The notes under the pieces were generated by a model. That model did not search any database, had not been told where the DNA came from, and was given only the letters and a program-made list of their open reading frames with translations. The translations under genes were made by a program, and so were the position numbers. Shown here piece by piece: positions 1-64,000 of a DNA stretch of 64,000 bases. Position 1 is the stretch's first letter; each line of letters begins with the position of its first letter. Source of the stretch: Gemmobacter megaterium (GTDB lineage Bacteria; Pseudomonadota; Alphaproteobacteria; Rhodobacterales; Rhodobacteraceae); NCBI RefSeq assembly GCF_900156815.1, contig NZ_FTOT01000001.1, positions 248,001 through 312,000 on the forward strand. The letters are read 5' to 3'.

Positions 1-1271
1 GCATCGGGGCCGCGCTGACCGCAGATGCGCGGGTGGCGGGCGTGGCCTTTACCGGATCGACCGCCACGGCGCAGATCATCCGCCGCGCGCTGGCCAATGC
101 GGCCCCCGAGGCGGTGCTGATCGCTGAAACGGGCGGGTTGAATGCGATGGTGGTGGACAGCACCGCCCTGCCTGAACAGGCGGTGCGCGATATCGTCGGA
201 TCGGCCTTCCAGTCGGCCGGGCAGCGGTGTTCGGCGCTGCGGTGTCTGTATGTGCAGGAGGATATTGCCGACACGGTGCAGGACATGCTGCTGGGGGCCA
301 TGGAGGATCTGGCGATTGGCGATCCCTGGCATTTCGCCACCGATGTCGGGCCGGTGATTGACGCCGAGGCCGCAGGGGATATTCGCGCCCATATCGCCGC
401 CGCGCGGGCCGAGGGGCGTGTGGTCAAGGCGATGACCGTGCCGGAGGCAGGCCATTTCATCGGGCCCACGGTGATCCGGGTGGCCGGTATCGCGGATCTG
501 GACCGCGAGATCTTTGGGCCCGTGCTGCATCTGGCAACCTTCCGGGCGCAGGATCTGGATGCGGTGATAGATGCCGTGAATGCCTCTGGCTTTGGATTGA
601 CCTTCGGGCTGCACAGCCGGATCGACGACCGGGTCCAGCGCATTGTCGAGCGGATCCGGGTGGGCAATACCTATGTCAACCGCAACCAGATCGGGGCGGT
701 TGTGGGCAGCCAGCCCTTTGGCGGCGAGGGGCTGTCGGGCACGGGGCCAAAGGCGGGCGGGCCTGACTATCTGCATCGCTTCACCAAGGGCGATCTGCCG
801 CAGGCGGGGCAGTGGGACCGCGCGGCCGATCCGGCGCAGGTGCAGCTTGCGCTGGGTCGGGTGCAGGTGCCGCAAGCGGCGCTGACCAGTTGCGATCTGC
901 CTGGGCCAACGGGCGAATCCAACCGGCTGACCACCCATGCGCGCGGCCCGATCCTGTGCCTTGGCCCTGGGGCAGAGGCGGTGGCGGCCCAGGCGGCGGC
1001 CGTGCGGGGCGCAGGCGGCGTTGCGATCGAGGTGCAGGGCAGGCTGGAGCCTCGGGCGCTGACGGCGCTGCATGGCTTTGCGGCGGCGGTCTGGTGGGGC
1101 GATGGGGCCACGGCACAGGCGTTGCAACAGGCGCTGGCCGCGCGAACCGGGCCGATCCTGCCGCTGATCCGCGAACAGCCAGATGCAAGCTGGGTGCGGC
1201 TGGAACGGCATGTCTGCATCGACACCACGGCATCGGGCGGTAATGCCCAGTTGCTGGCGGCATCGGGCTGA
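1..1271 (+). CDS. putA: PutA C-terminal part: L-glutamate gamma-semialdehyde dehydrogenase domain (5' end outside window)
   Basis: This is the tail of the bifunctional proline dehydrogenase / glutamate-semialdehyde dehydrogenase that degrades proline to glutamate. The reading frame is open from the first base (frame starting at base 3), so the gene begins outside the window and the GTG at 33 is not its start. The aldehyde dehydrogenase core is clear: TGST near the cofactor site, ETGG, the catalytic-cysteine region AGQRCSALR, the EIFGPVLH segment, and the PFGGEGLSGTGPKAGG loop. About 140 residues follow that loop, as expected for the C-terminal region of long PutA proteins. The proline dehydrogenase domain is not visible here. 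Confidence 0.93.
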   Translation, partial: IGAALTADARVAGVAFTGSTATAQIIRRALANAAPEAVLIAETGGLNAMVVDSTALPEQAVRDIVGSAFQSAGQRCSALRCLYVQEDIADTVQDMLLGAMEDLAIGDPWHFATDVGPVIDAEAAGDIRAHIAAARAEGRVVKAMTVPEAGHFIGPTVIRVAGIADLDREIFGPVLHLATFRAQDLDAVIDAVNASGFGLTFGLHSRIDDRVQRIVERIRVGNTYVNRNQIGAVVGSQPFGGEGLSGTGPKAGGPDYLHRFTKGDLPQAGQWDRAADPAQVQLALGRVQVPQAALTSCDLPGPTGESNRLTTHARGPILCLGPGAEAVAAQAAAVRGAGGVAIEVQGRLEPRALTALHGFAAAVWWGDGATAQALQQALAARTGPILPLIREQPDASWVRLERHVCIDTTASGGNAQLLAASG

Positions 1272-1282
1272 CCCGGCAAGGG

Positions 1283-1302
1283 GGGCGGCCAGCGTGCCGC
1301 CC
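1283..1302 (+). terminator. Possible stem-loop after putA
   Basis: A 7-bp perfect stem (GGGCGGC / GCCGCCC) with a 6-base loop lies 11 bases after the putA stop. It is followed by GCCGTCTT rather than a clean T-run, so it is only a weak candidate terminator. Confidence 0.3.
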
Positions 1303-1350
1303 GCCGTCTTGACGCTTGACGCCCAGAGCGGCACGGGGCAGCGTGGCCCC

Positions 1351-2097
1351 ATGTTTCCGATCCGCGATCACAACCCGTCTGGCCGCACGCCCTGGATCAC
1401 CTGGGCGCTTATGGCGATCAACATTGCCGTGTTTCTGGCAACCTGGCCGCTGTTGCCCAGCGAAGAGGCTGCTTTCGTGCTGTTCGACGCCTGGGGAATG
1501 GTGCCGGGCCGGATCAGCATGGGCCAGGACTGGCAGACCATCCTGACCTCGATGTTCCTTCATGCCGGGTGGATGCACATTGCGGGCAACATGCTGTTCC
1601 TGTGGATCTTTGGCGACAACATGGAAGATGCCTTTGGCCATTTCGGCTTTCTGGCATTCTATCTGGCCGCCGGGCTGGCGGCGGCGCTGATCCAGTTGGG
1701 CGCCGATCCCTGGTCGCCCATTCCGATGGTGGGCGCCTCGGGGGCGATTGCCGGGGTGCTGGGGGGCTATCTGTTGATGTTCCCGCGCGCCAGGGTGGAT
1801 ATCCTGGTGATCATCATCATCTTTTTCCGCATCTTTCCGGTGCCGGCCTGGATCATGCTGGGGCTGTGGTTCGCCTTTCAGCTTGTCGGCGGGTTTTCCG
1901 CCCCCTCGGACGAGGGGGGCGTGGCCTATTGGGCCCATGCGGGGGGCTTTGTCGCCGGGGTGGTGATGACGGTTCCGCTCTGGCTGCGCCGCGGCGGACC
2001 GGCGTTCTGGAGCCGGACCCATGGCCTGCCACCCCACCCGGAGGCGGAATACGAGATCGGACCGTCGCGGATTCCGGTGGTGCGTCGGCGGCGCTGA
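1351..2097 (+). CDS. Rhomboid-family intramembrane serine protease
   Basis: This is a polytopic inner-membrane protease that cleaves transmembrane substrates within the bilayer. The 248-residue product carries the rhomboid signatures: HAGWMHIAGNM at residues 71-81 (the conserved His and Asn region), the catalytic serine in GASG (Ser130) and the partner histidine in AHAGG (His196). About six hydrophobic helices are visible, and there is a short basic C-terminal tail. I chose the ATG at 1351 because the product then begins with the family-like MFPIRDHNP; the open frame continues upstream without a family-like N-terminus. It ends 3 bases from the stop of the convergent metF. The substrate is not predictable from sequence. 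Confidence 0.9.
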   Translation: MFPIRDHNPSGRTPWITWALMAINIAVFLATWPLLPSEEAAFVLFDAWGMVPGRISMGQDWQTILTSMFLHAGWMHIAGNMLFLWIFGDNMEDAFGHFGFLAFYLAAGLAAALIQLGADPWSPIPMVGASGAIAGVLGGYLLMFPRARVDILVIIIIFFRIFPVPAWIMLGLWFAFQLVGGFSAPSDEGGVAYWAHAGGFVAGVVMTVPLWLRRGGPAFWSRTHGLPPHPEAEYEIGPSRIPVVRRRR

Positions 2098-2100
2098 CGC

Positions 2101-2967
2101 TCAGGCCACCTTGACCAGATCGGGCTGCGCAGGAACGCCAAGCGCAAGGCACACATCGCGCGACAGATAGGGGCGGTTGAGGGTGTAGAAATGCAGATCC
2201 TCGACCCCTTCGGCCATCAGCTTGCGGCACAGTTCCACACACAGCTCGACCGACAGCGCATCGGCGCGGCCCTGGGCCTCGGCGGCGGCGAAACGCTCGT
2301 CCAGACCGGCAGGCACGGCGGTGCCACAGCGGGCGGCAAAGCGTTTGGTGCCCTCCCAGTTCTCGATCGGCAGGATGCCGGGAATGATGGGGCCGGTGAT
2401 CCCCTCGGCCACGCAGGCATCGCGGAAGCGCAGGAAGGTGTCCGCCTCGAAAAAGAACTGGGTGATGGCGCTGGACGCCCCGGCCTGGAACTTGCGCTTG
2501 AGCCAGCGCACATCGGCGGTGCTGTCGGCGGCATCGGGGTGCGGCTCGGGATAGGCGCCCACGCGCAGGGTGAACTTGCCGGTGGCGGCCAGCGCCTCGA
2601 TCAGCTCGACGGCATCGGCAAACCCTTCGGGATGCGGGGTGAACCGATCCGCCCCCTTGGGCGCATCGCCGCGCAGCGCCACGATTTCGCGCACCCCCGC
2701 CTCGGCATATTGCTGGGCGATTTCCAGGGTTTCGGTGCGGGTCGCATCCACACAGGTCAGGTGCGCGGCAACATTGAGGCCAAAGTTCTTGCCAATGGCC
2801 GTCACTGCCTCGTGCGTCAGTTTGCGGGTGGTGCCGCCCGCGCCATAGGTGACAGAGACAAAGCCGGGTTGCAGCGGTGCCAGCATCTGGACCGTTTCCC
2901 ACAGCTTGAACGAGGCTTCCAGCGAGCGGGGCGGGAAGAATTCGAACGAAATGCGCGGGGCGGTCAT
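2101..2967 (-). CDS. metF: 5,10-methylenetetrahydrofolate reductase
   Basis: MetF reduces 5,10-methylene-THF to 5-methyl-THF with a flavin, supplying the methyl group for methionine synthesis. The 288-residue product has the family length and motifs: ISFEFFPPRS at the N-terminus with the catalytic Glu, FVSVTYGAGGT, LRGD near residue 140, and the C-terminal EGVEDLHFYTLNR. It is divergent from a MetR-type regulator gene 90 bases away, the classic arrangement in which MetR controls metF. The 3' end abuts the rhomboid gene tail to tail. Confidence 0.95.
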   Translation of the reverse strand: MTAPRISFEFFPPRSLEASFKLWETVQMLAPLQPGFVSVTYGAGGTTRKLTHEAVTAIGKNFGLNVAAHLTCVDATRTETLEIAQQYAEAGVREIVALRGDAPKGADRFTPHPEGFADAVELIEALAATGKFTLRVGAYPEPHPDAADSTADVRWLKRKFQAGASSAITQFFFEADTFLRFRDACVAEGITGPIIPGILPIENWEGTKRFAARCGTAVPAGLDERFAAAEAQGRADALSVELCVELCRKLMAEGVEDLHFYTLNRPYLSRDVCLALGVPAQPDLVKVA

Positions 2968-3011
2968 GGCGGCTCTCCTGTTGGTGGTCCCTTGTGCCAG
3001 AGTTCGGAACC

Positions 3012-3024
3012 TGCGACAAATTCA
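3012..3024. promoter_or_regulatory. Candidate MetR half-conserved site in the metF/metR intergenic region
   Basis: The 13-base stretch TGCG-N5-TTCA matches 6 of the 8 defined positions of the known MetR consensus TGAA-N5-TTCA. It lies between divergent metF and metR. This is a single weak match judged by eye. Confidence 0.3.
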
Positions 3025-3042
3025 TAATGTGCAAGATCAACA

Positions 3043-3055
3043 TGAGGCGAGCTCA
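3043..3055. promoter_or_regulatory. Candidate MetR-type operator overlapping the metR ribosome-binding site
   Basis: TGAG-N5-CTCA is a perfect dyad with the spacing of the MetR box (TGAA-N5-TTCA), differing symmetrically at one position of each arm. It ends 2 bases before the GTG start of metR and covers its GAGG ribosome-binding sequence, so binding there would suit autorepression. No experiment supports it. Confidence 0.4.
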
Positions 3056-3057
3056 AG

Positions 3058-3999
3058 GTGCATATCGAGCTGCGTCACCTGCGCACTGTCCGGGAAATCC
3101 ACCGGCAAGGTGGATTGGCCAGGGCGGCCGAGGTGCTGAATATAACCCAATCCGCGCTGAGCCACCAGATCAAGGGAATCGAGGATCAGGCCGGGGTCGA
3201 ATTGTTCGTGCGCCGGGCCAAGCCGATGCGCCTGTCGGCGGCGGGGCTGCGGATGCTGCGGCTGGCCGAGCGCGTGCTGCCCGAAATGGAGGCGCTGGAG
3301 GAAGAGTTCCGCGCCCTGCGCGAGGGCAAGTCGGGGCGGCTGCATATTGCCATCGAATGCCATGCCTGTTTCGACTGGCTGTTGCCCACGCTGTCGGCCT
3401 TTCGGCGCGCCTGGCCCGAGGTGGATGTGGACATCCGCCCTGGCCTGGCCTTCAACGCCCTGCCGGCACTGGCCCGCGAAGAAGTGGATGCGGTGATCTC
3501 GTCCGATCCCGAGGCGCTGGCAGGGGTCACGTTTCATCCGCTGTTCGACTATGAGCCCCGGCTGGTGGTGGCCGCTGCCAACCCGCTGGCCCAAAAGGCC
3601 GAAATCGTGCCCGAGGATCTGCGGGACCAGATCCTGATCACCTATCCGGTGGACCGCGCGCGGCTGGATGTGTTCACGCAACTGCTTGCCCCCGCCAAGG
3701 TCGAACCGCGCGGGGTGCGGCAGGTGGAACTGACGGCGGTGATCCTGATGCTCGTCGCCTCGGATCGCGGGGTGTCGGTGTTGCCCGACTGGGTGCTGCG
3801 TCAGGTCGAGGGCAACCCGGATTATGCCATCCTGCCGCTGGCCGGGCGACCGTCACGGCGCCTGTATGCCGCCGTGCGTGATACCGAGGCGGGATCGCCC
3901 TTCATGGCGCATTTCCTGCGCCTGGGCCGAACCGAGCCGGTACGGCTTGGGCTTGTGGCGGCGGCGGCACCGGGCACAGGAAGGGCTGGCCCGAGGTGA
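3058..3999 (+). CDS. metR: LysR-family transcriptional regulator, MetR type
   Basis: This is a LysR-type regulator of methionine biosynthesis. The helix-turn-helix spans roughly residues 1-60 (HLRTVREI, AAEVLNITQSALSHQIKGIE). The effector domain begins with HIAIECHACFDWLLP, which closely resembles MetR, whose co-inducer is homocysteine. Divergence from metF supports the assignment. The start is GTG at 3058 with GAGG about ten bases upstream. At 313 residues it has a short extra Ala/Gly-rich tail, and its last 98 bases overlap the convergent beta-helix gene. Confidence 0.88.
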   Translation: MHIELRHLRTVREIHRQGGLARAAEVLNITQSALSHQIKGIEDQAGVELFVRRAKPMRLSAAGLRMLRLAERVLPEMEALEEEFRALREGKSGRLHIAIECHACFDWLLPTLSAFRRAWPEVDVDIRPGLAFNALPALAREEVDAVISSDPEALAGVTFHPLFDYEPRLVVAAANPLAQKAEIVPEDLRDQILITYPVDRARLDVFTQLLAPAKVEPRGVRQVELTAVILMLVASDRGVSVLPDWVLRQVEGNPDYAILPLAGRPSRRLYAAVRDTEAGSPFMAHFLRLGRTEPVRLGLVAAAAPGTGRAGPR

Positions 4000-5302
4000 T
4001 CCTGGCCTCGCCGCTCAGGCGGCAATCGCCGCGTTTGTTGGAATGGACGCGGTTGCCCACCAGTCCGACGCGCATCGGCAGGATCTGGCCCTGTTCCTCG
4101 GTGTTGGGCGCCCGCTTGGACCCTTGCCAGTCATAGGCGCGCAGGCCGTGCTTGCCGTTGGCGGTGACGGTGTTGCCATCCAGAAACACCTGTTCCGAGG
4201 CCCGCAGGCGAATGCCGTCGGCGGCATTGTTGTGAAAGCGGTTGCCGATCACCGCCACGCGCGCGACTTCGTGCAATGTCAGCCCTTCGGTGCCGTTCAG
4301 AAAGCTGTCGTTGCCGATGATCAGCACGTCGTGGCACGCCTTGTCGAGAAAGATGCCCGCCTTCTTGTTGCCCGCGCTGACATTGTAACTGACCACGGTG
4401 TTGTGGATCCGCCGCGACAGGATGATGCCGTGGCTGTGCCGGGCGCCCAGCACGTAATTGCCATGGATCAGCATGTTGCGCGTATCGTCATGCGGGTCGA
4501 TGCCATAGACATGGCTTTCGGCGATATGGTTGTCGAGAATGTTGACCCCATCGGCATCGAAGCTGAAAAAGCCGAAATACACATCCAGCAGGCGGTTGCC
4601 GATCATATCGACCGAAGGGTGTTCGGTCACGATGCCGCTGCGCCCTTCGGTGCCGAAGGACAGGCCATAGGACATGGCGCCCTGATGGCCCAGATGATGC
4701 AGATCGGACCGCCGGATCAGCGTGTGGCTGGCGGCAAAGGCGGCGAGATGGGGCCGAAAGGCTGCCCCCTTGTCATCGGTGGCGGCGGGTGTGTCGCTGG
4801 ACAGATGCCAGGCCCGCAGCGTCGCATCCGAGATGATCAGTTGCCCCCAGGACAACAGCGCCGCGCCTTCGTCCTGGCCAAGCCGCAGGTCAATGCCGTC
4901 GATCACCAGCGTTGTGCCGCGACCGACCACCAGCGGCGCCGACAGGATGCAGCGCGATCCGTCGCAGTCGAGCCAGCCGGGATCGGGCAGGGCAGCGGCC
5001 ACCGAGGCGAGATCAAAGCTGCCGCCCTCCAGCACGATGGCCTGTCCGCGCCAGCGGGCGGGCGGTTGGGGCAGGCGGCGGTACATGCCCCCCAGGGTGG
5101 GCATCCCGGCCACGGGGCGCAACGCGACCTTTCCGGGTGCCGGCGCGGGCGGGGCCGTGTCGTGCAGACGGGCGCGCAACTGGTCGAGTTCGACCGGGCC
5201 GGGCATGGTCGGAATCGTTCCGGGGCTGGTCTGGGCAGGGCCAGCCAGCACACTGAGGGTGGTCAGGGCAAGAGCAGCCCGGCGGAGCATGTGCGTGTCC
5301 AT
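3902..5302 (-). CDS. Secreted right-handed beta-helix protein with DPHD motif (mannuronan C5-epimerase-like)
   Basis: The 466-residue product begins with an export signal (basic MLRRAA, a hydrophobic stretch, cleavage near AGPAQT). A long run of short repeats containing N-x-(I/V)-x-x-N follows, as in NosD/CASH parallel beta-helices. At residues 269-272 it carries DPHD in the context YGIDPHDDT. In alginate C5-epimerases such as AlgG, DPHD supplies catalytic residues that convert mannuronate to guluronate. No other alginate gene is visible nearby, so the true substrate is open. I chose the ATG at 5302 because the signal peptide starts there; a second ATG is at 5290. The 3' end overlaps convergent metR by 98 bases. 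Confidence 0.72.
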   Translation of the reverse strand: MDTHMLRRAALALTTLSVLAGPAQTSPGTIPTMPGPVELDQLRARLHDTAPPAPAPGKVALRPVAGMPTLGGMYRRLPQPPARWRGQAIVLEGGSFDLASVAAALPDPGWLDCDGSRCILSAPLVVGRGTTLVIDGIDLRLGQDEGAALLSWGQLIISDATLRAWHLSSDTPAATDDKGAAFRPHLAAFAASHTLIRRSDLHHLGHQGAMSYGLSFGTEGRSGIVTEHPSVDMIGNRLLDVYFGFFSFDADGVNILDNHIAESHVYGIDPHDDTRNMLIHGNYVLGARHSHGIILSRRIHNTVVSYNVSAGNKKAGIFLDKACHDVLIIGNDSFLNGTEGLTLHEVARVAVIGNRFHNNAADGIRLRASEQVFLDGNTVTANGKHGLRAYDWQGSKRAPNTEEQGQILPMRVGLVGNRVHSNKRGDCRLSGEARITSGQPFLCPVPPPPQAQAVPARFGPGAGNAP

Positions 5303-5458
5303 CGTCGCATGGGTGTCGGCGCCGAGTCTGGGCAGGCAATATGGCTGGGTGATGGCACGGGCGGGGCGGGAAAAGGAGGCGACCGGCCCCCGTTGCGCCT
5401 GCACTCAATTCGCCCCCTAGGATAGTTCGATCAAATCGCAAAAGGGGGGCGTCGTGGA

Positions 5459-5490
5459 CCTCCGGGGGCACGGCAGGATGGCCCCGGAGG
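5459..5490 (-). terminator. Stem-loop downstream of the 5'-nucleotidase gene
   Basis: A perfect 9-bp stem (CCTCCGGGG / CCCCGGAGG) with a 14-base loop lies just after the nucleotidase stop codon. On the minus strand a short T-run (TTTT) occurs only 10-15 bases further on, so termination here is plausible but not textbook. Confidence 0.45.
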
Positions 5491-5506
5491 ATTGGCGCGA
5501 TGCGGA

Positions 5507-7105
5507 CTACTTGCGGGTGATCCGGCCATCCAGCGCCGGGGTATAGGGGCCGGTCTTTGCCATGTACTCTGCCACCACATCGGCCAGATCGGGGCCGAAG
5601 TCATAGGCGTTCATCGCTTCGGCGGCAAACATCCGGTACCCGTCGCCGCCACGGCGCATGTAGTCGTTGGTGGCGACGCTGTAGGTGGCTTCGGGGTCGA
5701 TCGGCACCCAGGCGTCACCCTCCCGCACCATGACGTCCGACACGCGGCTGCCAGCGGGCAGGGCGGGATCGAACGTATAGGTCATGCCCGCGACCTGGGC
5801 AAAGCGGCCTGCGCCGTCCTCGACCTGGCCTGCACCGTTTTCCAGGGCCTTGATCAGGGTCGAGCCCTTGGCTTGGAAAGTGGCGAGGGTGTTCTGGAAC
5901 GGTAGCACCGCCAGCACGCTGCCCATGCTGACCTGGCCCGCCTGGATCGAGGCGCGCAGGCCGCCGCCGTTCTGGATGGCGATGGTCACGCCCTGATCCT
6001 TGACCCGGTCGAGCATCGCCTCGGCGACCAGATTGCCCATGGTGCATTCCTGCTGCCGGCAGGTTTCGCGTCCGCCGTCGATGTCGGCGGTGGCCTCGGC
6101 GACGATCCGGGTCTTCAGTTCTTCGATGGGGCCAGCCAGTTCCTTGACGCGGGCCTCGATGTCGGCGTTCGGCGCGACCGAGGCGTCCAGCAGGATGGCG
6201 TCGCCTTCGGCGAATTTCAGCGCGCCGTCATCGCCAAAGGTCAGCACCAGATGGCCGACATACTTGCCATAGGCATAGGCCGTCACCACCGGGACAGAGC
6301 TGTTGCCCTGTTCCACCCAGGTGGGATAGGCGCCCTGGCGTTTGGGATCGCTGGCCGACAGGAAGGTGTGCGAATGCCCGCCGATCACCGCGTCCAGGCC
6401 GGGAACGCTGGCGGCGATTTCCTGATCCCGTGTAAAGCCGACATGGGTCAGGGCGATGATCTTGCTCACGCCCTGGCCTTCGAGTTCGGCGACCTGGGCC
6501 CGGAGGCTTTCAATCTCGTCCTGAAAGATCACATCAGGGCCCGGCGAGGAGGTATCGACCGTATCGGTCGCCAGGGCCGAGACAAAGCCCACCTTCTGGC
6601 CGCCGACATCCAGCACCGCTGTCCGGCCAACCTTGTCTTTCAGCATCGCGGATTGCGACAGGTCGAGGTTGCCCGAGATCACCGGAAACTTGACGCCGTT
6701 GACAAGCTTGGCCAGCCCTTCGTTGCCATCGTCGAATTCGTGGTTGCCCACCGCCATCAGGTCAAACCCGATGCGGTTCATCATCTCGATTTCCGCATCG
6801 CCCTTGTAGGTGGTGTAGAACAGGCTGCCCTGATACTGGTCGCCGGAATCCACGACGATCACGTTTTCGCCTGCGGCTTTCAGGCTGTCACGCAGTTCGT
6901 TGATCTTGGTGAACAGCCGGGCTGCGCCGCCGAAGCATTTGTTTTCTTCGACATCCTTTCCGGCACAGGTGGAATCGAAGCGGTTGATCGCCTCGATCCG
7001 GCTATGGAAATCGTTGATGTGCAGCACATGCAGCGTGTAATCCGCCGAGGCCGCGCCTGCCGAGAGGGCGAGGGCCGCAGCCGAGATCAGGAATCGGGCT
7101 GTCAT
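5507..7105 (-). CDS. Periplasmic bifunctional metallophosphatase / 5'-nucleotidase
   Basis: This enzyme dephosphorylates nucleotides in the periplasm using a two-metal centre. The 532-residue product starts with a signal peptide (MTARFLISAAALALSAGAASA). The calcineurin-like metallophosphatase domain follows, with HINDFHSR, DSGDQYQGS, GNHEFDDG and GGHSHTF. The C-terminal nucleotide-binding domain is marked by QNGGGLRASI and TNDYMRRGGDGY. Family length is normal. I chose the ATG at 7105 because it gives a perfect signal peptide; the open frame extends 19 codons further upstream. The exact substrate (UshA-like, or an NAD- or UDP-sugar-type hydrolase) is not determined. Confidence 0.9.
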   Translation of the reverse strand: MTARFLISAAALALSAGAASADYTLHVLHINDFHSRIEAINRFDSTCAGKDVEENKCFGGAARLFTKINELRDSLKAAGENVIVVDSGDQYQGSLFYTTYKGDAEIEMMNRIGFDLMAVGNHEFDDGNEGLAKLVNGVKFPVISGNLDLSQSAMLKDKVGRTAVLDVGGQKVGFVSALATDTVDTSSPGPDVIFQDEIESLRAQVAELEGQGVSKIIALTHVGFTRDQEIAASVPGLDAVIGGHSHTFLSASDPKRQGAYPTWVEQGNSSVPVVTAYAYGKYVGHLVLTFGDDGALKFAEGDAILLDASVAPNADIEARVKELAGPIEELKTRIVAEATADIDGGRETCRQQECTMGNLVAEAMLDRVKDQGVTIAIQNGGGLRASIQAGQVSMGSVLAVLPFQNTLATFQAKGSTLIKALENGAGQVEDGAGRFAQVAGMTYTFDPALPAGSRVSDVMVREGDAWVPIDPEATYSVATNDYMRRGGDGYRMFAAEAMNAYDFGPDLADVVAEYMAKTGPYTPALDGRITRK

Positions 7106-7303
7106 GGGAAATCTCCTGTTGTGATCTGCATTCACTTTGCGACCAGCAAGGCCGCCTGTCAAAGGCCCTTGGCGTCAGACAGGTATGGCAGACTGCCGGG
7201 CCGCGATGACAGGGCGATGACGCCCGCATTCCTGGCAGAGTGCATTGCACGGGGCTGGCCAAGCGGCTAAAGCCGCTGGGAGCATTGAATGACGGAGCTT
7301 CTC

Positions 7304-8590
7304 ATGTCTGCCCCCCTGCGCCTTGGCATTGCCGGACTTGGAACCGTTGGAACAGGTGTCATCCGCCTGATCCAGACCGAGGCGGAGATGATTGCCATCC
7401 GGGCGGGCCGGGCCGTTCAGGTCGTGGCAGTGTCCGCCCGCGACCGCAGCAAGCCCCGCGATGTCGATCTGTCGGGATATGCCTGGGAGGACGATCCCGT
7501 CCGGCTGGCACAGCGGGCCGATGTGGATGTGTTCGTCGAACTGATGGGGGGCGATTCCGGCCCGGCCAAGGCGGCGACCGAGGCGGCGATCGCGGCTGGC
7601 AAGGATGTGGTGACGGCGAACAAGGCGTTGTTGGCCCATCACGGACAGGCGCTGGCCGAGGCCGCCGAGGCCGCAGGGCGGGTGATCCGGTTCGAGGCGG
7701 CGGTGGCTGGCGGCATTCCGGTGATCAAGGCATTGACCGAAGGGTTGGCGGCCAACCGGATCACGCGGGTCATGGGTGTGATGAACGGCACCTGCAACTA
7801 TATCCTGACCCGGATGGAATCCGCAGGCTTGCCCTATGAAACGGTGTTCGAGGAAGCGCGCGCGCTGGGGTATCTGGAGGCGGACCCCAGCCTTGACGTT
7901 GACGGGATCGACGCGGGGCACAAGCTGTCGCTGCTGTCGGCGATCGCGTTTGGCACCAGGGTGTTCTTTGATGCGGTGGAGTTGGAAGGTATCGGGCGCA
8001 TCGACATTGCCGATATTCGCCATGCTGCCGAACTGGGCTACCGGATCAAGCTGCTTGGCGTGGCGCAGATGACCGGGCGCGGGCTGGAACAGCGCATGTC
8101 GCCCTGTCTGGTGCCGGTGAACAGTCCGCTGGGCCAGTTGCAGGGCGGCACCAACATGGTGGTGATCGAAGGCGCTGCGGTGGGGCAGATCGTCCTGCGC
8201 GGCGCCGGGGCGGGCGAGGGGCCGACGGCCAGCGCGGTGATGGGCGATGTGATCGATCTGGCGCGCGGGATCCGCATTCCGGTCTTTGGCCAGCCCGCCG
8301 TTTCGCTGGCCGATCCGGTGGCGGCGGCTGTGGCGGCGCCCGCGCCGTTCTATCTGCGCATGACATTGCAGGACAAACCCGGCGCCCTTGCCAAGGTGGC
8401 GACCATTCTGGGCGAGGCGGGCGTGTCCATCGACCGGATGCGCCAGCGCGGCCATGATGAGGAAACCGCCCCCGTGCTGATCGTGACGCATCGCTGCACC
8501 CGTGATGCGCTGGATCACGCGCTGGCGCGGCTGCCGGCCACCGGCGTGGTGGTGGGAGAGCCGGTGGCGATGCGGATCGAGGCAGTCTGA
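7304..8590 (+). CDS. hom: Homoserine dehydrogenase
   Basis: Hom reduces aspartate-4-semialdehyde to homoserine, the branch point to threonine, methionine and isoleucine. The product has an N-terminal Rossmann fold (GIAGLGTVGTGVI), the catalytic centre (TANKALLAHHG, GIPVIKALTEG, MNGTCNYIL, EADPSLDVDGIDAGHK) and a C-terminal ACT domain (PGALAKVATILGEAGVSI) that usually senses threonine. I favour the ATG at 7304 (428 residues), with GGAG 7 bases upstream and the family N-terminus MSAPLRLGIAG; an in-frame ATG at 7289 would add five residues. A 6-bp stem (AGCGGC/GCCGCT) just upstream at 7262-7277 could affect translation, but I see no clear leader peptide. Confidence 0.94.
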   Translation: MSAPLRLGIAGLGTVGTGVIRLIQTEAEMIAIRAGRAVQVVAVSARDRSKPRDVDLSGYAWEDDPVRLAQRADVDVFVELMGGDSGPAKAATEAAIAAGKDVVTANKALLAHHGQALAEAAEAAGRVIRFEAAVAGGIPVIKALTEGLAANRITRVMGVMNGTCNYILTRMESAGLPYETVFEEARALGYLEADPSLDVDGIDAGHKLSLLSAIAFGTRVFFDAVELEGIGRIDIADIRHAAELGYRIKLLGVAQMTGRGLEQRMSPCLVPVNSPLGQLQGGTNMVVIEGAAVGQIVLRGAGAGEGPTASAVMGDVIDLARGIRIPVFGQPAVSLADPVAAAVAAPAPFYLRMTLQDKPGALAKVATILGEAGVSIDRMRQRGHDEETAPVLIVTHRCTRDALDHALARLPATGVVVGEPVAMRIEAV

Positions 8591-8958
8591 CACAGGCCCG
8601 AGGGGGCAGCCGCCGCGCGTTGCCATTCCCCGCGCTATCGTGGGCGCCAGGGAACGCGCGGTTCGATGACCCTTGTCCAATCCGGGCCGCGAATGGCGCG
8701 ACACCATGGGGGCCTGGCTGGGCTTGTTGATCCGGGGGCGTGGTCCGATGGCGGTTCATGCGCCGCATGATCAGTCGGTCTGGTGGCCTCTGTCGTCGTG
8801 GCGCCTGTCGGGCTCGACCCTCCCGCCCGATGTCCGGCGCGCGTTCGCACTGGCGCCATGGGCCGGGGTCTGGCGGTGGTCTTGTCACCATCCTGATCGC
8901 GACGGCGCTGCCGCTGATCCTGCCTGGCCTGATGGGGAGCCAAGGCCGTCTGGCTGGG
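8591..8958. other. 368-base gap between hom and galE without a supported gene
   Basis: The gap lies between the convergent 3' ends of hom and galE. Frames on both strands stay open because of the high GC content, but none has a start with a ribosome-binding site, family motifs or a believable composition. A hydrophobic stretch in one plus-strand frame near 8873-8935 is not enough to call a gene. No clear terminator stem was found. Confidence 0.5.
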
Positions 8959-9945
8959 CTATTCCGCGTAATGGCCAACCTGATGCCAGCGCCAGGCATC
9001 GCCGATCATCTGGTCCAGGCGCGACCGCGTCGGTTGCCAGCCCAGATCGCGCAGCGCCCGTTCCGAGCCGGAGACCAGCCGCACCGCATCGCCGGGACGG
9101 CGCGGCCCTTCGGTCATCGGCACGGCGCGGTTGGTGACGGCGCGGCTGGCCTCGACCACCTCGCGCACCGAAAACCCCCTGCCGGTGCCAAGGCAGAACA
9201 CCCGGCTGCCCTTGCCGTCCAGCAGCCATTTCAGCCCCAGCACATGGGCATCGACCAGATCCATCACATGCACATAGTCGCGGATGCAGGTGCCGTCCGG
9301 CGTGGGGTAGTCGGTGCCATGCAGCGTCAGGGCGGCGCGTTTGCCGGCAATGGCGTCCAGCATCAGCGGGATCAGATGGGTTTCCGGCTGATGAAACTCG
9401 CCCACCTCTGCCTCTGGGTCGGCCCCGGCGACGTTGAAATAGCGAAAGATCACCGACTCCAGCCCCTTGGGGGCGAAATCGCGCAGCATATCCTCGATCG
9501 CGCGCTTGGAGCCGCCATAGGCGTTGATCGGGGCTTGCTGGGTCTCCTCGTCCAGCACCACGCCATCCTGATCGCCATAGGTGGCGCAGGTCGAGGAAAA
9601 GACAATGCGGCGGATCCCATGGGCCAGCGCGGATTCGATCAGGTTCAAGGCGCCCAGAACGTTTTCACGCCAGTACAGGCCGGGGTCGCGCATGGAATCG
9701 CCAACCTGGCTGAGTGCCGCGAAATGCATCACCGCCACCGGGCGCCAGCGGGTCAGCGCCGCGTCGATCCGCGCGCGGTCGGTCAGGTCGCCCTGTTCCA
9801 GCGGGCCGAACTTGACCGCCTGGCGCCAGCCGGTGGACAGGTTGTCGAAGACAATCGGCAAAAAGCCCGCCGCCTTCAGAACCTTGCAGGCGTGAGAGCC
9901 GATATAGCCCGCGCCCCCCGTAACCAGAACCGGAACATCGCCCAC
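8959..9945 (-). CDS. galE: UDP-glucose 4-epimerase
   Basis: GalE interconverts UDP-glucose and UDP-galactose for exopolysaccharide, LPS or capsule synthesis. The 328-residue product is a short-chain dehydrogenase-fold enzyme with the NAD motif GGAGYIGSH near residues 10-18. The catalytic Ser sits in FSSTCATYG, the YxxxK motif in YGGSKRAIE, and the family signatures RYFNVAGAD and GTCIRDYVHVMDL follow. It is the gene downstream of the capsule-type pair on the same strand, but a strong terminator separates them, so it probably has its own promoter. Confidence 0.94.
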   Translation of the reverse strand: MGDVPVLVTGGAGYIGSHACKVLKAAGFLPIVFDNLSTGWRQAVKFGPLEQGDLTDRARIDAALTRWRPVAVMHFAALSQVGDSMRDPGLYWRENVLGALNLIESALAHGIRRIVFSSTCATYGDQDGVVLDEETQQAPINAYGGSKRAIEDMLRDFAPKGLESVIFRYFNVAGADPEAEVGEFHQPETHLIPLMLDAIAGKRAALTLHGTDYPTPDGTCIRDYVHVMDLVDAHVLGLKWLLDGKGSRVFCLGTGRGFSVREVVEASRAVTNRAVPMTEGPRRPGDAVRLVSGSERALRDLGWQPTRSRLDQMIGDAWRWHQVGHYAE

Positions 9946-10015
9946 CCTGAACCCCCGTCTTGCTGCAGGTGCAGCTTAGGCGCGCGACGCCGCAGCGGCA
10001 AGGCGATCAGCGATG

Positions 10016-10041
10016 AAAAAGGGCCGGGTTGATCCCGGCCC
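10016..10041 (-). terminator. Rho-independent terminator of the polysaccharide export gene
   Basis: A perfect 8-bp GC stem (GGGCCGGG / CCCGGCCC) with a 5-base loop is followed on the minus strand by TTTTTC. It lies 24 bases after the export lipoprotein stop and before galE. Confidence 0.85.
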
Positions 10042-10064
10042 TGCATGTCGGTGATCGCAGCCGA

Positions 10065-11201
10065 TCAGTTGCCGCTAAGTGAACTGAATGTGTCGGCGGC
10101 CGTCGCGGTGCCGGTGATGGCGCCGATGGTCTTTTGCCACTGCACATAGGGCGCCTCGGTCACATAGACCGTATCGCCATCCCGGACGACAAAGTCGCGC
10201 GCGTGGAACATGCCCATCGGCTGGGTCAGATCCAGCACATAGACCATGCGCTGATCGCCGGTCAGGTCGTTGCGGCCCAGCACCTTGTTGGCGATGACAT
10301 CAGGCTCGTTGCGGAACACGAACACGCCGGTCGGATCGGCCAGGTTGGTGTTCAGCCCGCCGACCTGGGCAATCGCCTCCAGCGCCGAAAGCGTCTGGGT
10401 GTCGAACGGCACGCGGGTCTGGGTTCCGGTGGCGCCCAGTGCGACATAGGCGCGGCGGTCTTCCTCGACCACGATCTTGTCACCGGGACGCAAGGCAATG
10501 TCGGTGCCCGGATTTTCATACAGATCCTGCAACCAGATCTTGCGGGTCGTGCCGCCCCGCGTCACGCGGACCTGCGCAACCGAGGGCTGGATGGCCACAC
10601 CGCCCGCCGTGGCCAGCATTCCCGACAGGGTCCGGCTGGGCCGTTCAATCGGATAGACCCCTTGCGCGGCCACACCGCCTGAGACCGAAACGGTCGATCC
10701 GTCGCCTGCGACACGGGCCACCATGACCTGTGGGTCGGGGGTCTGGGTGTCGAGTTCCTTGGTGATCGTGGCGCGGAGCTGATCGGGCGTGCGGCCCGCG
10801 GCCCGCACCCGGCCAGCGTAGGGCACGAAGATGAAGCCCTTGTCGTCCACCTGCACATCGGTCAGCACCGAGACCCGTTCACCGGCCACCGACAGCAGGG
10901 GTTCGTCCCGGACGTTTTCGTAGATTTGCAGGTTCAGCACATCGCCGGGGCTGATGATGTCGGCGGTCACGCGCCCGGCCGATGCGAAGGATTGCGGAAA
11001 GCTCAGATCCGGCACCACCGATGTGGCGCGTGTCACGCGGTCGTTCACCGTTACGACAAAGGCATCGCCCTGTTGCAGGACACTGCTGGCGAAAATCTCG
11101 CGCTTGTTCGGGCCGGATCTTGGCAAGCCACAGGCCGATACGGCTGCGACACAGGACACGAGAACCAGATACCTGGCCCCGCGGGAGGTCATGACGTTCA
11201 C
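10065..11201 (-). CDS. Capsule/exopolysaccharide export outer-membrane lipoprotein (Wza/KpsD/BexD family)
   Basis: This is an outer-membrane polysaccharide export channel component. The 378-residue product has a lipoprotein signal ending in AAVSAC (lipidated Cys about residue 24). The poly-export domain follows (ISPGDVLNLQIYEN) and then SLBB-type segments (VSVSGGVAAQGVYPI, ALRPGDKIVVEEDRRAYVALGATG). The start is GTG at 11201, with AGGAG 8 bases upstream. The KpsS-like gene lies 89 bases upstream on the same strand, so both likely serve capsule assembly. The inner-membrane ABC transporter and the KpsE-type and KpsC-type partners are not in this window. Confidence 0.88.
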   Translation of the reverse strand: MNVMTSRGARYLVLVSCVAAVSACGLPRSGPNKREIFASSVLQQGDAFVVTVNDRVTRATSVVPDLSFPQSFASAGRVTADIISPGDVLNLQIYENVRDEPLLSVAGERVSVLTDVQVDDKGFIFVPYAGRVRAAGRTPDQLRATITKELDTQTPDPQVMVARVAGDGSTVSVSGGVAAQGVYPIERPSRTLSGMLATAGGVAIQPSVAQVRVTRGGTTRKIWLQDLYENPGTDIALRPGDKIVVEEDRRAYVALGATGTQTRVPFDTQTLSALEAIAQVGGLNTNLADPTGVFVFRNEPDVIANKVLGRNDLTGDQRMVYVLDLTQPMGMFHARDFVVRDGDTVYVTEAPYVQWQKTIGAITGTATAADTFSSLSGN

Positions 11202-11290
11202 TGCTCGGGCTCCTTTTCGGAACTGCCTTTTGGTATTTTTACGTCACGCTACAGGAATTTTCCCAGCCGATAAAGCCCTTGGCGAATCGT

Positions 11291-12592
11291 TCACGTCACC
11301 ACGCGCAACTGTTGCCGTGGTGCCGCGCATCCGTGCCGCAGTGCGTCATAGGGATCTTCGGGGGCCAGCATCGTATCGACCACCTGCCGCAGCAACGCCC
11401 GCCGCCCGCGTGCGGAATAGAACCCCCCGACGATCTGGCTGGTTTCCAGCAGAAAGCGCCGATAGTCGCGGTAGGCCCGCGCATCCGGGCGGCGCGGGTT
11501 GGCAAAGAACTCTGGCAGAGGTTGCGATGAAATGAACTCCGGCAGATTGTAGACCGCCTGGCCGAACGCCTTGATCGGCAGCCCGCGCCACAGCGCCTGT
11601 TGTGCGGCGGTGGAATTGACGGTGACGGCGGTTCGCGCGTGGTTCAGCAGCCCGGCCAGCTTGCCACCGCTGACATAATGCACGCGCGCCTGCACCCCCT
11701 GCTTGCGGGCCTCGTCTGCGATGGTGCGTTCAATGGCGGCGCGTCCATCCTCCAGCGGGTGGGCCTTGAAGACCAGATGGTGGTGCGACGGGGCGCCACG
11801 GGCAAATCCGTCGATCACCAGCGCGATGAACTCGGTCATCGAGGCAAAGGACGAATGCATCCGAAAGCTGGAATCATGTTCCAGTTGCAGCAGCACGAGA
11901 TGATAGGGGAATCCCCCCCGGTGAATGCGGCGCGTGGCCAGCCATCTGGCCATGCGGTTGACCGGCATCAGGATCAGGCGCCTGAAATACAACCGGAATT
12001 CCGATACCACGGACAGCGATCTGTGCGGGCGAAAGTTGCGATAGCCGCGGTTCGCCACCATCACGAAGAAATGGTAGAGCGCGCCGTAGAACACATGCTG
12101 GCGCAGGTCGCCCCAGACGGCGGGCGCATCGGGCACATCCTCGTCGGCGTGTTCCAGCGCGGCCCGCATGTCGGGCAGGCTCATCTGCATCAGCCGCGAA
12201 TGCCCGTTGGATCCGCCGCGTTCATACGTGACCCAGTAGGGGCGCAGATACCCTTCCTCGAACACATGCACCGTGATGCCGCGTGCCTTGGCCAGCGCGA
12301 CGGCATGGGCATGGATGGGCCGGGTATCGCCATACAGCACCAGGTCGGTGATCGCGTGCCGGTCCAGCAGGCTGGCGCATCCGGCGGGCCATTCCTCGGG
12401 CGGCGCGGTCCAGGGGATATAGCTGGCCGCATCGGGCCAGAACACCCTGTCGCCCATGTTGAACCCCACCCGCAGCACCTGGGCGCCCGAGGCGCGCAGC
12501 ATGGCGGCCAGACTGGCAAAGAACGGCCCATGCGGCCCTTGCAGCATCAGGAAACGACGTCCGGCGCCTGGGGTGGTGGTTGACTGGTGCAT
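11291..12592 (-). CDS. KpsS-like capsular polysaccharide biosynthesis protein (lipid-linker glycosyltransferase family)
   Basis: The product resembles KpsS/LipB, cytosolic enzymes that with KpsC build the beta-Kdo linker on the lipid end of group 2 capsules. Family marks are LMLQGPHGPFF near the N-terminus, VFEEGYLRPYWVTYE with the following GGSNGHS, FKAHPLEDGR, and VNSTAAQQALW near residue 330. I chose the ATG at 12592 (433 residues), preceded by AAGGGA about ten bases upstream; the open frame runs further but without family sequence. It probably forms a unit with the export lipoprotein. Attachment of Kdo itself is inferred from the family. Confidence 0.82.
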   Translation of the reverse strand: MHQSTTTPGAGRRFLMLQGPHGPFFASLAAMLRASGAQVLRVGFNMGDRVFWPDAASYIPWTAPPEEWPAGCASLLDRHAITDLVLYGDTRPIHAHAVALAKARGITVHVFEEGYLRPYWVTYERGGSNGHSRLMQMSLPDMRAALEHADEDVPDAPAVWGDLRQHVFYGALYHFFVMVANRGYRNFRPHRSLSVVSEFRLYFRRLILMPVNRMARWLATRRIHRGGFPYHLVLLQLEHDSSFRMHSSFASMTEFIALVIDGFARGAPSHHHLVFKAHPLEDGRAAIERTIADEARKQGVQARVHYVSGGKLAGLLNHARTAVTVNSTAAQQALWRGLPIKAFGQAVYNLPEFISSQPLPEFFANPRRPDARAYRDYRRFLLETSQIVGGFYSARGRRALLRQVVDTMLAPEDPYDALRHGCAAPRQQLRVVT

Positions 12593-12818
12593 TGTGTTTG
12601 TCCCTTGCCCGTCTGTGCCCGGCGACAAGCCTCTTCGACAAGGGGAAATAATCGGTTGATGTGGCGAAAAGGCAGACGTGGCATGGCAGAACTGCGGCAC
12701 CGGGCCCGGCAGGCCCCCTCGCCCCATGCGCCCGCGATACGGCGCGTCGGGCTGGCCGATACTTCCATCGCTGGACGAGGTGCGCTAGGGGAGAGCAGGC
12801 AACAGCAGGGGGCGGGGC

Positions 12819-13430
12819 ATGTTCACCGGCATCATCACCGATATTGGCGAGGTTCTGGAGGTCGAGCGGCGCGGCGACATCCGGGCGCGGATCGGCACAG
12901 GCTATGACGTGGCGGGGATCGACCTTGGCGCCTCGATCGCGTGCAACGGCATCTGCCTGACCGTGATCGCCAAAGGCAGTGACCCGCGCAACTGGTTCGA
13001 CGTCGAGATTTCGGCTGAGACGGTCAGCAAGACCAATATCGGCGCCAATGGCTGGCCCACCGGCCAACGGCTGAACCTGGAACGGGCGCTGAAGGTCGGC
13101 GACGAACTGGGCGGGCATATCGTGTCGGGTCATGTCGATGGCGTGGCCGAGGTGATTGGCCTGCGCCCCGAAGGCGACAGCCTGCGCCTGACCTTTCGCG
13201 CCCCGCGCGATCTGGCCGGGTTCATCGCGCCCAAGGGGTCGGTCGCGCTCAATGGCACGTCCTTGACGGTGAACGAGGTGGAGGGGGCCGAATTCGGCGT
13301 CAACCTGATCCCGCATACCCGGACCGTGACCACTTGGGGCGAGGTGGCGATGGGGGACCGGATCAATCTCGAAATCGACACGCTGGCCCGCTATGTCGCC
13401 CGTCTGCGCGACTGGGCGGCGCACGCCTGA
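12819..13430 (+). CDS. ribE: Riboflavin synthase alpha subunit
   Basis: Riboflavin synthase dismutates two 6,7-dimethyl-8-ribityllumazine molecules to riboflavin. The 203-residue product has the N-terminal [12 protein letters not shown] and two lumazine-binding repeats: [13 protein letters not shown] with [11 protein letters not shown] in the first, and [15 protein letters not shown] in the second. The stop overlaps the prfA start by one base (TGATG), so the two are probably translationally coupled. The other rib genes are not adjacent, and I could not recognise an FMN riboswitch in the 226-base upstream region. Confidence 0.95.
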
Positions 13431-14485
13431 TGCTGCCGACCGACAAGCTTGACCAGATCGTCCAGCGTTTCGAATATCTCGAAGCGAAACTGTCGTCGGG
13501 CGCCCCTCCCACCGAGATTGCCGCGCTGAGCCGGGAATACTCCGAACTGAAGCCGGTCGTTGCCACCATCGCCGACTGGAAACAGGCCCGCGCCGATATC
13601 GCCGAGGCCGAGACGATGCTGGCCGACCCGGACATGCGCGCCCTGGCCGAAGACGAACTGCCGGTCCTGCGCGAACGCCTGCCGCTGATGGAACAGGCCC
13701 TGCGCATCGCCCTGTTGCCCAAGGATGCCGCCGATGCCCGCCCCGCCATTCTGGAGATCCGTCCTGGGACGGGGGGCGAGGAGGCGGCATTGTTCGCAGG
13801 CGACCTGCTGCGCATGTACCAGCGCCATGCCGAACGGATGGGCTGGGATTTTCAACTGCTGGACTTCACCGCCACCGACCTGGGCGGGGTCAAGGAAGCC
13901 ACCGCGCGCATCGTCGGCGAAGGCGTCTTTGCCCGGCTGAAATACGAATCCGGCGTCCATCGGGTGCAAAGGGTGCCGGAAACGGAATCGGGCGGGCGCA
14001 TCCACACCTCGGCTGCGACGGTTGCCGTGCTGCCCGAGGCCGAGGATGTCGACATCGACATTCCCGCCAGTGACATCCGCATCGACACCATGCGCGCCAG
14101 CGGGGCAGGGGGACAGCATGTCAACACCACCGATTCGGCGGTGCGGATCACCCACATTCCCACGGGCATCATCGTGACCAGCTCCGAGAAATCGCAGCAC
14201 CAGAACCGCGCCAATGCCATGGCCGTGCTGCGTGCCCGGCTTTATGACATGGAACGCGAGGCCAAGGACGCCGCCCGTGCCGCCGACCGCAAGGCGCAGG
14301 TGGGCAGCGGCGACCGCAGCGAGCGGATCCGCACCTACAACTTTCCCCAGGGCCGCATGACCGACCACCGTATCAACCTGACGCTGTATGCGCTGGCGCA
14401 GATCATGGACGGCGATCTGGGCACGGTGATCGACGCGCTGGTGTCCTTTGATCAGGCGGCCAAGCTGGCGGAGCTGGAGGGGTGA
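13430..14485 (+). CDS. prfA: Peptide chain release factor 1
   Basis: RF1 recognises UAG and UAA stop codons and triggers peptide release. The 351-residue product has the family layout: helical domain 1, the codon-recognition region, and the GGQ catalytic loop in [20 protein letters not shown] near residue 227. [16 protein letters not shown] follows. The ATG at 13430 overlaps the ribE stop. The 3' end overlaps prmC (GTGA), whose product methylates the GGQ glutamine, so modifier and target are coupled. Confidence 0.96.
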
Positions 14486-15312
14486 GCTGGCGGCCGCATC
14501 TGCGCGCCGCGGCAGGCCGGATGGCCGATGCCAGCGTGCCCGACGCCATGCGCGATGCCCGCCTGCTGCTGGCCCATGTGCTGGGGATCGCACCCGACCG
14601 GCTGACGCTGCATCTGGACGATCCCGTACGCCCCGATCTGCTTGGCGGTTTCGAACGGCTGGTTGCGGCCCGTACCGCCCGCAGGCCCCTGTCGCATCTG
14701 ACCGGGCAACGCCTGTTCTGGGGGCGCGCCTTCCATGTGACCCCCGATGTTCTGGATCCGCGACCCGAAACCGAAACGCTGGTGGCGCTGGCACTGGCCG
14801 AACCCTTTGCCCGCGTGCTGGATCTGGGGACCGGCAGCGGGGCGATCCTGCTCAGCCTGCTGGCGGACCGGCCGGGGGCAACCGGGGTCGGGGCCGATGT
14901 CTCGCCTGCCGCCCTGGCTGTGGCACAGCACAATGCGCAGTCTCTGGGGCTGCTGGATCGCGCCCGGATGGTGTTGTCGGACTGGTGCGCGGATATCACG
15001 GGCCAGTTTGACCTGATCGTGTCCAACCCGCCCTATATCGCGCTGTCCGAAATGCCGTCACTGTCGCCCGAAGTGCGCGAGCACGAACCCCATCTGGCGC
15101 TGACCGATGGCGGGGATGGGCTGCGCGCCTACCGCGACATCGCGTCGCAGGCCTGCGCGAATCTGCGGCCCGAGGGCCGGTTGCTGGTGGAAATCGGCGC
15201 GACACAGGGCGCGGATGTGGTGAAAATTCTTGTGGCTGCGGGCTTTGTCGGCGTCGCAATCCATCCCGATCTGGACGGGCGCGACCGTGTTGTCGCGGCG
15301 CGTGCGCCCTGA
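14482..15312 (+). CDS. prmC: Release factor glutamine methyltransferase
   Basis: PrmC transfers a methyl group from S-adenosylmethionine to the glutamine of the release-factor GGQ motif. The 276-residue product has an N-terminal helical domain and a class I methyltransferase fold. The SAM-binding [13 protein letters not shown] is near residues 112-124, and the substrate-glutamine motif NPPYIA is near residue 183. It starts at GTG 14482, overlapping the prfA stop by four bases. Confidence 0.95.
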
Positions 15313-15540
15313 ACCGGCGGTTCTTTGCGGAAAATGCGCGCCGCTGCGGGTTTCGGGACAGAATCTGCTTGCCCTGCCGCGCCGGACATGGTTTGACGTC
15401 CTAAGCGAAGGCCGGGGCATTGGTGCCCTGCATCGTCTTACAGCCGCAAAGCCTCTACCAGATCCGCCTGATTCGCAGGGCATATCGCTCCGCATGGCGC
15501 AGGTCGGGACAGGCAAGATCAAGGCCGGAATACAGGACAC

Positions 15541-16299
15541 ATGAGATCCTCCAAGTCCCGCTCGCGTTCGAAGCAGAACCGCCCGCGCTCCATTGGCAAT
15601 ATCGTGAACCGGGTTTTCGACAGCTCGGGGCCCGAAGGTAAGGTGCGCGGGACTCCGCAGCAGATTATCGAGAAATACCAGGCGCTTGCCCGCGACGCCC
15701 AGTTGTCGAACGACAGGGTGGCCGCCGAAAACTTCCTTCAGCACGCCGAACATTACACCCGGATGCTGGGCGAGGCGATGCGCGAACTCGCCGCCGAGCA
15801 GGAGGCGCGCCGCCAGCAGCATGGCGGGCAGGGTGCCAACGGCAACGGCAATGGCCACGGCCAGCCACAAGGCGGGCAGGACCGTCCGCAGTACCAGCCC
15901 CGACGCGACGAACGCGAGGATGAACAGCCAGAGGTCGGCGCAGGTGCCTTCGCCGTGGTCGTGGCCGACGAAGCCGAAAGCGGTCTGGTCGAAACCCCCG
16001 AAGCCCGCGCCGAACGCCGCCCCGCGCAAGAGCCGCGCCGCGACGAACCGCGTCGGGACGAGCCGCAGCGCAACGAACGCAAGCCCGCCGAAAAGAAACC
16101 CGAAGGCAACCGCAAGGTCGCGCCCCCCGCCCCGGTGGCAGACCCCGCCGCCGCCCCGGCCCCCGAGGCAAGCCCCACCCCGGAACCGGCTGCCGAAGCC
16201 GCAAAGCCGCGTCGCAGCCGCAGCCCGCGCAAACCCCGCAGCACCGAGGGCAGCGATACCGCGCCCGCACAGGGGCCCAGTGACGCGGCAGCCGAATAG
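15541..16299 (+). CDS. DUF4167 domain protein with long disordered tail
   Basis: The 252-residue product begins with a very basic segment (MRSSKSRSRSKQNRPRS). A conserved helical DUF4167 region follows at about residues 17-82 (NIVNRVFDSSGPEGKVRGT, AAENFLQHAEHYTRML). The rest is low-complexity: Gln/Gly/Asn-rich, then Arg/Glu/Pro-rich, then Ala/Pro-rich. The gene follows prfA-prmC, an arrangement I recall as common in alphaproteobacteria. The basic start and disordered tail would suit RNA or ribosome binding, but that is inference. A separate 228-base leader suggests its own promoter. Confidence 0.85.
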   Translation: MRSSKSRSRSKQNRPRSIGNIVNRVFDSSGPEGKVRGTPQQIIEKYQALARDAQLSNDRVAAENFLQHAEHYTRMLGEAMRELAAEQEARRQQHGGQGANGNGNGHGQPQGGQDRPQYQPRRDEREDEQPEVGAGAFAVVVADEAESGLVETPEARAERRPAQEPRRDEPRRDEPQRNERKPAEKKPEGNRKVAPPAPVADPAAAPAPEASPTPEPAAEAAKPRRSRSPRKPRSTEGSDTAPAQGPSDAAAE

Positions 16300-16321
16300 G
16301 CCGTCTCTCTCATCGGAACCG

Positions 16322-16354
16322 GCAAGACGGGCGGCCATGGGCCGCCCGTCTTGC
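16322..16354. terminator. Bidirectional terminator between the DUF4167 gene and rsmA
   Basis: A perfect 15-bp inverted repeat (arms 16322-16336 and 16340-16354) with a 3-base loop lies between two convergent genes. The right arm touches the rsmA stop codon. There is no T-run, but the stem is exceptionally stable. Confidence 0.65.
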
Positions 16355-17190
16355 TATGTCAGTTCCCGTGCCAGGGCGCAGAACCCTTCCAGGGGAATCT
16401 CTTCGGCCCGCCGGGTCGGCTCGATCCCGGCCGCCCGCAACTTTGCCTCTATGTCCGGCGCGACCCCTTTCAAGGCCGAGCGCAGCATCTTGCGCCGCTG
16501 GTTGAAGGCAGCGGCCACCACGCGCTCCAGCACCTTGCCATCGGCCGGATAGCGCGGCTGCGGCAGGGCCACCAGATGCACGACCGCTGAATGCACCTTC
16601 GGCGCGGGCACAAAGGCGTCGGGCGGCAGCGTCAGCACGATCTTCGCCTCGCAGCGCCATTGCGCCAGCAGGGCGAGTCGCCCATAGGCCGGACTTCCCG
16701 GCCTGGCGACGATGCGCTCGGCCACTTCCTTCTGGAACATCAGCGTCAGGCTTTGCCAGAACGGCGGCCAGACCGGAGGCGTCAGCCAGCGTATCAGCAG
16801 TTCGGTCCCGACATTGTAGGGAAGATTGGCGACCACCCTGACAGGGGCCTGCAACCGCGCGGCGGCATCCACGTCCAACGCATCGCCGTTCACCACCTCC
16901 AGCCGCCCCGGATAGGCTGCGGAAATCTCCTCCAGCGCGGGCAGGCAGCGGGCATCCTTTTCCACCGCAAGCACCCGTCGCGCCCCTTCGGCCAACAAGC
17001 CGCGGGTCAGTCCGCCCGGCCCCGGCCCGACCTCCAGCACATCGGATCCGGTCAGATCGCCTGCCGCCCGCGCGATCCGCGCCGTCAGGTTCAGATCCAG
17101 CAGAAAATTCTGCCCCAACTGCTTTTTCGCCACCAACCCATGCGCCGCGATCACGTCGCGCAGGGGGGGCAAACCGTCGATCGCCGCCAT
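16354..17190 (-). CDS. rsmA: 16S rRNA (adenine(1518)-N6/adenine(1519)-N6)-dimethyltransferase
   Basis: RsmA/KsgA dimethylates two adenines in helix 45 of 16S rRNA during late 30S assembly. The 278-residue product has [14 protein letters not shown], the SAM motif [16 protein letters not shown], and the catalytic [11 protein letters not shown]. The ATG at 17190 has AGGAG about nine bases upstream. It is the last gene of the lptF-to-rsmA unit, the same order known in other proteobacteria. A copy of the recurrent intergenic element lies directly upstream. Confidence 0.96.
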
Positions 17191-17208
17191 GCCGATCCGC
17201 TCCTGTTC

Positions 17209-17259
17209 TTCATCTTGCCTGAAATACCCCACGGGGGTCCGGGGGTGTGAAACCCCCGG
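17209..17259 (+). repeat. Recurrent intergenic element, copy 1
   Basis: TTCATCTTGC, three bases, then AAATACCCC (17209-17230) is followed by a GC-rich part containing an 8-bp stem (CCGGGGGT / ACCCCCGG, 17239-17259). The same composite occurs at 30121, 41189 (degenerate), 51821 (minus orientation) and 54337. Here it lies between pdxA and rsmA, in opposite orientation to both. The stem may also serve as the pdxA terminator. Confidence 0.7.
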
Positions 17260-17265
17260 TCACCG

Positions 17266-18246
17266 TTACCGTCGGCGCGCCGCTGCCATTCGGGCGGCCA
17301 TCCGCAAGGCTGCAATCACCGAGGCCGCCCGCGCCACACCCTTGCCTGCAATGTCGAAGGCCGTGCCATGATCCGGCGAGGTGCGGATGAAGGGCAGGCC
17401 CAGCGTCACGTTCACCCCGTCGTCAAAGGCGAGCGTCTTGATCGGGATCAGCGCCTGATCGTGATAGGCACAGACCGCAACATCATAGGCGTCGCGCGCA
17501 CGGGCATGGAACATGGTATCCGCAGGCAGCGGGCCAAAGACCGCCAGGCCTTCGGCGGCCAGCCGGCCGATCAGCGGGGCGATCCAGTCCAGTTCCTCAC
17601 GCCCCATGTTGCCGCCTTCGCCGGCATGGGGGTTCAGACCGGCAACCGCGATGCGCGGCGCCGCAATGCCGAAATCCCGCACCATGCCCGCATGTGTCAC
17701 CCGGATGACCCGGTCCAGCACCGCAGGGGTCAGCGCCGCAGGCACCTGCGACAGGGGAATATGGATCGTGGCAGGGACCACCCGCAGCAGGTCCGAGGCC
17801 AGGCACATCACCACATCGGCGCCACCGGCCAGATGGGCCAGAAATTCGGTATGGCCGGGAAAGCCGAATCCCGCACCATCCTGCAAGGCCTTCTTGTGGA
17901 TCGGCAGCGTGCAGACGGCGGCCGCCTGGCCACGCTGGACCAGCCGCACCGCCTGTTCGATGGCCGCGACCACACCGGGCGCATTCGCCGGATCGGGGCA
18001 GCCCGGCACAGCCTTTCCCGCAAATGACAGTGGTAGCACCGGCAGCCTGTTGCTGGGCACCGTCAGCGCGTCTTCGGGCCGGGCAATCTCGGCCATTCGG
18101 CTGCCTGGTGGCAGATGGGCGGGATCTCCGATCCAGAAGAACGGCACAGCCGCCCCGAGTGCCGCCCGCGCCTTGACTGCCAGTTCGGCACCGATCCCGG
18201 CGGGTTCACCGCAGCTGACGGCGATGGGCAACCGATCGGGCAGCAC
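17266..18246 (-). CDS. pdxA: 4-hydroxythreonine-4-phosphate dehydrogenase
   Basis: PdxA oxidises 4-phosphohydroxy-L-threonine in the DXP-dependent route to pyridoxal phosphate. The 326-residue product shows the family signatures: CGEPAGIGAELA at the N-terminus, PGHTEFLA, the metal-binding histidines including GLNPHAGEGG, and AYHDQALIPIKTLAFDDGVNVTLGLPFIRTSPDHGTA split across the C-terminal third. The start is GTG at 18246, four bases after the surA stop. Its place between surA and rsmA matches the enterobacterial order. Confidence 0.95.
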   Translation of the reverse strand: MLPDRLPIAVSCGEPAGIGAELAVKARAALGAAVPFFWIGDPAHLPPGSRMAEIARPEDALTVPSNRLPVLPLSFAGKAVPGCPDPANAPGVVAAIEQAVRLVQRGQAAAVCTLPIHKKALQDGAGFGFPGHTEFLAHLAGGADVVMCLASDLLRVVPATIHIPLSQVPAALTPAVLDRVIRVTHAGMVRDFGIAAPRIAVAGLNPHAGEGGNMGREELDWIAPLIGRLAAEGLAVFGPLPADTMFHARARDAYDVAVCAYHDQALIPIKTLAFDDGVNVTLGLPFIRTSPDHGTAFDIAGKGVARAASVIAALRMAARMAAARRR

Positions 18247-18250
18247 GGCG

Positions 18251-19444
18251 TCAGGGCCGCCGGATATGCGCGTTGGAGCGCAATTGTTGCAGATACAGCT
18301 CTGCCTCGCCCACGACGCGCTGTTCGGCCAGACGGGCCCGTACCGTATCGCGGTCGGGGTCGCTGTCGCTGGCGACGCGGCGGGAACACAGCATCAGCAC
18401 AATCTGGCTGCCGCCAGCGGCATAAATCTGGATTTCGTTCTCGTCCATCGTGGCGAGCCGCGCGGCAACATCGCCGGGCAGGGCGGATTGCGCAACGGTC
18501 TGGCGCGTGACATCGCCCCAAGCATAAAGATCGTTGCAGGCCGCGACGCGGGCCCGCAGATTGGCCAAGGCCGCCTCGGTGGCCGGGGTGCCTGCACCGG
18601 CCAGCGCCAGGCGGGCATAATCGACGGCCGTCGCCTGCGCGGTCAATGCCTCGCGCTGTTCGATCTGGCGCAGCAGGTAGACGGCATAGCGCCCGTCCGG
18701 CAGTCGTGCCGGCGCCGAGACTTGCCCGGCCTGAAGGCCATGCAGCGACTCGACCACGGCTTGCGGCAGCACGGCCAGATTGCGCCAGTCCGCCCGGCCG
18801 CCCTCGGCGGCGGTCGTTCCGATGGAATGCTCACGCGCCGCCGCGGCAAAGGCCGCCTCGCCGCGCAGGGTCGTCGAAAGTTCGTTCGCAAGATTGCGGC
18901 GCGAGGCCGGAATGATGATTTCGGACAGCAGGACTCGCGTCGTTCCGCGCTGCGTCAAGGCCGACATGGCGCGGTCAACCTCGGGCTCATAGATCGAGGC
19001 CAGCGCGCCGGGGCCGAATTTGGCCTGCACGACATTGCGCCAGGCCAGCCCGGCATGGACAAAATCGCGGAACGTGGCAGCGGCGACGCCGTTCTGTTCC
19101 AGAATGGTGATGAATTCCTCGGGCTCCATCTCGAAGCGCCCGGCGAATTCGGCCATGCCTTCTGCGATCTGCCGGGGCGCGATGCGGATTTTCAGCCGCT
19201 CGGCCGCGATCATGCGCAGCCGGTCTTCGATCAGGGATTTCTCGGCCTCGACCCGCAGATCGCCGGGGGCGTTCAGCAAGGTCATGAAGCGCAGGCGCTG
19301 GTCGTATTCGTAAAAGGTGATGACCTTGCCATCCACCATCACCTTGGGGGCAAAGGCCGAGCTTTGGGCACCGGCTGGGCCCGGCTGCGCCACGGCAAGC
19401 ATGGCGGCCAGAAGGGCAGTGGCGGCAACGAGGGTCTGGCGCAT
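18251..19444 (-). CDS. surA: SurA-like periplasmic peptidyl-prolyl isomerase / chaperone
   Basis: SurA escorts unfolded outer-membrane proteins, including LptD, across the periplasm. The 397-residue product has a signal peptide ending at QPGPAGA, a SurA N-terminal domain (KVMVDGKVITFYEYDQRLRFM) and a divergent parvulin region (VLLSEIIIPA, AREHSIGTTAAEGGRADW, LPDGRYAVYLLRQ). I chose the ATG at 19444 for the signal peptide. Sequence similarity is moderate, but placement directly after lptD strongly supports the assignment. Confidence 0.85.
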   Translation of the reverse strand: MRQTLVAATALLAAMLAVAQPGPAGAQSSAFAPKVMVDGKVITFYEYDQRLRFMTLLNAPGDLRVEAEKSLIEDRLRMIAAERLKIRIAPRQIAEGMAEFAGRFEMEPEEFITILEQNGVAAATFRDFVHAGLAWRNVVQAKFGPGALASIYEPEVDRAMSALTQRGTTRVLLSEIIIPASRRNLANELSTTLRGEAAFAAAAREHSIGTTAAEGGRADWRNLAVLPQAVVESLHGLQAGQVSAPARLPDGRYAVYLLRQIEQREALTAQATAVDYARLALAGAGTPATEAALANLRARVAACNDLYAWGDVTRQTVAQSALPGDVAARLATMDENEIQIYAAGGSQIVLMLCSRRVASDSDPDRDTVRARLAEQRVVGEAELYLQQLRSNAHIRRP

Positions 19445-19509
19445 AGGTCGTCTTCCGTTCCGTCTTGTCGTTCCAACACTTGCGCCAAATGCGCGAAAAA
19501 GGCCAGCCC

Positions 19510-21639
19510 CTAGTAGCGGCAGCTGTTGCTGGCGGCGCGGCTGCCACGCGCGTTTCCGAACCCGAGCAGATCCACCGAGACACCGAAGCTGGTCGAGGGG
19601 CGCACCGTGGAGGAGGAGGTGAAGCTGCGCTGGACCGTCATATCCACGCGCATACATTCATTGAGAAACTCCAGCCCGAAGGCGGCAGAGGTGGTGCGCT
19701 GCGCGCGGAAATCATGGCGGGTGGCCGCGCGGGCGTTCCAGCCGTCGGTCAGCTTCAGCCGCCCGTCCAGAACCCATTCCGATGTATCGGTCAGGCGGTT
19801 TTCCGCGGCATCCGCTTCGGCCCACAACCAGCCTGCCGACAGATCGTAGCGGTCCCGCAGCATGGCCAACCGCATTTCACCCCGCGTCAGGTCGAACCGC
19901 GGATCAAACACCGCCCGGCCCTGGAACAATGTGCCGTTCGGGGCCGTCAGGTGCAGGGCCGTCACCCAGTCGGACCGTTTGCCGCCAAGGCCCGAGGCCG
20001 CGGTGAACTGGCCCGTTCCGTTCAGGCGAAAGACCCGCCCGGCACTCGCCACCATGGCCCAGCCGCTGGCCGAGGCCCGTGTCCATTGCAGGCCCGCATT
20101 GACGCGGGTTCCGCCTTCGCGGCGGTCTGCGCCAGCAAAGCGCGAAAAGCCGAACAGGTTGCCCTCGTCGAACTCGACCAGGGTACTGTCCTCGTTCGGG
20201 ACATGGTTCGCGGTGGTCCGCCGTGACCAGACCAGTTGCACCACGGGTTCGATCACGTCGGAATTGCCCGCGCCATCCACGCGCGCCCAGGGCCAGCGCA
20301 ATTCGGCCAATGCGGCCGGGGTCACGGTCGTGACATGGCCGGGCCAGGTGGAATCCTGTGCGATGCGGTGCAGGTCAAAGGTTGCCCCGGTTTCGACCGA
20401 TGCCAGAATCCCCGCCGGGCCCACCCAGGAGCGCCGCCAGAAGGCCGACAAGGTTGCGCGGGCAACGTCACGGCCGACCATATCCATGTCCGAGGCGCGG
20501 CGGTGTGCATGGCTGTCAAAGGCCAGGGTCGCCGTGCCGCCGATGCCGGGCAGGGCGATGCGGCGGGTCCAGCCGATATCGGCCGACAGTTGCGGCAGGG
20601 TTGCATTCACCTCGCCCGAGCGGATGGAATGCACATGGACCAGCCGCCCGCCGATATGTTCCCCCGCACGGGTCCGGCTGATCACCAGCGAACTGTCCAG
20701 CCGGTCCTTGTCGGACAGCCCGTAGTCCCGGAAATAGGCCGGATCGCTGATGGTCTCTCCGGCAAAGCGCAGTTCGAACCCCTGCGGCAGATCGAACCGC
20801 CCTTCGGCGCCCAGCCAGCCGCGACGGCCCGTGACCACGCGGTCGTGGCTCAGCGCGCCGGTCAGGGCGATTTCGCCTGTGCGGAACGCCTGACGATAGC
20901 GGAAGCCCAGCGACTGCACATCTTTTGACGCTACAAAGGGCGTCAGCGTCAGATCGCGGCTTTGCCCCAGCTTGATGAAATACGGCAGTTGCACCCCAAG
21001 CCCAAGGCGCGAGGTGCTGACAAGGCGGGGCATCAGGAACCCGCTGGCACGGTCCAGCGTCGGGTCGGGCATCCGCAGATGCGGCACCCAGAACACCGGC
21101 ACCCCCGCAATGCGCAGCTGCGCGCTGTCGAAATAGATCTGGCGTTCCTGCTGGTCGTGGACAATCCGGCGTGCCCGGATTTCCCACAGCGGCGTCGGAT
21201 GTTTCGCGCAGACCTCGCAGGACGAGGCGACGGCCTTGGACAGCACGGTATGCCGCCCGCCCAGCCGCTGCATTTCCGTTGCGGCGATCTGCATCTGCCG
21301 GTCCATCACCAGCCGGGCCGAGGACAGGATCCCGTCGCGCAGGTCATCGGACAATTCCGCCGCATCGGCCAGAACCACCGTGCCCTGATCGTCGGTCAGC
21401 ACGATGGGGCCGCCGATGCTCAGCGCGCCGGTGGTCCTGTCATAGACGACACGCGAGGCGCGCAGCCGGGTGGTGCGGTACAGAACCTCGACATTGCCCT
21501 GGGCTTCGAGCGTGCGGTTCGCGGCGATCTGCACCTTGTCGGCCACCAGCGTGGCCGCATCGGACGGCTGCGCCAGGGCCGCAGGCGCAAAGGCCAGCCC
21601 CAGGGCCAGAATCAGCGCGGCAAGCGGGCGGGCGGGCAT
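19510..21639 (-). CDS. lptD: LPS-assembly protein LptD
   Basis: LptD is the outer-membrane beta-barrel that with the lipoprotein LptE inserts lipopolysaccharide in the outer leaflet. The 709-residue product has a signal peptide (ALILALGLAFAPAALA), an N-terminal OstA/LptA-like periplasmic domain (ANRTLEAQGNVEVLYRTTRLRASRVVYDR, split by strands) and a long barrel region. It ends in an aromatic residue (CRY), as many outer-membrane proteins do. Its start overlaps the lptG stop by one base. Length is typical for alphaproteobacterial LptD, shorter than the E. coli protein. Confidence 0.93.
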   Translation of the reverse strand: MPARPLAALILALGLAFAPAALAQPSDAATLVADKVQIAANRTLEAQGNVEVLYRTTRLRASRVVYDRTTGALSIGGPIVLTDDQGTVVLADAAELSDDLRDGILSSARLVMDRQMQIAATEMQRLGGRHTVLSKAVASSCEVCAKHPTPLWEIRARRIVHDQQERQIYFDSAQLRIAGVPVFWVPHLRMPDPTLDRASGFLMPRLVSTSRLGLGVQLPYFIKLGQSRDLTLTPFVASKDVQSLGFRYRQAFRTGEIALTGALSHDRVVTGRRGWLGAEGRFDLPQGFELRFAGETISDPAYFRDYGLSDKDRLDSSLVISRTRAGEHIGGRLVHVHSIRSGEVNATLPQLSADIGWTRRIALPGIGGTATLAFDSHAHRRASDMDMVGRDVARATLSAFWRRSWVGPAGILASVETGATFDLHRIAQDSTWPGHVTTVTPAALAELRWPWARVDGAGNSDVIEPVVQLVWSRRTTANHVPNEDSTLVEFDEGNLFGFSRFAGADRREGGTRVNAGLQWTRASASGWAMVASAGRVFRLNGTGQFTAASGLGGKRSDWVTALHLTAPNGTLFQGRAVFDPRFDLTRGEMRLAMLRDRYDLSAGWLWAEADAAENRLTDTSEWVLDGRLKLTDGWNARAATRHDFRAQRTTSAAFGLEFLNECMRVDMTVQRSFTSSSTVRPSTSFGVSVDLLGFGNARGSRAASNSCRY

Positions 21640-22739
21640 CAGCCGTCCTCCAGATGCAGCAACAGGCCAAGCGAGGCCAGCAATGCCACGGCCGGGGGCG
21701 TCCAGGCTGCAAGCACAACCGGGATTTGGCCGTTTTCACCAAGAACTTGCGCGAAGTTGCGCAGGAAGAACATTGCAAACCCTGCCAGTACCGCCATCAG
21801 AACCATCGTCCCCGACCGCCCGAACCGGGCGTGTCGCATGGTGAACCCTGCCGCAAGCAGCACCATGGCCGCAAGGGTCAACGGCAGAGCAAGTTCCCGT
21901 TGCAGCCAGACCCGGTGCTTTTGTGCCGAAAAGCCCGCGCGTTCCAGCCCGGCGATGAACGCGGGCAGATCCCAGATGGCGACCGCGTCGGGAGAAGAGA
22001 AGCTTTCGCGGATCTTGTCGGCGGTCAGATCGGTGGGCAGCGTTTCGGTCTCGGTCCGGGTGGCCGAGGTTTCGGGGTTGGCAGTGTCCAGCCGCCATTC
22101 CTTGACCGTGTTCAGCCTCCAGGCGTTGCGGCTCAGTATGGCCTCTGCCGCCTCGATCCGTGAAATGGGCTGGCCGCTTGCGTCGAAGTTCAGAAAGGTG
22201 ACGCCGAACAACTGGGTGCCGTCCAGATTGGCGCGCGCCGCCCGGATCACGGTCTGGCCGTCGGGGTTGCCCTGCCGCAGCCACAATCCTTCCTGGCTGA
22301 CGGACAGCACCGCCTGGCTGCCGCCGCGCGCCAGCGACGCGGCAAGACCATCCACCGCCCGCGATGTCGCCGCCACCATCGGGTTGAGCAGCGCCACGGC
22401 CGCCAGCCCCAGCACAAAGGCGGCAACGGCGGGGGCCACCAGCGCGCGGATGGCCGAGCGCCCGGCGGCCCGGATCACCACCAGCTCGGACGAGCGCGCA
22501 AGGCCAAGGAACATCGCCACCGATCCCAGCATGACGATCAGCGGCAGGATGCGGTACAGCCCGCCGGGCAGGTTCATCGCCGAGATCTGCAACGCCAGAC
22601 CCAGACCGACATCGGGATTGGCGGAAAACCGGCGGATCTGCTCAACCATGTCGATCAGCAGCAGGATGCCCGCAAACACCGCCGCCACGATGCCGACCGA
22701 CAGCAGGAACCGCCGCGCCAGATACAGCCCCAGTTTCAT
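21639..22739 (-). CDS. lptG: LPS export ABC transporter permease LptG
   Basis: LptG pairs with LptF as the inner-membrane permease that extracts LPS with LptB ATPase. The 366-residue product has the YjgP/YjgQ family layout: one long N-terminal helix (LARRFLLSVGIVAAVFAG), further helices to about residue 110, a central periplasmic domain, and C-terminal helices. I chose the ATG at 22739 (MKLGLYLARRF), which overlaps the lptF stop as ATGA. LptB is not in this cluster. Confidence 0.92.
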   Translation of the reverse strand: MKLGLYLARRFLLSVGIVAAVFAGILLLIDMVEQIRRFSANPDVGLGLALQISAMNLPGGLYRILPLIVMLGSVAMFLGLARSSELVVIRAAGRSAIRALVAPAVAAFVLGLAAVALLNPMVAATSRAVDGLAASLARGGSQAVLSVSQEGLWLRQGNPDGQTVIRAARANLDGTQLFGVTFLNFDASGQPISRIEAAEAILSRNAWRLNTVKEWRLDTANPETSATRTETETLPTDLTADKIRESFSSPDAVAIWDLPAFIAGLERAGFSAQKHRVWLQRELALPLTLAAMVLLAAGFTMRHARFGRSGTMVLMAVLAGFAMFFLRNFAQVLGENGQIPVVLAAWTPPAVALLASLGLLLHLEDG

Positions 22740-23863
22740 GCTGCGCGCCCCCGGCGACGGAACAGCCCGTGCGGGCGTTGCGACAGCCACAACAGGAACA
22801 GCGTCAGCAGCGCGCCAACCACCGGACCCGCCCAGACAAGCGGCCACAGCCGTTCGTCCCGCACGCCCAGGGTTTCCGCGCTGTTGGCCACCATCTGCAC
22901 CATGACCAGACCCAACGACCCGCCCAGCAGTTGTTTCCACAGCCCGAAGCGGCTGAACGCCCCGACCATCAGCGCGGCAAAGCCGATCAAGGCGGCCACG
23001 GTCGCCAGGAACGGTTGGGCCAGCCGGTTGTGCCCCTCGTACAGCAGGATCGCCCGCGACCGGCCTGTCAGTGCCTGTTCCTCGGGGCCCGCACGCAACA
23101 GGGCCGCGGTCGACAGCGACGCCTCGTTCTGTATTCCCAGCGCAGAGGGCGACAGGACCGCGCCCAGATCATAGGTGAAATTCTCGAACCGCGTCACGGC
23201 AAGGCGCAGATCGTCCAGCGCCACCGTCTGCGCCATGCCGTCGAACAGCACCAGCTTGGGTCCGCTGGGGGCCCGCGCCAGCAAGGCCCGCTTGGCGGTG
23301 TAGCTGGTCCGGCTTTCCCCGGACCGGCCGTCTGACAGGAAGATGTCGCGCAGCTCGCCTGTTTCGGTAATCTCGCGGATATAGAATGTGACGCCATCGG
23401 CGGGAAACTGGAACTCTCCGGCCCGCAGGAACCTCGCGGTCACGTTCTCGGCAATCGCTGCCTGCCGTGCGTCCAGCGCCACGCGGCTGGCCGGGACCAG
23501 CACATGGACCAGCACCGCCATCATCGCTGCCGCAACCAGCCCGAAGACCAGAACCGGCCGCGCCAGCCGATAGGCGGAAAACCCGGTCGCCTGCATCACC
23601 ACCAGTTCGGATTCCGTGCTCAGACGGTTGGTCACATAGGCCGACGCGGCAAAGGCCGCCACGGGCAGGACCATGCGGATCACATTGGGCAGCGTAAGGG
23701 CCGTCAGTTCCAGAAACACCAGCGCGGTCTGGCCATCCCCGATCAGCCGGTCAAACAGCGAGACCGCCCGGTTGACCCAGTAGACCGCCACCAGCACAAG
23801 CGAGAAGAAGCCGAACAGCATCAGCAGCTGTGACAGCAGGTATCTGTCGAATCGCGACAGCAA
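22736..23863 (-). CDS. lptF: LPS export ABC transporter permease LptF
   Basis: LptF is the second permease subunit of the LPS extractor. The product begins LSRFDRYLLSQLLMLFGFFSL, has the conserved N-terminal helices (NVIRMVLPVAAFAAS, STESELVVMQATGFS), a periplasmic domain and three C-terminal helices. I propose a TTG start at 23863 (375 residues) because GGGGAAGG lies just upstream and no ATG or GTG fits the family N-terminus; the open frame itself continues 30 codons upstream. It is the first gene of the lptF-lptG-lptD-surA-pdxA-rsmA unit and is divergent from pepA. Confidence 0.9.
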   Translation of the reverse strand: MLSRFDRYLLSQLLMLFGFFSLVLVAVYWVNRAVSLFDRLIGDGQTALVFLELTALTLPNVIRMVLPVAAFAASAYVTNRLSTESELVVMQATGFSAYRLARPVLVFGLVAAAMMAVLVHVLVPASRVALDARQAAIAENVTARFLRAGEFQFPADGVTFYIREITETGELRDIFLSDGRSGESRTSYTAKRALLARAPSGPKLVLFDGMAQTVALDDLRLAVTRFENFTYDLGAVLSPSALGIQNEASLSTAALLRAGPEEQALTGRSRAILLYEGHNRLAQPFLATVAALIGFAALMVGAFSRFGLWKQLLGGSLGLVMVQMVANSAETLGVRDERLWPLVWAGPVVGALLTLFLLWLSQRPHGLFRRRGRAA

Positions 23864-24000
23864 GACCTTCCCCCGATGGTAGCGAACGCCCTGTCCTAGA
23901 CCGGAACGCCCGGCGCGAAAACCCGGATTCGTCGGTGGCGCCCCTCTGGCCAAGGTGACGCCGCAGGTCTAGGCTGCCGCCAAGTTTCAGGGAGACCACC

Positions 24001-25464
24001 ATGACCAGCCCCGTTGCCATCCAGTTCGTGCCTGCCGATACCGGGCCGCTTGCCACCCATACCGGCCGCATCGCCCTGCTGAGCGGACCCGAGGTGAAAG
24101 GCGCCATCCCCCGCGCCTTGTCGCGGCTGACCAAGGGCGCCGTGGACCGCGCCCTTGCCTCGCCGGCCTTTGCCAAGCTCAAGCCGGGCGAGGGGATGGA
24201 ACTGGCCTGGCCGACCGGCCTGGCCGCCGAGGCGCTGCATCTGGTCAAACTCGCGCCAAAGGCCGAGAGCGCCGCCGCGCGCAAGGCTGGCGCGACCATC
24301 GGCGCGAAGCTGGGTGACGGCGATATGCTGGTGCTGGCGCCCGGCATTTCGGGCGCGCATGAGGTGGCCTTTGGCCTTGCCTTGCGCGCCTATCGCTTTG
24401 CAGAACGCAAGTCAGAGGCCGCCAAGCCCTATGGGGCCGTTCAGATGATGGTGGCCGAACCCGAGGCGGTCGCCGCCAAGGCAGGTCCGATGGCGGCGGT
24501 GGCCGAAGGCGTGTTCTTTACCCGCGATCTGGTGTCCGAGCCCTCCAACATCCTGACCACCCACGATTTTGCCGCCCGTCTGGCCGCGATGCAGGAACTG
24601 GGCCTGGATGTCGAGATTCTGGAGGAAGACGACCTTGAAAAGCTGGGGATGCGTACCCTGCTGGCTGTTGGCATGGGGTCGGACTGCCCGTCGAAAGTGG
24701 TTGTGATGCGCTGGAACGGCGGGGGCGACGAGGCGCCGCTGGCGCTGGTCGGCAAAGGCGTCTGCTTTGATTCCGGTGGCATTTCGCTGAAACCGGCCGC
24801 CGGGATGGAAGACATGACGATGGACATGGGCGGTGCCGCCGTCGTGGCCGGGGTTATGCGCACGCTGGCCTTGCGCAAGTCGAAGTCCAATGTGGTGGGG
24901 CTGGTCGGTCTGGTCGAGAACATGCCCTCTGGCCGTGCCCAGCGGCCGGGCGATGTGGTGACGTCGATGAAGGGCGATACGATCCAGGTGACAAACACCG
25001 ATGCCGAAGGCCGGCTCGTGCTGGCCGATGTGCTGTGGTATGCGCAAGAGCGGTTCAAACCCTCTGGCATCATCGACCTGGCCACGCTGACGGGCGCGGT
25101 CATCATTGCGCTGGGGCATGAGAATACCGGCGTCTTTTCGAACCACGATGCCTTTTGCAACGAATTCCTCAAGGCAGCCCGTCACGAAGGCGAAGGCGCC
25201 TGGCGTCTGCCATTGGGCGAGGCTTACGATGCCAAGCTGAAATCCGACATCGCCGACATCCGCAATTCAACCGGCGCGCGGGATGCGGGGTCGATCGTGG
25301 CGGCCTGTTTCCTGCAACGCTTCGTCAAGCCGGACATGCCGTGGATCCATCTCGATATCGCCGGAACCGCGCTGACCAAGAGCGAAACCGCCTTTGCCCC
25401 CAAGGGCGCAACCGGCTGGGGCGTTCGGGCGATCAACCGGCTGATCGCCGCCCGCGAGAGCTGA
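24001..25464 (+). CDS. pepA: Cytosol (leucyl) aminopeptidase, M17 family
   Basis: PepA removes N-terminal amino acids from peptides with a two-metal centre. The 487-residue product has the N-terminal macro-like domain and the C-terminal catalytic domain with VGKGVCFDSGGISLKP, the metal ligands near MTMDMGGAA, and the family signature NTDAEGRLVLADVL near residue 332. The stop overlaps the holC ATG (TGATG). The lptF/pepA intergenic region (137 bases) should hold both promoters, but I see no confident boxes. Confidence 0.95.
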   Translation: MTSPVAIQFVPADTGPLATHTGRIALLSGPEVKGAIPRALSRLTKGAVDRALASPAFAKLKPGEGMELAWPTGLAAEALHLVKLAPKAESAAARKAGATIGAKLGDGDMLVLAPGISGAHEVAFGLALRAYRFAERKSEAAKPYGAVQMMVAEPEAVAAKAGPMAAVAEGVFFTRDLVSEPSNILTTHDFAARLAAMQELGLDVEILEEDDLEKLGMRTLLAVGMGSDCPSKVVVMRWNGGGDEAPLALVGKGVCFDSGGISLKPAAGMEDMTMDMGGAAVVAGVMRTLALRKSKSNVVGLVGLVENMPSGRAQRPGDVVTSMKGDTIQVTNTDAEGRLVLADVLWYAQERFKPSGIIDLATLTGAVIIALGHENTGVFSNHDAFCNEFLKAARHEGEGAWRLPLGEAYDAKLKSDIADIRNSTGARDAGSIVAACFLQRFVKPDMPWIHLDIAGTALTKSETAFAPKGATGWGVRAINRLIAARES

Positions 25465-25931
25465 TGGGCCACGCGCTGTTCTTTCACCTGACCCGGTCCT
25501 CGGCAGAGGATCTGGTCAGGCTGAACGTGACCCGTGCGCTGGGACTGGGCTGGCGCGTGGTCATCCGGGGCACCAACCGCGCGGGGCTGGAGCGGCTGGA
25601 CGAACGGCTTTGGCTGCATCCCGAGGACAGCTTTCTGCCCCATGCCATGGCGGGGGGCGCGCAGGATGCCGACCAGCCTGTCCTGCTGACCGACAGCGCG
25701 GCAATCCCCAATGCGGCCCAGGCGCTTCTGACGCTTGACGGGGCCGAGGTGACGGCCGAGGAGGTCGCCATGCTGGAGCGCACCTGGATCGTGTTTGACG
25801 GTGGAGATCCTGCCGCGATGGAAACCGCCCGCGCCCAATGGCGGGCGCTGACAGCCGCCGGGGCCGAGGCGGAATACTGGTCCGAGGCGTCCGGGCGCTG
25901 GCAGATGCAGACGGCAAAACGAAACAGCTAA
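25464..25931 (+). CDS. holC: DNA polymerase III subunit chi
   Basis: The chi subunit links the clamp loader to single-stranded-DNA-binding protein. The 155-residue product starts MGHALFFHLTRSSAEDLV and has the chi features: conversion of conserved basic residues in GWRVVIRGTN, ERLDERLWLHPEDSFLPHAMAGG, and LTLDGAEVTAEEVAMLERTWIVFDGGD. The ATG overlaps the pepA stop by one base, and holC next to pepA is the common proteobacterial order. Confidence 0.93.
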   Translation: MGHALFFHLTRSSAEDLVRLNVTRALGLGWRVVIRGTNRAGLERLDERLWLHPEDSFLPHAMAGGAQDADQPVLLTDSAAIPNAAQALLTLDGAEVTAEEVAMLERTWIVFDGGDPAAMETARAQWRALTAAGAEAEYWSEASGRWQMQTAKRNS

Positions 25932-25994
25932 GGGCCGCACCGGGGCAGGGCGGGGGCATGTCAGCCCCGGTGTCCAGGGCCATGGCGGACATGA

Positions 25995-26019
25995 AAACGG
26001 CGCCCCCAGGGCGCCGTTT
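25995..26019. terminator. Bidirectional terminator between holC and rpoD
   Basis: A perfect 11-bp stem (AAACGGCGCCC / GGGCGCCGTTT) with a 3-base loop sits between convergent genes. Short T-runs flank it on both strands (TTTC on plus, TTTTC on minus). Confidence 0.8.
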
Positions 26020-26049
26020 CCGTTCTGGCCCAAAGGAGGCCGCCGATGC

Positions 26050-28056
<2,007 letters not shown>

Positions 28057-28151
28057 GGATGCTCCCTGGATAGCCATCGGGGCGAATCGAATCGACGAAT
28101 CGCCCTCTCCAATCTGTCACTCAATACCGCGAATCACAGCGAGGGAAAGCC

Positions 28152-30083
28152 TTAGTGGCGTTTCTTGACCCAGACTTGCCCGTCGATGAGGCTTTGAAGA
28201 TACCCCGACATGGCCGCCCGGTCCTCACCAAGATCGCTCGAGTCCTCATTTTGCGCCCGTCCGGCGCGGTTCACGGCCTCTGCCGCCTGTCCCAGACGCC
28301 ATGTCAGCCCTTCGTCGCTTGGAGTGCTGCCTTCGCCAACTTCCTCGACACCTTCGGCTATTTCCCGACGGGCGGTGCGGCGGGCCTCCAGCTTGGCGAA
28401 TTCCTCGGCCAGACACAGCCTGGCCATGACGGCATCCTCGGGGTTGCGAACGGCAGGGACGATCTGCACATGGGGTAGCGCACGCAGGGTTTCAAGTTCT
28501 GGCCCCGCCATGGCCGACAAGGTGCCGCGCGGATCTGCCGCCTGTGCCGCGCGCAGCAGCGCGGTGCGCAACTGGCCATGGGCCGGATCGGTGCACTCCA
28601 TGCGTTCCAGTGCGGTGTCGAACGTCTCGACCAGGTCGGGATGCAATGCGAGCACCGACAAGACCACCGCCTCGCGCAACCGTTCCTCCACCGCTTCGCC
28701 CGACCCGGCCAGCATCGAGGCGCGGGTCGAGGGCATGGGCGCCGCCTTGACCTTTTGCTGCCAGTGCCGGGGAACAAAGCCACGCGGTGCCCGCACGCCG
28801 GTGCCGAACAGGTCCTCGCGCAGCCGTTTCATCTCGGTGCCGTAATGCGCCCGGATCGACGGATCGGCGATGCGCGCCAGGGCCGCGCGCAACCGCTTGT
28901 CCAGCGCGGCGCGGCGTTCGGGGCTGTCGAACACCTGACCTTCGGTCTCGCGCTGCCACAGCAGCCGCACCATGGGCTGCGCGCCCTCCAATACCCGCTG
29001 GAACGCGCCCGCACCCTCGGCCTTGATCAGATCGTCGGGATCCATGCCGCCCGGCATCACGGCAAAGCGCAGGCCCTTGCCCGCCTCCAGCATGGGCAAC
29101 GCCAGGTCGATCACCCGCAAGGCCGCGCGCAGCCCCGCCGCATCGCCGTCCAGCGCGATGACCGGCTCGTCATGGATGCGCCACATCAGACGCAACTGGT
29201 CTTCGGTCACGGCGGTGCCCAAGGGCGCCACCGCACCCCGGAACCCTGCCTCGGACAGGGCGATCACATCCATGTAGCCTTCGGCCACCACCAGCGGCAG
29301 ACCCTTGCCCGCCGCCTCGCGCGCCGGGCCGATGTTGAACAGGTTGCGGCCCTTGTCGAACAGCGCGGTTTCAGGGCCGTTGAGGTATTTCGCCCGCGCA
29401 TTCGGGTCCAGCGACCGGCCGCCAAGGCTGATCGCGCGCCCGCGCCCGTCGCGGATGGGAAAGATCACCCGTCCGCGAAAACGGTCATAGGGCGCGCCGC
29501 CGTCATCAGGCTTGATGGCCAGCCCGGCCTCGACCACCAGCTCCGGCGCAATGCCCTTGGCCCCCAACGCCTGCAACAGCCCGGTGCGGCTGTCCGGCGC
29601 CCAGCCGATATGCCAGCGGTCCTGCGCGGCCTCCGGCAGGCGCCGCCGCACCAGATAATCCCGCGCAACCGCGCCCGACCCCGACCGCAACATCAGGCGA
29701 TAATGCTGGACTGCGGCCTCCATCACCTCGGCCAGCTTGCTGCGCCTGTCGGCCACCTCGGCAGCCCTGGGGTCGCGCGCCGGCATGGGCATCCCGGCCT
29801 CGCGCGCCAGAATCTCCACCGCCTCCATGAAACCGACGTTCTCGGTCTCCTTCACAAAGGAAATCGCGTCCCCCTTGGCGTGGCAGCCAAAGCAATAGTA
29901 AAATCCCTTGCGGTCATCCACATGAAAAGACGCGCTTTTCTCCTGATGGAACGGGCAGGGCGCCCACATGTCACCCTTGGCCTGATTGGACTTGCGCATA
30001 TCCCATGTGACCTTGCGCCCGACCACCTGGGTCAGGGAAAGCCGGTTGCGCAGTTCGTCAAGGAATCCGGGAGGCAGGCTCAT
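28152..30083 (-). CDS. dnaG: DNA primase
   Basis: DnaG makes RNA primers for replication. The 643-residue product has an N-terminal CHC2 zinc finger (CPFHQEKSASFHV with FYYCFGCHAKGD, residues 43-74), the RNA-polymerase core with RGRVIFPI, and the TOPRIM acidic residues in VVAEGYMDVIAL and IALDGDAAGLRA. A helical C-terminal region for helicase contact follows. Length is normal. It precedes rpoD by 95 bases. Confidence 0.96.
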   Translation of the reverse strand: MSLPPGFLDELRNRLSLTQVVGRKVTWDMRKSNQAKGDMWAPCPFHQEKSASFHVDDRKGFYYCFGCHAKGDAISFVKETENVGFMEAVEILAREAGMPMPARDPRAAEVADRRSKLAEVMEAAVQHYRLMLRSGSGAVARDYLVRRRLPEAAQDRWHIGWAPDSRTGLLQALGAKGIAPELVVEAGLAIKPDDGGAPYDRFRGRVIFPIRDGRGRAISLGGRSLDPNARAKYLNGPETALFDKGRNLFNIGPAREAAGKGLPLVVAEGYMDVIALSEAGFRGAVAPLGTAVTEDQLRLMWRIHDEPVIALDGDAAGLRAALRVIDLALPMLEAGKGLRFAVMPGGMDPDDLIKAEGAGAFQRVLEGAQPMVRLLWQRETEGQVFDSPERRAALDKRLRAALARIADPSIRAHYGTEMKRLREDLFGTGVRAPRGFVPRHWQQKVKAAPMPSTRASMLAGSGEAVEERLREAVVLSVLALHPDLVETFDTALERMECTDPAHGQLRTALLRAAQAADPRGTLSAMAGPELETLRALPHVQIVPAVRNPEDAVMARLCLAEEFAKLEARRTARREIAEGVEEVGEGSTPSDEGLTWRLGQAAEAVNRAGRAQNEDSSDLGEDRAAMSGYLQSLIDGQVWVKKRH

Positions 30084-30120
30084 GGGTCTGATATAGCCCC
30101 CATGCCGGGGAATTGCACCG

Positions 30121-30142
30121 TTTCATCTTGCCTCAAATACCC
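30121..30142 (+). repeat. Recurrent intergenic element, copy 2 (core only)
   Basis: TTTCATCTTGC, two bases, then CAAATACCC lies between the dnaG start and the lldD-like stop, opposite in orientation to both genes. The following GC-rich part (30180-30225) has short C-run/G-run stems but is less regular than in the other copies. Confidence 0.6.
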
Positions 30143-30225
30143 ATGAACGGCGCCGCTTGCGACATCATCGGGCTGGCGCGTCCCCCCATGGGGCCCCCAT
30201 CCTGCGGCCTGCCCCCTGGGGGCGG

Positions 30226-31389
30226 TCAGGAATAGCGGGTAAAGAACCCCTCGGGGATCAACAGGTTGTGCCGCCCGAGGTTGTGCGCATCGCGTTCGCC
30301 ACACAGGGCCATGGACACATCCAACTCCTTGCGGATCACCTCCAGCGCCGCCGTGACCCCGGCCTCGCCCATCGCACCAAGGCCATGGAGGAACGCCCGC
30401 CCGATGTAGGTAGAGCGCGCCCCCAGCGCCAGCGCCTTCAGCACGTCCTGGCCCGAGCGGATCCCGCTGTCGAGGTGGATCTCCACCCGGTCGCCCACCG
30501 CATCGACGATCTGCGGCAACATGCGGATCGAGGACAGCGCCCCGTCCAGTTGCCGCCCGCCATGGTTCGACACCACTATGGCATCGGCCCCGACCTCGGC
30601 CGCCTTGCGGGCATCGTCAGCATCCAGGATGCCTTTCAGGATCAGCTTGCCGCCCCACATCTCCTTCAGCTTGGCGATCTTGCCCCAGTCCAGTTGCGGG
30701 TCGAACTGCTCTGCCGTCCAGCTCGACAGCGAACTGGCATCGGCCACCCCCTTGGCATGACCGACGATATTGCCGAAGAACCGCCGTTTCGTCCCCAGCA
30801 TTCCCAGGCCCCAGCGCCAGCGCGTCGCCAGATCGGCAATCGTCGCGGGCGTCAGCTTTGGCGGCGCCGACAGCCCGTTCTTCAGATCCTTGTGCCGTTG
30901 GCCAAGGATTTGCAGATCCAGCGTCAGCACCAGTGCCGAACAGTTCGCGGCCTTGGCGCGCTCGATCAGCCGACGCACGAAATCCTCGTCGCGCATGACG
31001 TAGAGCTGGAACCAGAACGGCGCGGGGCTGTGGGCCGCCACATCCTCGATGGAACAGATCGACATGGTGGACAGGGTAAAGGGCACGCCGAACCGTGCCG
31101 CTGCGCGGGCGGCCAGGATCTCGCCATCGGCGTGCTGCATCCCGGTCAGGCCCACGGGGGCCAGCGCCACCGGCATGGCAATGTCTTGCCCGATCATCGT
31201 GGTGCGGGTCGAGCGGTTCGTCATGTCTACCGCCACCTTCTGGCGCAGACGGATCTGGGCGAAATCGGTGGTATTCTCGCGGAAGGTCTGTTCGGTCCAG
31301 CTGCCCGATTCCGCATAATCGTAGAACATCTTCGGTGTGCGCGCCTTGTGCAGGCGCTTGAGGTCGTCGATGCAGGTGATGACGGGCAT
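30226..31389 (-). CDS. lldD: FMN-dependent alpha-hydroxy-acid dehydrogenase (L-lactate dehydrogenase-like)
   Basis: The enzyme oxidises an alpha-hydroxy acid, probably L-lactate, to the keto acid and passes electrons to the respiratory chain. The 387-residue product has the family TIM-barrel: FYDYAESGSWTEQTFREN near residue 22, PVALAPVGLTGMQHADGE, FQLYVMRDE, and the active-site block IVVSNHGGRQLDGA with the catalytic His. HLDSGIRSGQDVLKALALGA binds the FMN phosphate. I chose the ATG at 31389, with AGGAG upstream. The exact substrate could also be glycolate or mandelate. Confidence 0.86.
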   Translation of the reverse strand: MPVITCIDDLKRLHKARTPKMFYDYAESGSWTEQTFRENTTDFAQIRLRQKVAVDMTNRSTRTTMIGQDIAMPVALAPVGLTGMQHADGEILAARAAARFGVPFTLSTMSICSIEDVAAHSPAPFWFQLYVMRDEDFVRRLIERAKAANCSALVLTLDLQILGQRHKDLKNGLSAPPKLTPATIADLATRWRWGLGMLGTKRRFFGNIVGHAKGVADASSLSSWTAEQFDPQLDWGKIAKLKEMWGGKLILKGILDADDARKAAEVGADAIVVSNHGGRQLDGALSSIRMLPQIVDAVGDRVEIHLDSGIRSGQDVLKALALGARSTYIGRAFLHGLGAMGEAGVTAALEVIRKELDVSMALCGERDAHNLGRHNLLIPEGFFTRYS

Positions 31390-31445
31390 GGCTGGCTCCT
31401 GAACTGGTAATTTTCGCTTACCAATCTGACCATGTTCCCGCAATG

Positions 31446-31473
31446 AAAAAGGCGCGAGGAGTCCCCTCGCGCC
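31446..31473 (-). terminator. Rho-independent terminator of the peroxiredoxin gene
   Basis: A perfect 9-bp stem (GGCGCGAGG / CCTCGCGCC) with a 5-base loop is followed on the minus strand by TTTTTC. It lies 22 bases after the peroxiredoxin stop. Confidence 0.87.
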
Positions 31474-31494
31474 GTCTCGCCGGTCGGGACCGGA

Positions 31495-31980
31495 TCAGAT
31501 TTCCGCCAGCAGCGCCTCGCCGCCCGAGATTTCGCACTGGCCGGGCGACGCTTCGAGATGCAGCTTCTCGATCTTGCCATCGACAACATACATCGCATAG
31601 CGCTTGGACCGCCCTATCAACCCCGCCGGTGGGGCGTCGAAGTTCATTCCCAAGGCTTTGGTCCAGTCGCCGGAATCGGCCAGCATGGTGATGCCCGCAC
31701 CCGCGGCGCCCGTAGCCTCGCCCCAGGCTTTCATCACGAAGGGGTCATTGACCGAAACGCAGACGATCTCGTCCACGCCCTTTGCCTGGAAACCCTCCTT
31801 GGTGCGCATGAAGCTGGGAACATGGGCGGAATGGCAGGTCGGGGTGAAGGCGCCGGGCACGGCAAAGATCACCACCTTGCGGCCCTTGGTCAGCCCAGAG
31901 ACCGAAGCGCCCTCGGGCCCGTTCGGCCCCAGCTTGATCAGGGTTCCGTCGGGCAGCATGTCACCTGCAGAAATGGTCAT
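31495..31980 (-). CDS. Peroxiredoxin, Prx5-type
   Basis: This thiol peroxidase reduces hydrogen peroxide and organic hydroperoxides, usually recycled by glutathione or glutaredoxin in this subfamily. The 161-residue product has the peroxidatic cysteine in VPGAFTPTCHSAHVP (Cys49), CVSVNDPFVMKAW, and ADSGDWTKALG. A second cysteine lies near the C-terminus (PGQCEISG), at a place where Prx5 proteins can carry a resolving residue. It is divergent from a ferredoxin-reductase gene; the 77-base gap holds both promoters. Confidence 0.93.
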   Translation of the reverse strand: MTISAGDMLPDGTLIKLGPNGPEGASVSGLTKGRKVVIFAVPGAFTPTCHSAHVPSFMRTKEGFQAKGVDEIVCVSVNDPFVMKAWGEATGAAGAGITMLADSGDWTKALGMNFDAPPAGLIGRSKRYAMYVVDGKIEKLHLEASPGQCEISGGEALLAEI

Positions 31981-32057
31981 GTCGTCTCCTCGCGCGTTGT
32001 GTTCGGCTTCACAGCCGATATAGGCTCTTGGCGCGAACGCGACCAGAGGGGGCAGAC

Positions 32058-33257
32058 ATGCATATCGCCATCATCGGGGCCGGACAGGCCGGGGCGGCCC
32101 TTGCCGCGCGGCTTCGGGCGCTGGGGCACACAGGCCCGGTGACGTTGATCGGCGCCGAGACCACGGCCCCCTATCAACGCCCGCCGCTGTCCAAGGGCTA
32201 TCTGCTGGGCGAAATGCCGCTGGACCGCCTGTTGCTGCGCGCGCCCGATTTCTGGGCGGCGCAGGATATCCGGCTGCTGACGGGGGCGGAGGTGACGGCG
32301 CTGGACACCACGGCACAGACCCTGACCCATGGCGACAAGGTGGTGCACTGGGATCAAGTTGCGCTGACCACCGGCGCGCGGGTGCGCCGCTTGCCTGCCG
32401 CGATGGGGGGCGACCTGCCGGGCGTGCACTATGTGCGGAGCCTGAGCGATGTGGATGGCATGGCGCCCGAATTCGTCGCCGGTCGCCGGGTGCTGATCGT
32501 GGGGGGCGGCTACATCGGGCTGGAGGCGGCGGCGGTGGCCGCGAAAAAGGGGCTGAAGGTGACGTTGATCGAGGCGGCGCCGCGCATCCTGCAACGGGTG
32601 GCCGCCCCGGAAACCGCCGACTGGTTCCGCGCCCTTCACATGAACCATGGCGTCGAACTCCTTGAAGGTACGTCGCTTTCGCGTTTGACAGGCCAAGGGC
32701 GGGTGACGGGGGCCGATCTGACGGACGGCGGGCATATCGCCTGTGACTTTGCCATCATCGGGGTTGGCATCCTGCCGGACACCGCGCTGGCCGAAGCCTC
32801 GGGGCTGGCGCTGGACAATGGCATTGCCTGTGACGATCAGGGCCGCACCTCTGCCCCCGGCGTCTGGGCGGCGGGCGATTGCGCCAGCTTTCCCCATGGC
32901 GGCGGGCGGCTGCGGCTGGAAAGCGTGCCCAATGCCATCGACATGGCCGAACGGGTTGCGGAAAACATGCTGGGCGCAGGCACATCCTATGTGCCAAAGC
33001 CGTGGTTCTGGTCGGACCAGTACGACGTGAAGTTGCAGATTGCCGGGCTGAACACCGGCTATGACCGGGTGGTGGTGCGCGATGGCGGTGCCGCACGGTC
33101 GCATTGGTATTATGCGGGCGACCGGCTGCTGGCCGTGGATGCCATGAACGATGCGCGTGCCTTCATGATCGGGCGGCGATTGATCGAGGCGGGGCGCAGT
33201 GCCGACCCGGCGCTGGTGGCCGACCCCTCGGCCGATCTCAAAAGCCTGATGGGATAG
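32058..33257 (+). CDS. FAD-dependent ferredoxin/rubredoxin-type reductase
   Basis: This is a NAD(P)H-linked flavoprotein that feeds electrons to a small [2Fe-2S] protein. The 399-residue product has the FAD motif IIGAGQAGAALAARLR, the subfamily mark YQRPPLSKGYL (as in putidaredoxin and rhodocoxin reductases), the NAD motif VLIVGGGYIGLEAAAVA near residue 148, and the second FAD motif GVWAAGDCASF. The C-terminal domain has WFWSDQYDVKLQIAG. The ATG at 32058 has a GGGGG-type ribosome-binding site. No ferredoxin or P450 gene is adjacent, so its partner is unknown. Confidence 0.9.
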   Translation: MHIAIIGAGQAGAALAARLRALGHTGPVTLIGAETTAPYQRPPLSKGYLLGEMPLDRLLLRAPDFWAAQDIRLLTGAEVTALDTTAQTLTHGDKVVHWDQVALTTGARVRRLPAAMGGDLPGVHYVRSLSDVDGMAPEFVAGRRVLIVGGGYIGLEAAAVAAKKGLKVTLIEAAPRILQRVAAPETADWFRALHMNHGVELLEGTSLSRLTGQGRVTGADLTDGGHIACDFAIIGVGILPDTALAEASGLALDNGIACDDQGRTSAPGVWAAGDCASFPHGGGRLRLESVPNAIDMAERVAENMLGAGTSYVPKPWFWSDQYDVKLQIAGLNTGYDRVVVRDGGAARSHWYYAGDRLLAVDAMNDARAFMIGRRLIEAGRSADPALVADPSADLKSLMG

Positions 33258-33261
33258 ACCG

Positions 33262-33840
33262 ATGCGCATCATCTCTGGCAAGTCGCGCGGGCTGCAACTG
33301 GCCGATGTCGGCGCAGGCGATCCGGCGGCACATCTGCGCCCCACCACCGACCGCGTGCGCGAGGCGATCTTCAACCTGATCCTGAATGGCGGCTATGGAA
33401 ATCCGGTCCAGGATGCCCGTGTGCTGGACCTGTTCGCCGGAACCGGCGCCCTGGGGCTGGAGGCGCTGAGCCGTGGCGCGGCCCGCGTTGCCTTTGTCGA
33501 CGATGGCACCGCTGCGCGTGCGCTGCTGCGCCGGAACATCGAAAAGATGCGCGCCATGGGCGTGACCGATGTCTGGCGCCGCGATGCCACCCGGCTGGGG
33601 CCAAACCGGGGGCCGGGCTATGGGCTGGTCTTTCTGGACCCGCCCTATGGCATGGGCTTGGGCGAGGCGGCCATGGACTCGGCCATCGCGGGCGGTTGGC
33701 TGGCCCCCGGCGCGCTGATCGTCTGGGAGGAAAGCCAGCCGCCGGCCCTGCCGTCCGGGATCGAATTGCTGGATCAACGCCGCTATGGCGATACGCTGGT
33801 CACACTGGCCAGGGCGTCGGAGGATGGGGGTGGGCGCTGA
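33262..33840 (+). CDS. rsmD: 16S rRNA (guanine(966)-N2)-methyltransferase
   Basis: RsmD methylates G966 of 16S rRNA. The 192-residue product begins MRIISGKSRGLQL, has RPTTDRVREAIFNLI, the SAM motif VLDLFAGTGALGLEALSRGA near residues 54-73, and the N6/N2-methylase motif FLDPPYG near residue 125. It starts 4 bases after the reductase stop, so the two are likely cotranscribed. Confidence 0.95.
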   Translation: MRIISGKSRGLQLADVGAGDPAAHLRPTTDRVREAIFNLILNGGYGNPVQDARVLDLFAGTGALGLEALSRGAARVAFVDDGTAARALLRRNIEKMRAMGVTDVWRRDATRLGPNRGPGYGLVFLDPPYGMGLGEAAMDSAIAGGWLAPGALIVWEESQPPALPSGIELLDQRRYGDTLVTLARASEDGGGR

Positions 33841-33927
33841 CACGGACGGCGCGCGATCCTGTGACGCGGCCTGCCGGGCTGGTCATGCGTCGCGGTTCGT
33901 CCTAAATCCCCGTCAGGGGGGTGGGTG

Positions 33928-34296
33928 ATGCGCATGTTCTGGTTCCTGTCGGGCGGGCTGTCGCTGACACTCGGGGGCGCGGGTATCGTGCTGCCGCTGC
34001 TGCCCACGACACCCTTCGTGCTGCTGGCGGCCTATTGCTTTGCCCGCTCTTCGCCGCAGTTGCACGACTGGTTGCTGGCCCATCGCACCTTTGGCCCGAT
34101 GATCCACAACTGGGCCGAACACGGCGCCATTCCCCCGCGTGCCAAATGGTCGGGGGTGATCGCCATGGCCGCCGCCTTTGGCCTGAGCCTGGCCATGGGG
34201 CTGCGGTGGGAGATTCTGGCAGTGCAGGGCGTTGTGTTGCTGGCGGTGTGCACCTTCCTTCTGACCCGCCCTGACGGACCTGCCGGGAAAGGATGA
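33928..34296 (+). CDS. DUF454 (YbaN) family small membrane protein
   Basis: The 122-residue product is an inner-membrane protein with an N-terminal hydrophobic pair (FLSGGLSLTLGGAGIVLPLLP), the family signature TTPFVLLAAYCFARSSP, HRTFGPMIHNWAEHG, and two C-terminal helices. Function is unknown. ATG at 33928 is preceded by AGGGGGG; a GTG at 33925 is an equivalent alternative. Confidence 0.88.
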   Translation: MRMFWFLSGGLSLTLGGAGIVLPLLPTTPFVLLAAYCFARSSPQLHDWLLAHRTFGPMIHNWAEHGAIPPRAKWSGVIAMAAAFGLSLAMGLRWEILAVQGVVLLAVCTFLLTRPDGPAGKG

Positions 34297-34340
34297 TTTT
34301 CCCGCGCGTTTCTGGCACCATCGGGCCGGGAGGATGCACC

Positions 34341-34658
34341 ATGCCGCAGATCGACACAGAGTTTAAGGGACAGACCGTCATCACCACCTTCGAGACCAGC
34401 CCGGCCCATGCCTTTGACCTGCTGGAGGCATTGGAAGCCGCCTATGCCGAGGTGATCTCGAACCAGCCGGGGTTCGTGGGGGCGGCGCTGCATATCAACG
34501 ACGCGCGCACCCGCATCTGCAACTATTCCCGCTGGGACCGCCGAGAGGATTACCAGGCCATGCTGCGCACCCCCGAAATGCGCAAGCGCAACGCCCATAT
34601 CACCACGCTGTGCAAGACCTTCGAGCCGGTGATGTACGAGGTGGCGGGGGCGTATTGA
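34341..34658 (+). CDS. Antibiotic biosynthesis monooxygenase (ABM) domain protein
   Basis: The 105-residue product fits the dimeric alpha-beta-barrel ABM fold: a beta strand (QTVITTFETS), the PGFVGAALHIN segment, and NYSRWDRREDYQAMLRTPEMR. Members range from quinol monooxygenases to haem-degrading enzymes, so the reaction is not predictable. The ATG at 34341 has AGGA upstream. It follows the DUF454 gene by 44 bases on the same strand. Confidence 0.78.
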   Translation: MPQIDTEFKGQTVITTFETSPAHAFDLLEALEAAYAEVISNQPGFVGAALHINDARTRICNYSRWDRREDYQAMLRTPEMRKRNAHITTLCKTFEPVMYEVAGAY

Positions 34659-34666
34659 GGGGGGCA

Positions 34667-34963
34667 TCAGCTACAGTTCAGCGAGCCACGCATTTCGCCA
34701 CTGTCGCCTTGAATTGTGTTGGGTTTTATCCGGCATTTTGTAATGCTCTCGACCACCTCCAACATTGTCTCCCGGATGCGGTCATGGTCGCCACGTGCAA
34801 CGTAGCCGAGCCTTATAACCTCGAAACGGTTCGCCTTCTTGAAGATGGTGTAGTCGCGGCCATCGCGTGAGGTTTCATATCGCTCTGCCCCAAAGAACTC
34901 AGGTGCAGGCTGTGCACCGCAGGCTGCAAGTACAAGGACTATGAGGAAAGAGTATTTGACCAT
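34667..34963 (-). CDS. Small lipoprotein of unknown function
   Basis: The 98-residue product has a lipoprotein signal (KYSFLIVLVLAAC, lipidated Cys about residue 14). The mature part is polar with two more cysteines near the end (TKCRIKPN, SLNCS), which could form a disulfide. I do not recognise the family. ATG at 34963 has AGGAG about nine bases upstream. Base composition is visibly more AT-rich than the neighbours, and a second unknown lipoprotein gene lies just upstream on the same strand. Confidence 0.72.
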   Translation of the reverse strand: MVKYSFLIVLVLAACGAQPAPEFFGAERYETSRDGRDYTIFKKANRFEVIRLGYVARGDHDRIRETMLEVVESITKCRIKPNTIQGDSGEMRGSLNCS

Positions 34964-35015
34964 AGAACAGGCTCCTGTTGCCACGACCAGATTGATCAAC
35001 GTTAGTAAATAAATG

Positions 35016-35046
35016 ATTAAGGCGCACGGTTGTGCGCCTTAATTTT
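35016..35046. terminator. Strong stem-loop between two lipoprotein genes
   Basis: A perfect 12-bp stem (ATTAAGGCGCAC / GTGCGCCTTAAT) with a GGTT loop lies 21 bases after the stop of the upstream lipoprotein gene. On the minus strand the sequence beyond it is T-rich (CATTTATTTAC), so it should terminate that gene. Confidence 0.8.
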
Positions 35047-35066
35047 GTCGGATGCTTGGTCGTCAC

Positions 35067-35471
35067 CTAGCTGCAAGTGTTTGGAACACCTTTAGAAACA
35101 GTCTCCTGCCAGCTTGCTCCAAGAACTTCGCGCGCTGACAGAGCATTTGATGCCTCGCGCGATCCTTCTGGGATGATCCTTACGACCATACCTTGGTTGA
35201 AATTCTGATTGAAACCAGAGAAGAAATCGCCCTGCAAACCGCTGCCGGTGCTATCATTTACGATGACAAATTTGTCACCACCCTTGCGGATGACTTCAAT
35301 CGCCGCCGCTTTGAATGCCAAGTTTCTAGCGCCAGTGGGGCCGCAAGCGGGAGCAGCGTGGGTTTGAACCTTGAAGGTATCTTTTGACATGGGCTGAACA
35401 CTTGTCTCAGCACAGCTTGCCAACACGAATAGTGATGCAATTCCTATAAATTTAGAGAGGGTAGTTTTCAT
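35067..35471 (-). CDS. Lipoprotein of unknown function
   Basis: The 134-residue product has a lipoprotein signal (TTLSKFIGIASLFVLASC, lipidated Cys about residue 20). The mature domain contains CGPTGARNLAFKAAAIEVIRKGG, a Gly/Asn/Phe-rich loop and a C-terminal Cys (PNTCS); the two cysteines could pair. Family not recognised. ATG at 35471 is preceded by a good GGAGGA site. The gene lies in an AT-richer patch (hand counts of two 60-base rows gave 26 and 25 G+C), unlike flanking genes. Confidence 0.72.
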   Translation of the reverse strand: MKTTLSKFIGIASLFVLASCAETSVQPMSKDTFKVQTHAAPACGPTGARNLAFKAAAIEVIRKGGDKFVIVNDSTGSGLQGDFFSGFNQNFNQGMVVRIIPEGSREASNALSAREVLGASWQETVSKGVPNTCS

Positions 35472-35561
35472 AGATATAGTTCCTCCGAATCCCACTTCGA
35501 AGGATATCACACGATTTCGTGAGCAAGTGCAACGTATCAGACAACAATATTCTGCGCTGCC

Positions 35562-37361
<1,800 letters not shown>

Positions 37362-37452
37362 GGCGGCTCGTATAGCCTGCCGTTTCGCAGCCGGGAAGGG
37401 GGGATGCGCGGCCTCGGCAGATTGGTTTTCCATGGGGGGGCGGTGCCCATCG

Positions 37453-37485
37453 AAAGGGGCGCCGCGCATCTCTGCGCGACGCCCC
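37453..37485 (-). terminator. Stem-loop after the alanine-rich protein gene
   Basis: A stem of 6 plus 5 base pairs with one internal C-A mismatch (GGGGCG/CGCCCC and CGCGC/GCGCG) and a 6-base loop lies 23 bases after the stop; on the minus strand TTT follows directly. Confidence 0.55.
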
Positions 37486-37507
37486 CGGTGGGCCAATGGC
37501 GGGCCGT

Positions 37508-38098
37508 TTATTGCGCCAGCGCATCCTTGATGCGGGCGATGGCGGTTTCGGCAAGTGCGGGGCTTGCCTTGGCGGCCTCGACCAAGGTCTTCAGCGTGGT
37601 CTTGGTCGCGTCGTCGATCTCTGCGGCCTCAAGCGTCGCAAGAACCCGGTCGGCGTCGAAATTTGCCGGATCGAGCGATTCGACGAAGCTGCGCAGTCCC
37701 TCCCGCGCCGAGTCTGCGGCAGCGGTTGCGGCTTCGGTTGCGGTTTGCGCTGCCGCGCGTGCGGCGGCGGCGGCTTCGGTGGCGGCCTGTTCAGCGGCGG
37801 CTTCGGTTGCAGCGGCCTTGGCGGCCTCTTCGGCCGCAGCGGCTTCGGCTTCGGCTTTCTCTGCGGCGGCCTTGGCGGCCTCTTCTGCTTCGGCAGCCGC
37901 TTTGGCCGCCTCTTGCGCTGCGGCTTCTTCGGCGGCCTTGGCCGCGTCTTCAGCAGCCTTCTTCTCGGCTGCGGCCCTGGCTACAGCCTCCTGAGCGGCT
38001 TGTTCGGCGGCTTGCTGTGCCGGAACGTAGCTGAACTGGTAGTAAGCTCCCGCAGCGGCCAGAACGAGGACGGCGCCAATGATGACGGACTTGTTCAT
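37508..38098 (-). CDS. Membrane-anchored alanine-rich coiled-coil protein
   Basis: The 196-residue product has one N-terminal membrane helix ([19 protein letters not shown]), then about 110 residues almost entirely of Ala, Glu, Lys and Gln in a repeating AAEEAAK-like pattern, as in the TolA central stalk. A compact C-terminal domain of about 65 residues follows ([30 protein letters not shown]). The likely topology is a rigid helical rod reaching into the periplasm. No family recognised. ATG at 38098 has AGGAG upstream. It is divergent from infC. Confidence 0.78.
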
Positions 38099-38149
38099 AT
38101 GGGTCTCCTACCCTGTGACAGTCGATGATTGGGCCAGTGACAGAGCACA

Positions 38150-38175
38150 GCGGCAAAATAAAGGGGAATTGCCGC
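38150..38175. repeat. Inverted repeat in the infC / alanine-rich-gene intergenic region
   Basis: GCGGCAA (38150-38156) and TTGCCGC (38169-38175) form a 7-bp inverted repeat with a 12-base AT-rich centre. It lies between divergent promoters and could be an operator or a transcript hairpin. Evidence is symmetry only. Confidence 0.4.
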
Positions 38176-38279
38176 GCCGCAGCGTCACATGTGCGGCCAC
38201 ATCCGCAGGAAATCGGGTTGAACAGATGCGTTTGCAAGACTATTTTGCGCGATATTATCCATGACCAAGGAGCAAGGCC

Positions 38280-38819
38280 ATAGCCCGCAGACCACACAAT
38301 GCCCCGCCGCAACGCGACACGGGGCCGCGCGTGAACGATCGCATCCGCGCACCGGAGATTCGCCTGATCGGGGCGAACGGCGAAAACGTCGGCGTCGTCA
38401 CTCCCGCACGCGCCATGATGATGGCAGAGGAAGCGGGGCTTGACCTCGTGGAGATCTCGCCCAACGCCGAACCGCCGGTCTGCAAGATCATGGACTTCGG
38501 CAAGTTCAAGTACGAACAACAAAAGCGCGAGGCCGAAGCGCGCAAGAAGCAGAAGATCATCGAGATCAAGGAAATCAAGTTCCGTCCCGGCACGGACGAT
38601 CACGATTACCAGGTCAAGATGCGGTCTGTGCTCAAGTTCCTTGAAGAAGGCGACAAGGTGAAGATTACCCTGCGCTTTCGCGGCAGGGAAATGGCACACC
38701 AGCAGCTTGGCATGGATCTGCTGAATCGTGTGGCGGCGGACGTGAACGCCTTGGGCAAGATCGAATCGATGCCCAAGCTCGAAGGCCGCCAGATGGTCAT
38801 GATGATCGGCCCGCGGTAA
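38280..38819 (+). CDS. infC: Translation initiation factor IF-3 with proposed ATA start codon
   Basis: IF-3 discriminates start codons and keeps ribosomal subunits apart. The conserved frame continues upstream of the GTG at 38331 into [22 protein letters not shown], the usual alphaproteobacterial IF-3 N-terminus. The only start fitting that sequence is ATA at 38280, with AAGGAG (38267-38272) exactly 7 bases before it. That gives 179 residues, the family length. Core motifs are [38 protein letters not shown], and [13 protein letters not shown]. Rare AUU starts in infC are known from E. coli as an IF-3 autoregulation device. A shorter GTG-started form (162 residues) is the alternative. Confidence 0.9.
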
Positions 38820-38848
38820 TCCGCAGCCCGACGCAGAACCGCACGTTC

Positions 38849-38877
38849 AGGCCCCTTCCGCAAGGATGGGGCCTTTT
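38849..38877 (+). terminator. Rho-independent terminator of infC
   Basis: AGGCCCC pairs with GGGGCCT; an inner TCC/GGA stem closes a GCAA tetraloop, and the T-run TTTT follows on the plus strand. It lies 30 bases after the infC stop. Confidence 0.85.
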
Positions 38878-38885
38878 CGCTGTGC

Positions 38886-39251
38886 TCAGGCCGGTTCGCA
38901 GAACATGTCATAGACCAGCGCGATGGTGCGCTGCACCTTGGGGTCATGCAGCGAATAATAGATCGCCTTGCCCTCGCGCCGACAGGATACCAGCCCCTCC
39001 ATGCGCAGACGCGCAAGCTGCTGGCTGACTGCGGCCTGACGGCTGTCCAGCAGATTCTCCAGCTCTGTCACCGACTTTTCGCCAGCCGACAGATGGCACA
39101 GAATCATCAGCCGGCCCTCATGCGCCAGCGCCTTCAAAAAGGTGGCGGCGGCCTTGGCGTTCGCCTCCATCTCGTTGGCGGGCATCCCCGTGCATCCGGC
39201 TTCGTCAGCCTCGACAGTTTGCTCTTGCGGCTTTGTGGACCCCAGGTCCAT
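38886..39251 (-). CDS. ArsR-family persulfide-sensing repressor (SqrR/BigR-like)
   Basis: The 121-residue product is a winged-helix ArsR repressor (FLKALAHEGRLMILCHL, then SRQAAVSQQLARLRMEGLV for DNA recognition). Cysteines are at 20, 52, 90 and 118. The spacing of 20, 52 and 118 (32 and 66 residues) is the same as I recall for Cys9, Cys41 and Cys107 of Rhodobacter capsulatus SqrR, where Cys41 and Cys107 form a tetrasulfide link when sulfide-derived persulfides are present. No metal-binding CxC motif of ArsR type is seen. Target genes such as sqr are not in this window. Start ATG at 39251. Confidence 0.82.
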   Translation of the reverse strand: MDLGSTKPQEQTVEADEAGCTGMPANEMEANAKAAATFLKALAHEGRLMILCHLSAGEKSVTELENLLDSRQAAVSQQLARLRMEGLVSCRREGKAIYYSLHDPKVQRTIALVYDMFCEPA

Positions 39252-39277
39252 CGCCCGATCCCTCCGGTAACATCCAT

Positions 39278-39287
39278 GCGTATACGC
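39278..39287. promoter_or_regulatory. Palindrome upstream of the SqrR-like gene
   Basis: GCGTATACGC is a perfect 10-base palindrome 27 bases before the start codon of the SqrR-like repressor. It may be part of its own operator, but it does not match the published SqrR half-sites closely. Confidence 0.35.
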
Positions 39288-39291
39288 TTTC

Positions 39292-39310
39292 ACCGCATAT
39301 AACATGCGGT
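39292..39310. promoter_or_regulatory. Inverted repeat, candidate operator of the SqrR-like gene
   Basis: ACCGCAT and ATGCGGT form a 7-bp inverted repeat around a 5-base AT-rich spacer, 41-59 bases upstream of the start codon. Size and place suit an ArsR-type operator and autoregulation. Confidence 0.45.
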
Positions 39311-39361
39311 CGGCTTATTTTACAGGGCCAGGCCAAAAAACCGGGGGCCTGTGGCATCGGT

Positions 39362-40285
39362 TCACAGGGCGTCCGCCTGATCGGCCAGCGCAATCGCAAT
39401 CGCGGCTCCAAGACGCGCGTTGTTCAAGACCAGTTCGGTGTTGGAGTGCAACGAGCGGCCCGCGGTCAGTTCCACGATACGGCCAAGCAGGAACGGCGTC
39501 ACATCCTTGGCGGCAATGCCCTGGGCCTGCGCTTCGGCCAGTGCGGTTTCGATGGCGGGGCCGATGATCGCCATCGGTACCTCGGCCTCGGCCGGGATCG
39601 GATTGGCCACAAGCTGCCCTCCCGGAAGCCCCAGCCGCGCCCGCATCCGATGCGCGGCGGCAATGGTTGCGGGATCATCCGCCCGCATCGGCGCCTTGAT
39701 CCCCGAGGACCGCGACCAGAAGGCGGGGAAATCGTCCTGCCCATAGGCGATGACGGGCACCCCGAAGGTTTCCAGCACCTCAAGGGTCTTGGGCAGGTCC
39801 AGAATGGCCTTGGCCCCGGCGGCCACAACGGTGACAGGGGTTGCCCCCAGCTCTGCCAGATCGGCAGAGATGTCAAAGCTGGTTTCGGCGCCCCGATGCA
39901 CCCCGCCGATACCGCCGGTCGCAAACACGCCGATTCCGGCAAGGTGGGCACAGATCATGGTGGCGGCCACCGTGGTGGCGCCGGTTTCTCCGGTCACAAG
40001 GCAATGGGCCAGATCGGCACGGCTCAGCTTGCGGACATGCTGCGCCTGTCCCAGCGTCTCCAGCGTGGCGTCATCCAGCCCCACGCGGATCGCGCCTTGC
40101 AGGATGGCGATGGTCGCGGGCACGGCGCCGCCCTTGCGCACCTCGGCCTCGACGGCCCGCGCGGTTTCGACATTGGCGGGATAGGGCATTCCATGCGTGA
40201 TGATGGTCGATTCCAGCGCAACCACCGCGCGGCCCCCGGCCAGCGCCGCAGCGACCTCGGGCGAAAGGATCAAGGGCAGGGTCAT
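39362..40285 (-). CDS. psuG: Pseudouridine-5'-phosphate glycosidase
   Basis: PsuG splits pseudouridine-5'-phosphate to uracil and ribose-5-phosphate, the second step of pseudouridine salvage. The 307-residue product has the family signatures VVALESTIITHGMPYPAN, GLDDATLE, TVAATMICAHLAGIGVFATGGIGGVHRG (in two blocks) and DISADLAELG. The C-terminal TPFLLGRIVELTAGRSLHSN is also typical. Its ATG overlaps the psuK stop (ATGA), so kinase and glycosidase are coupled. Confidence 0.95.
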   Translation of the reverse strand: MTLPLILSPEVAAALAGGRAVVALESTIITHGMPYPANVETARAVEAEVRKGGAVPATIAILQGAIRVGLDDATLETLGQAQHVRKLSRADLAHCLVTGETGATTVAATMICAHLAGIGVFATGGIGGVHRGAETSFDISADLAELGATPVTVVAAGAKAILDLPKTLEVLETFGVPVIAYGQDDFPAFWSRSSGIKAPMRADDPATIAAAHRMRARLGLPGGQLVANPIPAEAEVPMAIIGPAIETALAEAQAQGIAAKDVTPFLLGRIVELTAGRSLHSNTELVLNNARLGAAIAIALADQADAL

Positions 40286-41172
40286 GGTCCGATGTCTCCA
40301 GAAACGTAAATCGCGGCGCGTTGCAGCGCCTCGGCCAGTGCCTCGTGGCGGCTGGCGCCACGGGCCTCGGCGGCCATATGGGCCGCCATGAAGGTGTCGC
40401 CCGCCCCGGTGACGCGCGTGACCATGACCGGCGGCGGCGCCCCTGTCAGGGTCTGCGCCCCGCGCGTTGCCTCGGCTGCGGTGCGGCCGCCATCCGTGAC
40501 CACGGCCCGCGCCGCCCCGCGGGCCACCACGCCCTCGGCGGCAGAGGCGGCATCGGGAAAGTCCACCTGGCACAACAGCCCGGCCTCTTCAAGGTTGACA
40601 TAAAGCGTCACACCGGGATGCCCGATCAGTGGCCGCAGCCGGTCCGCCTTGCCGGGGCTTGCCGGTGCCACACGCAGATCGGCCCCGGCAAACACTGGCG
40701 AGTCGGCAATCTCGGACAGCAGCGCCAGCGTCAGATTGCCATCCAGCGCCACCAGCCCCCGGTAGGGACTGGCCAGCCGCCCGTCTTCGAACGGGCGCAG
40801 GATACGTGCGCCCGCTGCCTCCAGCGAATGGGCATCGGCGATCGCGGCGATCAGGCCATTGGCCCCCTCTATCGCCATATAGCGGTCCGTCGGCAGATCG
40901 TCCGACCGATAGACCAGCCTCGTGTCCAGCCCCAGCGTGCCACAGGCCGCGACCAGTTCGTCGCCCTGCCGGTCCCGACCGATACAGGACAACAGCGCAG
41001 GCCGCATCCCGAACCGCGCCAGCATCATTCCGATGTTCAAGGCCACGCCGCCGGGCAATCGGGTGATCCGCCCCGGCACATCCGACCCCACCCGCATCAC
41101 CGCCGCAGAGCGGCCGATCACGTCCCACAACACGGAACCGATGCACAGCACATCAAGACCCACAGGCTGCAA
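40282..41172 (-). CDS. psuK: PfkB-family carbohydrate kinase, probable pseudouridine kinase
   Basis: The product is a ribokinase-fold sugar kinase (VLCIGSVLWDVIGR, PGGVALNIGMMLARFG, C-terminal TGAGDTFMAAHMA with the catalytic Asp). Direct coupling to psuG makes pseudouridine the likely substrate, phosphorylated before PsuG cleaves it. I favour a TTG start at 41172 (296 residues), since AAGGAG lies 7 bases upstream and MQPVGLDVLCIGS is a sensible N-terminus; the ATG at 41208 is an alternative with no such site. Confidence 0.85.
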   Translation of the reverse strand: MQPVGLDVLCIGSVLWDVIGRSAAVMRVGSDVPGRITRLPGGVALNIGMMLARFGMRPALLSCIGRDRQGDELVAACGTLGLDTRLVYRSDDLPTDRYMAIEGANGLIAAIADAHSLEAAGARILRPFEDGRLASPYRGLVALDGNLTLALLSEIADSPVFAGADLRVAPASPGKADRLRPLIGHPGVTLYVNLEEAGLLCQVDFPDAASAAEGVVARGAARAVVTDGGRTAAEATRGAQTLTGAPPPVMVTRVTGAGDTFMAAHMAAEARGASRHEALAEALQRAAIYVSGDIGP

Positions 41173-41188
41173 CGCATCGCTCCTTCGC

Positions 41189-41257
41189 TTTGATCCAGGT
41201 ATCCCCACGGGGGCAGAGGCGGCCGCGGGGCCGCCTCGGGGGGGGCAGGCGCCCCCC
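41189..41257 (+). repeat. Recurrent intergenic element, degenerate copy 3
   Basis: The AT-rich core is decayed (TTTGATCCAGGTATCCCC), but the following CCCACGGGGG matches copy 1. Then come a perfect 9-bp stem (GAGGCGGCC / GGCCGCCTC, 41216-41237) and a GGGGGG/CCCCCC stem (41240-41257). It lies between psuK and the livM 3' end and may terminate the liv transcript. Confidence 0.5.
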
Positions 41258-41265
41258 TTAGGCGA

Positions 41266-42570
41266 TCACCGCTCCGGGATCAATCCTCGCGGGCTGAAGC
41301 GCAGCACCAACAGCATGATGACGCCCATGGTCAGCAACCGCATATGGGCGGCGGCATCGCGCAGATGGCCTTTCAGCCACGACCCGTCAGGCAGCCATGC
41401 CGTCAGCACCGCGAACAGGTTCTGCCCGATCGGTTCCACCATGATCCACAGCCACCAGATCAGCATTCCGCCCAGCACCGACCCCCAGTTGTTGCCAGAG
41501 CCGCCGACGATCACCATCACCCAGACCAGAAAGGTGAAGCGCAGCGGCTGATAGCTCGACGGGGTCAACTGGCCGTCCAGCGTGGTCATCATCGCCCCTG
41601 CGACACCACAGACCGCCGATCCCAGCACGAAGATTTGCAGATGGCGCCGCGTGACGTCCTTGCCCATCGCCTCGGCCGACACTTCGTTGTCGCGGATCGC
41701 GCGCATCATCCGCCCCCAGGGGCTGCGCCAGGCGGTCTCTACCAGCCAGATCAGCACCAGCAGCACGACGATGAACAAGCCCGCATAGCACAGCTTGACG
41801 ACGATGGACGAAGCCGTGGCCAGATCGAACCCCCACTCCTGCGCCCAGGCGACAAAGCCGGGGGTCTGTTGAAGGTTGATCTCATACGGCACCGGACGGG
41901 GCAGGCCGGTCACGTTCTTGACCCCGCGCGACAGCCAGTCCTCGTTCTTCAACACGGCGATGACAATCTCGGAAATGCCCAGCGTGGCAATCGCCAGATA
42001 GTCCGAGCGCAGCCCCAGCGCCGTCTTGCCGATCAGCCAGGCCGCACCGGCCGCCAGGACGCCGCCTGCGGGCCAGGCCAGCAGGATGGGCAGGCCAAGC
42101 CCGCCCAGATAGCCGGTGGCCGAGGGGTTCGTGCGCTCGACCGCCATGACCGCCGGATCAAAGACCGTCGAATACAGCACGAACCCGACGATCAGCACCG
42201 CGACCAGCACCACGCCGCGCAGCCGCCCCGGCGCCATGCGCGACCAGACCAGCACCGCCGCCACCAGCGAGGCCGCGCCAACCGCCAGCCCCAGCAGGAT
42301 CCGCACCCCGCCTGCGGCCCATGCCTCGGTCACGGGCGGCATCGAGATCAGCACGGCAGCCAGCCCGCCAAGCGCGACGAAACCCATGATCCCGATGTTG
42401 AACAGGCCCGCATAGCCCCATTGCATGTTGACCCCCAGCGCCATGATGGCGCTGACCAGTCCCATGTTCAGGATCGCCAGTGTCAGGTTCCAGCCATAGA
42501 TCCAGGCGGTGGCCCCGTACAGGACGGCAAGCGCACCAAACAGCCCGATATTGCGCCAGTTCACGCTCAT
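41266..42570 (-). CDS. livM: Branched-chain amino acid ABC transporter permease, LivM type
   Basis: This inner-membrane permease subunit pairs with LivH. The 434-residue product is longer than usual LivM, with an N-terminal extension of several helices and a long loop (ERTNPSATGYLGGLGLP). The core has the LivM marks GLFNIGIMGFVALGG, GLRSDYLAIATLGISEI, and WRSPWGRMMRAIRDNEVSAEAMGKD. The ATG overlaps the livH stop (ATGA). It is the last gene of the first Liv operon. Confidence 0.92.
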   Translation of the reverse strand: MSVNWRNIGLFGALAVLYGATAWIYGWNLTLAILNMGLVSAIMALGVNMQWGYAGLFNIGIMGFVALGGLAAVLISMPPVTEAWAAGGVRILLGLAVGAASLVAAVLVWSRMAPGRLRGVVLVAVLIVGFVLYSTVFDPAVMAVERTNPSATGYLGGLGLPILLAWPAGGVLAAGAAWLIGKTALGLRSDYLAIATLGISEIVIAVLKNEDWLSRGVKNVTGLPRPVPYEINLQQTPGFVAWAQEWGFDLATASSIVVKLCYAGLFIVVLLVLIWLVETAWRSPWGRMMRAIRDNEVSAEAMGKDVTRRHLQIFVLGSAVCGVAGAMMTTLDGQLTPSSYQPLRFTFLVWVMVIVGGSGNNWGSVLGGMLIWWLWIMVEPIGQNLFAVLTAWLPDGSWLKGHLRDAAAHMRLLTMGVIMLLVLRFSPRGLIPER

Positions 42571-43580
42571 ATCGCTTTCCCCTTGAAGATGCCGGTGGGC
42601 TTGAACAGCAGCACGATGACCAGAATGGCAAAGCTGACGGCGAATTTGTAATCGGTCCCCATCAGTTGCAGCAATCCGTCCGGAGCCAGACTGTCCGGCA
42701 GGACATAGGTGGCGACCTTTTTCCAGGCATAGGTCACGGTGACTTCGGAAAAGGCGATGACGAACCCGCCTGCAATGGCGCCCAGCGGGTTGCCCAGGCC
42801 GCCCACGACGGCGCTGGCAAAGATCGGCAGCAGCAACTGGAAATAGGTGAACGCCTTGAAGCTCTTGTCCAGCCCGTACAGCACCCCTGCGGTGGTCGCC
42901 AGCGCGGCCACGAGGATCCAGGTCACGGCCACCACACGCTCGGGGTTGATCCCGGACAACAGCGCCAGATCCTCGTTGTCGGAAAACGCCCGCATGGATT
43001 TGCCCGTGCGGGTACGGTTGAGGAACCAGAACAGCAGCGCCACGGCAATCACCGCGACGACCAGGGTGATCACCTGCGTGGTGCGGATCGCCAGCCCTTC
43101 CTGAAGGCCGGTCATGTCGCGGAACTCGCGCGCGGTAATCAGGAACCGCCCGCCATCGGCAAAGTTGATCTCATCCACCCCGATGACAAAGCGCGTGACA
43201 CCGTTCATCACGAACATCACGCCCATCGACACCATCACCAGCACCACCGGCGCGGCCTTGACCCGGCGGTAGAAGCGATAGATCAGCCGGTCGGTGCCCA
43301 GCACCAGTAGTGCCGTGAGTCCGATCCCGAAGGGCAGCGCCAGCAGCGCCGTGGGCAAGGGCCCAAAGGTGATGCCAGCGCCCATCAGCAGCCAGGTCAC
43401 CAGAATGGTCGCCGCCGTGCCAAAGGCCATGGTATCGCCATGGGCAAAGTTGGAAAACCGCAGGATGCCGTAAACCAGCGTCACCCCCAGCGCCCCCAGC
43501 GCCAGTTGCGCGCCATAGGCCGCGCCTGGAATGACCACAAAGTTCAGCAGCGCCACGATGGCATTCAGAACGTCCATCAT
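42567..43580 (-). CDS. livH: Branched-chain amino acid ABC transporter permease, LivH type
   Basis: This is the first permease subunit of the transporter. The 337-residue product has about eight helices and the LivH marks YGAQLALGALGVTLVYGILRFSNFAHGDTMAFG near the N-terminus (in one helix pair), RAFSDNEDLALLSGINPERV and GLGNPLGAIAGGFVIAF. The start lies in tandem ATGs (43580 and 43577), the second sharing bases with the stop of the upstream small secreted protein, so translation is coupled. Confidence 0.92.
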   Translation of the reverse strand: MMDVLNAIVALLNFVVIPGAAYGAQLALGALGVTLVYGILRFSNFAHGDTMAFGTAATILVTWLLMGAGITFGPLPTALLALPFGIGLTALLVLGTDRLIYRFYRRVKAAPVVLVMVSMGVMFVMNGVTRFVIGVDEINFADGGRFLITAREFRDMTGLQEGLAIRTTQVITLVVAVIAVALLFWFLNRTRTGKSMRAFSDNEDLALLSGINPERVVAVTWILVAALATTAGVLYGLDKSFKAFTYFQLLLPIFASAVVGGLGNPLGAIAGGFVIAFSEVTVTYAWKKVATYVLPDSLAPDGLLQLMGTDYKFAVSFAILVIVLLFKPTGIFKGKAI

Positions 43581-43948
43581 CCGGCCTCCTTGCAGGTAAA
43601 TTCGGCCAGTTCCGGGCCATCCTCGGCCAACTGCGCCGACTGCATCCGCCCGGTTGCCGGGACAAGCCGCAACAAGGTCAGAGCCGAATCCGGCGTGTTG
43701 CGATAGGACAGCGACAGGCTGGCGGCGTCGCGCCGGTCGATGCTCAGCGGTGCCTCGGCGCCGTTGGCGGCGATCCGGCCCTCGCCCGTTTCGGGGATCG
43801 TCAGCATGATCGCCGCAGGGCCGGACAGCTCGACACAGGACATCCGCGCCGTTGCGCCCTTGCACAGCAGCGTCACGCCACAGGCATAGTCGGCGGCCTG
43901 CACGGGCAGGGCGGCCAGCAGGATCGGGGTCAGGATCAAGGAACGCAT
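43577..43948 (-). CDS. Small secreted cysteine-containing protein inside the liv operon
   Basis: The 123-residue product has a signal peptide (LILTPILLAALPVQAA). The mature part of about 105 residues has four cysteines (YACGV, LLCKG, MSCVE, FTCKE), enough for two disulfides in the periplasm, and reads as a beta-rich domain. I do not recognise the family. It lies 4 bases after livF and its stop overlaps the livH start, so it is made with the transporter. A role as accessory to solute binding or permease assembly is inference from position. Confidence 0.75.
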   Translation of the reverse strand: MRSLILTPILLAALPVQAADYACGVTLLCKGATARMSCVELSGPAAIMLTIPETGEGRIAANGAEAPLSIDRRDAASLSLSYRNTPDSALTLLRLVPATGRMQSAQLAEDGPELAEFTCKEAG

Positions 43949-43952
43949 CCCC

Positions 43953-44663
43953 TTATCCTCCCAGAAAGGTGCGGCGCACCTCGGGATCGGCCATCAGCGC
44001 CTTGCCGGTATCGGTAAAGCGGTTGGCGCCCTGCACCAGCACATAGCCCTTGTCGGCAATCTCCAGCGCCTGGCGGGCGTTCTGTTCCACCATCAGGATG
44101 GAAATGCCGGTTCGCGCCACCTCGATGATGCGGTCGAACAATTCGTCCATCACGATGGGGCTGACCCCGGCGGTCGGTTCGTCCAGCATCAGAACCGAGG
44201 GCCGCGTCATCAGCGCGCGGCCCACGGCCACCTGCTGGCGCTGCCCGCCCGAGAGTTCCCCTGCGGGCTGGTTGCGTTTTTCCTTGAGGATCGGAAACAG
44301 GTCATAGACCTGCGCCATCGTATCGCGGAAATCGTCGTGCCGGATGAAGGCGCCCATTTCCAGGTTCTCGGCCACCGTCATCGAGGTAAAGATGTTGTGG
44401 GTCTGCGGCACGAACCCCATGCCCTTGTGCACGCGGGCCTGCGGGCTCAGATGCGTGATGTCCTCGCCGTTCAGGCGGACATGGCCCTGACGCAGCTTCA
44501 ACATCCCGAAGACCGCCTTCATCGCGGTGGACTTGCCCGCCCCGTTCGGGCCGACGATCACCGCGATCTCGCCCCGTTCGACCGCCAGCGTGCAATCGTG
44601 CAGGATATCGGCGCCACCATAGCCGCCGGTCATGCCCGACCCGATCAGAAACGGATCAGCCAT
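43953..44663 (-). CDS. livF: Branched-chain amino acid ABC transporter ATPase, LivF type
   Basis: This is one of the two cytoplasmic ATPases. The 236-residue product has Walker A (GPNGAGKST), the Q-loop region MGFVPQTHNIFTSMTVAENLEMG typical of LivF, the signature LSGGQRQQVAVGRAL, Walker B (VLMLDEPTAG) and the H-loop region (LMVEQNARQAL). Its start overlaps the livG stop by eight bases. Confidence 0.94.
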   Translation of the reverse strand: MADPFLIGSGMTGGYGGADILHDCTLAVERGEIAVIVGPNGAGKSTAMKAVFGMLKLRQGHVRLNGEDITHLSPQARVHKGMGFVPQTHNIFTSMTVAENLEMGAFIRHDDFRDTMAQVYDLFPILKEKRNQPAGELSGGQRQQVAVGRALMTRPSVLMLDEPTAGVSPIVMDELFDRIIEVARTGISILMVEQNARQALEIADKGYVLVQGANRFTDTGKALMADPEVRRTFLGG

Positions 44664-45444
44664 GGGCCTCCTCCTTGATCTTGTTCTTCAGCCCGGTGCC
44701 CAGATACGCCTCGATCACGCGCTCGTCGCTCTTGACCTGATCGACCGTGCCTTGTGCAAGCACCTTGCCCTCGGCCATCACGATCACCGGGTCGCACAGG
44801 CGTCCGATGAAATCCATGTCATGCTCGATCACGCAGAACGTATAGCCGCGTTCCTTGTTCAACCGCACGATGGCATCGCCGATGGTGTTGAGCAGCGTGC
44901 GGTTCACGCCTGCGCCCACCTCGTCCAGAAAGACGATCTTGGCATCGACCATCATGGTGCGGCCCAGTTCCAGCAGCTTTTTCTGCCCGCCGGAAATCTG
45001 GCTCGCCTTCTGGTCGGCCAGATGAGAAATGGTCAGGAATTCAAGAACTTCGTCTGCCTTGTCCCGCAGGCGCCGCTCTTCCTCGGCAATCCGCTTGCGG
45101 CCAAACCAGGTGTTCCACAGCGTCTCGCCCGACTGGTGCGCGGGCACCATCATCAGGTTCTCGCGCACGGTCATGCTGCCGAACTCATGCGCAATCTGGA
45201 AGGTGCGCAGCAGCCCCTTGTGGAACAGCTCGTGCGGTGGCAGCCCGGTGATGTCCTCGCCATCCATCAGAACCCGGCCGCTTGTGGGCGGCAGGCGTCC
45301 GGCGATGACGTTGAACAGGGTGGTCTTTCCGGCGCCGTTCGGCCCGATCAGCCCGGTGATGGATCCGGTGGCGATTTCCAGCGATGCGCCATCGACAGCG
45401 CGAAATCCGCCAAAATGCCGGTGGAGGTTCTCCACGACAATCAT
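44656..45444 (-). CDS. livG: Branched-chain amino acid ABC transporter ATPase, LivG type
   Basis: This is the partner ATPase. The 262-residue product begins MIVVENLHRHFGGFRAVDGAS and has Walker A (GPNGAGKTT), the signature ISGGQKKLLELGRTMM, Walker B (IVFLDEVGAGVN) and the LivG-type VIEHDMDFIGRLCDPVIVMAEG. The ATG at 45444 fits the family start; the open frame goes 30 codons further without homology. Confidence 0.94.
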   Translation of the reverse strand: MIVVENLHRHFGGFRAVDGASLEIATGSITGLIGPNGAGKTTLFNVIAGRLPPTSGRVLMDGEDITGLPPHELFHKGLLRTFQIAHEFGSMTVRENLMMVPAHQSGETLWNTWFGRKRIAEEERRLRDKADEVLEFLTISHLADQKASQISGGQKKLLELGRTMMVDAKIVFLDEVGAGVNRTLLNTIGDAIVRLNKERGYTFCVIEHDMDFIGRLCDPVIVMAEGKVLAQGTVDQVKSDERVIEAYLGTGLKNKIKEEAHG

Positions 45445-45500
45445 GCGTTGCTCCCCGTGTGGCGGTGCCGTGCCTTGCGTGCCGGACCGCTCGTCATTGT

Positions 45501-45526
45501 GGGAGGCGCGGAAAACCGCGCCCCCC
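45501..45526. other. Intercistronic stem-loop between livK and livG
   Basis: GGCGCGG pairs with CCGCGCC across an AAAA loop, extended by three G-C pairs after one mismatch. It lies 13 bases after the livK stop. Such stems often protect the binding-protein part of the transcript so that it is made in excess over the membrane subunits. Confidence 0.55.
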
Positions 45527-45538
45527 GATATCAACCGA

Positions 45539-46723
45539 TCAGCGGTATTTCACCACTTCCAGCTTGCCGTCCTTGAACTCGATCTCGCGGTACGAGCCGG
45601 CGCTTTCGCGGCCGTTGACAAAGGTCACCGCCGTCGCGCCTTCGTAGTTCACCGAGCCGCCCGCGTTGATGATTTCCAGCGCCTTGGCCAGTTGGCCCGG
45701 CAGGATCACCTCGCCATCGCCATTGGCGATGTTCAGGACTTCGGCCTTGTAGACCGCCGGATCCGAGGATTTGGCCTTGGCCATCGCCAGCAGGATCAGC
45801 GCAGCGGCATCATAGCTTTCCGCCGAAAAGGCCGAGGTGCCGTCAAAGCCCGCAGCCGTCGCCATTTCGACATAGCGATCGCGGCCTTCGCCGGCCGATG
45901 CGGGGTTCTGCCCGAACGAGCCGTTGATTTCGGCGCCAAAGCGGTCTTCCAGCGCCTGGCTGACCATGCCGTCGGGGAATTCGAACGTGTCGAAGGCGCC
46001 GGTGTCCAAAGCAGCGCGGATGATCCCCGAGCCGCCCTGATCGACATAGCCCGCAACAACCAGCAACTCGCCGCCCGCTGCGGCCAGGGCTGCGACTTCG
46101 GCCGAATAGTCGGCCTTGCCGTCTTCATGCGGGGCGTTGATCGTCACCTTGCCGCCCGCCGCCTCGAATGCGGCCTGGAAGCTGTCGGCCAGACCCTTGC
46201 CATAGTCGTTGTTGGTGTAGGTCACGGCAACCGACTTGATCCCGCGTTCCTGCATGATCTCGGTCATCACCACGCCCTGACGGGCATCCGACGGCGAGGT
46301 GCGGAAGAACAGGCCGTTCGCTTCCAGCGAGGTCAGCGCAGGCGAGGTGGCCGAAGGCGAAATCATCACGACGCCATTCGGAATGGCCACGTTGTTCAGC
46401 GAGGCGATGGTTTCGCCCGAGCACATGCCGCCGACGATGCCGCGCACCTTGTCCGAAGTCACGATCCGCTCGACCGCGGCGGTCGCGGCGGCGGCGTCGA
46501 TGCAGGTGGAATCGGCGCGCACGCTCGACACCGTGCTGCCGCCCAGCAGCAGGCCCGAGTCGGTCACTTCCTTGAAGGCGAGTTCCGCACCCGCCGCCAT
46601 CTGCGGTGCCAGCGATTCCAGCGGCCCGGTGAAGCCGACCGAGATGCCGATCTTGATATCTTCGGCGTGGGCAGCACCTGCCAGCGCAAAGGCGGCCGTC
46701 GAGGCCAGAAGCAGCTTCTTCAT
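45539..46723 (-). CDS. livK: Periplasmic branched-chain amino acid-type binding protein
   Basis: This is the solute-binding protein that delivers ligand to the Liv permease. The 394-residue product has a Sec signal peptide (MKKLLLASTAAFALAGAAHA), then the LivJ/LivK-type fold (IKIGISVGFTGPLESLAPQMAAGAELA in two strands, VRGIVGGMCSGETIASLNNVAIPNGVVMIS region, YTNNDYGKGLADSF). ATG at 46723 has AGGGAG upstream. First gene of the liv operon; ligand could be Leu/Ile/Val or another amide or amino acid. Confidence 0.92.
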   Translation of the reverse strand: MKKLLLASTAAFALAGAAHAEDIKIGISVGFTGPLESLAPQMAAGAELAFKEVTDSGLLLGGSTVSSVRADSTCIDAAAATAAVERIVTSDKVRGIVGGMCSGETIASLNNVAIPNGVVMISPSATSPALTSLEANGLFFRTSPSDARQGVVMTEIMQERGIKSVAVTYTNNDYGKGLADSFQAAFEAAGGKVTINAPHEDGKADYSAEVAALAAAGGELLVVAGYVDQGGSGIIRAALDTGAFDTFEFPDGMVSQALEDRFGAEINGSFGQNPASAGEGRDRYVEMATAAGFDGTSAFSAESYDAAALILLAMAKAKSSDPAVYKAEVLNIANGDGEVILPGQLAKALEIINAGGSVNYEGATAVTFVNGRESAGSYREIEFKDGKLEVVKYR

Positions 46724-47108
46724 GCGTATCTCCCTGGTATGGACCATTCGGTCCCTAGTGGTCTTTGCCGGATCCGAGCCTTGCCGATCCCGTGGCGCGG
46801 AACAAGGGGGGAATTGGCGTCAACCCCTTGCTACGCCACTCGGGCAGGCCGGTTGCCCGGCAGGCGCATGGCGCCCTGTCACTTTGCTAGCCCATCCCAA
46901 ACGCTCTGACCAGCCCCCAGCGCGGCGCGGCGTCGTGCCGGGGGGTTGCCCCGCGCGGGGGGCGTATGGCGCGCTGCGATCTGCCTCAGGGTCTGCGCGC
47001 CATGTCATGCCCGGCTTGGTGGCCAACGGTCGGTCCTTGTGTTCAACTGGTTGTCAGCCATGGCGTTCCGCTCTGGATCGCGGCGGTTGCGCACCCCATC
47101 TGAAAGCG
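46724..47108. other. 385-base divergent intergenic region, livK / sugar dehydrogenase
   Basis: It should hold promoters in both directions. I see a small symmetric element GGACC-ATTC-GGTCC (46741-46754) in the livK leader and a CCCC-GCGC-GGGG stem near 46950, but no convincing promoter boxes and no gene. A long open plus-strand frame across it is a by-product of livK antisense. Confidence 0.5.
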
Positions 47109-48212
47109 ATGAACAATCGCACCACGGCCCTGCTGCCCCCGCTGTTCGCCACCCTGCTGACAGGGTTTTCCGCCCAGGCCGCCTTGGTCGAGACCTCTGC
47201 CGGGCCTTTGCGCATTTCGGAAATGGCCGGCGGATTCGACGAGCCCTGGGGCTTTGCGTTCCTGCCTGATGGCGCGGTGCTGGTGACGGAACGCGGCGGG
47301 CGGTTGTCGATGATCCGCGACGGCACGGCCCGGCCCATCTCGGGGGGGCCCAAGGTGCGGGTCAGTGGGCAGGGTGGGCTGCTTGACGTGATGGTCCCGC
47401 GCGATTTCGCCACCAGCCGCGAGGTCTGGCTCAGCTATTCCGTCGCTGTCCGGGGCGGTGTGGCCACCGCGATGGGGCGTGGCACCCTGTCGGCGGATGG
47501 TACATCGCTGGAGGGATTCGAGACGGTATGGACGGGCGATCCGGCGCGCGGCGGACGGCATTTCGGTGCCCGGCTGGCCGAGGCGCCGGATGGAACGATC
47601 CGGCTGGCGACCGGCGATCGCGGCACCGGCCCCGGCGGGACAGAAGCGCAGGATCCGGCCAGCAGCATCGGCAAGGTCATCGGCATCACCCGCGACGGGG
47701 CGGCACTGCCCGCGCCCGATGGCTGGGCGCCGGGCGTCGTCAGCCTTGGCCACCGTAACATCCAGGGCGCGGCCTTTGGTCCGGACGGACGGTTCTGGGT
47801 GGCCGAGCACGGCGCGCGGGGCGGGGACGAGATCAACCTTGTGGAACAGGGCCGCAACTATGGCTGGCCGGTGATTTCCTATGGCGTGAATTACAATGGC
47901 GACACGATCGGAACCGGAACAGAGGCGGCTGGCATGGAACAGCCGGCCCACTACTGGGATCCGTCGATAGCCCCATCGGGATTGGCCGTCTGGGACGGCG
48001 GGCTGATGCCCGGCTGGACCGGAAGCCTGATGGTGGGCAGCCTGAAGTTCGATCATATCGCGCGCCTTGATCCGGCCAAGGGCTTTGCCGAGGAACGGAT
48101 CAAGGCGCCAGAGACCGGCCGGGTCCGGGACGTGCGTCAGGGGCCGGACGGGGCGCTGTGGTTCCTGTCAGTCACGCATGGCGCGCTTTTCCGCATGGCG
48201 CCCGCCGATTAA
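47109..48212 (+). CDS. PQQ-dependent sugar dehydrogenase family protein (glucose/sorbosone dehydrogenase, YliI-like)
   Basis: This is a periplasmic six-bladed beta-propeller. The 367-residue product has a signal peptide (LLPPLFATLLTGFSAQA), then the family blocks GFDEPWGFAFLPDGAVLVTERGG (in the first blade), GQGGLLDVMV, LATGDRG, SLGHRNIQGAAFGPDG, VAEHGARGGDEINLV and NYGWPVISYG. Homologues such as E. coli YliI/Asd oxidise aldoses when PQQ is supplied, but the natural substrate is unknown. The ribosome-binding site is weak. The stop overlaps the convergent rarD stop by four bases. Confidence 0.87.
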   Translation: MNNRTTALLPPLFATLLTGFSAQAALVETSAGPLRISEMAGGFDEPWGFAFLPDGAVLVTERGGRLSMIRDGTARPISGGPKVRVSGQGGLLDVMVPRDFATSREVWLSYSVAVRGGVATAMGRGTLSADGTSLEGFETVWTGDPARGGRHFGARLAEAPDGTIRLATGDRGTGPGGTEAQDPASSIGKVIGITRDGAALPAPDGWAPGVVSLGHRNIQGAAFGPDGRFWVAEHGARGGDEINLVEQGRNYGWPVISYGVNYNGDTIGTGTEAAGMEQPAHYWDPSIAPSGLAVWDGGLMPGWTGSLMVGSLKFDHIARLDPAKGFAEERIKAPETGRVRDVRQGPDGALWFLSVTHGALFRMAPAD

Positions 48213-49114
48213 CGGCGGGACTGCCGGATCAGCGCATAGGTGTACATGGCCAGCGCGGCCCAGATCATCGGAAAGGCGATGGCGCGGGCCTGGCCGAACG
48301 GCTCGCCAAAGGCAAAGACCGCCGTCAGGAAGATCAGCGTCGGCGTGATGTATTGCATGATGCCGATGGTCGCCAGTCGCAACAGCTTGGCCCCGTTGGC
48401 ATAGACCATCAGTGGCACCGCCGTGACAATACCCGCCCCGACCAGCAGCGCCGTGGTCGTGGTATCCCCGTTCAGAAAGATCGCCTGCCCGGAGGCCATT
48501 AACCAGACCATCCACGCAAGGGCAAAGGGGGTCAGCAGGATCACCTCCAGCGTGAAGCCCTGATTGGGGCCAAGCGGCAGGGATTTCTTGAAATAGGCAT
48601 AGAAACCCCAGCTCAGCATCATGCCGATGGCCAGATAGGGCACGCGCCCGGTTTCGACCGTCAGCAGAACGACTGCCGCAGCGGCCAGCAGCACCGACAG
48701 CCATTGCAGCCGGTCCAGCCGCTCGCCCAGCAGCACCCGGCCCAGCAGGACGCTGAACAGCGGGTTGATGTAATACCCCAGCGCCGCCTCCATCGCCTGG
48801 CCGGATTGCACGGCATAGACATACAACCCCCAGTTCACAGAGATCAGCGCCGCCGTCAGCGCCGCCATCGCCAGCATCTTGGGGCTGCGCAGCGCGGCGC
48901 GCAGGTCAGAGGTGCGGCCCAGCCAGACCAGCACGGCCAGCGCCACCGGCACCGACCACAGCACGCGGTGGGCCAGCACCTCCAGCGTGGGCACATTGGC
49001 GAGCGCCTTCATGTAGACGGGCAGAAACCCCCACATGAGATAGGCCGCGAGCGCAAAGGCGAACCCCCGCGGGCTGTCGCCACCCTGGGCGGGCATGGAA
49101 ACGGTAGCGGTCAT
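48209..49114 (-). CDS. rarD: EamA/DMT-family transporter RarD
   Basis: The 301-residue product is a ten-helix drug/metabolite transporter with the RarD signatures GFAFALAAYLMWGFLPVYMKAL at the start, LAHRVLWSVP, NWGLYVYAVQSGQAMEAALGYYINPL (across two helices), LSWGFYAYFKKSL, and IGIMQYITPTLIFL. The name comes from early links to chloramphenicol sensitivity; substrate unknown. ATG at 49114. Confidence 0.93.
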   Translation of the reverse strand: MTATVSMPAQGGDSPRGFAFALAAYLMWGFLPVYMKALANVPTLEVLAHRVLWSVPVALAVLVWLGRTSDLRAALRSPKMLAMAALTAALISVNWGLYVYAVQSGQAMEAALGYYINPLFSVLLGRVLLGERLDRLQWLSVLLAAAAVVLLTVETGRVPYLAIGMMLSWGFYAYFKKSLPLGPNQGFTLEVILLTPFALAWMVWLMASGQAIFLNGDTTTTALLVGAGIVTAVPLMVYANGAKLLRLATIGIMQYITPTLIFLTAVFAFGEPFGQARAIAFPMIWAALAMYTYALIRQSRR

Positions 49115-49205
49115 GCGGATCTCCTTCCGGCATAGGGGTTACGCCGTGGCGCCGGAAAGGTCCAATGCCGAATTGATCCCCCGCAGGATCAACGGATGTG
49201 ATGGA

Positions 49206-49400
49206 TCAGCCTGCGGTTGCCTCGAATCCGATGGCGGCCAGGGCTGCGATGACCGTCTCTGGCGGGGCCGTGGTTTCGACACGGGCGGTGCGGGCGGTCA
49301 GGTCCACCTCGACCTTTGCGCCGGGGTCAAGCGTCGTCAGCGCCTGGGTGACAGACGCGCGGCAGTGGCCGCAGGTCATGTCCGGGATCGACAGGTTCAT
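49206..49400 (-). CDS. copZ: CopZ-like heavy-metal-associated copper chaperone
   Basis: The 64-residue product is a single HMA domain that binds Cu(I) through MTCGHC (Cys10 and Cys13) near the N-terminus and hands it to a copper ATPase or to the sensor. The ferredoxin-like fold is complete (VEVDLTARTARVET, VIAALAAIGFEA). AAGGAG lies seven bases before the ATG. The promoter upstream has a CueR-type operator. No copA or cueR gene is in the window. Confidence 0.92.
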   Translation of the reverse strand: MNLSIPDMTCGHCRASVTQALTTLDPGAKVEVDLTARTARVETTAPPETVIAALAAIGFEATAG

Positions 49401-49427
49401 GGCAAGCTCCTTGCAAGGGGTATCGGG

Positions 49428-49458
49428 GATCTGGGCCTTCCAGCAAGGGGAAGGTCAA
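49428..49458 (-). promoter_or_regulatory. CueR-type copper-responsive promoter of copZ
   Basis: On the minus strand the -35 TTGACC (49453-49458) and a -10-like CAGATC (49428-49433) are separated by 19 bases, the overlong spacing of MerR-family promoters. Between them is the dyad CCTTCC-N7-GGAAGG (49436-49454), which matches my memory of the CueR operator at E. coli copA almost base for base. Confidence 0.85.
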
Positions 49459-49640
49459 GGGGCTGGATGGGGTGAGATCCGCTTTCGCCATCCCCTTACG
49501 GCAGGGCGGGTCTTTCAAGCTTTAACCAGTTCCTCAGAAACCCCATCCGATTCGCGTCGGCCGCGGGTATTAAGGGTTTGGTAACGAGCATTGCGGTAGC
49601 CTTAACCATGACACCGCAAGCACCGGACAGGGAGTGCGCG

Positions 49641-50345
49641 ATGCGGCTGGTTTGGGATGGACGGGGAAAAGGTGCAGGACAGATGGGTGTGACGGTGCCG
49701 CCGCAGTTCGCGCAGATGGAAGGCTATTGGCAGGCGTTGCGCCCAGACGGTCGCAGCCTGCCGCACCGGGCGGATTTCGATCCGCGCGGCATTGCCGACC
49801 TGCTGGATTGCACATTGCTGCTGGAACGCATCGCGCCCGGACAGGTGCGGATCCGGCTGGCAGGCATGGCCGTCTGCGACATGCTGGGCATGGATGTCCG
49901 CGGAATGCCCTTGACGGCGCTGATGGTTCCGGCCGCCCGCGCCGCCCTGTCGGCGCATATGGAACGGGTGTTCGCCGGCCCCGCCATCGCGCGGCTGCGG
50001 CTGGAGGGAGAGCGCGGCTTCATGCAGGCGCCCTGTGGCGGGCAGTTGCTGGTGTTGCCGATGCTGGGCCGCACGGGCCAGCCCGACCGCGCGCTGGCCT
50101 GCCTTGTCACCGACACGCCGCCCGGCCGGACGCCGCGCCGCTTTGCCCTGTCCGAAGGCGCCTGTCGCCCGATCAGCGGTGTGACCGCCGCGCCTGCCAT
50201 GCCGCAGACAGAGACCCGGCGCAGCGATGCCTCGCCGCAGATACAGGCAGGCGCGCGCCCGATGGTTCCGGGGCTGGCCGAAAGCCCGGCCATCTTTGTT
50301 CCTGCGGTCAAGCGCCAGCCCCATCTGCGGCTGATCAAGGGCTGA
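49641..50345 (+). CDS. PAS-domain protein (PAS_5/DUF1388 type)
   Basis: The 234-residue product has an N-terminal PAS-like domain at about residues 10-145 (PPQFAQMEGYWQALRPDG, PHRADFDPRGIADLLDCTLLLERI, RIRLAGMAVCDMLGMDVRGMPL, LVLPMLGRTGQPDRAL), as in a family common in alphaproteobacteria. The tail is Pro/Ala-rich and ends in a basic motif (KRQPHLRLIKG). There is no kinase or DNA-binding output, so it may act through a partner. I chose the ATG at 49641, with AGGGAG six bases upstream; an ATG at 49608 is an alternative. Confidence 0.8.
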   Translation: MRLVWDGRGKGAGQMGVTVPPQFAQMEGYWQALRPDGRSLPHRADFDPRGIADLLDCTLLLERIAPGQVRIRLAGMAVCDMLGMDVRGMPLTALMVPAARAALSAHMERVFAGPAIARLRLEGERGFMQAPCGGQLLVLPMLGRTGQPDRALACLVTDTPPGRTPRRFALSEGACRPISGVTAAPAMPQTETRRSDASPQIQAGARPMVPGLAESPAIFVPAVKRQPHLRLIKG

Positions 50346-50352
50346 GGCCGGG

Positions 50353-51723
50353 CTACAGCGCCTGGCTGCGGCTCGCCCGGCGCTGCGCCGAAAGCTCTTC
50401 GGCCACCAGAAAGGCCAGTTCCAGCGACTGGCTTGCGTTCAGGCGCGGATCACAGGCGGTGTGATAGCGGCTGGACAGATCCTCGTCGGAAACCGCGTGC
50501 AGGCCGCCGGTGCATTCGGTGACGTCCTTGCCGGTCATTTCGAAATGCACACCGCCGGGAACCGTGCCTTCGGCCTTGTGAACGGCAAAGAACTCGCGCA
50601 CCTCGCGCAGCACGCTGTCGAAGGGGCGGGTCTTGTAGCCACTGGCCGCCTTGATCGTGTTGCCATGCATCGGATCGCAGGACCAGACCACGCTCGCCCC
50701 CTCTTCCTGCACCGCGCGGATCAGGCGGGGCAGGTGGTCCCCGGCCTTTCCGGCGCCGAAACGGGCGATCAGGGTCAGGCGCCCGGCCTCATTCTCGGGG
50801 TTCAGGGTCGCCATCAGGCGTTTCAGGTCATCGGTGGTCATCGAGGGCCCGCATTTCAGCCCGATCGGGTTCTGCACGCCGCGGCAGAAGTCCACATGCG
50901 CGCCATCGGGTTGGCGCGTGCGGTCGCCGATCCAGATCATGTGGCCGGACCCTGCCACCGGCAGGCCGGTGGTCGAATCGATCCGGCACAGGGCCTCTTC
51001 ATATTCCAGCAGCAGGGCCTCGTGGCTGGTGTAGAATTCCACGGTGGACAGTTGCGTGACGCTCGATCCATCGACCCCGGCGGCCGACATGAAATCCAGC
51101 GCATCCGAGATTCGGTTGGAAATCTCGCGGTAGCGTTCGGCCTTGTCATGTTCGGCAAAGCCCAGCGTCCAGGAATGCACGCGGTGGATATCGGCATAGC
51201 CGCCGGTCGAAAAGGCGCGCAACAGGTTCAGGCTGGCGGCGGCCTGGGTATAGGCCTGCAACATGCGTGCCGGGTCGGGCAACCGGGCATCCGGGGTGAA
51301 GTCGAAGCCGTTGATGATGTCGCCGCGATAGCTGGGCAGTTCGGTGCCCGCGATCACCTCGGTCGGCGCGCTGCGCGGCTTGGCGAATTGTCCGGCCATG
51401 CGGCCCACCTTGACCACCGGCACCTTGGCGCCAAAGGTCAGCACCACGGCCATCTGCAAGAGCACCTTGAACGTGTCGCGGATGTTGTCGGCGCTGAATT
51501 CGGCAAAACTTTCGGCGCAGTCGCCGCCTTGCAGCAGGAACGCCTTGCCCGAGGAGACGTCGGCAAGCTGTTTCTTGAGCCGCCGCGCCTCGCCCGCGAA
51601 GACAAGGGGGGGATATTTCGCCAGTTGCGCCTCGACCGCGCGGAGCGCAGCCTGATCGGGATAGTCCGGCATCTGGATGCGCGGCTTGGCGCGCCAGTCC
51701 GATTTGCTCCATCCCTTGGCCAT
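50353..51723 (-). CDS. 3-deoxy-7-phosphoheptulonate synthase, class II
   Basis: This DAHP synthase condenses phosphoenolpyruvate and erythrose-4-phosphate as the first step of the shikimate pathway. The 456-residue product is of the plant-like class II type: [28 protein letters not shown] (metal-binding Cys), [38 protein letters not shown] (in consecutive strands), and [14 protein letters not shown] at 51723 ([10 protein letters not shown]) is the family start. Its stop lies 7 bases from the convergent PAS gene stop. Confidence 0.95.
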
Positions 51724-51820
51724 GATATCCTCCGGTTCCTGCCCAGTCGGAACCGATATAGGGGCAGGCCCGGTGTGACGCCACCGCAAAATGCCCGTGC
51801 CGGCTGCGCGGTGGCAACCG

Positions 51821-51866
51821 CCGGGGCGCTGCCCCGGACCCCGGGGTATTTGCAGCAAGATGAAAA
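51821..51866 (-). repeat. Recurrent intergenic element, copy 4 (minus orientation)
   Basis: Read on the minus strand: TTTTCATCTTGC, three bases, AAATACCCC, then a GC-rich part with a 7-bp stem (CCGGGGC / GCCCCGG, 51821-51837). It lies downstream of anmK and upstream of the DAHP synthase gene. Confidence 0.7.
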
Positions 51867-51893
51867 TGCGCCGGACAAGAGCTGTGGCCGGGC

Positions 51894-52988
51894 TCAGGCG
51901 GGGGTGGTGATCTGCCCGCCGCCGACCGCCGCCGCGACGCCGGTGGTGCCGGGGCAGGAGGTGGGCAGCCCGCGGGCGACGCGGACGGCGAGATGGGCGA
52001 ATGCCTGGGCCTCGAGCATGTCGCCGTCGAACCCCGCCTCTTCGACGGGTGCGACCCGGCAGGGCAGGCGGGTGGACAGGGCCTGCATCAGGCTGCGGTT
52101 GTGGCGGCCGCCGCCTGTGGCCAGCACAAGGGACGGGACGGCCGGCAGATGCGGCAGGCCCGCGGTGACGGCGGCGGCGGCGGCGGCGGTCAGGGTCGCG
52201 GCGGCATCCGAGTCGGACAGCGGTTCGACCGCCTGGGCCAAGGCGGAAAAGGCGTCGCGGTCCAGCGATTTGGGCGCCATGCGGAAGAAATAGGGATGGC
52301 GCAGAAAATCTGCGACCACGGCCTCGTCCGGGGTGCCCAGGGCCGCAAGCGCGCCGTTCTGGTCATGTGGCAGGCCAAGGCGGCGCTGCATCAGATCGTT
52401 GATCGGGGCATTGGCGGGGCCGGTGTCAAAGGCAAAGAGCGCCCCGGCCAGTTGTGGCTCGGCCAGGGCCGGGTTGGCCCAGGTCAGATTTCCGACGCCG
52501 CCAAGGTTGAGGAAGACCACCGGATCGGCGCCAAGACGGCGGGCCAGGGCAAAATGATAGAACGGCGCCAGCGGCGCCCCTTGCCCGCCCAGCCGCACAT
52601 CGTCGGAGCGGAAGTCCCAGACCACCGGCAGGCCAAGCACTTCGGCCAGGATGGCGCCGTTGCCGGCCTGATGCGTGCCCCGCCCGCCCGGATCATGCGC
52701 AAGGGTCTGGCCGTGAAATCCCACCAGATCGACATTGTCGAAGCGGGACAGCAGTTCGGCATGGGCGTTCTCGACCACTTCGGCCGCGGCATCGGCGCGC
52801 GGGTCATCCGGCCATGTGCCAAGCGCCGCACGCAGCGTGGCCTGTTCGGCCGGGCTGTAAGGTCGGAAGGCCGACGGTCCGAACTCATGTATCCGTGTCC
52901 CGTCGGTCAACAGCATGGCGGCATCCACCCCGTCGAGCGAGGTGCCCGACATCGCGCCAAGTGCCCAGACCGGCCCTGCCTTCAACAT
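51894..52988 (-). CDS. anmK: Anhydro-N-acetylmuramic acid kinase
   Basis: AnmK opens and phosphorylates 1,6-anhydro-MurNAc recovered from cell-wall turnover. The 364-residue product has the phosphate loop [17 protein letters not shown] near the N-terminus, [11 protein letters not shown], the GxxGxxxAP-type region [34 protein letters not shown] and [17 protein letters not shown] at 52988 is chosen for the family start. It is divergent from tyrS with a 64-base gap. Confidence 0.95.
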
Positions 52989-53052
52989 GCGCTTCCCCTT
53001 GGCTCTGCGCGCAGCTATACCGGCGCGCACCCGAACTATGGATGATGATGCC

Positions 53053-54303
53053 ATGACCTACCATGCCAAATCCGATTTCCTTCGCGTGATGCTCGAGCGG
53101 GGCTATGTGGCCGATTGCACCGATTATCAGGCGCTGGACGAAGCCTTGGTCAAGGGGGTTGTGCCAGCCTATATCGGCTATGATGCCACGGCGGCGTCAT
53201 TGCATGTCGGGCATCTGCTGAACATCATGATGCTGCGCTGGTTGCAAAAGACCGGGCACAAGCCGATCACCCTGATGGGCGGCGGCACCACCAAGGTGGG
53301 CGATCCGTCGTTCCGGGCCGACGAACGCCCGCTTCTGACTCCCGAAAAGATCGACGAGAACATCGCGGGGATGCAAAAGGTCTTTGCGCGCTACCTGTCC
53401 TACGGGCCGGGGGGCGGCGATGCCATCATGCTCAACAATGCCGAATGGCTGGACGGGTTGAACTATCTGGAGTTTCTGCGCGACATCGGGCGGCACTTCA
53501 GCGTGAACCGGATGCTGTCTTTCGAGTCCGTCAAATCGCGGCTAGACCGGGAACAATCGCTGTCGTTCCTGGAGTTCAACTACATGATCCTCCAGGCCTA
53601 TGACTTCCTGGAGCTGAACCGCCGCTATGGCTGTCTGCTCCAGATGGGCGGGTCGGATCAATGGGGCAATATCGTCAACGGCATCGACCTGACGCGCCGG
53701 GTGATCGACGCGCAGATCTTTGGCCTGACCTCTCCGCTCCTGACCACTTCCGACGGGCGCAAGATGGGCAAGTCGGCAGGCGGTGCCGTCTGGCTGAACG
53801 GCGAGATGCTGAGCCCCTACGAGTTCTGGCAGTTCTGGCGCAATACCACCGATGCCGATGTGGGCCGGTTCCTCAAGCTTTATACCGAGCTTCCGGTCGA
53901 GGACTGCGACCGGCTGGGCGCGCTTGGCGGCGCAGAGATCAACGGTGCCAAGGTGATCCTCGCCAACGAGGTGACAACGCTGTTGCATGGCGCCGAGGCG
54001 GCGGCGGCGGCCGAAGCCACTGCGCGCGAGGTGTTCGAGAAAGGGGGCATCGGGGGCGAGCTGCCAACCGTTGCCCTGAGCGCCCAGGAAGCCGCCGATG
54101 GCATCAGCCTGTCACAGCTCTTCGTGCGCGCAGGGCTGGCGAAATCCGGCAAGGAGGCCAAACGTCTGATCGCCGAAGGCGGCGCGCGGGTGAATGACGC
54201 CGATGCGACCGACGCGGGCCGCATCATCCGCGCCGAGGATCTTGCCGAACCGCTGAAACTGACCGCAGGGCGCAAACGCCATGCTCTGGTGACGCTGGGC
54301 TGA
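53053..54303 (+). CDS. tyrS: Tyrosyl-tRNA synthetase
   Basis: TyrRS charges tRNA-Tyr. The 416-residue product has the class I motif HVGH (in [10 protein letters not shown], near residue 48), [15 protein letters not shown], and KMGKS in place of KMSKS, as in many bacterial TyrRS. A C-terminal S4 RNA-binding domain follows ([30 protein letters not shown] in separate helices). I chose ATG 53053 ([13 protein letters not shown]); ATG 53038 would add five residues, and neither has a strong ribosome-binding site. Confidence 0.95.
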
Positions 54304-54312
54304 AACCAAAGC

Positions 54313-54339
54313 GGGGCGCCCCAGATCCGGCGCCCCTTT
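54313..54339 (+). terminator. Terminator of tyrS
   Basis: A perfect 8-bp stem (GGGGCGCC / GGCGCCCC) with an 8-base loop is followed by TTTC, ten bases after the tyrS stop. Its T-run is also the first part of recurrent element copy 5. Confidence 0.72.
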
Positions 54340-54403
54340 CATCTTGCTCCAAATACCCCGGGGGGAGGGCTGCGTCATGCAGCCCAGGGGGGCAGCGCCC
54401 CCC
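54337..54403 (+). repeat. Recurrent intergenic element, copy 5 (most complete)
   Basis: TTTCATCTTGC, three bases, AAATACCCC (54337-54359) is followed by a 7-bp stem (GGGCTGC / GCAGCCC, 54367-54385) and a GGGGGG/CCCCCC stem (54387-54403). It lies between the tail-to-tail tyrS and Hint-domain genes. Confidence 0.75.
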
Positions 54404-54429
54404 GCCCGCAGCCGCCACAGGCCCGAGGT

Positions 54430-55470
54430 CTAATGAGGGCGCGCCCGTCCCCGCCGGATCGCGCGCGGGCGCAGCGCCCCCAGATGTTCGGCATCCGGTT
54501 CGACGCCGAAATGCTGGTGCTGACTGAGGCCCGGCAACTGGCTGCGCACCGCTTCGGCCAGTTCGGGGGGCAGGGCGGCGACCGTCGCCTCATTCACCAT
54601 CAGGCTTTCGACGGGGATGCCTTCGGCATAGATGATCTCATGCCGGTCGAAGACCAGGCTGAAATATTCGGCAAATCCGCTTTCGCGCCTGAAGATGGTG
54701 TCGTCATCGACCAGATGCTGCGCCTGGACCAGCAGTTCCGCGGTGGGCAGCCCCGGCAGCCGGTCGCGCTGATACAGGAACAGGCGATGATGCGGGCCGA
54801 CGATCAGGTCTCCGTCGTTGCCCATCGTGCCGCTGGTGATGACCACCGGCGCAAAGGAACCGCGCGCGCGCAGCGTCGTGCGACCGATCCAGCGGATGGG
54901 TTGGGGGCCATGGTCGCGGGTCAGCACCCGGCTGCCCGCGGTCAGTTGTTCGATCGGTAGCTGGGCCCCCGAGGCCAGCGTGATCCGTGTGCCGCGATGG
55001 AACGACAGGCAGATCAGGTCCGACAGCCGCAGCTCGTCCGGCGGATCTTCGGCGGCCAGCAGGGTATAGTCGGTGCGCGGCGCGATCGGGGTCAGCGGCA
55101 GGGCATAAAGGGTGGTCTGGCTGGCCCGGCCTGCCGCCCGGTGCCGCAGCAGCAGCAGTTCGACCTTTTGCCCGTCTGGCGCCATCAGGGTCAGCCGGGC
55201 CGACAGCGCGACGGGATCCCCTGGGTCGCCGACCTCGGAGCCTGGCGCCACCACCTGCTGGCGGGCCGGCGGGCCGCCATCGCGCGGGCGGGCCAGCGCC
55301 AGCCGCAAGGGCTGCGCCATGGCGTCGAGTTCGTAGACATCGCCGGCACACAGATCCTCGATTTCGGCCAGCCCGTCCCCAAGATTGGCGCCAGAGGTCA
55401 CGAACAGGTCGGCGGCGGCAAAGACATGCGCCACATGGGCGGCACTGCGGGTTTCGGGCGAGCTGGTCAT
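54430..55470 (-). CDS. Hint-domain (Hedgehog/intein-type) protein
   Basis: The 346-residue product has an N-terminal region of about 150 residues with no family I recognise. A Hint_2-type domain follows: SFHRGTRITLASGAQLPIEQL, GSRVLTRDHGPQPIRWIGR, GPHHRLFLYQ and LVQAQHLV. In related rhodobacterial proteins the domain begins with Cys (CFxxGT); here the aligned position is Ser (SFHRGT), with a Cys two residues earlier (ICLSF). The domain may therefore splice poorly, use Ser or be inactive. ATG at 55470 has GGAGG upstream. Length and lack of a signal peptide suggest cytosol or type I secretion. Confidence 0.82.
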   Translation of the reverse strand: MTSSPETRSAAHVAHVFAAADLFVTSGANLGDGLAEIEDLCAGDVYELDAMAQPLRLALARPRDGGPPARQQVVAPGSEVGDPGDPVALSARLTLMAPDGQKVELLLLRHRAAGRASQTTLYALPLTPIAPRTDYTLLAAEDPPDELRLSDLICLSFHRGTRITLASGAQLPIEQLTAGSRVLTRDHGPQPIRWIGRTTLRARGSFAPVVITSGTMGNDGDLIVGPHHRLFLYQRDRLPGLPTAELLVQAQHLVDDDTIFRRESGFAEYFSLVFDRHEIIYAEGIPVESLMVNEATVAALPPELAEAVRSQLPGLSQHQHFGVEPDAEHLGALRPRAIRRGRARPH

Positions 55471-55590
55471 GTGGCCTCCGTCAGCAGGCAAGGCGGTTGG
55501 CCTTGGCGTCGGGCAAGTGTAGGACTGGGCGGGGCCCTTTCCATGTCACGATCATGGCAGGACCGGGGCGCAGGACAGAAAGGGCAGGAA

Positions 55591-56370
55591 ATGGATCTGG
55601 GGATCAAGGGGAAAACCGCGATTGTTTGCGCAAGCTCCAAGGGGCTGGGGCGCGGATGTGCCGAGGCGTTGGCCGGGGCCGGGGTGGATCTGGTGCTGAA
55701 CGCACGCGGAGCAGAGGCGCTGGAGGCCACGGCACAGGCGATCCGGGCCGCGCATGGGGTCAAGGTTACGGCCATCGCCGCCGATATCACCACCGAAGAC
55801 GGCCGCGCCCGCGTGCTGGAGGCGGCGGGGCAGGTTGATATTCTTGTCACCAATGCCGGTGGCCCGCCGCCCGGACTGTGGTCGGACTGGAGCCGCGAGG
55901 ATTTCATCAAGGCGCTGGATGCCAACATGCTGACACCCATCGCGTTGATGCAGGCGGTGTTGCCGGGCATGATGGAGCGTGGCTGGGGCCGGGTCGTCAA
56001 CATCACCAGCCAGTCGGTGAAATCGCCCATCGGCGTGCTGGGCCTGTCGAATTCGGCGCGCGCGGGGCTGACCGGCTTTGTCGCGGGGACCGCGCGTCAG
56101 GTGGCCCCCAAAGGCGTGGTGATCAACAACCTGTTGCCGGGCCTTCATGCGACCGATCGCGCGGCGTCGCTGGACGGCGGCGCGGCCAAGGCGCAGGGCA
56201 TCAGCGTCGAAGAGGCCAAGGCGCGACGCATCGCGGCGATTCCCGCAGGCCGGTATGGCACGGCCGACGAATTCGGGGCGACCTGCGCGTTCCTGTGTTC
56301 GCAGCACGCCGGGTTCATTGTCGGGCAGAACATCCTGCTGGACGGCGGGGCGTTCAACAGCACGCTCTGA
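55591..56370 (+). CDS. Atypical short-chain dehydrogenase/reductase lacking the catalytic Tyr
   Basis: The 259-residue product has the Rossmann motif (ASSKGLGRGCAEAL; TGxxxGxG is altered to ASSKGLG), the NAGG segment and a C-terminal family end (FIVGQNILLDGG). The usual YxxxK active site is replaced by SNSAR in GLSNSARAGLTGF. This matches a BKR-like SDR subgroup that I recall as missing the Tyr. An oxidoreductase role is therefore uncertain. ATG at 55591 follows GGCAGGAA. It stands alone between the Hint gene and the TetR gene. Confidence 0.85.
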   Translation: MDLGIKGKTAIVCASSKGLGRGCAEALAGAGVDLVLNARGAEALEATAQAIRAAHGVKVTAIAADITTEDGRARVLEAAGQVDILVTNAGGPPPGLWSDWSREDFIKALDANMLTPIALMQAVLPGMMERGWGRVVNITSQSVKSPIGVLGLSNSARAGLTGFVAGTARQVAPKGVVINNLLPGLHATDRAASLDGGAAKAQGISVEEAKARRIAAIPAGRYGTADEFGATCAFLCSQHAGFIVGQNILLDGGAFNSTL

Positions 56371-56387
56371 TCCCGTGGCACGCGGGG

Positions 56388-56405
56388 CGGGGGGCCTGCC
56401 CCCCG
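56388..56405. terminator. Possible terminator between the SDR and TetR genes
   Basis: CGGGGGG pairs with CCCCCCG around a CCTG loop, 17 bases after the SDR stop and between convergent genes. No clear T-run. Confidence 0.4.
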
Positions 56406-56513
56406 TCTGGCCGGCGGGGGCCTGCCGCTGTCCCTGACGGTTCGATCTGGCGACATGGCCCCGGTGGCCATGCGGGGCAGGGCATATGCGGTCTGGACCG
56501 GCCGGGGGCGGGA

Positions 56514-57224
56514 TCAGGCGATGGGGGGGGCAAGGCGTTCGGCGGCGCGTTCCAGCCGCCCGGCCACCTTGTCCAGCCGCGCGAGCACGGTATCGCGCGC
56601 CAGTTCTGTATGCGGCAGAAGGCCGGCATAGATCATGTCGGCAAGCGCCTGGGCAGAGCCTTCGGGATCGAAATCGCCTTCGCTGCGCAGGAAGGACCAG
56701 GTCCGGTGTTCGACCGCACCGAACACCATGTCGCGCACCAGCGAGGGTGAGGCATCGGCCCGGAACACGCCGTTGGCCATGCCCTCGCGCACCACGTCGG
56801 CGATGCGGCGGGTATAGTCGCGGTTCAGGGTGAACAGCCGGGTTTCGCGGTAGAGCGGATCGGGACGCAGTTCCAGAAACACCAGCCGCGACAGGCCGGG
56901 GTCGCGTTTGATCGACAGCAGGTGGTGATAGATGAGATAGTGCAGCCGGTTCCATTCGCCCTTGACCGCCTCGAACCCGGCCGCATCCTTGGAGATCATC
57001 TCGACATACCATTCTTCGGCCACGCGCAGCAGCAGGTCGCGCTTGTTGGTGAAGAAACGGTAGATCGTGCCCTCGACCACCCCCGCCCGTTCGGCGATGT
57101 CCGAGATCAGCGACTCGGAATAGCCCTTTTCGGTAAAGACCTCGCGGGCGGCGGCCATGATGTCGGAGATGCGCCGTTCGGGGGGAAGGCGGTTGACGGT
57201 GCGTTTCGTCTTGCGCTGAGTCAT
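56514..57224 (-). CDS. TetR/AcrR-family transcriptional regulator
   Basis: The 236-residue product has the TetR helix-turn-helix at about residues 18-65 (ISDIMAAAREVFTEKGYSESLISDIAERAG in consecutive helices, then EGTIYRFFTNKRDLLLRV). A ligand-binding domain follows. It lies 30 bases after the DUF169 gene on the same strand and is the last gene of the second Liv unit, so it probably controls that operon. Fatty-acid degradation regulators such as FadR of Bacillus belong to the same superfamily and bind acyl-CoA, a fitting but unproven ligand here. Confidence 0.88.
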   Translation of the reverse strand: MTQRKTKRTVNRLPPERRISDIMAAAREVFTEKGYSESLISDIAERAGVVEGTIYRFFTNKRDLLLRVAEEWYVEMISKDAAGFEAVKGEWNRLHYLIYHHLLSIKRDPGLSRLVFLELRPDPLYRETRLFTLNRDYTRRIADVVREGMANGVFRADASPSLVRDMVFGAVEHRTWSFLRSEGDFDPEGSAQALADMIYAGLLPHTELARDTVLARLDKVAGRLERAAERLAPPIA

Positions 57225-57254
57225 GGTGGCCCCTGGAATGCGACGCCTGCCGTT

Positions 57255-58040
57255 CTAGCGATCCCCGTAGCTGAATCCCAGCCCCGCGCGTGCATCCTGC
57301 TGGATGCCATATTGCGGGAAGGGATAGCGAAAGCCGTTGCGGGCCAGCGCCTCCATGCCCTCGATGGCCTTGGCCATGTCGGCCAGCGGCGCGGCCATCA
57401 GCATTTCGTCGTCCAGAACCCCGCCATAGCGGCGTTCGGCAAAGCACGGGATTGACAGCGAGGGTTCGCGCCGGACCAGCGCGCGGCCCCAACTGTCTGC
57501 GCAGGCGCTTTCGCCGACGACCGACCAGTCGAACCGCTTGTAGCCCTGCCATTGCAGGCCGTTGATGAAATAGATCATCGCGCCGGGCGTGGCGTAGAAC
57601 AGCGCGATGTCGGGCGGGTCGAGCCGCCCCGAGGCCAGCGGCGACACCACCAGCGCATCATACTGGCCCTCGGGCACGCAATGCATGGCGGCCTGATGCG
57701 CGGCGGCGCCGGGCTGGTCCTGGAACCAGACGCCGGTCATATGTTCGCCCGATTGCCATTTCGCGGTCTGCGCCCGGCCAAGGCCGACGACGGCGCGGCA
57801 CTGGTCGCCCACCAGATCCTCGGCCGTGACCCCGACGGTCCAGCCCAGCCGCGCCGCCTGGGCGACGATCTGGTCCAGCGTATGGACATCCTTCGGGCGG
57901 CGGATGCGGGGGATGGCCTGCATCTCGGCCCGGTCGGTGAACATCTTCATGCCAAAGGGCAGGCTGCGCAGTTTCAGCAACCGCTCCAGCGCGGCGGCGA
58001 TCATGCGGCTGTCGATCTGTGGTGTGGGTGCGGTATCCAT
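57255..58040 (-). CDS. DUF169 domain protein
   Basis: The 261-residue product matches the DUF169 (COG2043) family: LLKLRSLPFGMKMF near residue 20, a middle with CRAVVGLGR, the PPDIALFYATPGAMIYFINGLQWQGY region and CADSWGRALVRREPSLSIPCFAERRYGG with conserved cysteines. Function is unknown. It lies 10 bases after the second LivF-type gene, so it belongs to that transcription unit. ATG at 58040 is chosen over an upstream extension. Confidence 0.83.
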   Translation of the reverse strand: MDTAPTPQIDSRMIAAALERLLKLRSLPFGMKMFTDRAEMQAIPRIRRPKDVHTLDQIVAQAARLGWTVGVTAEDLVGDQCRAVVGLGRAQTAKWQSGEHMTGVWFQDQPGAAAHQAAMHCVPEGQYDALVVSPLASGRLDPPDIALFYATPGAMIYFINGLQWQGYKRFDWSVVGESACADSWGRALVRREPSLSIPCFAERRYGGVLDDEMLMAAPLADMAKAIEGMEALARNGFRYPFPQYGIQQDARAGLGFSYGDR

Positions 58041-58050
58041 GACGGTGTTC

Positions 58051-58845
<795 letters not shown>

Positions 58846-58865
58846 GGTTCATCCCGTCGTCAAGG

Positions 58866-58898
58866 GCCCCGCCCGCCAGACTGGCGGACGGGCGGGGC
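58866..58898 (-). other. Intercistronic stem-loop, second Liv operon
   Basis: GCCCCGCCC pairs perfectly with GGGCGGGGC around a 15-base loop, between the binding-protein stop and the ATPase start. Likely stabilises or partly terminates the binding-protein transcript. No T-run. Confidence 0.5.
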
Positions 58899-58904
58899 AG
58901 GGTA

Positions 58905-60170
58905 TCAGTTGCCGGTCTTCTTGAACTCTTCCGAGTATTTGCGGACCTCTTCCCAGACCACATCCTGGTTGGCGCTGAACCAGTCTGTCACCGGCTCGAA
59001 CCGCTCGCCCGTCCAGCGGGCGATGCGGGCCATGCCGCCGCCCTGGTGATCCTCGGGGGTGATCGTGGTCGAGGGGATCAGCCCTTCGGCGGTGTAGTCG
59101 GTGATCGAGTTCAGCCCGGCATTCAGCCATTCGCCGCTGACAGGGCCGTCAGGGGCAATCTCGACCGCGCGGCGCACACCTTCCAGCATCAGGGCGGTGA
59201 TCATCACGCCATAGTTGTAATAGGCGGTGCCCACCTTGTCCTCGGGTCCGGCGCCCTTGCCGGTGCCGACGACCTCGGACAGGATGTCCTGGATGATCTT
59301 GGGATCACGCCCCGATGCGCAGGGTTCGACCTTGAGCACGCCGACGGTCTGGTCGCGGCCCACGACATCCATGTCAGATTCCGACACCCAGACGCTGCCC
59401 GACACCCGGCTCATGTCCAGCCCGTTGCGCGCCGCTTCGGTCAGGGCCACGGTCTGGCCTACCCCGGCGCCCCAGAACATCACCCAGTCGGGCCGGGCCC
59501 GGCGCACCTGCGGCCAGATCGCCGACTGGTCGTTGCCGGGCGGGGTATAGGGGAAGGCGACAAGCTTGTAGCCCTCTTTCTCGGCCAGCTTTTCCAGGAT
59601 CGGCAGCGGTTCCTTGCCAAAGGGTGTATCGATATGGACAAAGGCGATGGTCTTGCCTTGCAGCGATCCGCCGTCCTGCTGCTTGAAAAAGTCGATCAGC
59701 AGGCCCGATTGGGTCCAGTAGTTGGGCGACAGCGGAAAGACATAGGGAAAGGCCGTGCCATCGGCCGCATCGGACCGGCCCGAGAACGCCGTGACCATGT
59801 TGATCTTGTCGGCCAGCACACGGGGCACCAGCGCGCGGGCCACCGGGGTGGACAGCGGGTCGATCAGCACCGCCCCTTGCGACTTGCCACGCTCGTAGGC
59901 TTCGATCGCGCGGGGCTGGTCGTTCGCGTGGTCGCTGACATCGGGCACGATGGTATAGCCGCCGATGCCGCCCCGGCCGTTGATCAGGCTGATATAGTCG
60001 CGCTGGCCCTGGCTGTATTCCGAGGTGACGAAGGTATAGACCCGCGTGAAGTCCATCGGCAGGGAAAAGCGGATTGTCTTGTCCTGCGCAAAGGCCACGC
60101 GGACGGGCAGTTGACTGGCCAGGGCCGCGACGGCGGCACCTGTCAGGATATTGCGACGTGTCAGGCTCAT
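58905..60170 (-). CDS. Liv-type periplasmic binding protein with Tat-like signal (second Liv system)
   Basis: The 421-residue product begins MSLTRRNILTGAAVAALASQ, a twin-arginine-type signal (TRRNIL), cleaved near VAFA. The mature part is a periplasmic-binding-protein-6-type ABC receptor (KTIRFSLPMDFTRVYTF, INGRGGIGGYTI, VLIDPLSTPVARALVPRVL, FVHIDTPFGKE, WVMFWGAGVGQTVAL). Compared with typical LivK it is more like the receptors found beside acyl-CoA ligases. Ligand not predictable; an aromatic or fatty acid is plausible from context. Confidence 0.88.
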   Translation of the reverse strand: MSLTRRNILTGAAVAALASQLPVRVAFAQDKTIRFSLPMDFTRVYTFVTSEYSQGQRDYISLINGRGGIGGYTIVPDVSDHANDQPRAIEAYERGKSQGAVLIDPLSTPVARALVPRVLADKINMVTAFSGRSDAADGTAFPYVFPLSPNYWTQSGLLIDFFKQQDGGSLQGKTIAFVHIDTPFGKEPLPILEKLAEKEGYKLVAFPYTPPGNDQSAIWPQVRRARPDWVMFWGAGVGQTVALTEAARNGLDMSRVSGSVWVSESDMDVVGRDQTVGVLKVEPCASGRDPKIIQDILSEVVGTGKGAGPEDKVGTAYYNYGVMITALMLEGVRRAVEIAPDGPVSGEWLNAGLNSITDYTAEGLIPSTTITPEDHQGGGMARIARWTGERFEPVTDWFSANQDVVWEEVRKYSEEFKKTGN

Positions 60171-60197
60171 GTCAGTTCCTCCCATTGTCGTTCATCA

Positions 60198-61268
60198 CTA
60201 CCGGGCGTGGCGGAAGGGCCAGACCAGGAAGTAATTCCGTATGTTGTTGTAGATTTTCGCCAGCCCCAGCGGTTCGACCAGCAAGAAGCCCATGATCAGC
60301 GCGCCATACAGCATCAATGGCAGATGGGCGCGCAGATCCATGGGGATCGCCAGGCCGAACTGGTCGGCGCCCCAACTGATCAACTGGTTCAGGATGATCG
60401 GCGCGAACAGGATCAGCCCGACGCCAAGGAACACGCCCAGCACGCTGCCCAGGCCGCCCACGATGACCATGGCGACGAGCTGGATCGACAGGTCCAGATG
60501 GAACTGGTCGGGCGAGATGGTGCGATAATAGCAGACCGCCAGCACGGCGCCCATCATGCCGCCGATGAAGGACGACACCCAGAAGGCCAACAGCTTGTAG
60601 CGGAACGGATCCACCCCGATGATCGAGGCGGCATAGTCCTTTTCCCGCACTGCGGCCAGGGCACGCCCGAACGAGGTGCGCCGAACGTTCAGCATGAACA
60701 CCGTCAGCACGGTACAGATCGCCAGCGCGACGTAATAGGGCGCGCGGTCCCCCTGCACGGGGATGCCGAAGAAGGTGACATTCGGCACGGACAACGCTGC
60801 CTGGCTGCCGCCTGAAATGGCGGGAAACTGCACGATGACGAAATCGACGATATATTGCATCGCCAGCGTTGCCATGGCCAGATACAGCCCCTTCACCCGC
60901 AATGCTGCCGCGCCGAAGATGATGCCGACCGCCGCTGCCGCCACGCCGCCAATGATCAAGGCCAGCTCGAACGGCACGCCCGCCCGCATGGAATGGACCG
61001 AGGCATAGGCGCCAATTCCGATCACCGCCCCATAGCCAAGGTGAATTTGCCCGGCGCCCCCCATCAGCAGGTTCAGCCCCATCGCGGCCATCGACCAGAT
61101 GATCAGCGGCAGAAGGTAGCTGATCACATACAGCCGGTCGATCAGGAACGGCGCTGCCAGCAGCAGCAGAAAGATCACGGCAATGGTCCAGCGATCGGCA
61201 GGCAGGCGCCAAAGCTGGCGTTCGTCCTGATAGCGGGTGAAGCTGATCCCGGCCTTGCGGAAAAACAT
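60198..61268 (-). CDS. ABC transporter permease, LivM type (second Liv system)
   Basis: The 356-residue product has about eight to ten helices and LivM marks: NLLMGGAGQIHLGYGAVIGIGAYAS region, VKGLYLAMATLAMQYIV, TSFGRALAAVREKDYAASIIGVDPFRYK, and GGLGSVLGVFLGVGLI. ATG at 61268 (MFFRKAGISFTRYQDE) is chosen. It starts one base after the LivH-type stop. Confidence 0.92.
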   Translation of the reverse strand: MFFRKAGISFTRYQDERQLWRLPADRWTIAVIFLLLLAAPFLIDRLYVISYLLPLIIWSMAAMGLNLLMGGAGQIHLGYGAVIGIGAYASVHSMRAGVPFELALIIGGVAAAAVGIIFGAAALRVKGLYLAMATLAMQYIVDFVIVQFPAISGGSQAALSVPNVTFFGIPVQGDRAPYYVALAICTVLTVFMLNVRRTSFGRALAAVREKDYAASIIGVDPFRYKLLAFWVSSFIGGMMGAVLAVCYYRTISPDQFHLDLSIQLVAMVIVGGLGSVLGVFLGVGLILFAPIILNQLISWGADQFGLAIPMDLRAHLPLMLYGALIMGFLLVEPLGLAKIYNNIRNYFLVWPFRHAR

Positions 61269-61269
61269 G

Positions 61270-62157
61270 TCACACCCTCTCGATATGTTCGCGGCCGAAC
61301 AGGCCATGTGGACGAAACAGCAGCGTCAGCAGGATGATGGCCGAGGCGACGACATCGCGCGTTCCGCCGCCGACGATTGGGTCCAGAATGCCCGTGGCCA
61401 GGCTTTCGGCCAGCCCCACGATGATTCCGGCAACCAGCACGCCGACGATGCTGTCCAGCCCGCCCAGAATGGCAATGGCCAGCGCCTTGATCAGCAGCAA
61501 CGACAGCGACCAGTCCACACCCTGCGTTGCCCCCCACAGCACGCCCGAGGTGGTGGCCATGGTCGCCGACAGTCCCCAGGCCACGGCAATCGCGCGTTCG
61601 ACCTTGATCCCCACCGACCAGCTTGCGGTCTGGTTGTCGCTGACCGCCCGCATGATGATGCCGAAGCGCGAATTGAAGAACAGGATCGACAGCAGGATCA
61701 GCGCCAGCGACACCCCGCCGCCGATCAGGATCGCGCGGTTCAGGAACAATTCGCCCAGAAAGATCGGCGTGTTGGGGATCCCGAGGTTCAGCCGCTTGAC
61801 CGCTGCGCCGAAAAAGCCGGGCAGCACCCCGCGCAACAGGATCTCCAGCCCGATGGTCAGCATGATGACCATGATCACCGGCTGTCCGATCATCCGGCGC
61901 AGCGCCACCCGTTCGATGGCGGCGCCAAAGGCGAACATCAGCGCGATGGCCAGCGGAATGGCCACCCAGATCGGCATTCCCAGCCCCGAGGCCAGGATGA
62001 CGACCACATAGGCCCCCGTCATGGCCAGCGCGCCCTGCGCCATGTTGGCAATGCCCGATGTCTTGTAGATCAGCACGATCCCGGCAGCGATCAGGGCATA
62101 CATCAGCCCGACGAACACGCCGTTCACCGCCAGTTCCGCAAGCAGGATCATGTCCAT
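61270..62157 (-). CDS. ABC transporter permease, LivH type (second Liv system)
   Basis: The 295-residue product has the LivH marks NGVFVGLMYALIAAGIVLIYKTSGIANMAQGALAMTGAY across the first helices, FFNSRFGIIMRAVSDNQTASWSVG, and LGGLDSIVGVLVAGIIVGLAE. It starts 3 bases after the ligase stop, so the ligase and transporter are cotranscribed. ATG at 62157; a second ATG at 62151 is possible. Confidence 0.93.
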   Translation of the reverse strand: MDMILLAELAVNGVFVGLMYALIAAGIVLIYKTSGIANMAQGALAMTGAYVVVILASGLGMPIWVAIPLAIALMFAFGAAIERVALRRMIGQPVIMVIMLTIGLEILLRGVLPGFFGAAVKRLNLGIPNTPIFLGELFLNRAILIGGGVSLALILLSILFFNSRFGIIMRAVSDNQTASWSVGIKVERAIAVAWGLSATMATTSGVLWGATQGVDWSLSLLLIKALAIAILGGLDSIVGVLVAGIIVGLAESLATGILDPIVGGGTRDVVASAIILLTLLFRPHGLFGREHIERV

Positions 62158-62160
62158 GTC

Positions 62161-64000
62161 TCAGACCTCCCGGATGCTCAGGTTGCGGCTCAGCGTGCCC
62201 TGCCGGCCATCTTCATAAGTGATCTTGGCGTCGAACGTGACCTCGCGCGCGCCGCCGTACAGCGCGTCGATCAGCCGGGCATAGGTCTGTTCGATCACCT
62301 TGCGCCGCAGTTTGCGGGTGCGGGTGATTTCGCCATCATCGGCGTCGAAGTCCTTGTGCAGGTTGACAAAACGGCGAATGCGCAAGGCATCGGGCTGCAA
62401 CTCGTTGACGCGGGCGATTTCGGTGGTGATCAGCTCGATCACCTCTGGCTTTTGCGACAGTTCCGCATAGCTGGAATAGGACAGCGACCGCTGTTCGGCC
62501 CAGTGCCCGGTTGCCTCGTAGTCGATGCAGACAATCGCGGTCAGGTCGTCGCGCCCGGCGCCCAGCACCGCGATATTGCGGATATAGGGCGAGAATTTCA
62601 GCCGGTTCTCGATGAAGGTGGGAATGAAGCGTTCGCCCTGTGCGGTCTCGACCAGTTCGCTTACACGCCCCAACACCACCAGATCGCCACCCGGCTGCAC
62701 CCGCCCGGCATCGCCGGTGCGCAGATAGCCATCGGGGGTCAGCGCCTCGGCCGTGGCTTCGGGGTTGTCGGCATAGCCATAAAAGACCGAGGCAGAGCGG
62801 ATCAGGATTTCGCCATTGTCGTCGATCCGCACATCCACACCAGGCATGGCGCGGCCCACGGTGTCGATGCGCACGCTGCCTTCGACCTGCGCGGCGGTGA
62901 GGGCGCAGGTTTCGGTCTGGCCGTAGAACTGCTTGAGCTGGATCCCCAGGGCGCGGAAGAACAAGAAGGTCTCTTCGCCCATCGCCTCGCCGCCGGTAAA
63001 GGCGCGTTCGGCGCGCGACAGGCCCAGCCAGTCCTTGAGCGGGGCATAGACCAGCAGGTTGCCCAGCCATTCGCGGACCACTTCGGTGGCGGTGGGCTTG
63101 TGGCCCTTGAGGCGCTTGCGCTCCAGTTCGATCGCGCGGGGGATGAACCAGTCGAACAGGCGGCGTTTCAGCGGTGTGCTGTCGGCCATGCCCACCTGGA
63201 TGCGGGTCAACATCGCGTCCCAAGCCCTTGGTGCCGCAAGGTAAAACGTAGGTGCAACCTCGCGCAGGTCATGCAGCGCGGTTTCGGCGCGTTCGGGGAT
63301 GTTGATCACCGCCTGCAACAAGACGCCCGCCGCCAGGCTGAACACGAAGTCCCCGACCCAAGCCGTTGGAAGATATGCAAAAAGCCGTTCTCCCTTGCGG
63401 AAATATCCGCCGGCCTCAGCATTGGCGATCCCGCCGGTGATATTGGAATGGCGCAGCGGAATGCCCTTGGCCAGACCTGTGGTGCCAGAGGAATACAGCA
63501 GCACCGCAGTGTCATCCGCCCCCGCACGGGAGACCAGATCGGCAGCCAGCCCCGGCGCCTCTGCCAGCCGCCTGCGGCCGCGTTCGGCCACCTCGGACAG
63601 GGCGATCAGCCCCGGTTCGGCGTAATGGGCCAGCCCGCGCGGATCGTCATAGACGATGGTGGTGGGGCGCCCGATCTGCGCGCGCAGATCCAGCAGCTTG
63701 TCCACCTGTTCCTGATCTTCGGCCAGGGCGATGTCAGGGTCGCCAAAGCGGACGAAGTTCTTGAACTCCTCGACCGGCACATCGGGATAGACCGGCGAGG
63801 GAAAGGCCCGCAGCGCATTGGCCGCCAGCATGGCGAAATAGATCGTCGCGCGGTTGTCGCCCACCACGGTCAGCGCATGGCCGGGTTTCAGGCCCAGCGT
63901 CTCGAACCCGGCGGCCAGCGCCAGCACCTCGTCCAGCACCTGGACCCAGGTCCATTCGCGCCAGATGCCATATTCGCGTTCGCGGAAACCCGGCTGCCTG
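62161..64000 (-). CDS. AMP-binding acyl-CoA ligase (5' end outside window)
   Basis: The enzyme activates a carboxylic acid as acyl-AMP and then acyl-CoA. The frame is open to the window end with family-like sequence (YGIWREWTWVQVLDEVLAL), so the N-terminus is missing; the visible part is 612 codons. Motifs: the AMP-binding loop VLLYSSGTTGLAKG, the YGQTET block, RTGDAGRVQPGGDL, and a C-terminal catalytic region. The layout resembles long-chain acyl-CoA synthetases of the FadD15 type. It is translationally close to the second Liv permease, suggesting that the imported acid is its substrate. Confidence 0.92.
   Translation of the reverse strand, partial: RQPGFREREYGIWREWTWVQVLDEVLALAAGFETLGLKPGHALTVVGDNRATIYFAMLAANALRAFPSPVYPDVPVEEFKNFVRFGDPDIALAEDQEQVDKLLDLRAQIGRPTTIVYDDPRGLAHYAEPGLIALSEVAERGRRRLAEAPGLAADLVSRAGADDTAVLLYSSGTTGLAKGIPLRHSNITGGIANAEAGGYFRKGERLFAYLPTAWVGDFVFSLAAGVLLQAVINIPERAETALHDLREVAPTFYLAAPRAWDAMLTRIQVGMADSTPLKRRLFDWFIPRAIELERKRLKGHKPTATEVVREWLGNLLVYAPLKDWLGLSRAERAFTGGEAMGEETFLFFRALGIQLKQFYGQTETCALTAAQVEGSVRIDTVGRAMPGVDVRIDDNGEILIRSASVFYGYADNPEATAEALTPDGYLRTGDAGRVQPGGDLVVLGRVSELVETAQGERFIPTFIENRLKFSPYIRNIAVLGAGRDDLTAIVCIDYEATGHWAEQRSLSYSSYAELSQKPEVIELITTEIARVNELQPDALRIRRFVNLHKDFDADDGEITRTRKLRRKVIEQTYARLIDALYGGAREVTFDAKITYEDGRQGTLSRNLSIREV

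Follow-up and report, generated by a model that had tools for sequence, protein, structure and literature searches.

The results demonstrated that a sequence recurring in the 64,000-nucleotide stretch of Gemmobacter megaterium DNA analysed here (the window) is a genuine element found at gene ends in Rhodobacteraceae, that it falls into classes, and that an unexpected polar footprint in base composition goes with it. The element reads TT-NNN-CTT-NNNNN-AAATA-YY-C and is joined to modular stem-loops. In our view it is most likely an address for a directional DNA transaction; that it is no more than a stem-loop at gene ends, a motif of uptake type or a mobile repeat seems less likely. The best explanation, which we offer tentatively, is a class-specific site at gene ends that, together with its factor, would anchor directional strand exchange mainly on the tag side.

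The window was searched with TTTCATCTTGC-NNN-AAATACCCC at up to three mismatches, which returned 4 matches, compared with 0 in 100 dinucleotide shuffles; Rfam at gathering threshold gave 0 matches in the window. An earlier note on this DNA had listed five copies of one element, of which four match the core (0 expected) and the fifth, at 41189, does not. The four cores are of class T6. The first (17208–17230, plus strand; CTTCATCTTGC CTG AAATACCCC) lies between pdxA (17266–18246, minus) and rsmA/ksgA, whose open frame (16354–17232, minus) matches its family only from residue 34, so that the core sits in a probable gap; its class A stem module, (ac)GGGGG-TCC-GGGGG-tgtgaaa-CCCCC-GG, occupies 17231–17259 (plus). 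The second core (30121–30143, plus; TTTCATCTTGC CTC AAATACCCA), between dnaG (28152–30083, minus) and an LldD-type lactate dehydrogenase gene (30226–31443, minus), has no G-run stem module, and its ortholog in G001, a genome of the same genus, has tag class T1. The third (51843–51865, minus; TTTCATCTTGC TGC AAATACCCC) is flanked by anmK (51894–53054, minus) and class II DAHP synthase (open frame 50353–51858, minus, with a family match from residue 50), and carries a class A stem module with n=4, GGGG-TCC-GGGG-cagcg-CCCC-GG, at 51821–51842 (minus); its G001 ortholog has tag class T3 and a different downstream sequence. The fourth (54337–54359, plus; TTTCATCTTGC TCC AAATACCCC) has tyrS (52915–54303, plus) on one side and a convergent gene on the other, and its stem module, GGGGGGAG-[GGCTGC gtcat GCAGCC]-CAGGGGGG-cagcg-CCCCCC, follows at 54360–54403 (plus). 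Directly 5' of the TTTC of this tag, a GC hairpin of 8 bp with an 8-nt loop (54313–54336, plus) forms a terminator-like structure 3' of tyrS, of a kind found in a minority of copies only. The fifth stretch had been described as decayed, which is correct, but it belongs to another class: from 41184 it reads TTCGCTTTGATCCAGGTATCCCC, a relic of TTCGCCTTGATCCAAATATCC, a class that is intact and common in G001. This decayed element (41184–41257, plus) combines the T2 relic TTCGCTTTGATCCAGGTATCC, which departs from the G001 T2 consensus at 3 positions, with a G-run and stem-like sequence behind it.

A genome-wide search, as proposed in the earlier note, found 106 copies in the 4.17 Mb of the own genome (CATCTTGC-N3-AAATACCCC, at most 2 mismatches), and the reversed control gave 0. 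The view that the core is conserved while the stems differ held within this genome: 104 of the 106 counted copies were extracted, and among these, which were selected by similarity at up to 2 mismatches, 99 carried exactly CATCTTGC and 103 carried AAATA. Without selection by similarity, AAATA[CT][CT]C[CTA] occurred in the fetched own DNA 100 times behind the tag and 10 times without it. Matches to the T6 consensus in 464 kb were bimodal, with 14 exact, 6 with one mismatch and 0 with two, followed by 1, 1 and 9 at three, four and five mismatches. In 102 copies (one without AAATA and one at a stretch end were left out), the first spacer base was mostly C (84/102), the second and third were nearly free, and AAATA was followed by CCC and then by C (49), T (40), A (12) or G (1). 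In one copy (L065) the spacer is 4 bases long and not 3 (TCATCTTGCCTTCAAATACCCT), and that of the G001 copy at C1:381024 is seemingly shorter.

The downstream modules varied from copy to copy. They took the form Gn-TCC-Gn-loop-Cn-GG, Gn-TGAAT-[hairpin]-AGA-Gn-loop-Cn, GATTTTCAAGGGGG..CCCCCTTGAA or a short CGCCGGAGGC, and some copies had no module. The proposal that the stems are paired structures was supported when pairing was tested by script. The TGAAT class (class B) comprised 25 sequences from the own genome, G001 and a panel of further genomes (1 of 26, with no recognisable end stem, was left out); these held 20 distinct inner hairpins and were self-complementary over 4–8 pairs in 25/25 cases, compared with 14% of shuffles reaching 4 pairs. 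The first G-run and the end hairpin were measurable in 68 of 103 own copies, and the length of the first G-run equalled that of the hairpin G-run in 58 of these 68 (permutation mean 28, maximum 41; 5000 permutations), so that the C-run could pair with either G-run. Inverted pairs were also observed (L088, on own contig C24 at about 151967–152027; L068; L037; G001 C2), in which the tags face each other over ~20–30 bases and could form a hairpin together. At two loci of G005 (L106, L108), an identical inner string of ~30 bases lies between two opposed elements, and the flanking spacer triplets differ.

To describe the spread of the family, we searched for the skeleton TT-N3-CTT-N5-AAATA-YY-CC. 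At least one match was present in 46 of 90 Rhodobacteraceae genera and at least five in 28 of 90, with 2 matches in total in the reversed control; these counts are too low because CC was required after YY and copies ending in CT or CA were missed, and the pattern recovered 46 of the ~106 own copies. A narrower form of the skeleton was found in 1 of 144 genomes of the class, the own genome, 141 of the 144 being outside the family. The exact motif was present in 6 of 61 relatives and lacking in three of four genus mates, and 20 stretches inspected from those three showed AAATA-YY-CC and the same stems behind another tag. Strings of this kind, which the earlier note had called frequent in Rhodobacterales, were found in relatives; core constancy, however, holds within the own genome, and family-wide only AAATA-YY-C and the TT..CTT skeleton are constant. 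Among named tyrS loci (up to 21 kb each), 25 of 80 had at least one element, and element density ranged from ~1 copy per 8 kb in G001 to 1 per 40 kb in the own genome. The 17208 element matched, in whole or in part (mostly the stem half), 19 plasmid or chromid records from Paracoccus, Gemmobacter, Fuscovulum and Thalassococcus, 17 of which have no annotated feature under the match, and the general family pattern was present in nine viral contigs (L217–L225). The literature searched, which included the accessible part of PMC12306157 and placed most subscription journals outside its scope, contained no description of the element family.

The tag to the left of the spacer varied both between and within genomes. 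Tag and YY co-varied across the free spacer, perfectly in three genomes and in 28 of 32 copies in a fourth. All 51 copies in G001 followed the rule, T1 (11) and T2 (19) occurring with TC and T3 (15), T4 (2), T5 (2) and T6 (2) with CC. For the other three genomes, rows were counted by eye from skeleton matches: in G612 (19/19), CAT/CAC occurred with TC (9) and CTT/CTC with CT (10; Fisher P = 1e-5); in G597 (29/29), CTTGC occurred with TC (22) and CTTTT with CT (6) or CC (1; Fisher P = 6e-7); and in G566 (28/32), CTT/CAC/CTC occurred with CT in 10/10 copies and CAT/CAG with CC in 18/22, the others having CT (3) or TC (1; Fisher P = 2e-5).

Comparison with G001 showed that classes switch in place. 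At least five tag classes were present at 51 sites in 400 kb of G001, and the own genome had essentially one (T6). A stricter pattern gave 49 G001 elements, of which 30 mapped to own sequence, 7 at shared sites and 23 without an intact own copy; no mapping was obtained for 19 of the 49 G001 elements or for 10 of the 20 own ones, and presence in one genome only means no intact copy by the pattern used, which misses other spacer lengths. The tag class in G001 differed at 7/7 shared orthologous sites, whose flanks were alignable, and the stem module was clearly kept at 4 of these, different at 2 and cut off by a stretch end at 1. Some of the 23 G001-only sites retained a decayed T2 copy in the own genome. 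Across 464 kb of own sequence, the T2 consensus had one match with 1 mismatch, one with 3 (41184) and one T2-like match with 4, and shuffled T2 motifs gave 0.2 matches with four mismatches and 0 with three or fewer. In this comparison, exact-match counts for G001 are too high, because masked bases (N) were disregarded. At the level of sequence comparison, class switching, relics and tag-YY co-variation suggest that class-specific trans-acting factors may maintain the sites.

A mobile repeat of the REP/BIME or MITE kind, non-autonomous and spread as a whole unit, of which a genome would hold several families, would account for the many copies, their patchiness between species, the inverted pairs, the several G001 families and the low number in divergent gaps. 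The lack of an intact own copy at 23 of the 30 G001 sites that could be mapped, some of which hold relics, and the inner string common to the two G005 loci would also fit. Such dispersal would not be expected to change the class in place while the flanks are retained, nor to leave nearly free spacer bases within a conserved motif, and at the sites inspected by eye there was no sign of a clean insertion flanked by duplicated target. We consider it unlikely. The Y1 transposase family (PF01797) was detected in 11 of 61 genomes and in 0 of the 6 exact-motif carriers, most genomes being drafts. The RAYT/REP system was rejected on this absence, and the mobile miniature repeat suggested earlier is disfavoured in its RAYT/REP form. 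The element resembles REP/BIME repeats with RAYT in its many intergenic copies, rarity in divergent gaps, stem-loops and inverted pairs; it differs in that its conserved part is a non-palindromic bipartite core with variable stems, and not a conserved palindromic unit with a 5' tetranucleotide.

Elements were mostly located 3' of gene stops, in either orientation. The 103 copies assessed for location comprised 57 in co-directional gaps (26 sense, 31 antisense), 34 in convergent gaps and 6 in divergent gaps, with 5 predicted inside ORFs and 1 unassignable; genes were called with a home-made codon-usage script, and their starts are approximate. The earlier description of the copies as intergenic and in either orientation applies to most of them, but not to the five within ORFs. 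Background gaps of at least 80 bp in 464 kb numbered 117 co-directional, 30 convergent and 58 divergent, and divergent gaps were significantly depleted of elements (6/97; Fisher P = 4e-6, divergent versus rest). This depletion would be expected of an ordinary gene-end element, that is, a bidirectional terminator or a family of mRNA 3'-end stem-loops, whose motif would be a U-tract with flanks homogenised by gene conversion and near which the strand imbalance described below would have another cause. The stems are kept by compensatory change in 25/25 inner hairpins analysed, inspection by eye shows several species with the element 3' of tyrS at a place where other species have a plain GC hairpin, and a strong hairpin lies directly before TTTC in 11% of 102 copies compared with 2% in controls (F direction). 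However, the other 89% of copies have no strong upstream hairpin, a U-tract need neither be near-invariant nor co-vary across a free spacer, co-directional copies are 26 sense versus 31 antisense, and sense genes, antisense genes and the second genes over all show a similar imbalance; an ordinary gene-end element is in our view rather doubtful. A simple terminator with the tag as U-tract was rejected, a strong hairpin before TTTC being present in a minority only. Intrinsic bidirectional terminators share with the element the gene-end position, GC stem-loops and T-rich tag, but most elements lack the strong GC hairpin directly before the T-rich tract, and we know of no terminator counterpart to the motif conservation and class co-variation. 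The view of a recurrent composite element that is more than a simple terminator was borne out, whereas a transcript-end signal alone leaves unexplained a strand imbalance that follows the orientation of the element and not that of the gene. A sigma-54-like or other R-direction promoter, an IHF site, an IS91-type target and a restriction site seem unlikely, as the other tag classes break the resemblance.

To characterise the imbalance, we measured base composition on the F strand. G-C skew was negative around copies (mean -0.040, 103 loci, P = 1e-11), on the tag side in 89/102 and on the stem side in 70/103 (sign-flip P = 5e-5 each). Third codon positions near elements were C-rich and G-poor on the motif strand whichever way the gene ran, most strongly on the tag side. 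Relative to a baseline of 57 window genes, tag-side third positions gave -0.143 in parallel genes (n=59, P = 3e-14) and -0.182 in antiparallel genes (n=41, P = 1e-8), and stem-side genes gave -0.03 (parallel, n=66) and -0.055 (antiparallel, n=34). The tag-side imbalance decayed smoothly (amplitude 0.24, tau 1.23 ± 0.44 kb), and about -0.06 to -0.07 was left at 2.0–2.4 kb, the end of the fetched flanks in the own genome. The second genes over showed similar imbalance at equal distance (44 elements, mean -0.105, P = 1e-4), indicating that distance counts and not gene identity. At 4-fold sites C rose (0.46 to 0.54, parallel genes), G fell, and A and T hardly changed; at 2-fold sites C gained on T and A on G, with hardly any gain at parallel purine sites. 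The sense baseline at third positions was ~0, so transcription in general does not create the imbalance, and the likeness of sense and antisense genes also does not fit well with transcription.

The footprint extended to other genomes. In a panel of 38 elements from 24 genomes, 33 usable tag sides gave -0.127 (P = 6e-4) and 36 stem sides gave -0.05 (P = 0.10). In G001 (47 elements), the tag side gave -0.062 (P = 0.001) and the stem side -0.084 (P = 5e-5), so that the imbalance was equal on both sides, unlike in the own genome; parallel genes on the G001 stem side were still at -0.02 to -0.06 out to 8 kb, and the tag side was near zero beyond ~2 kb. Control sites of uptake type (181 sites with the Pasteurellaceae motif, 280 kb, two genomes) gave pooled bins within 0.022 of zero; by strand, they were at about -0.13 and +0.12 at all distances, without local change.

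Ordinary strand-asymmetric mutation or deamination alone may explain the imbalance, as the transition asymmetry at 2-fold sites would allow, but deamination alone accords poorly with 4-fold sites at which C is up and G down, with A and T nearly constant. Hypermutation near elements was rejected because third-position identity between the own genome and G001 showed no trend there. A replication-oriented or replichore site is not supported: the residual imbalance at 2.0–2.4 kb in the own genome and the orientation count on contig C24 (20 plus versus 5 minus among sampled copies) would suit it, but the peak lies at the element, and on the G001 tag side hardly any imbalance is left beyond ~2 kb. 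The same peak argues against the suggested chromosome-organising role, if tied to replication direction, which the C24 count and the residual imbalance leave with a small probability; an extra bias to replication direction is possible on that contig. Sampled copies numbered 25 on C24 (843 kb) and 41 on C27 (931 kb), and only 2 and 3–4 on C16 (300 kb) and C18 (436 kb), which may be extrachromosomal replicons.

We further compared sites with and without an element. Shared sites were equally imbalanced in the two species (-0.162 and -0.166). The 23 G001 sites with an element gave -0.056 (tag) and -0.074 (stem), and their own orthologues -0.017 and -0.033 (P = 0.07 and 0.05). The paired test on one-genome sites, with sides pooled and both genomes included, gave -0.037 (26 sites, P = 0.056), and far controls gave 0.0005 (205 usable of 400). 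Two sites in one misclassified gap were dropped because the G001 gap there has a shorter-spacer element that the pattern missed, which left 24 sites at -0.031 (P = 0.16); with an inverted pair also removed, 22 sites gave P = 0.13, and the 23 G001-only sites alone gave -0.026 (P = 0.26). Own-genome relics dilute this orthologue test. The tyrS panel of 80 loci (F 9, none 65, R 5, both 1) went in the expected direction and was not significant. Elements might be retained only in the orientation that fits a strand imbalance already there before them, without being its cause; the equal values at shared sites, the slightly negative own sites without an intact copy and the lack of significance after correction are compatible with such a preference. 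The smooth third-position decay passes gene borders, however, and the average lean at one-genome sites exceeds that of their orthologues, which is not so for far controls; we give an orientation preference little credence.

A DNA uptake sequence, or a packaging sequence of gene transfer agents, with dialects spread by biased DNA transfer was also weighed. The conserved, over-represented bipartite motif, the dialects of relatives, the in-place turnover and the inverted gene-end pairs seen here resemble the DUS/USS systems of Neisseriaceae and Pasteurellaceae (PMC3630211, PMC1852404). The element differs from them in being mostly intergenic, in its stem-loop module, in having several co-existing classes per genome and in a polar strand imbalance that is lacking at the 181 uptake-type control motifs. 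Uptake sequences are very frequent and also lie inside genes, whereas 106 copies were found in 4.17 Mb, 5/103 of them predicted inside ORFs, and even G001 reaches only ~1 copy per 8 kb; an uptake or packaging role for the motif appears improbable.

Chi, the site of RecBCD and AddAB, is an asymmetric sequence of 5–8 bp, one per species and not confined to gene ends, whose effect lies on its 5' side and decays over kilobases. By analogy, the strand imbalance of the element on its 5' side, the tag side, which is an indirect sign, may be likened to this, but Chi is far more frequent. Each known kind that could be tested differed from the element in a feature.

Returning to the class-specific site with directional strand exchange, we propose that the element would be a bipartite DNA recognition site, in which a nearly free spacer separates the tag from AAATA-YY-C, with a stem-loop module attached. 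Its place at the 3' ends of genes would be the least harmful one, and its stems might double as transcript ends. Each tag class would have its own trans-acting factor that recognises the sequence and keeps the sites intact, and loss of a factor would let its class decay. The factor search covered PF01797, and no factor, enzyme or recombination event was identified in this analysis. The site would anchor a DNA transaction that is directional and specific to one strand. Strand exchange is its likeliest form, and the F strand (TTCATCTTGC..AAATACCC), with its end close to the element, would then act as donor for ~1–1.5 kb, mainly on the tag side. Keto-keto mismatches (G.G, G.T, T.T) are generally repaired better than amino-amino mismatches (C.C, A.C, A.A). 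A keto donor base over an amino resident base would then form a keto-keto mismatch and be rejected, the reverse would form a tolerated amino-amino mismatch, and with repeated exchange the donor strand would become enriched in C and A. An excess of C relative to G and T, and of A relative to G, is what this step predicts and what was observed; the equal two-sided imbalance in G001 is not accounted for by the model. The element would on this reading cause the imbalance, and the sites may be linked to transformation or gene transfer agents.

More broadly, and with somewhat greater doubt, these data may point to an undescribed Rhodobacteraceae system in which paralogous factors, each with its own site dialect, would start directional single-strand exchange, classes would be gained, switched and lost, and a one-sided imbalance would result. 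Whatever the mechanism, the footprint at third positions is easily computed and can be tested for in any genome of the Rhodobacteraceae, and knowing which tag classes are intact and which decayed permits a search for the factors by gene presence and absence. If the proposal is true, the polarity of recombination would be readable from a single genome through one-sided base imbalance, and a large free-living bacterial family would possess polar DNA exchange directed to sites whose addresses are specific to species and class. This would matter for recombination and for the maintenance of genetic separation in the Rhodobacteraceae, where gene transfer agents have their home.
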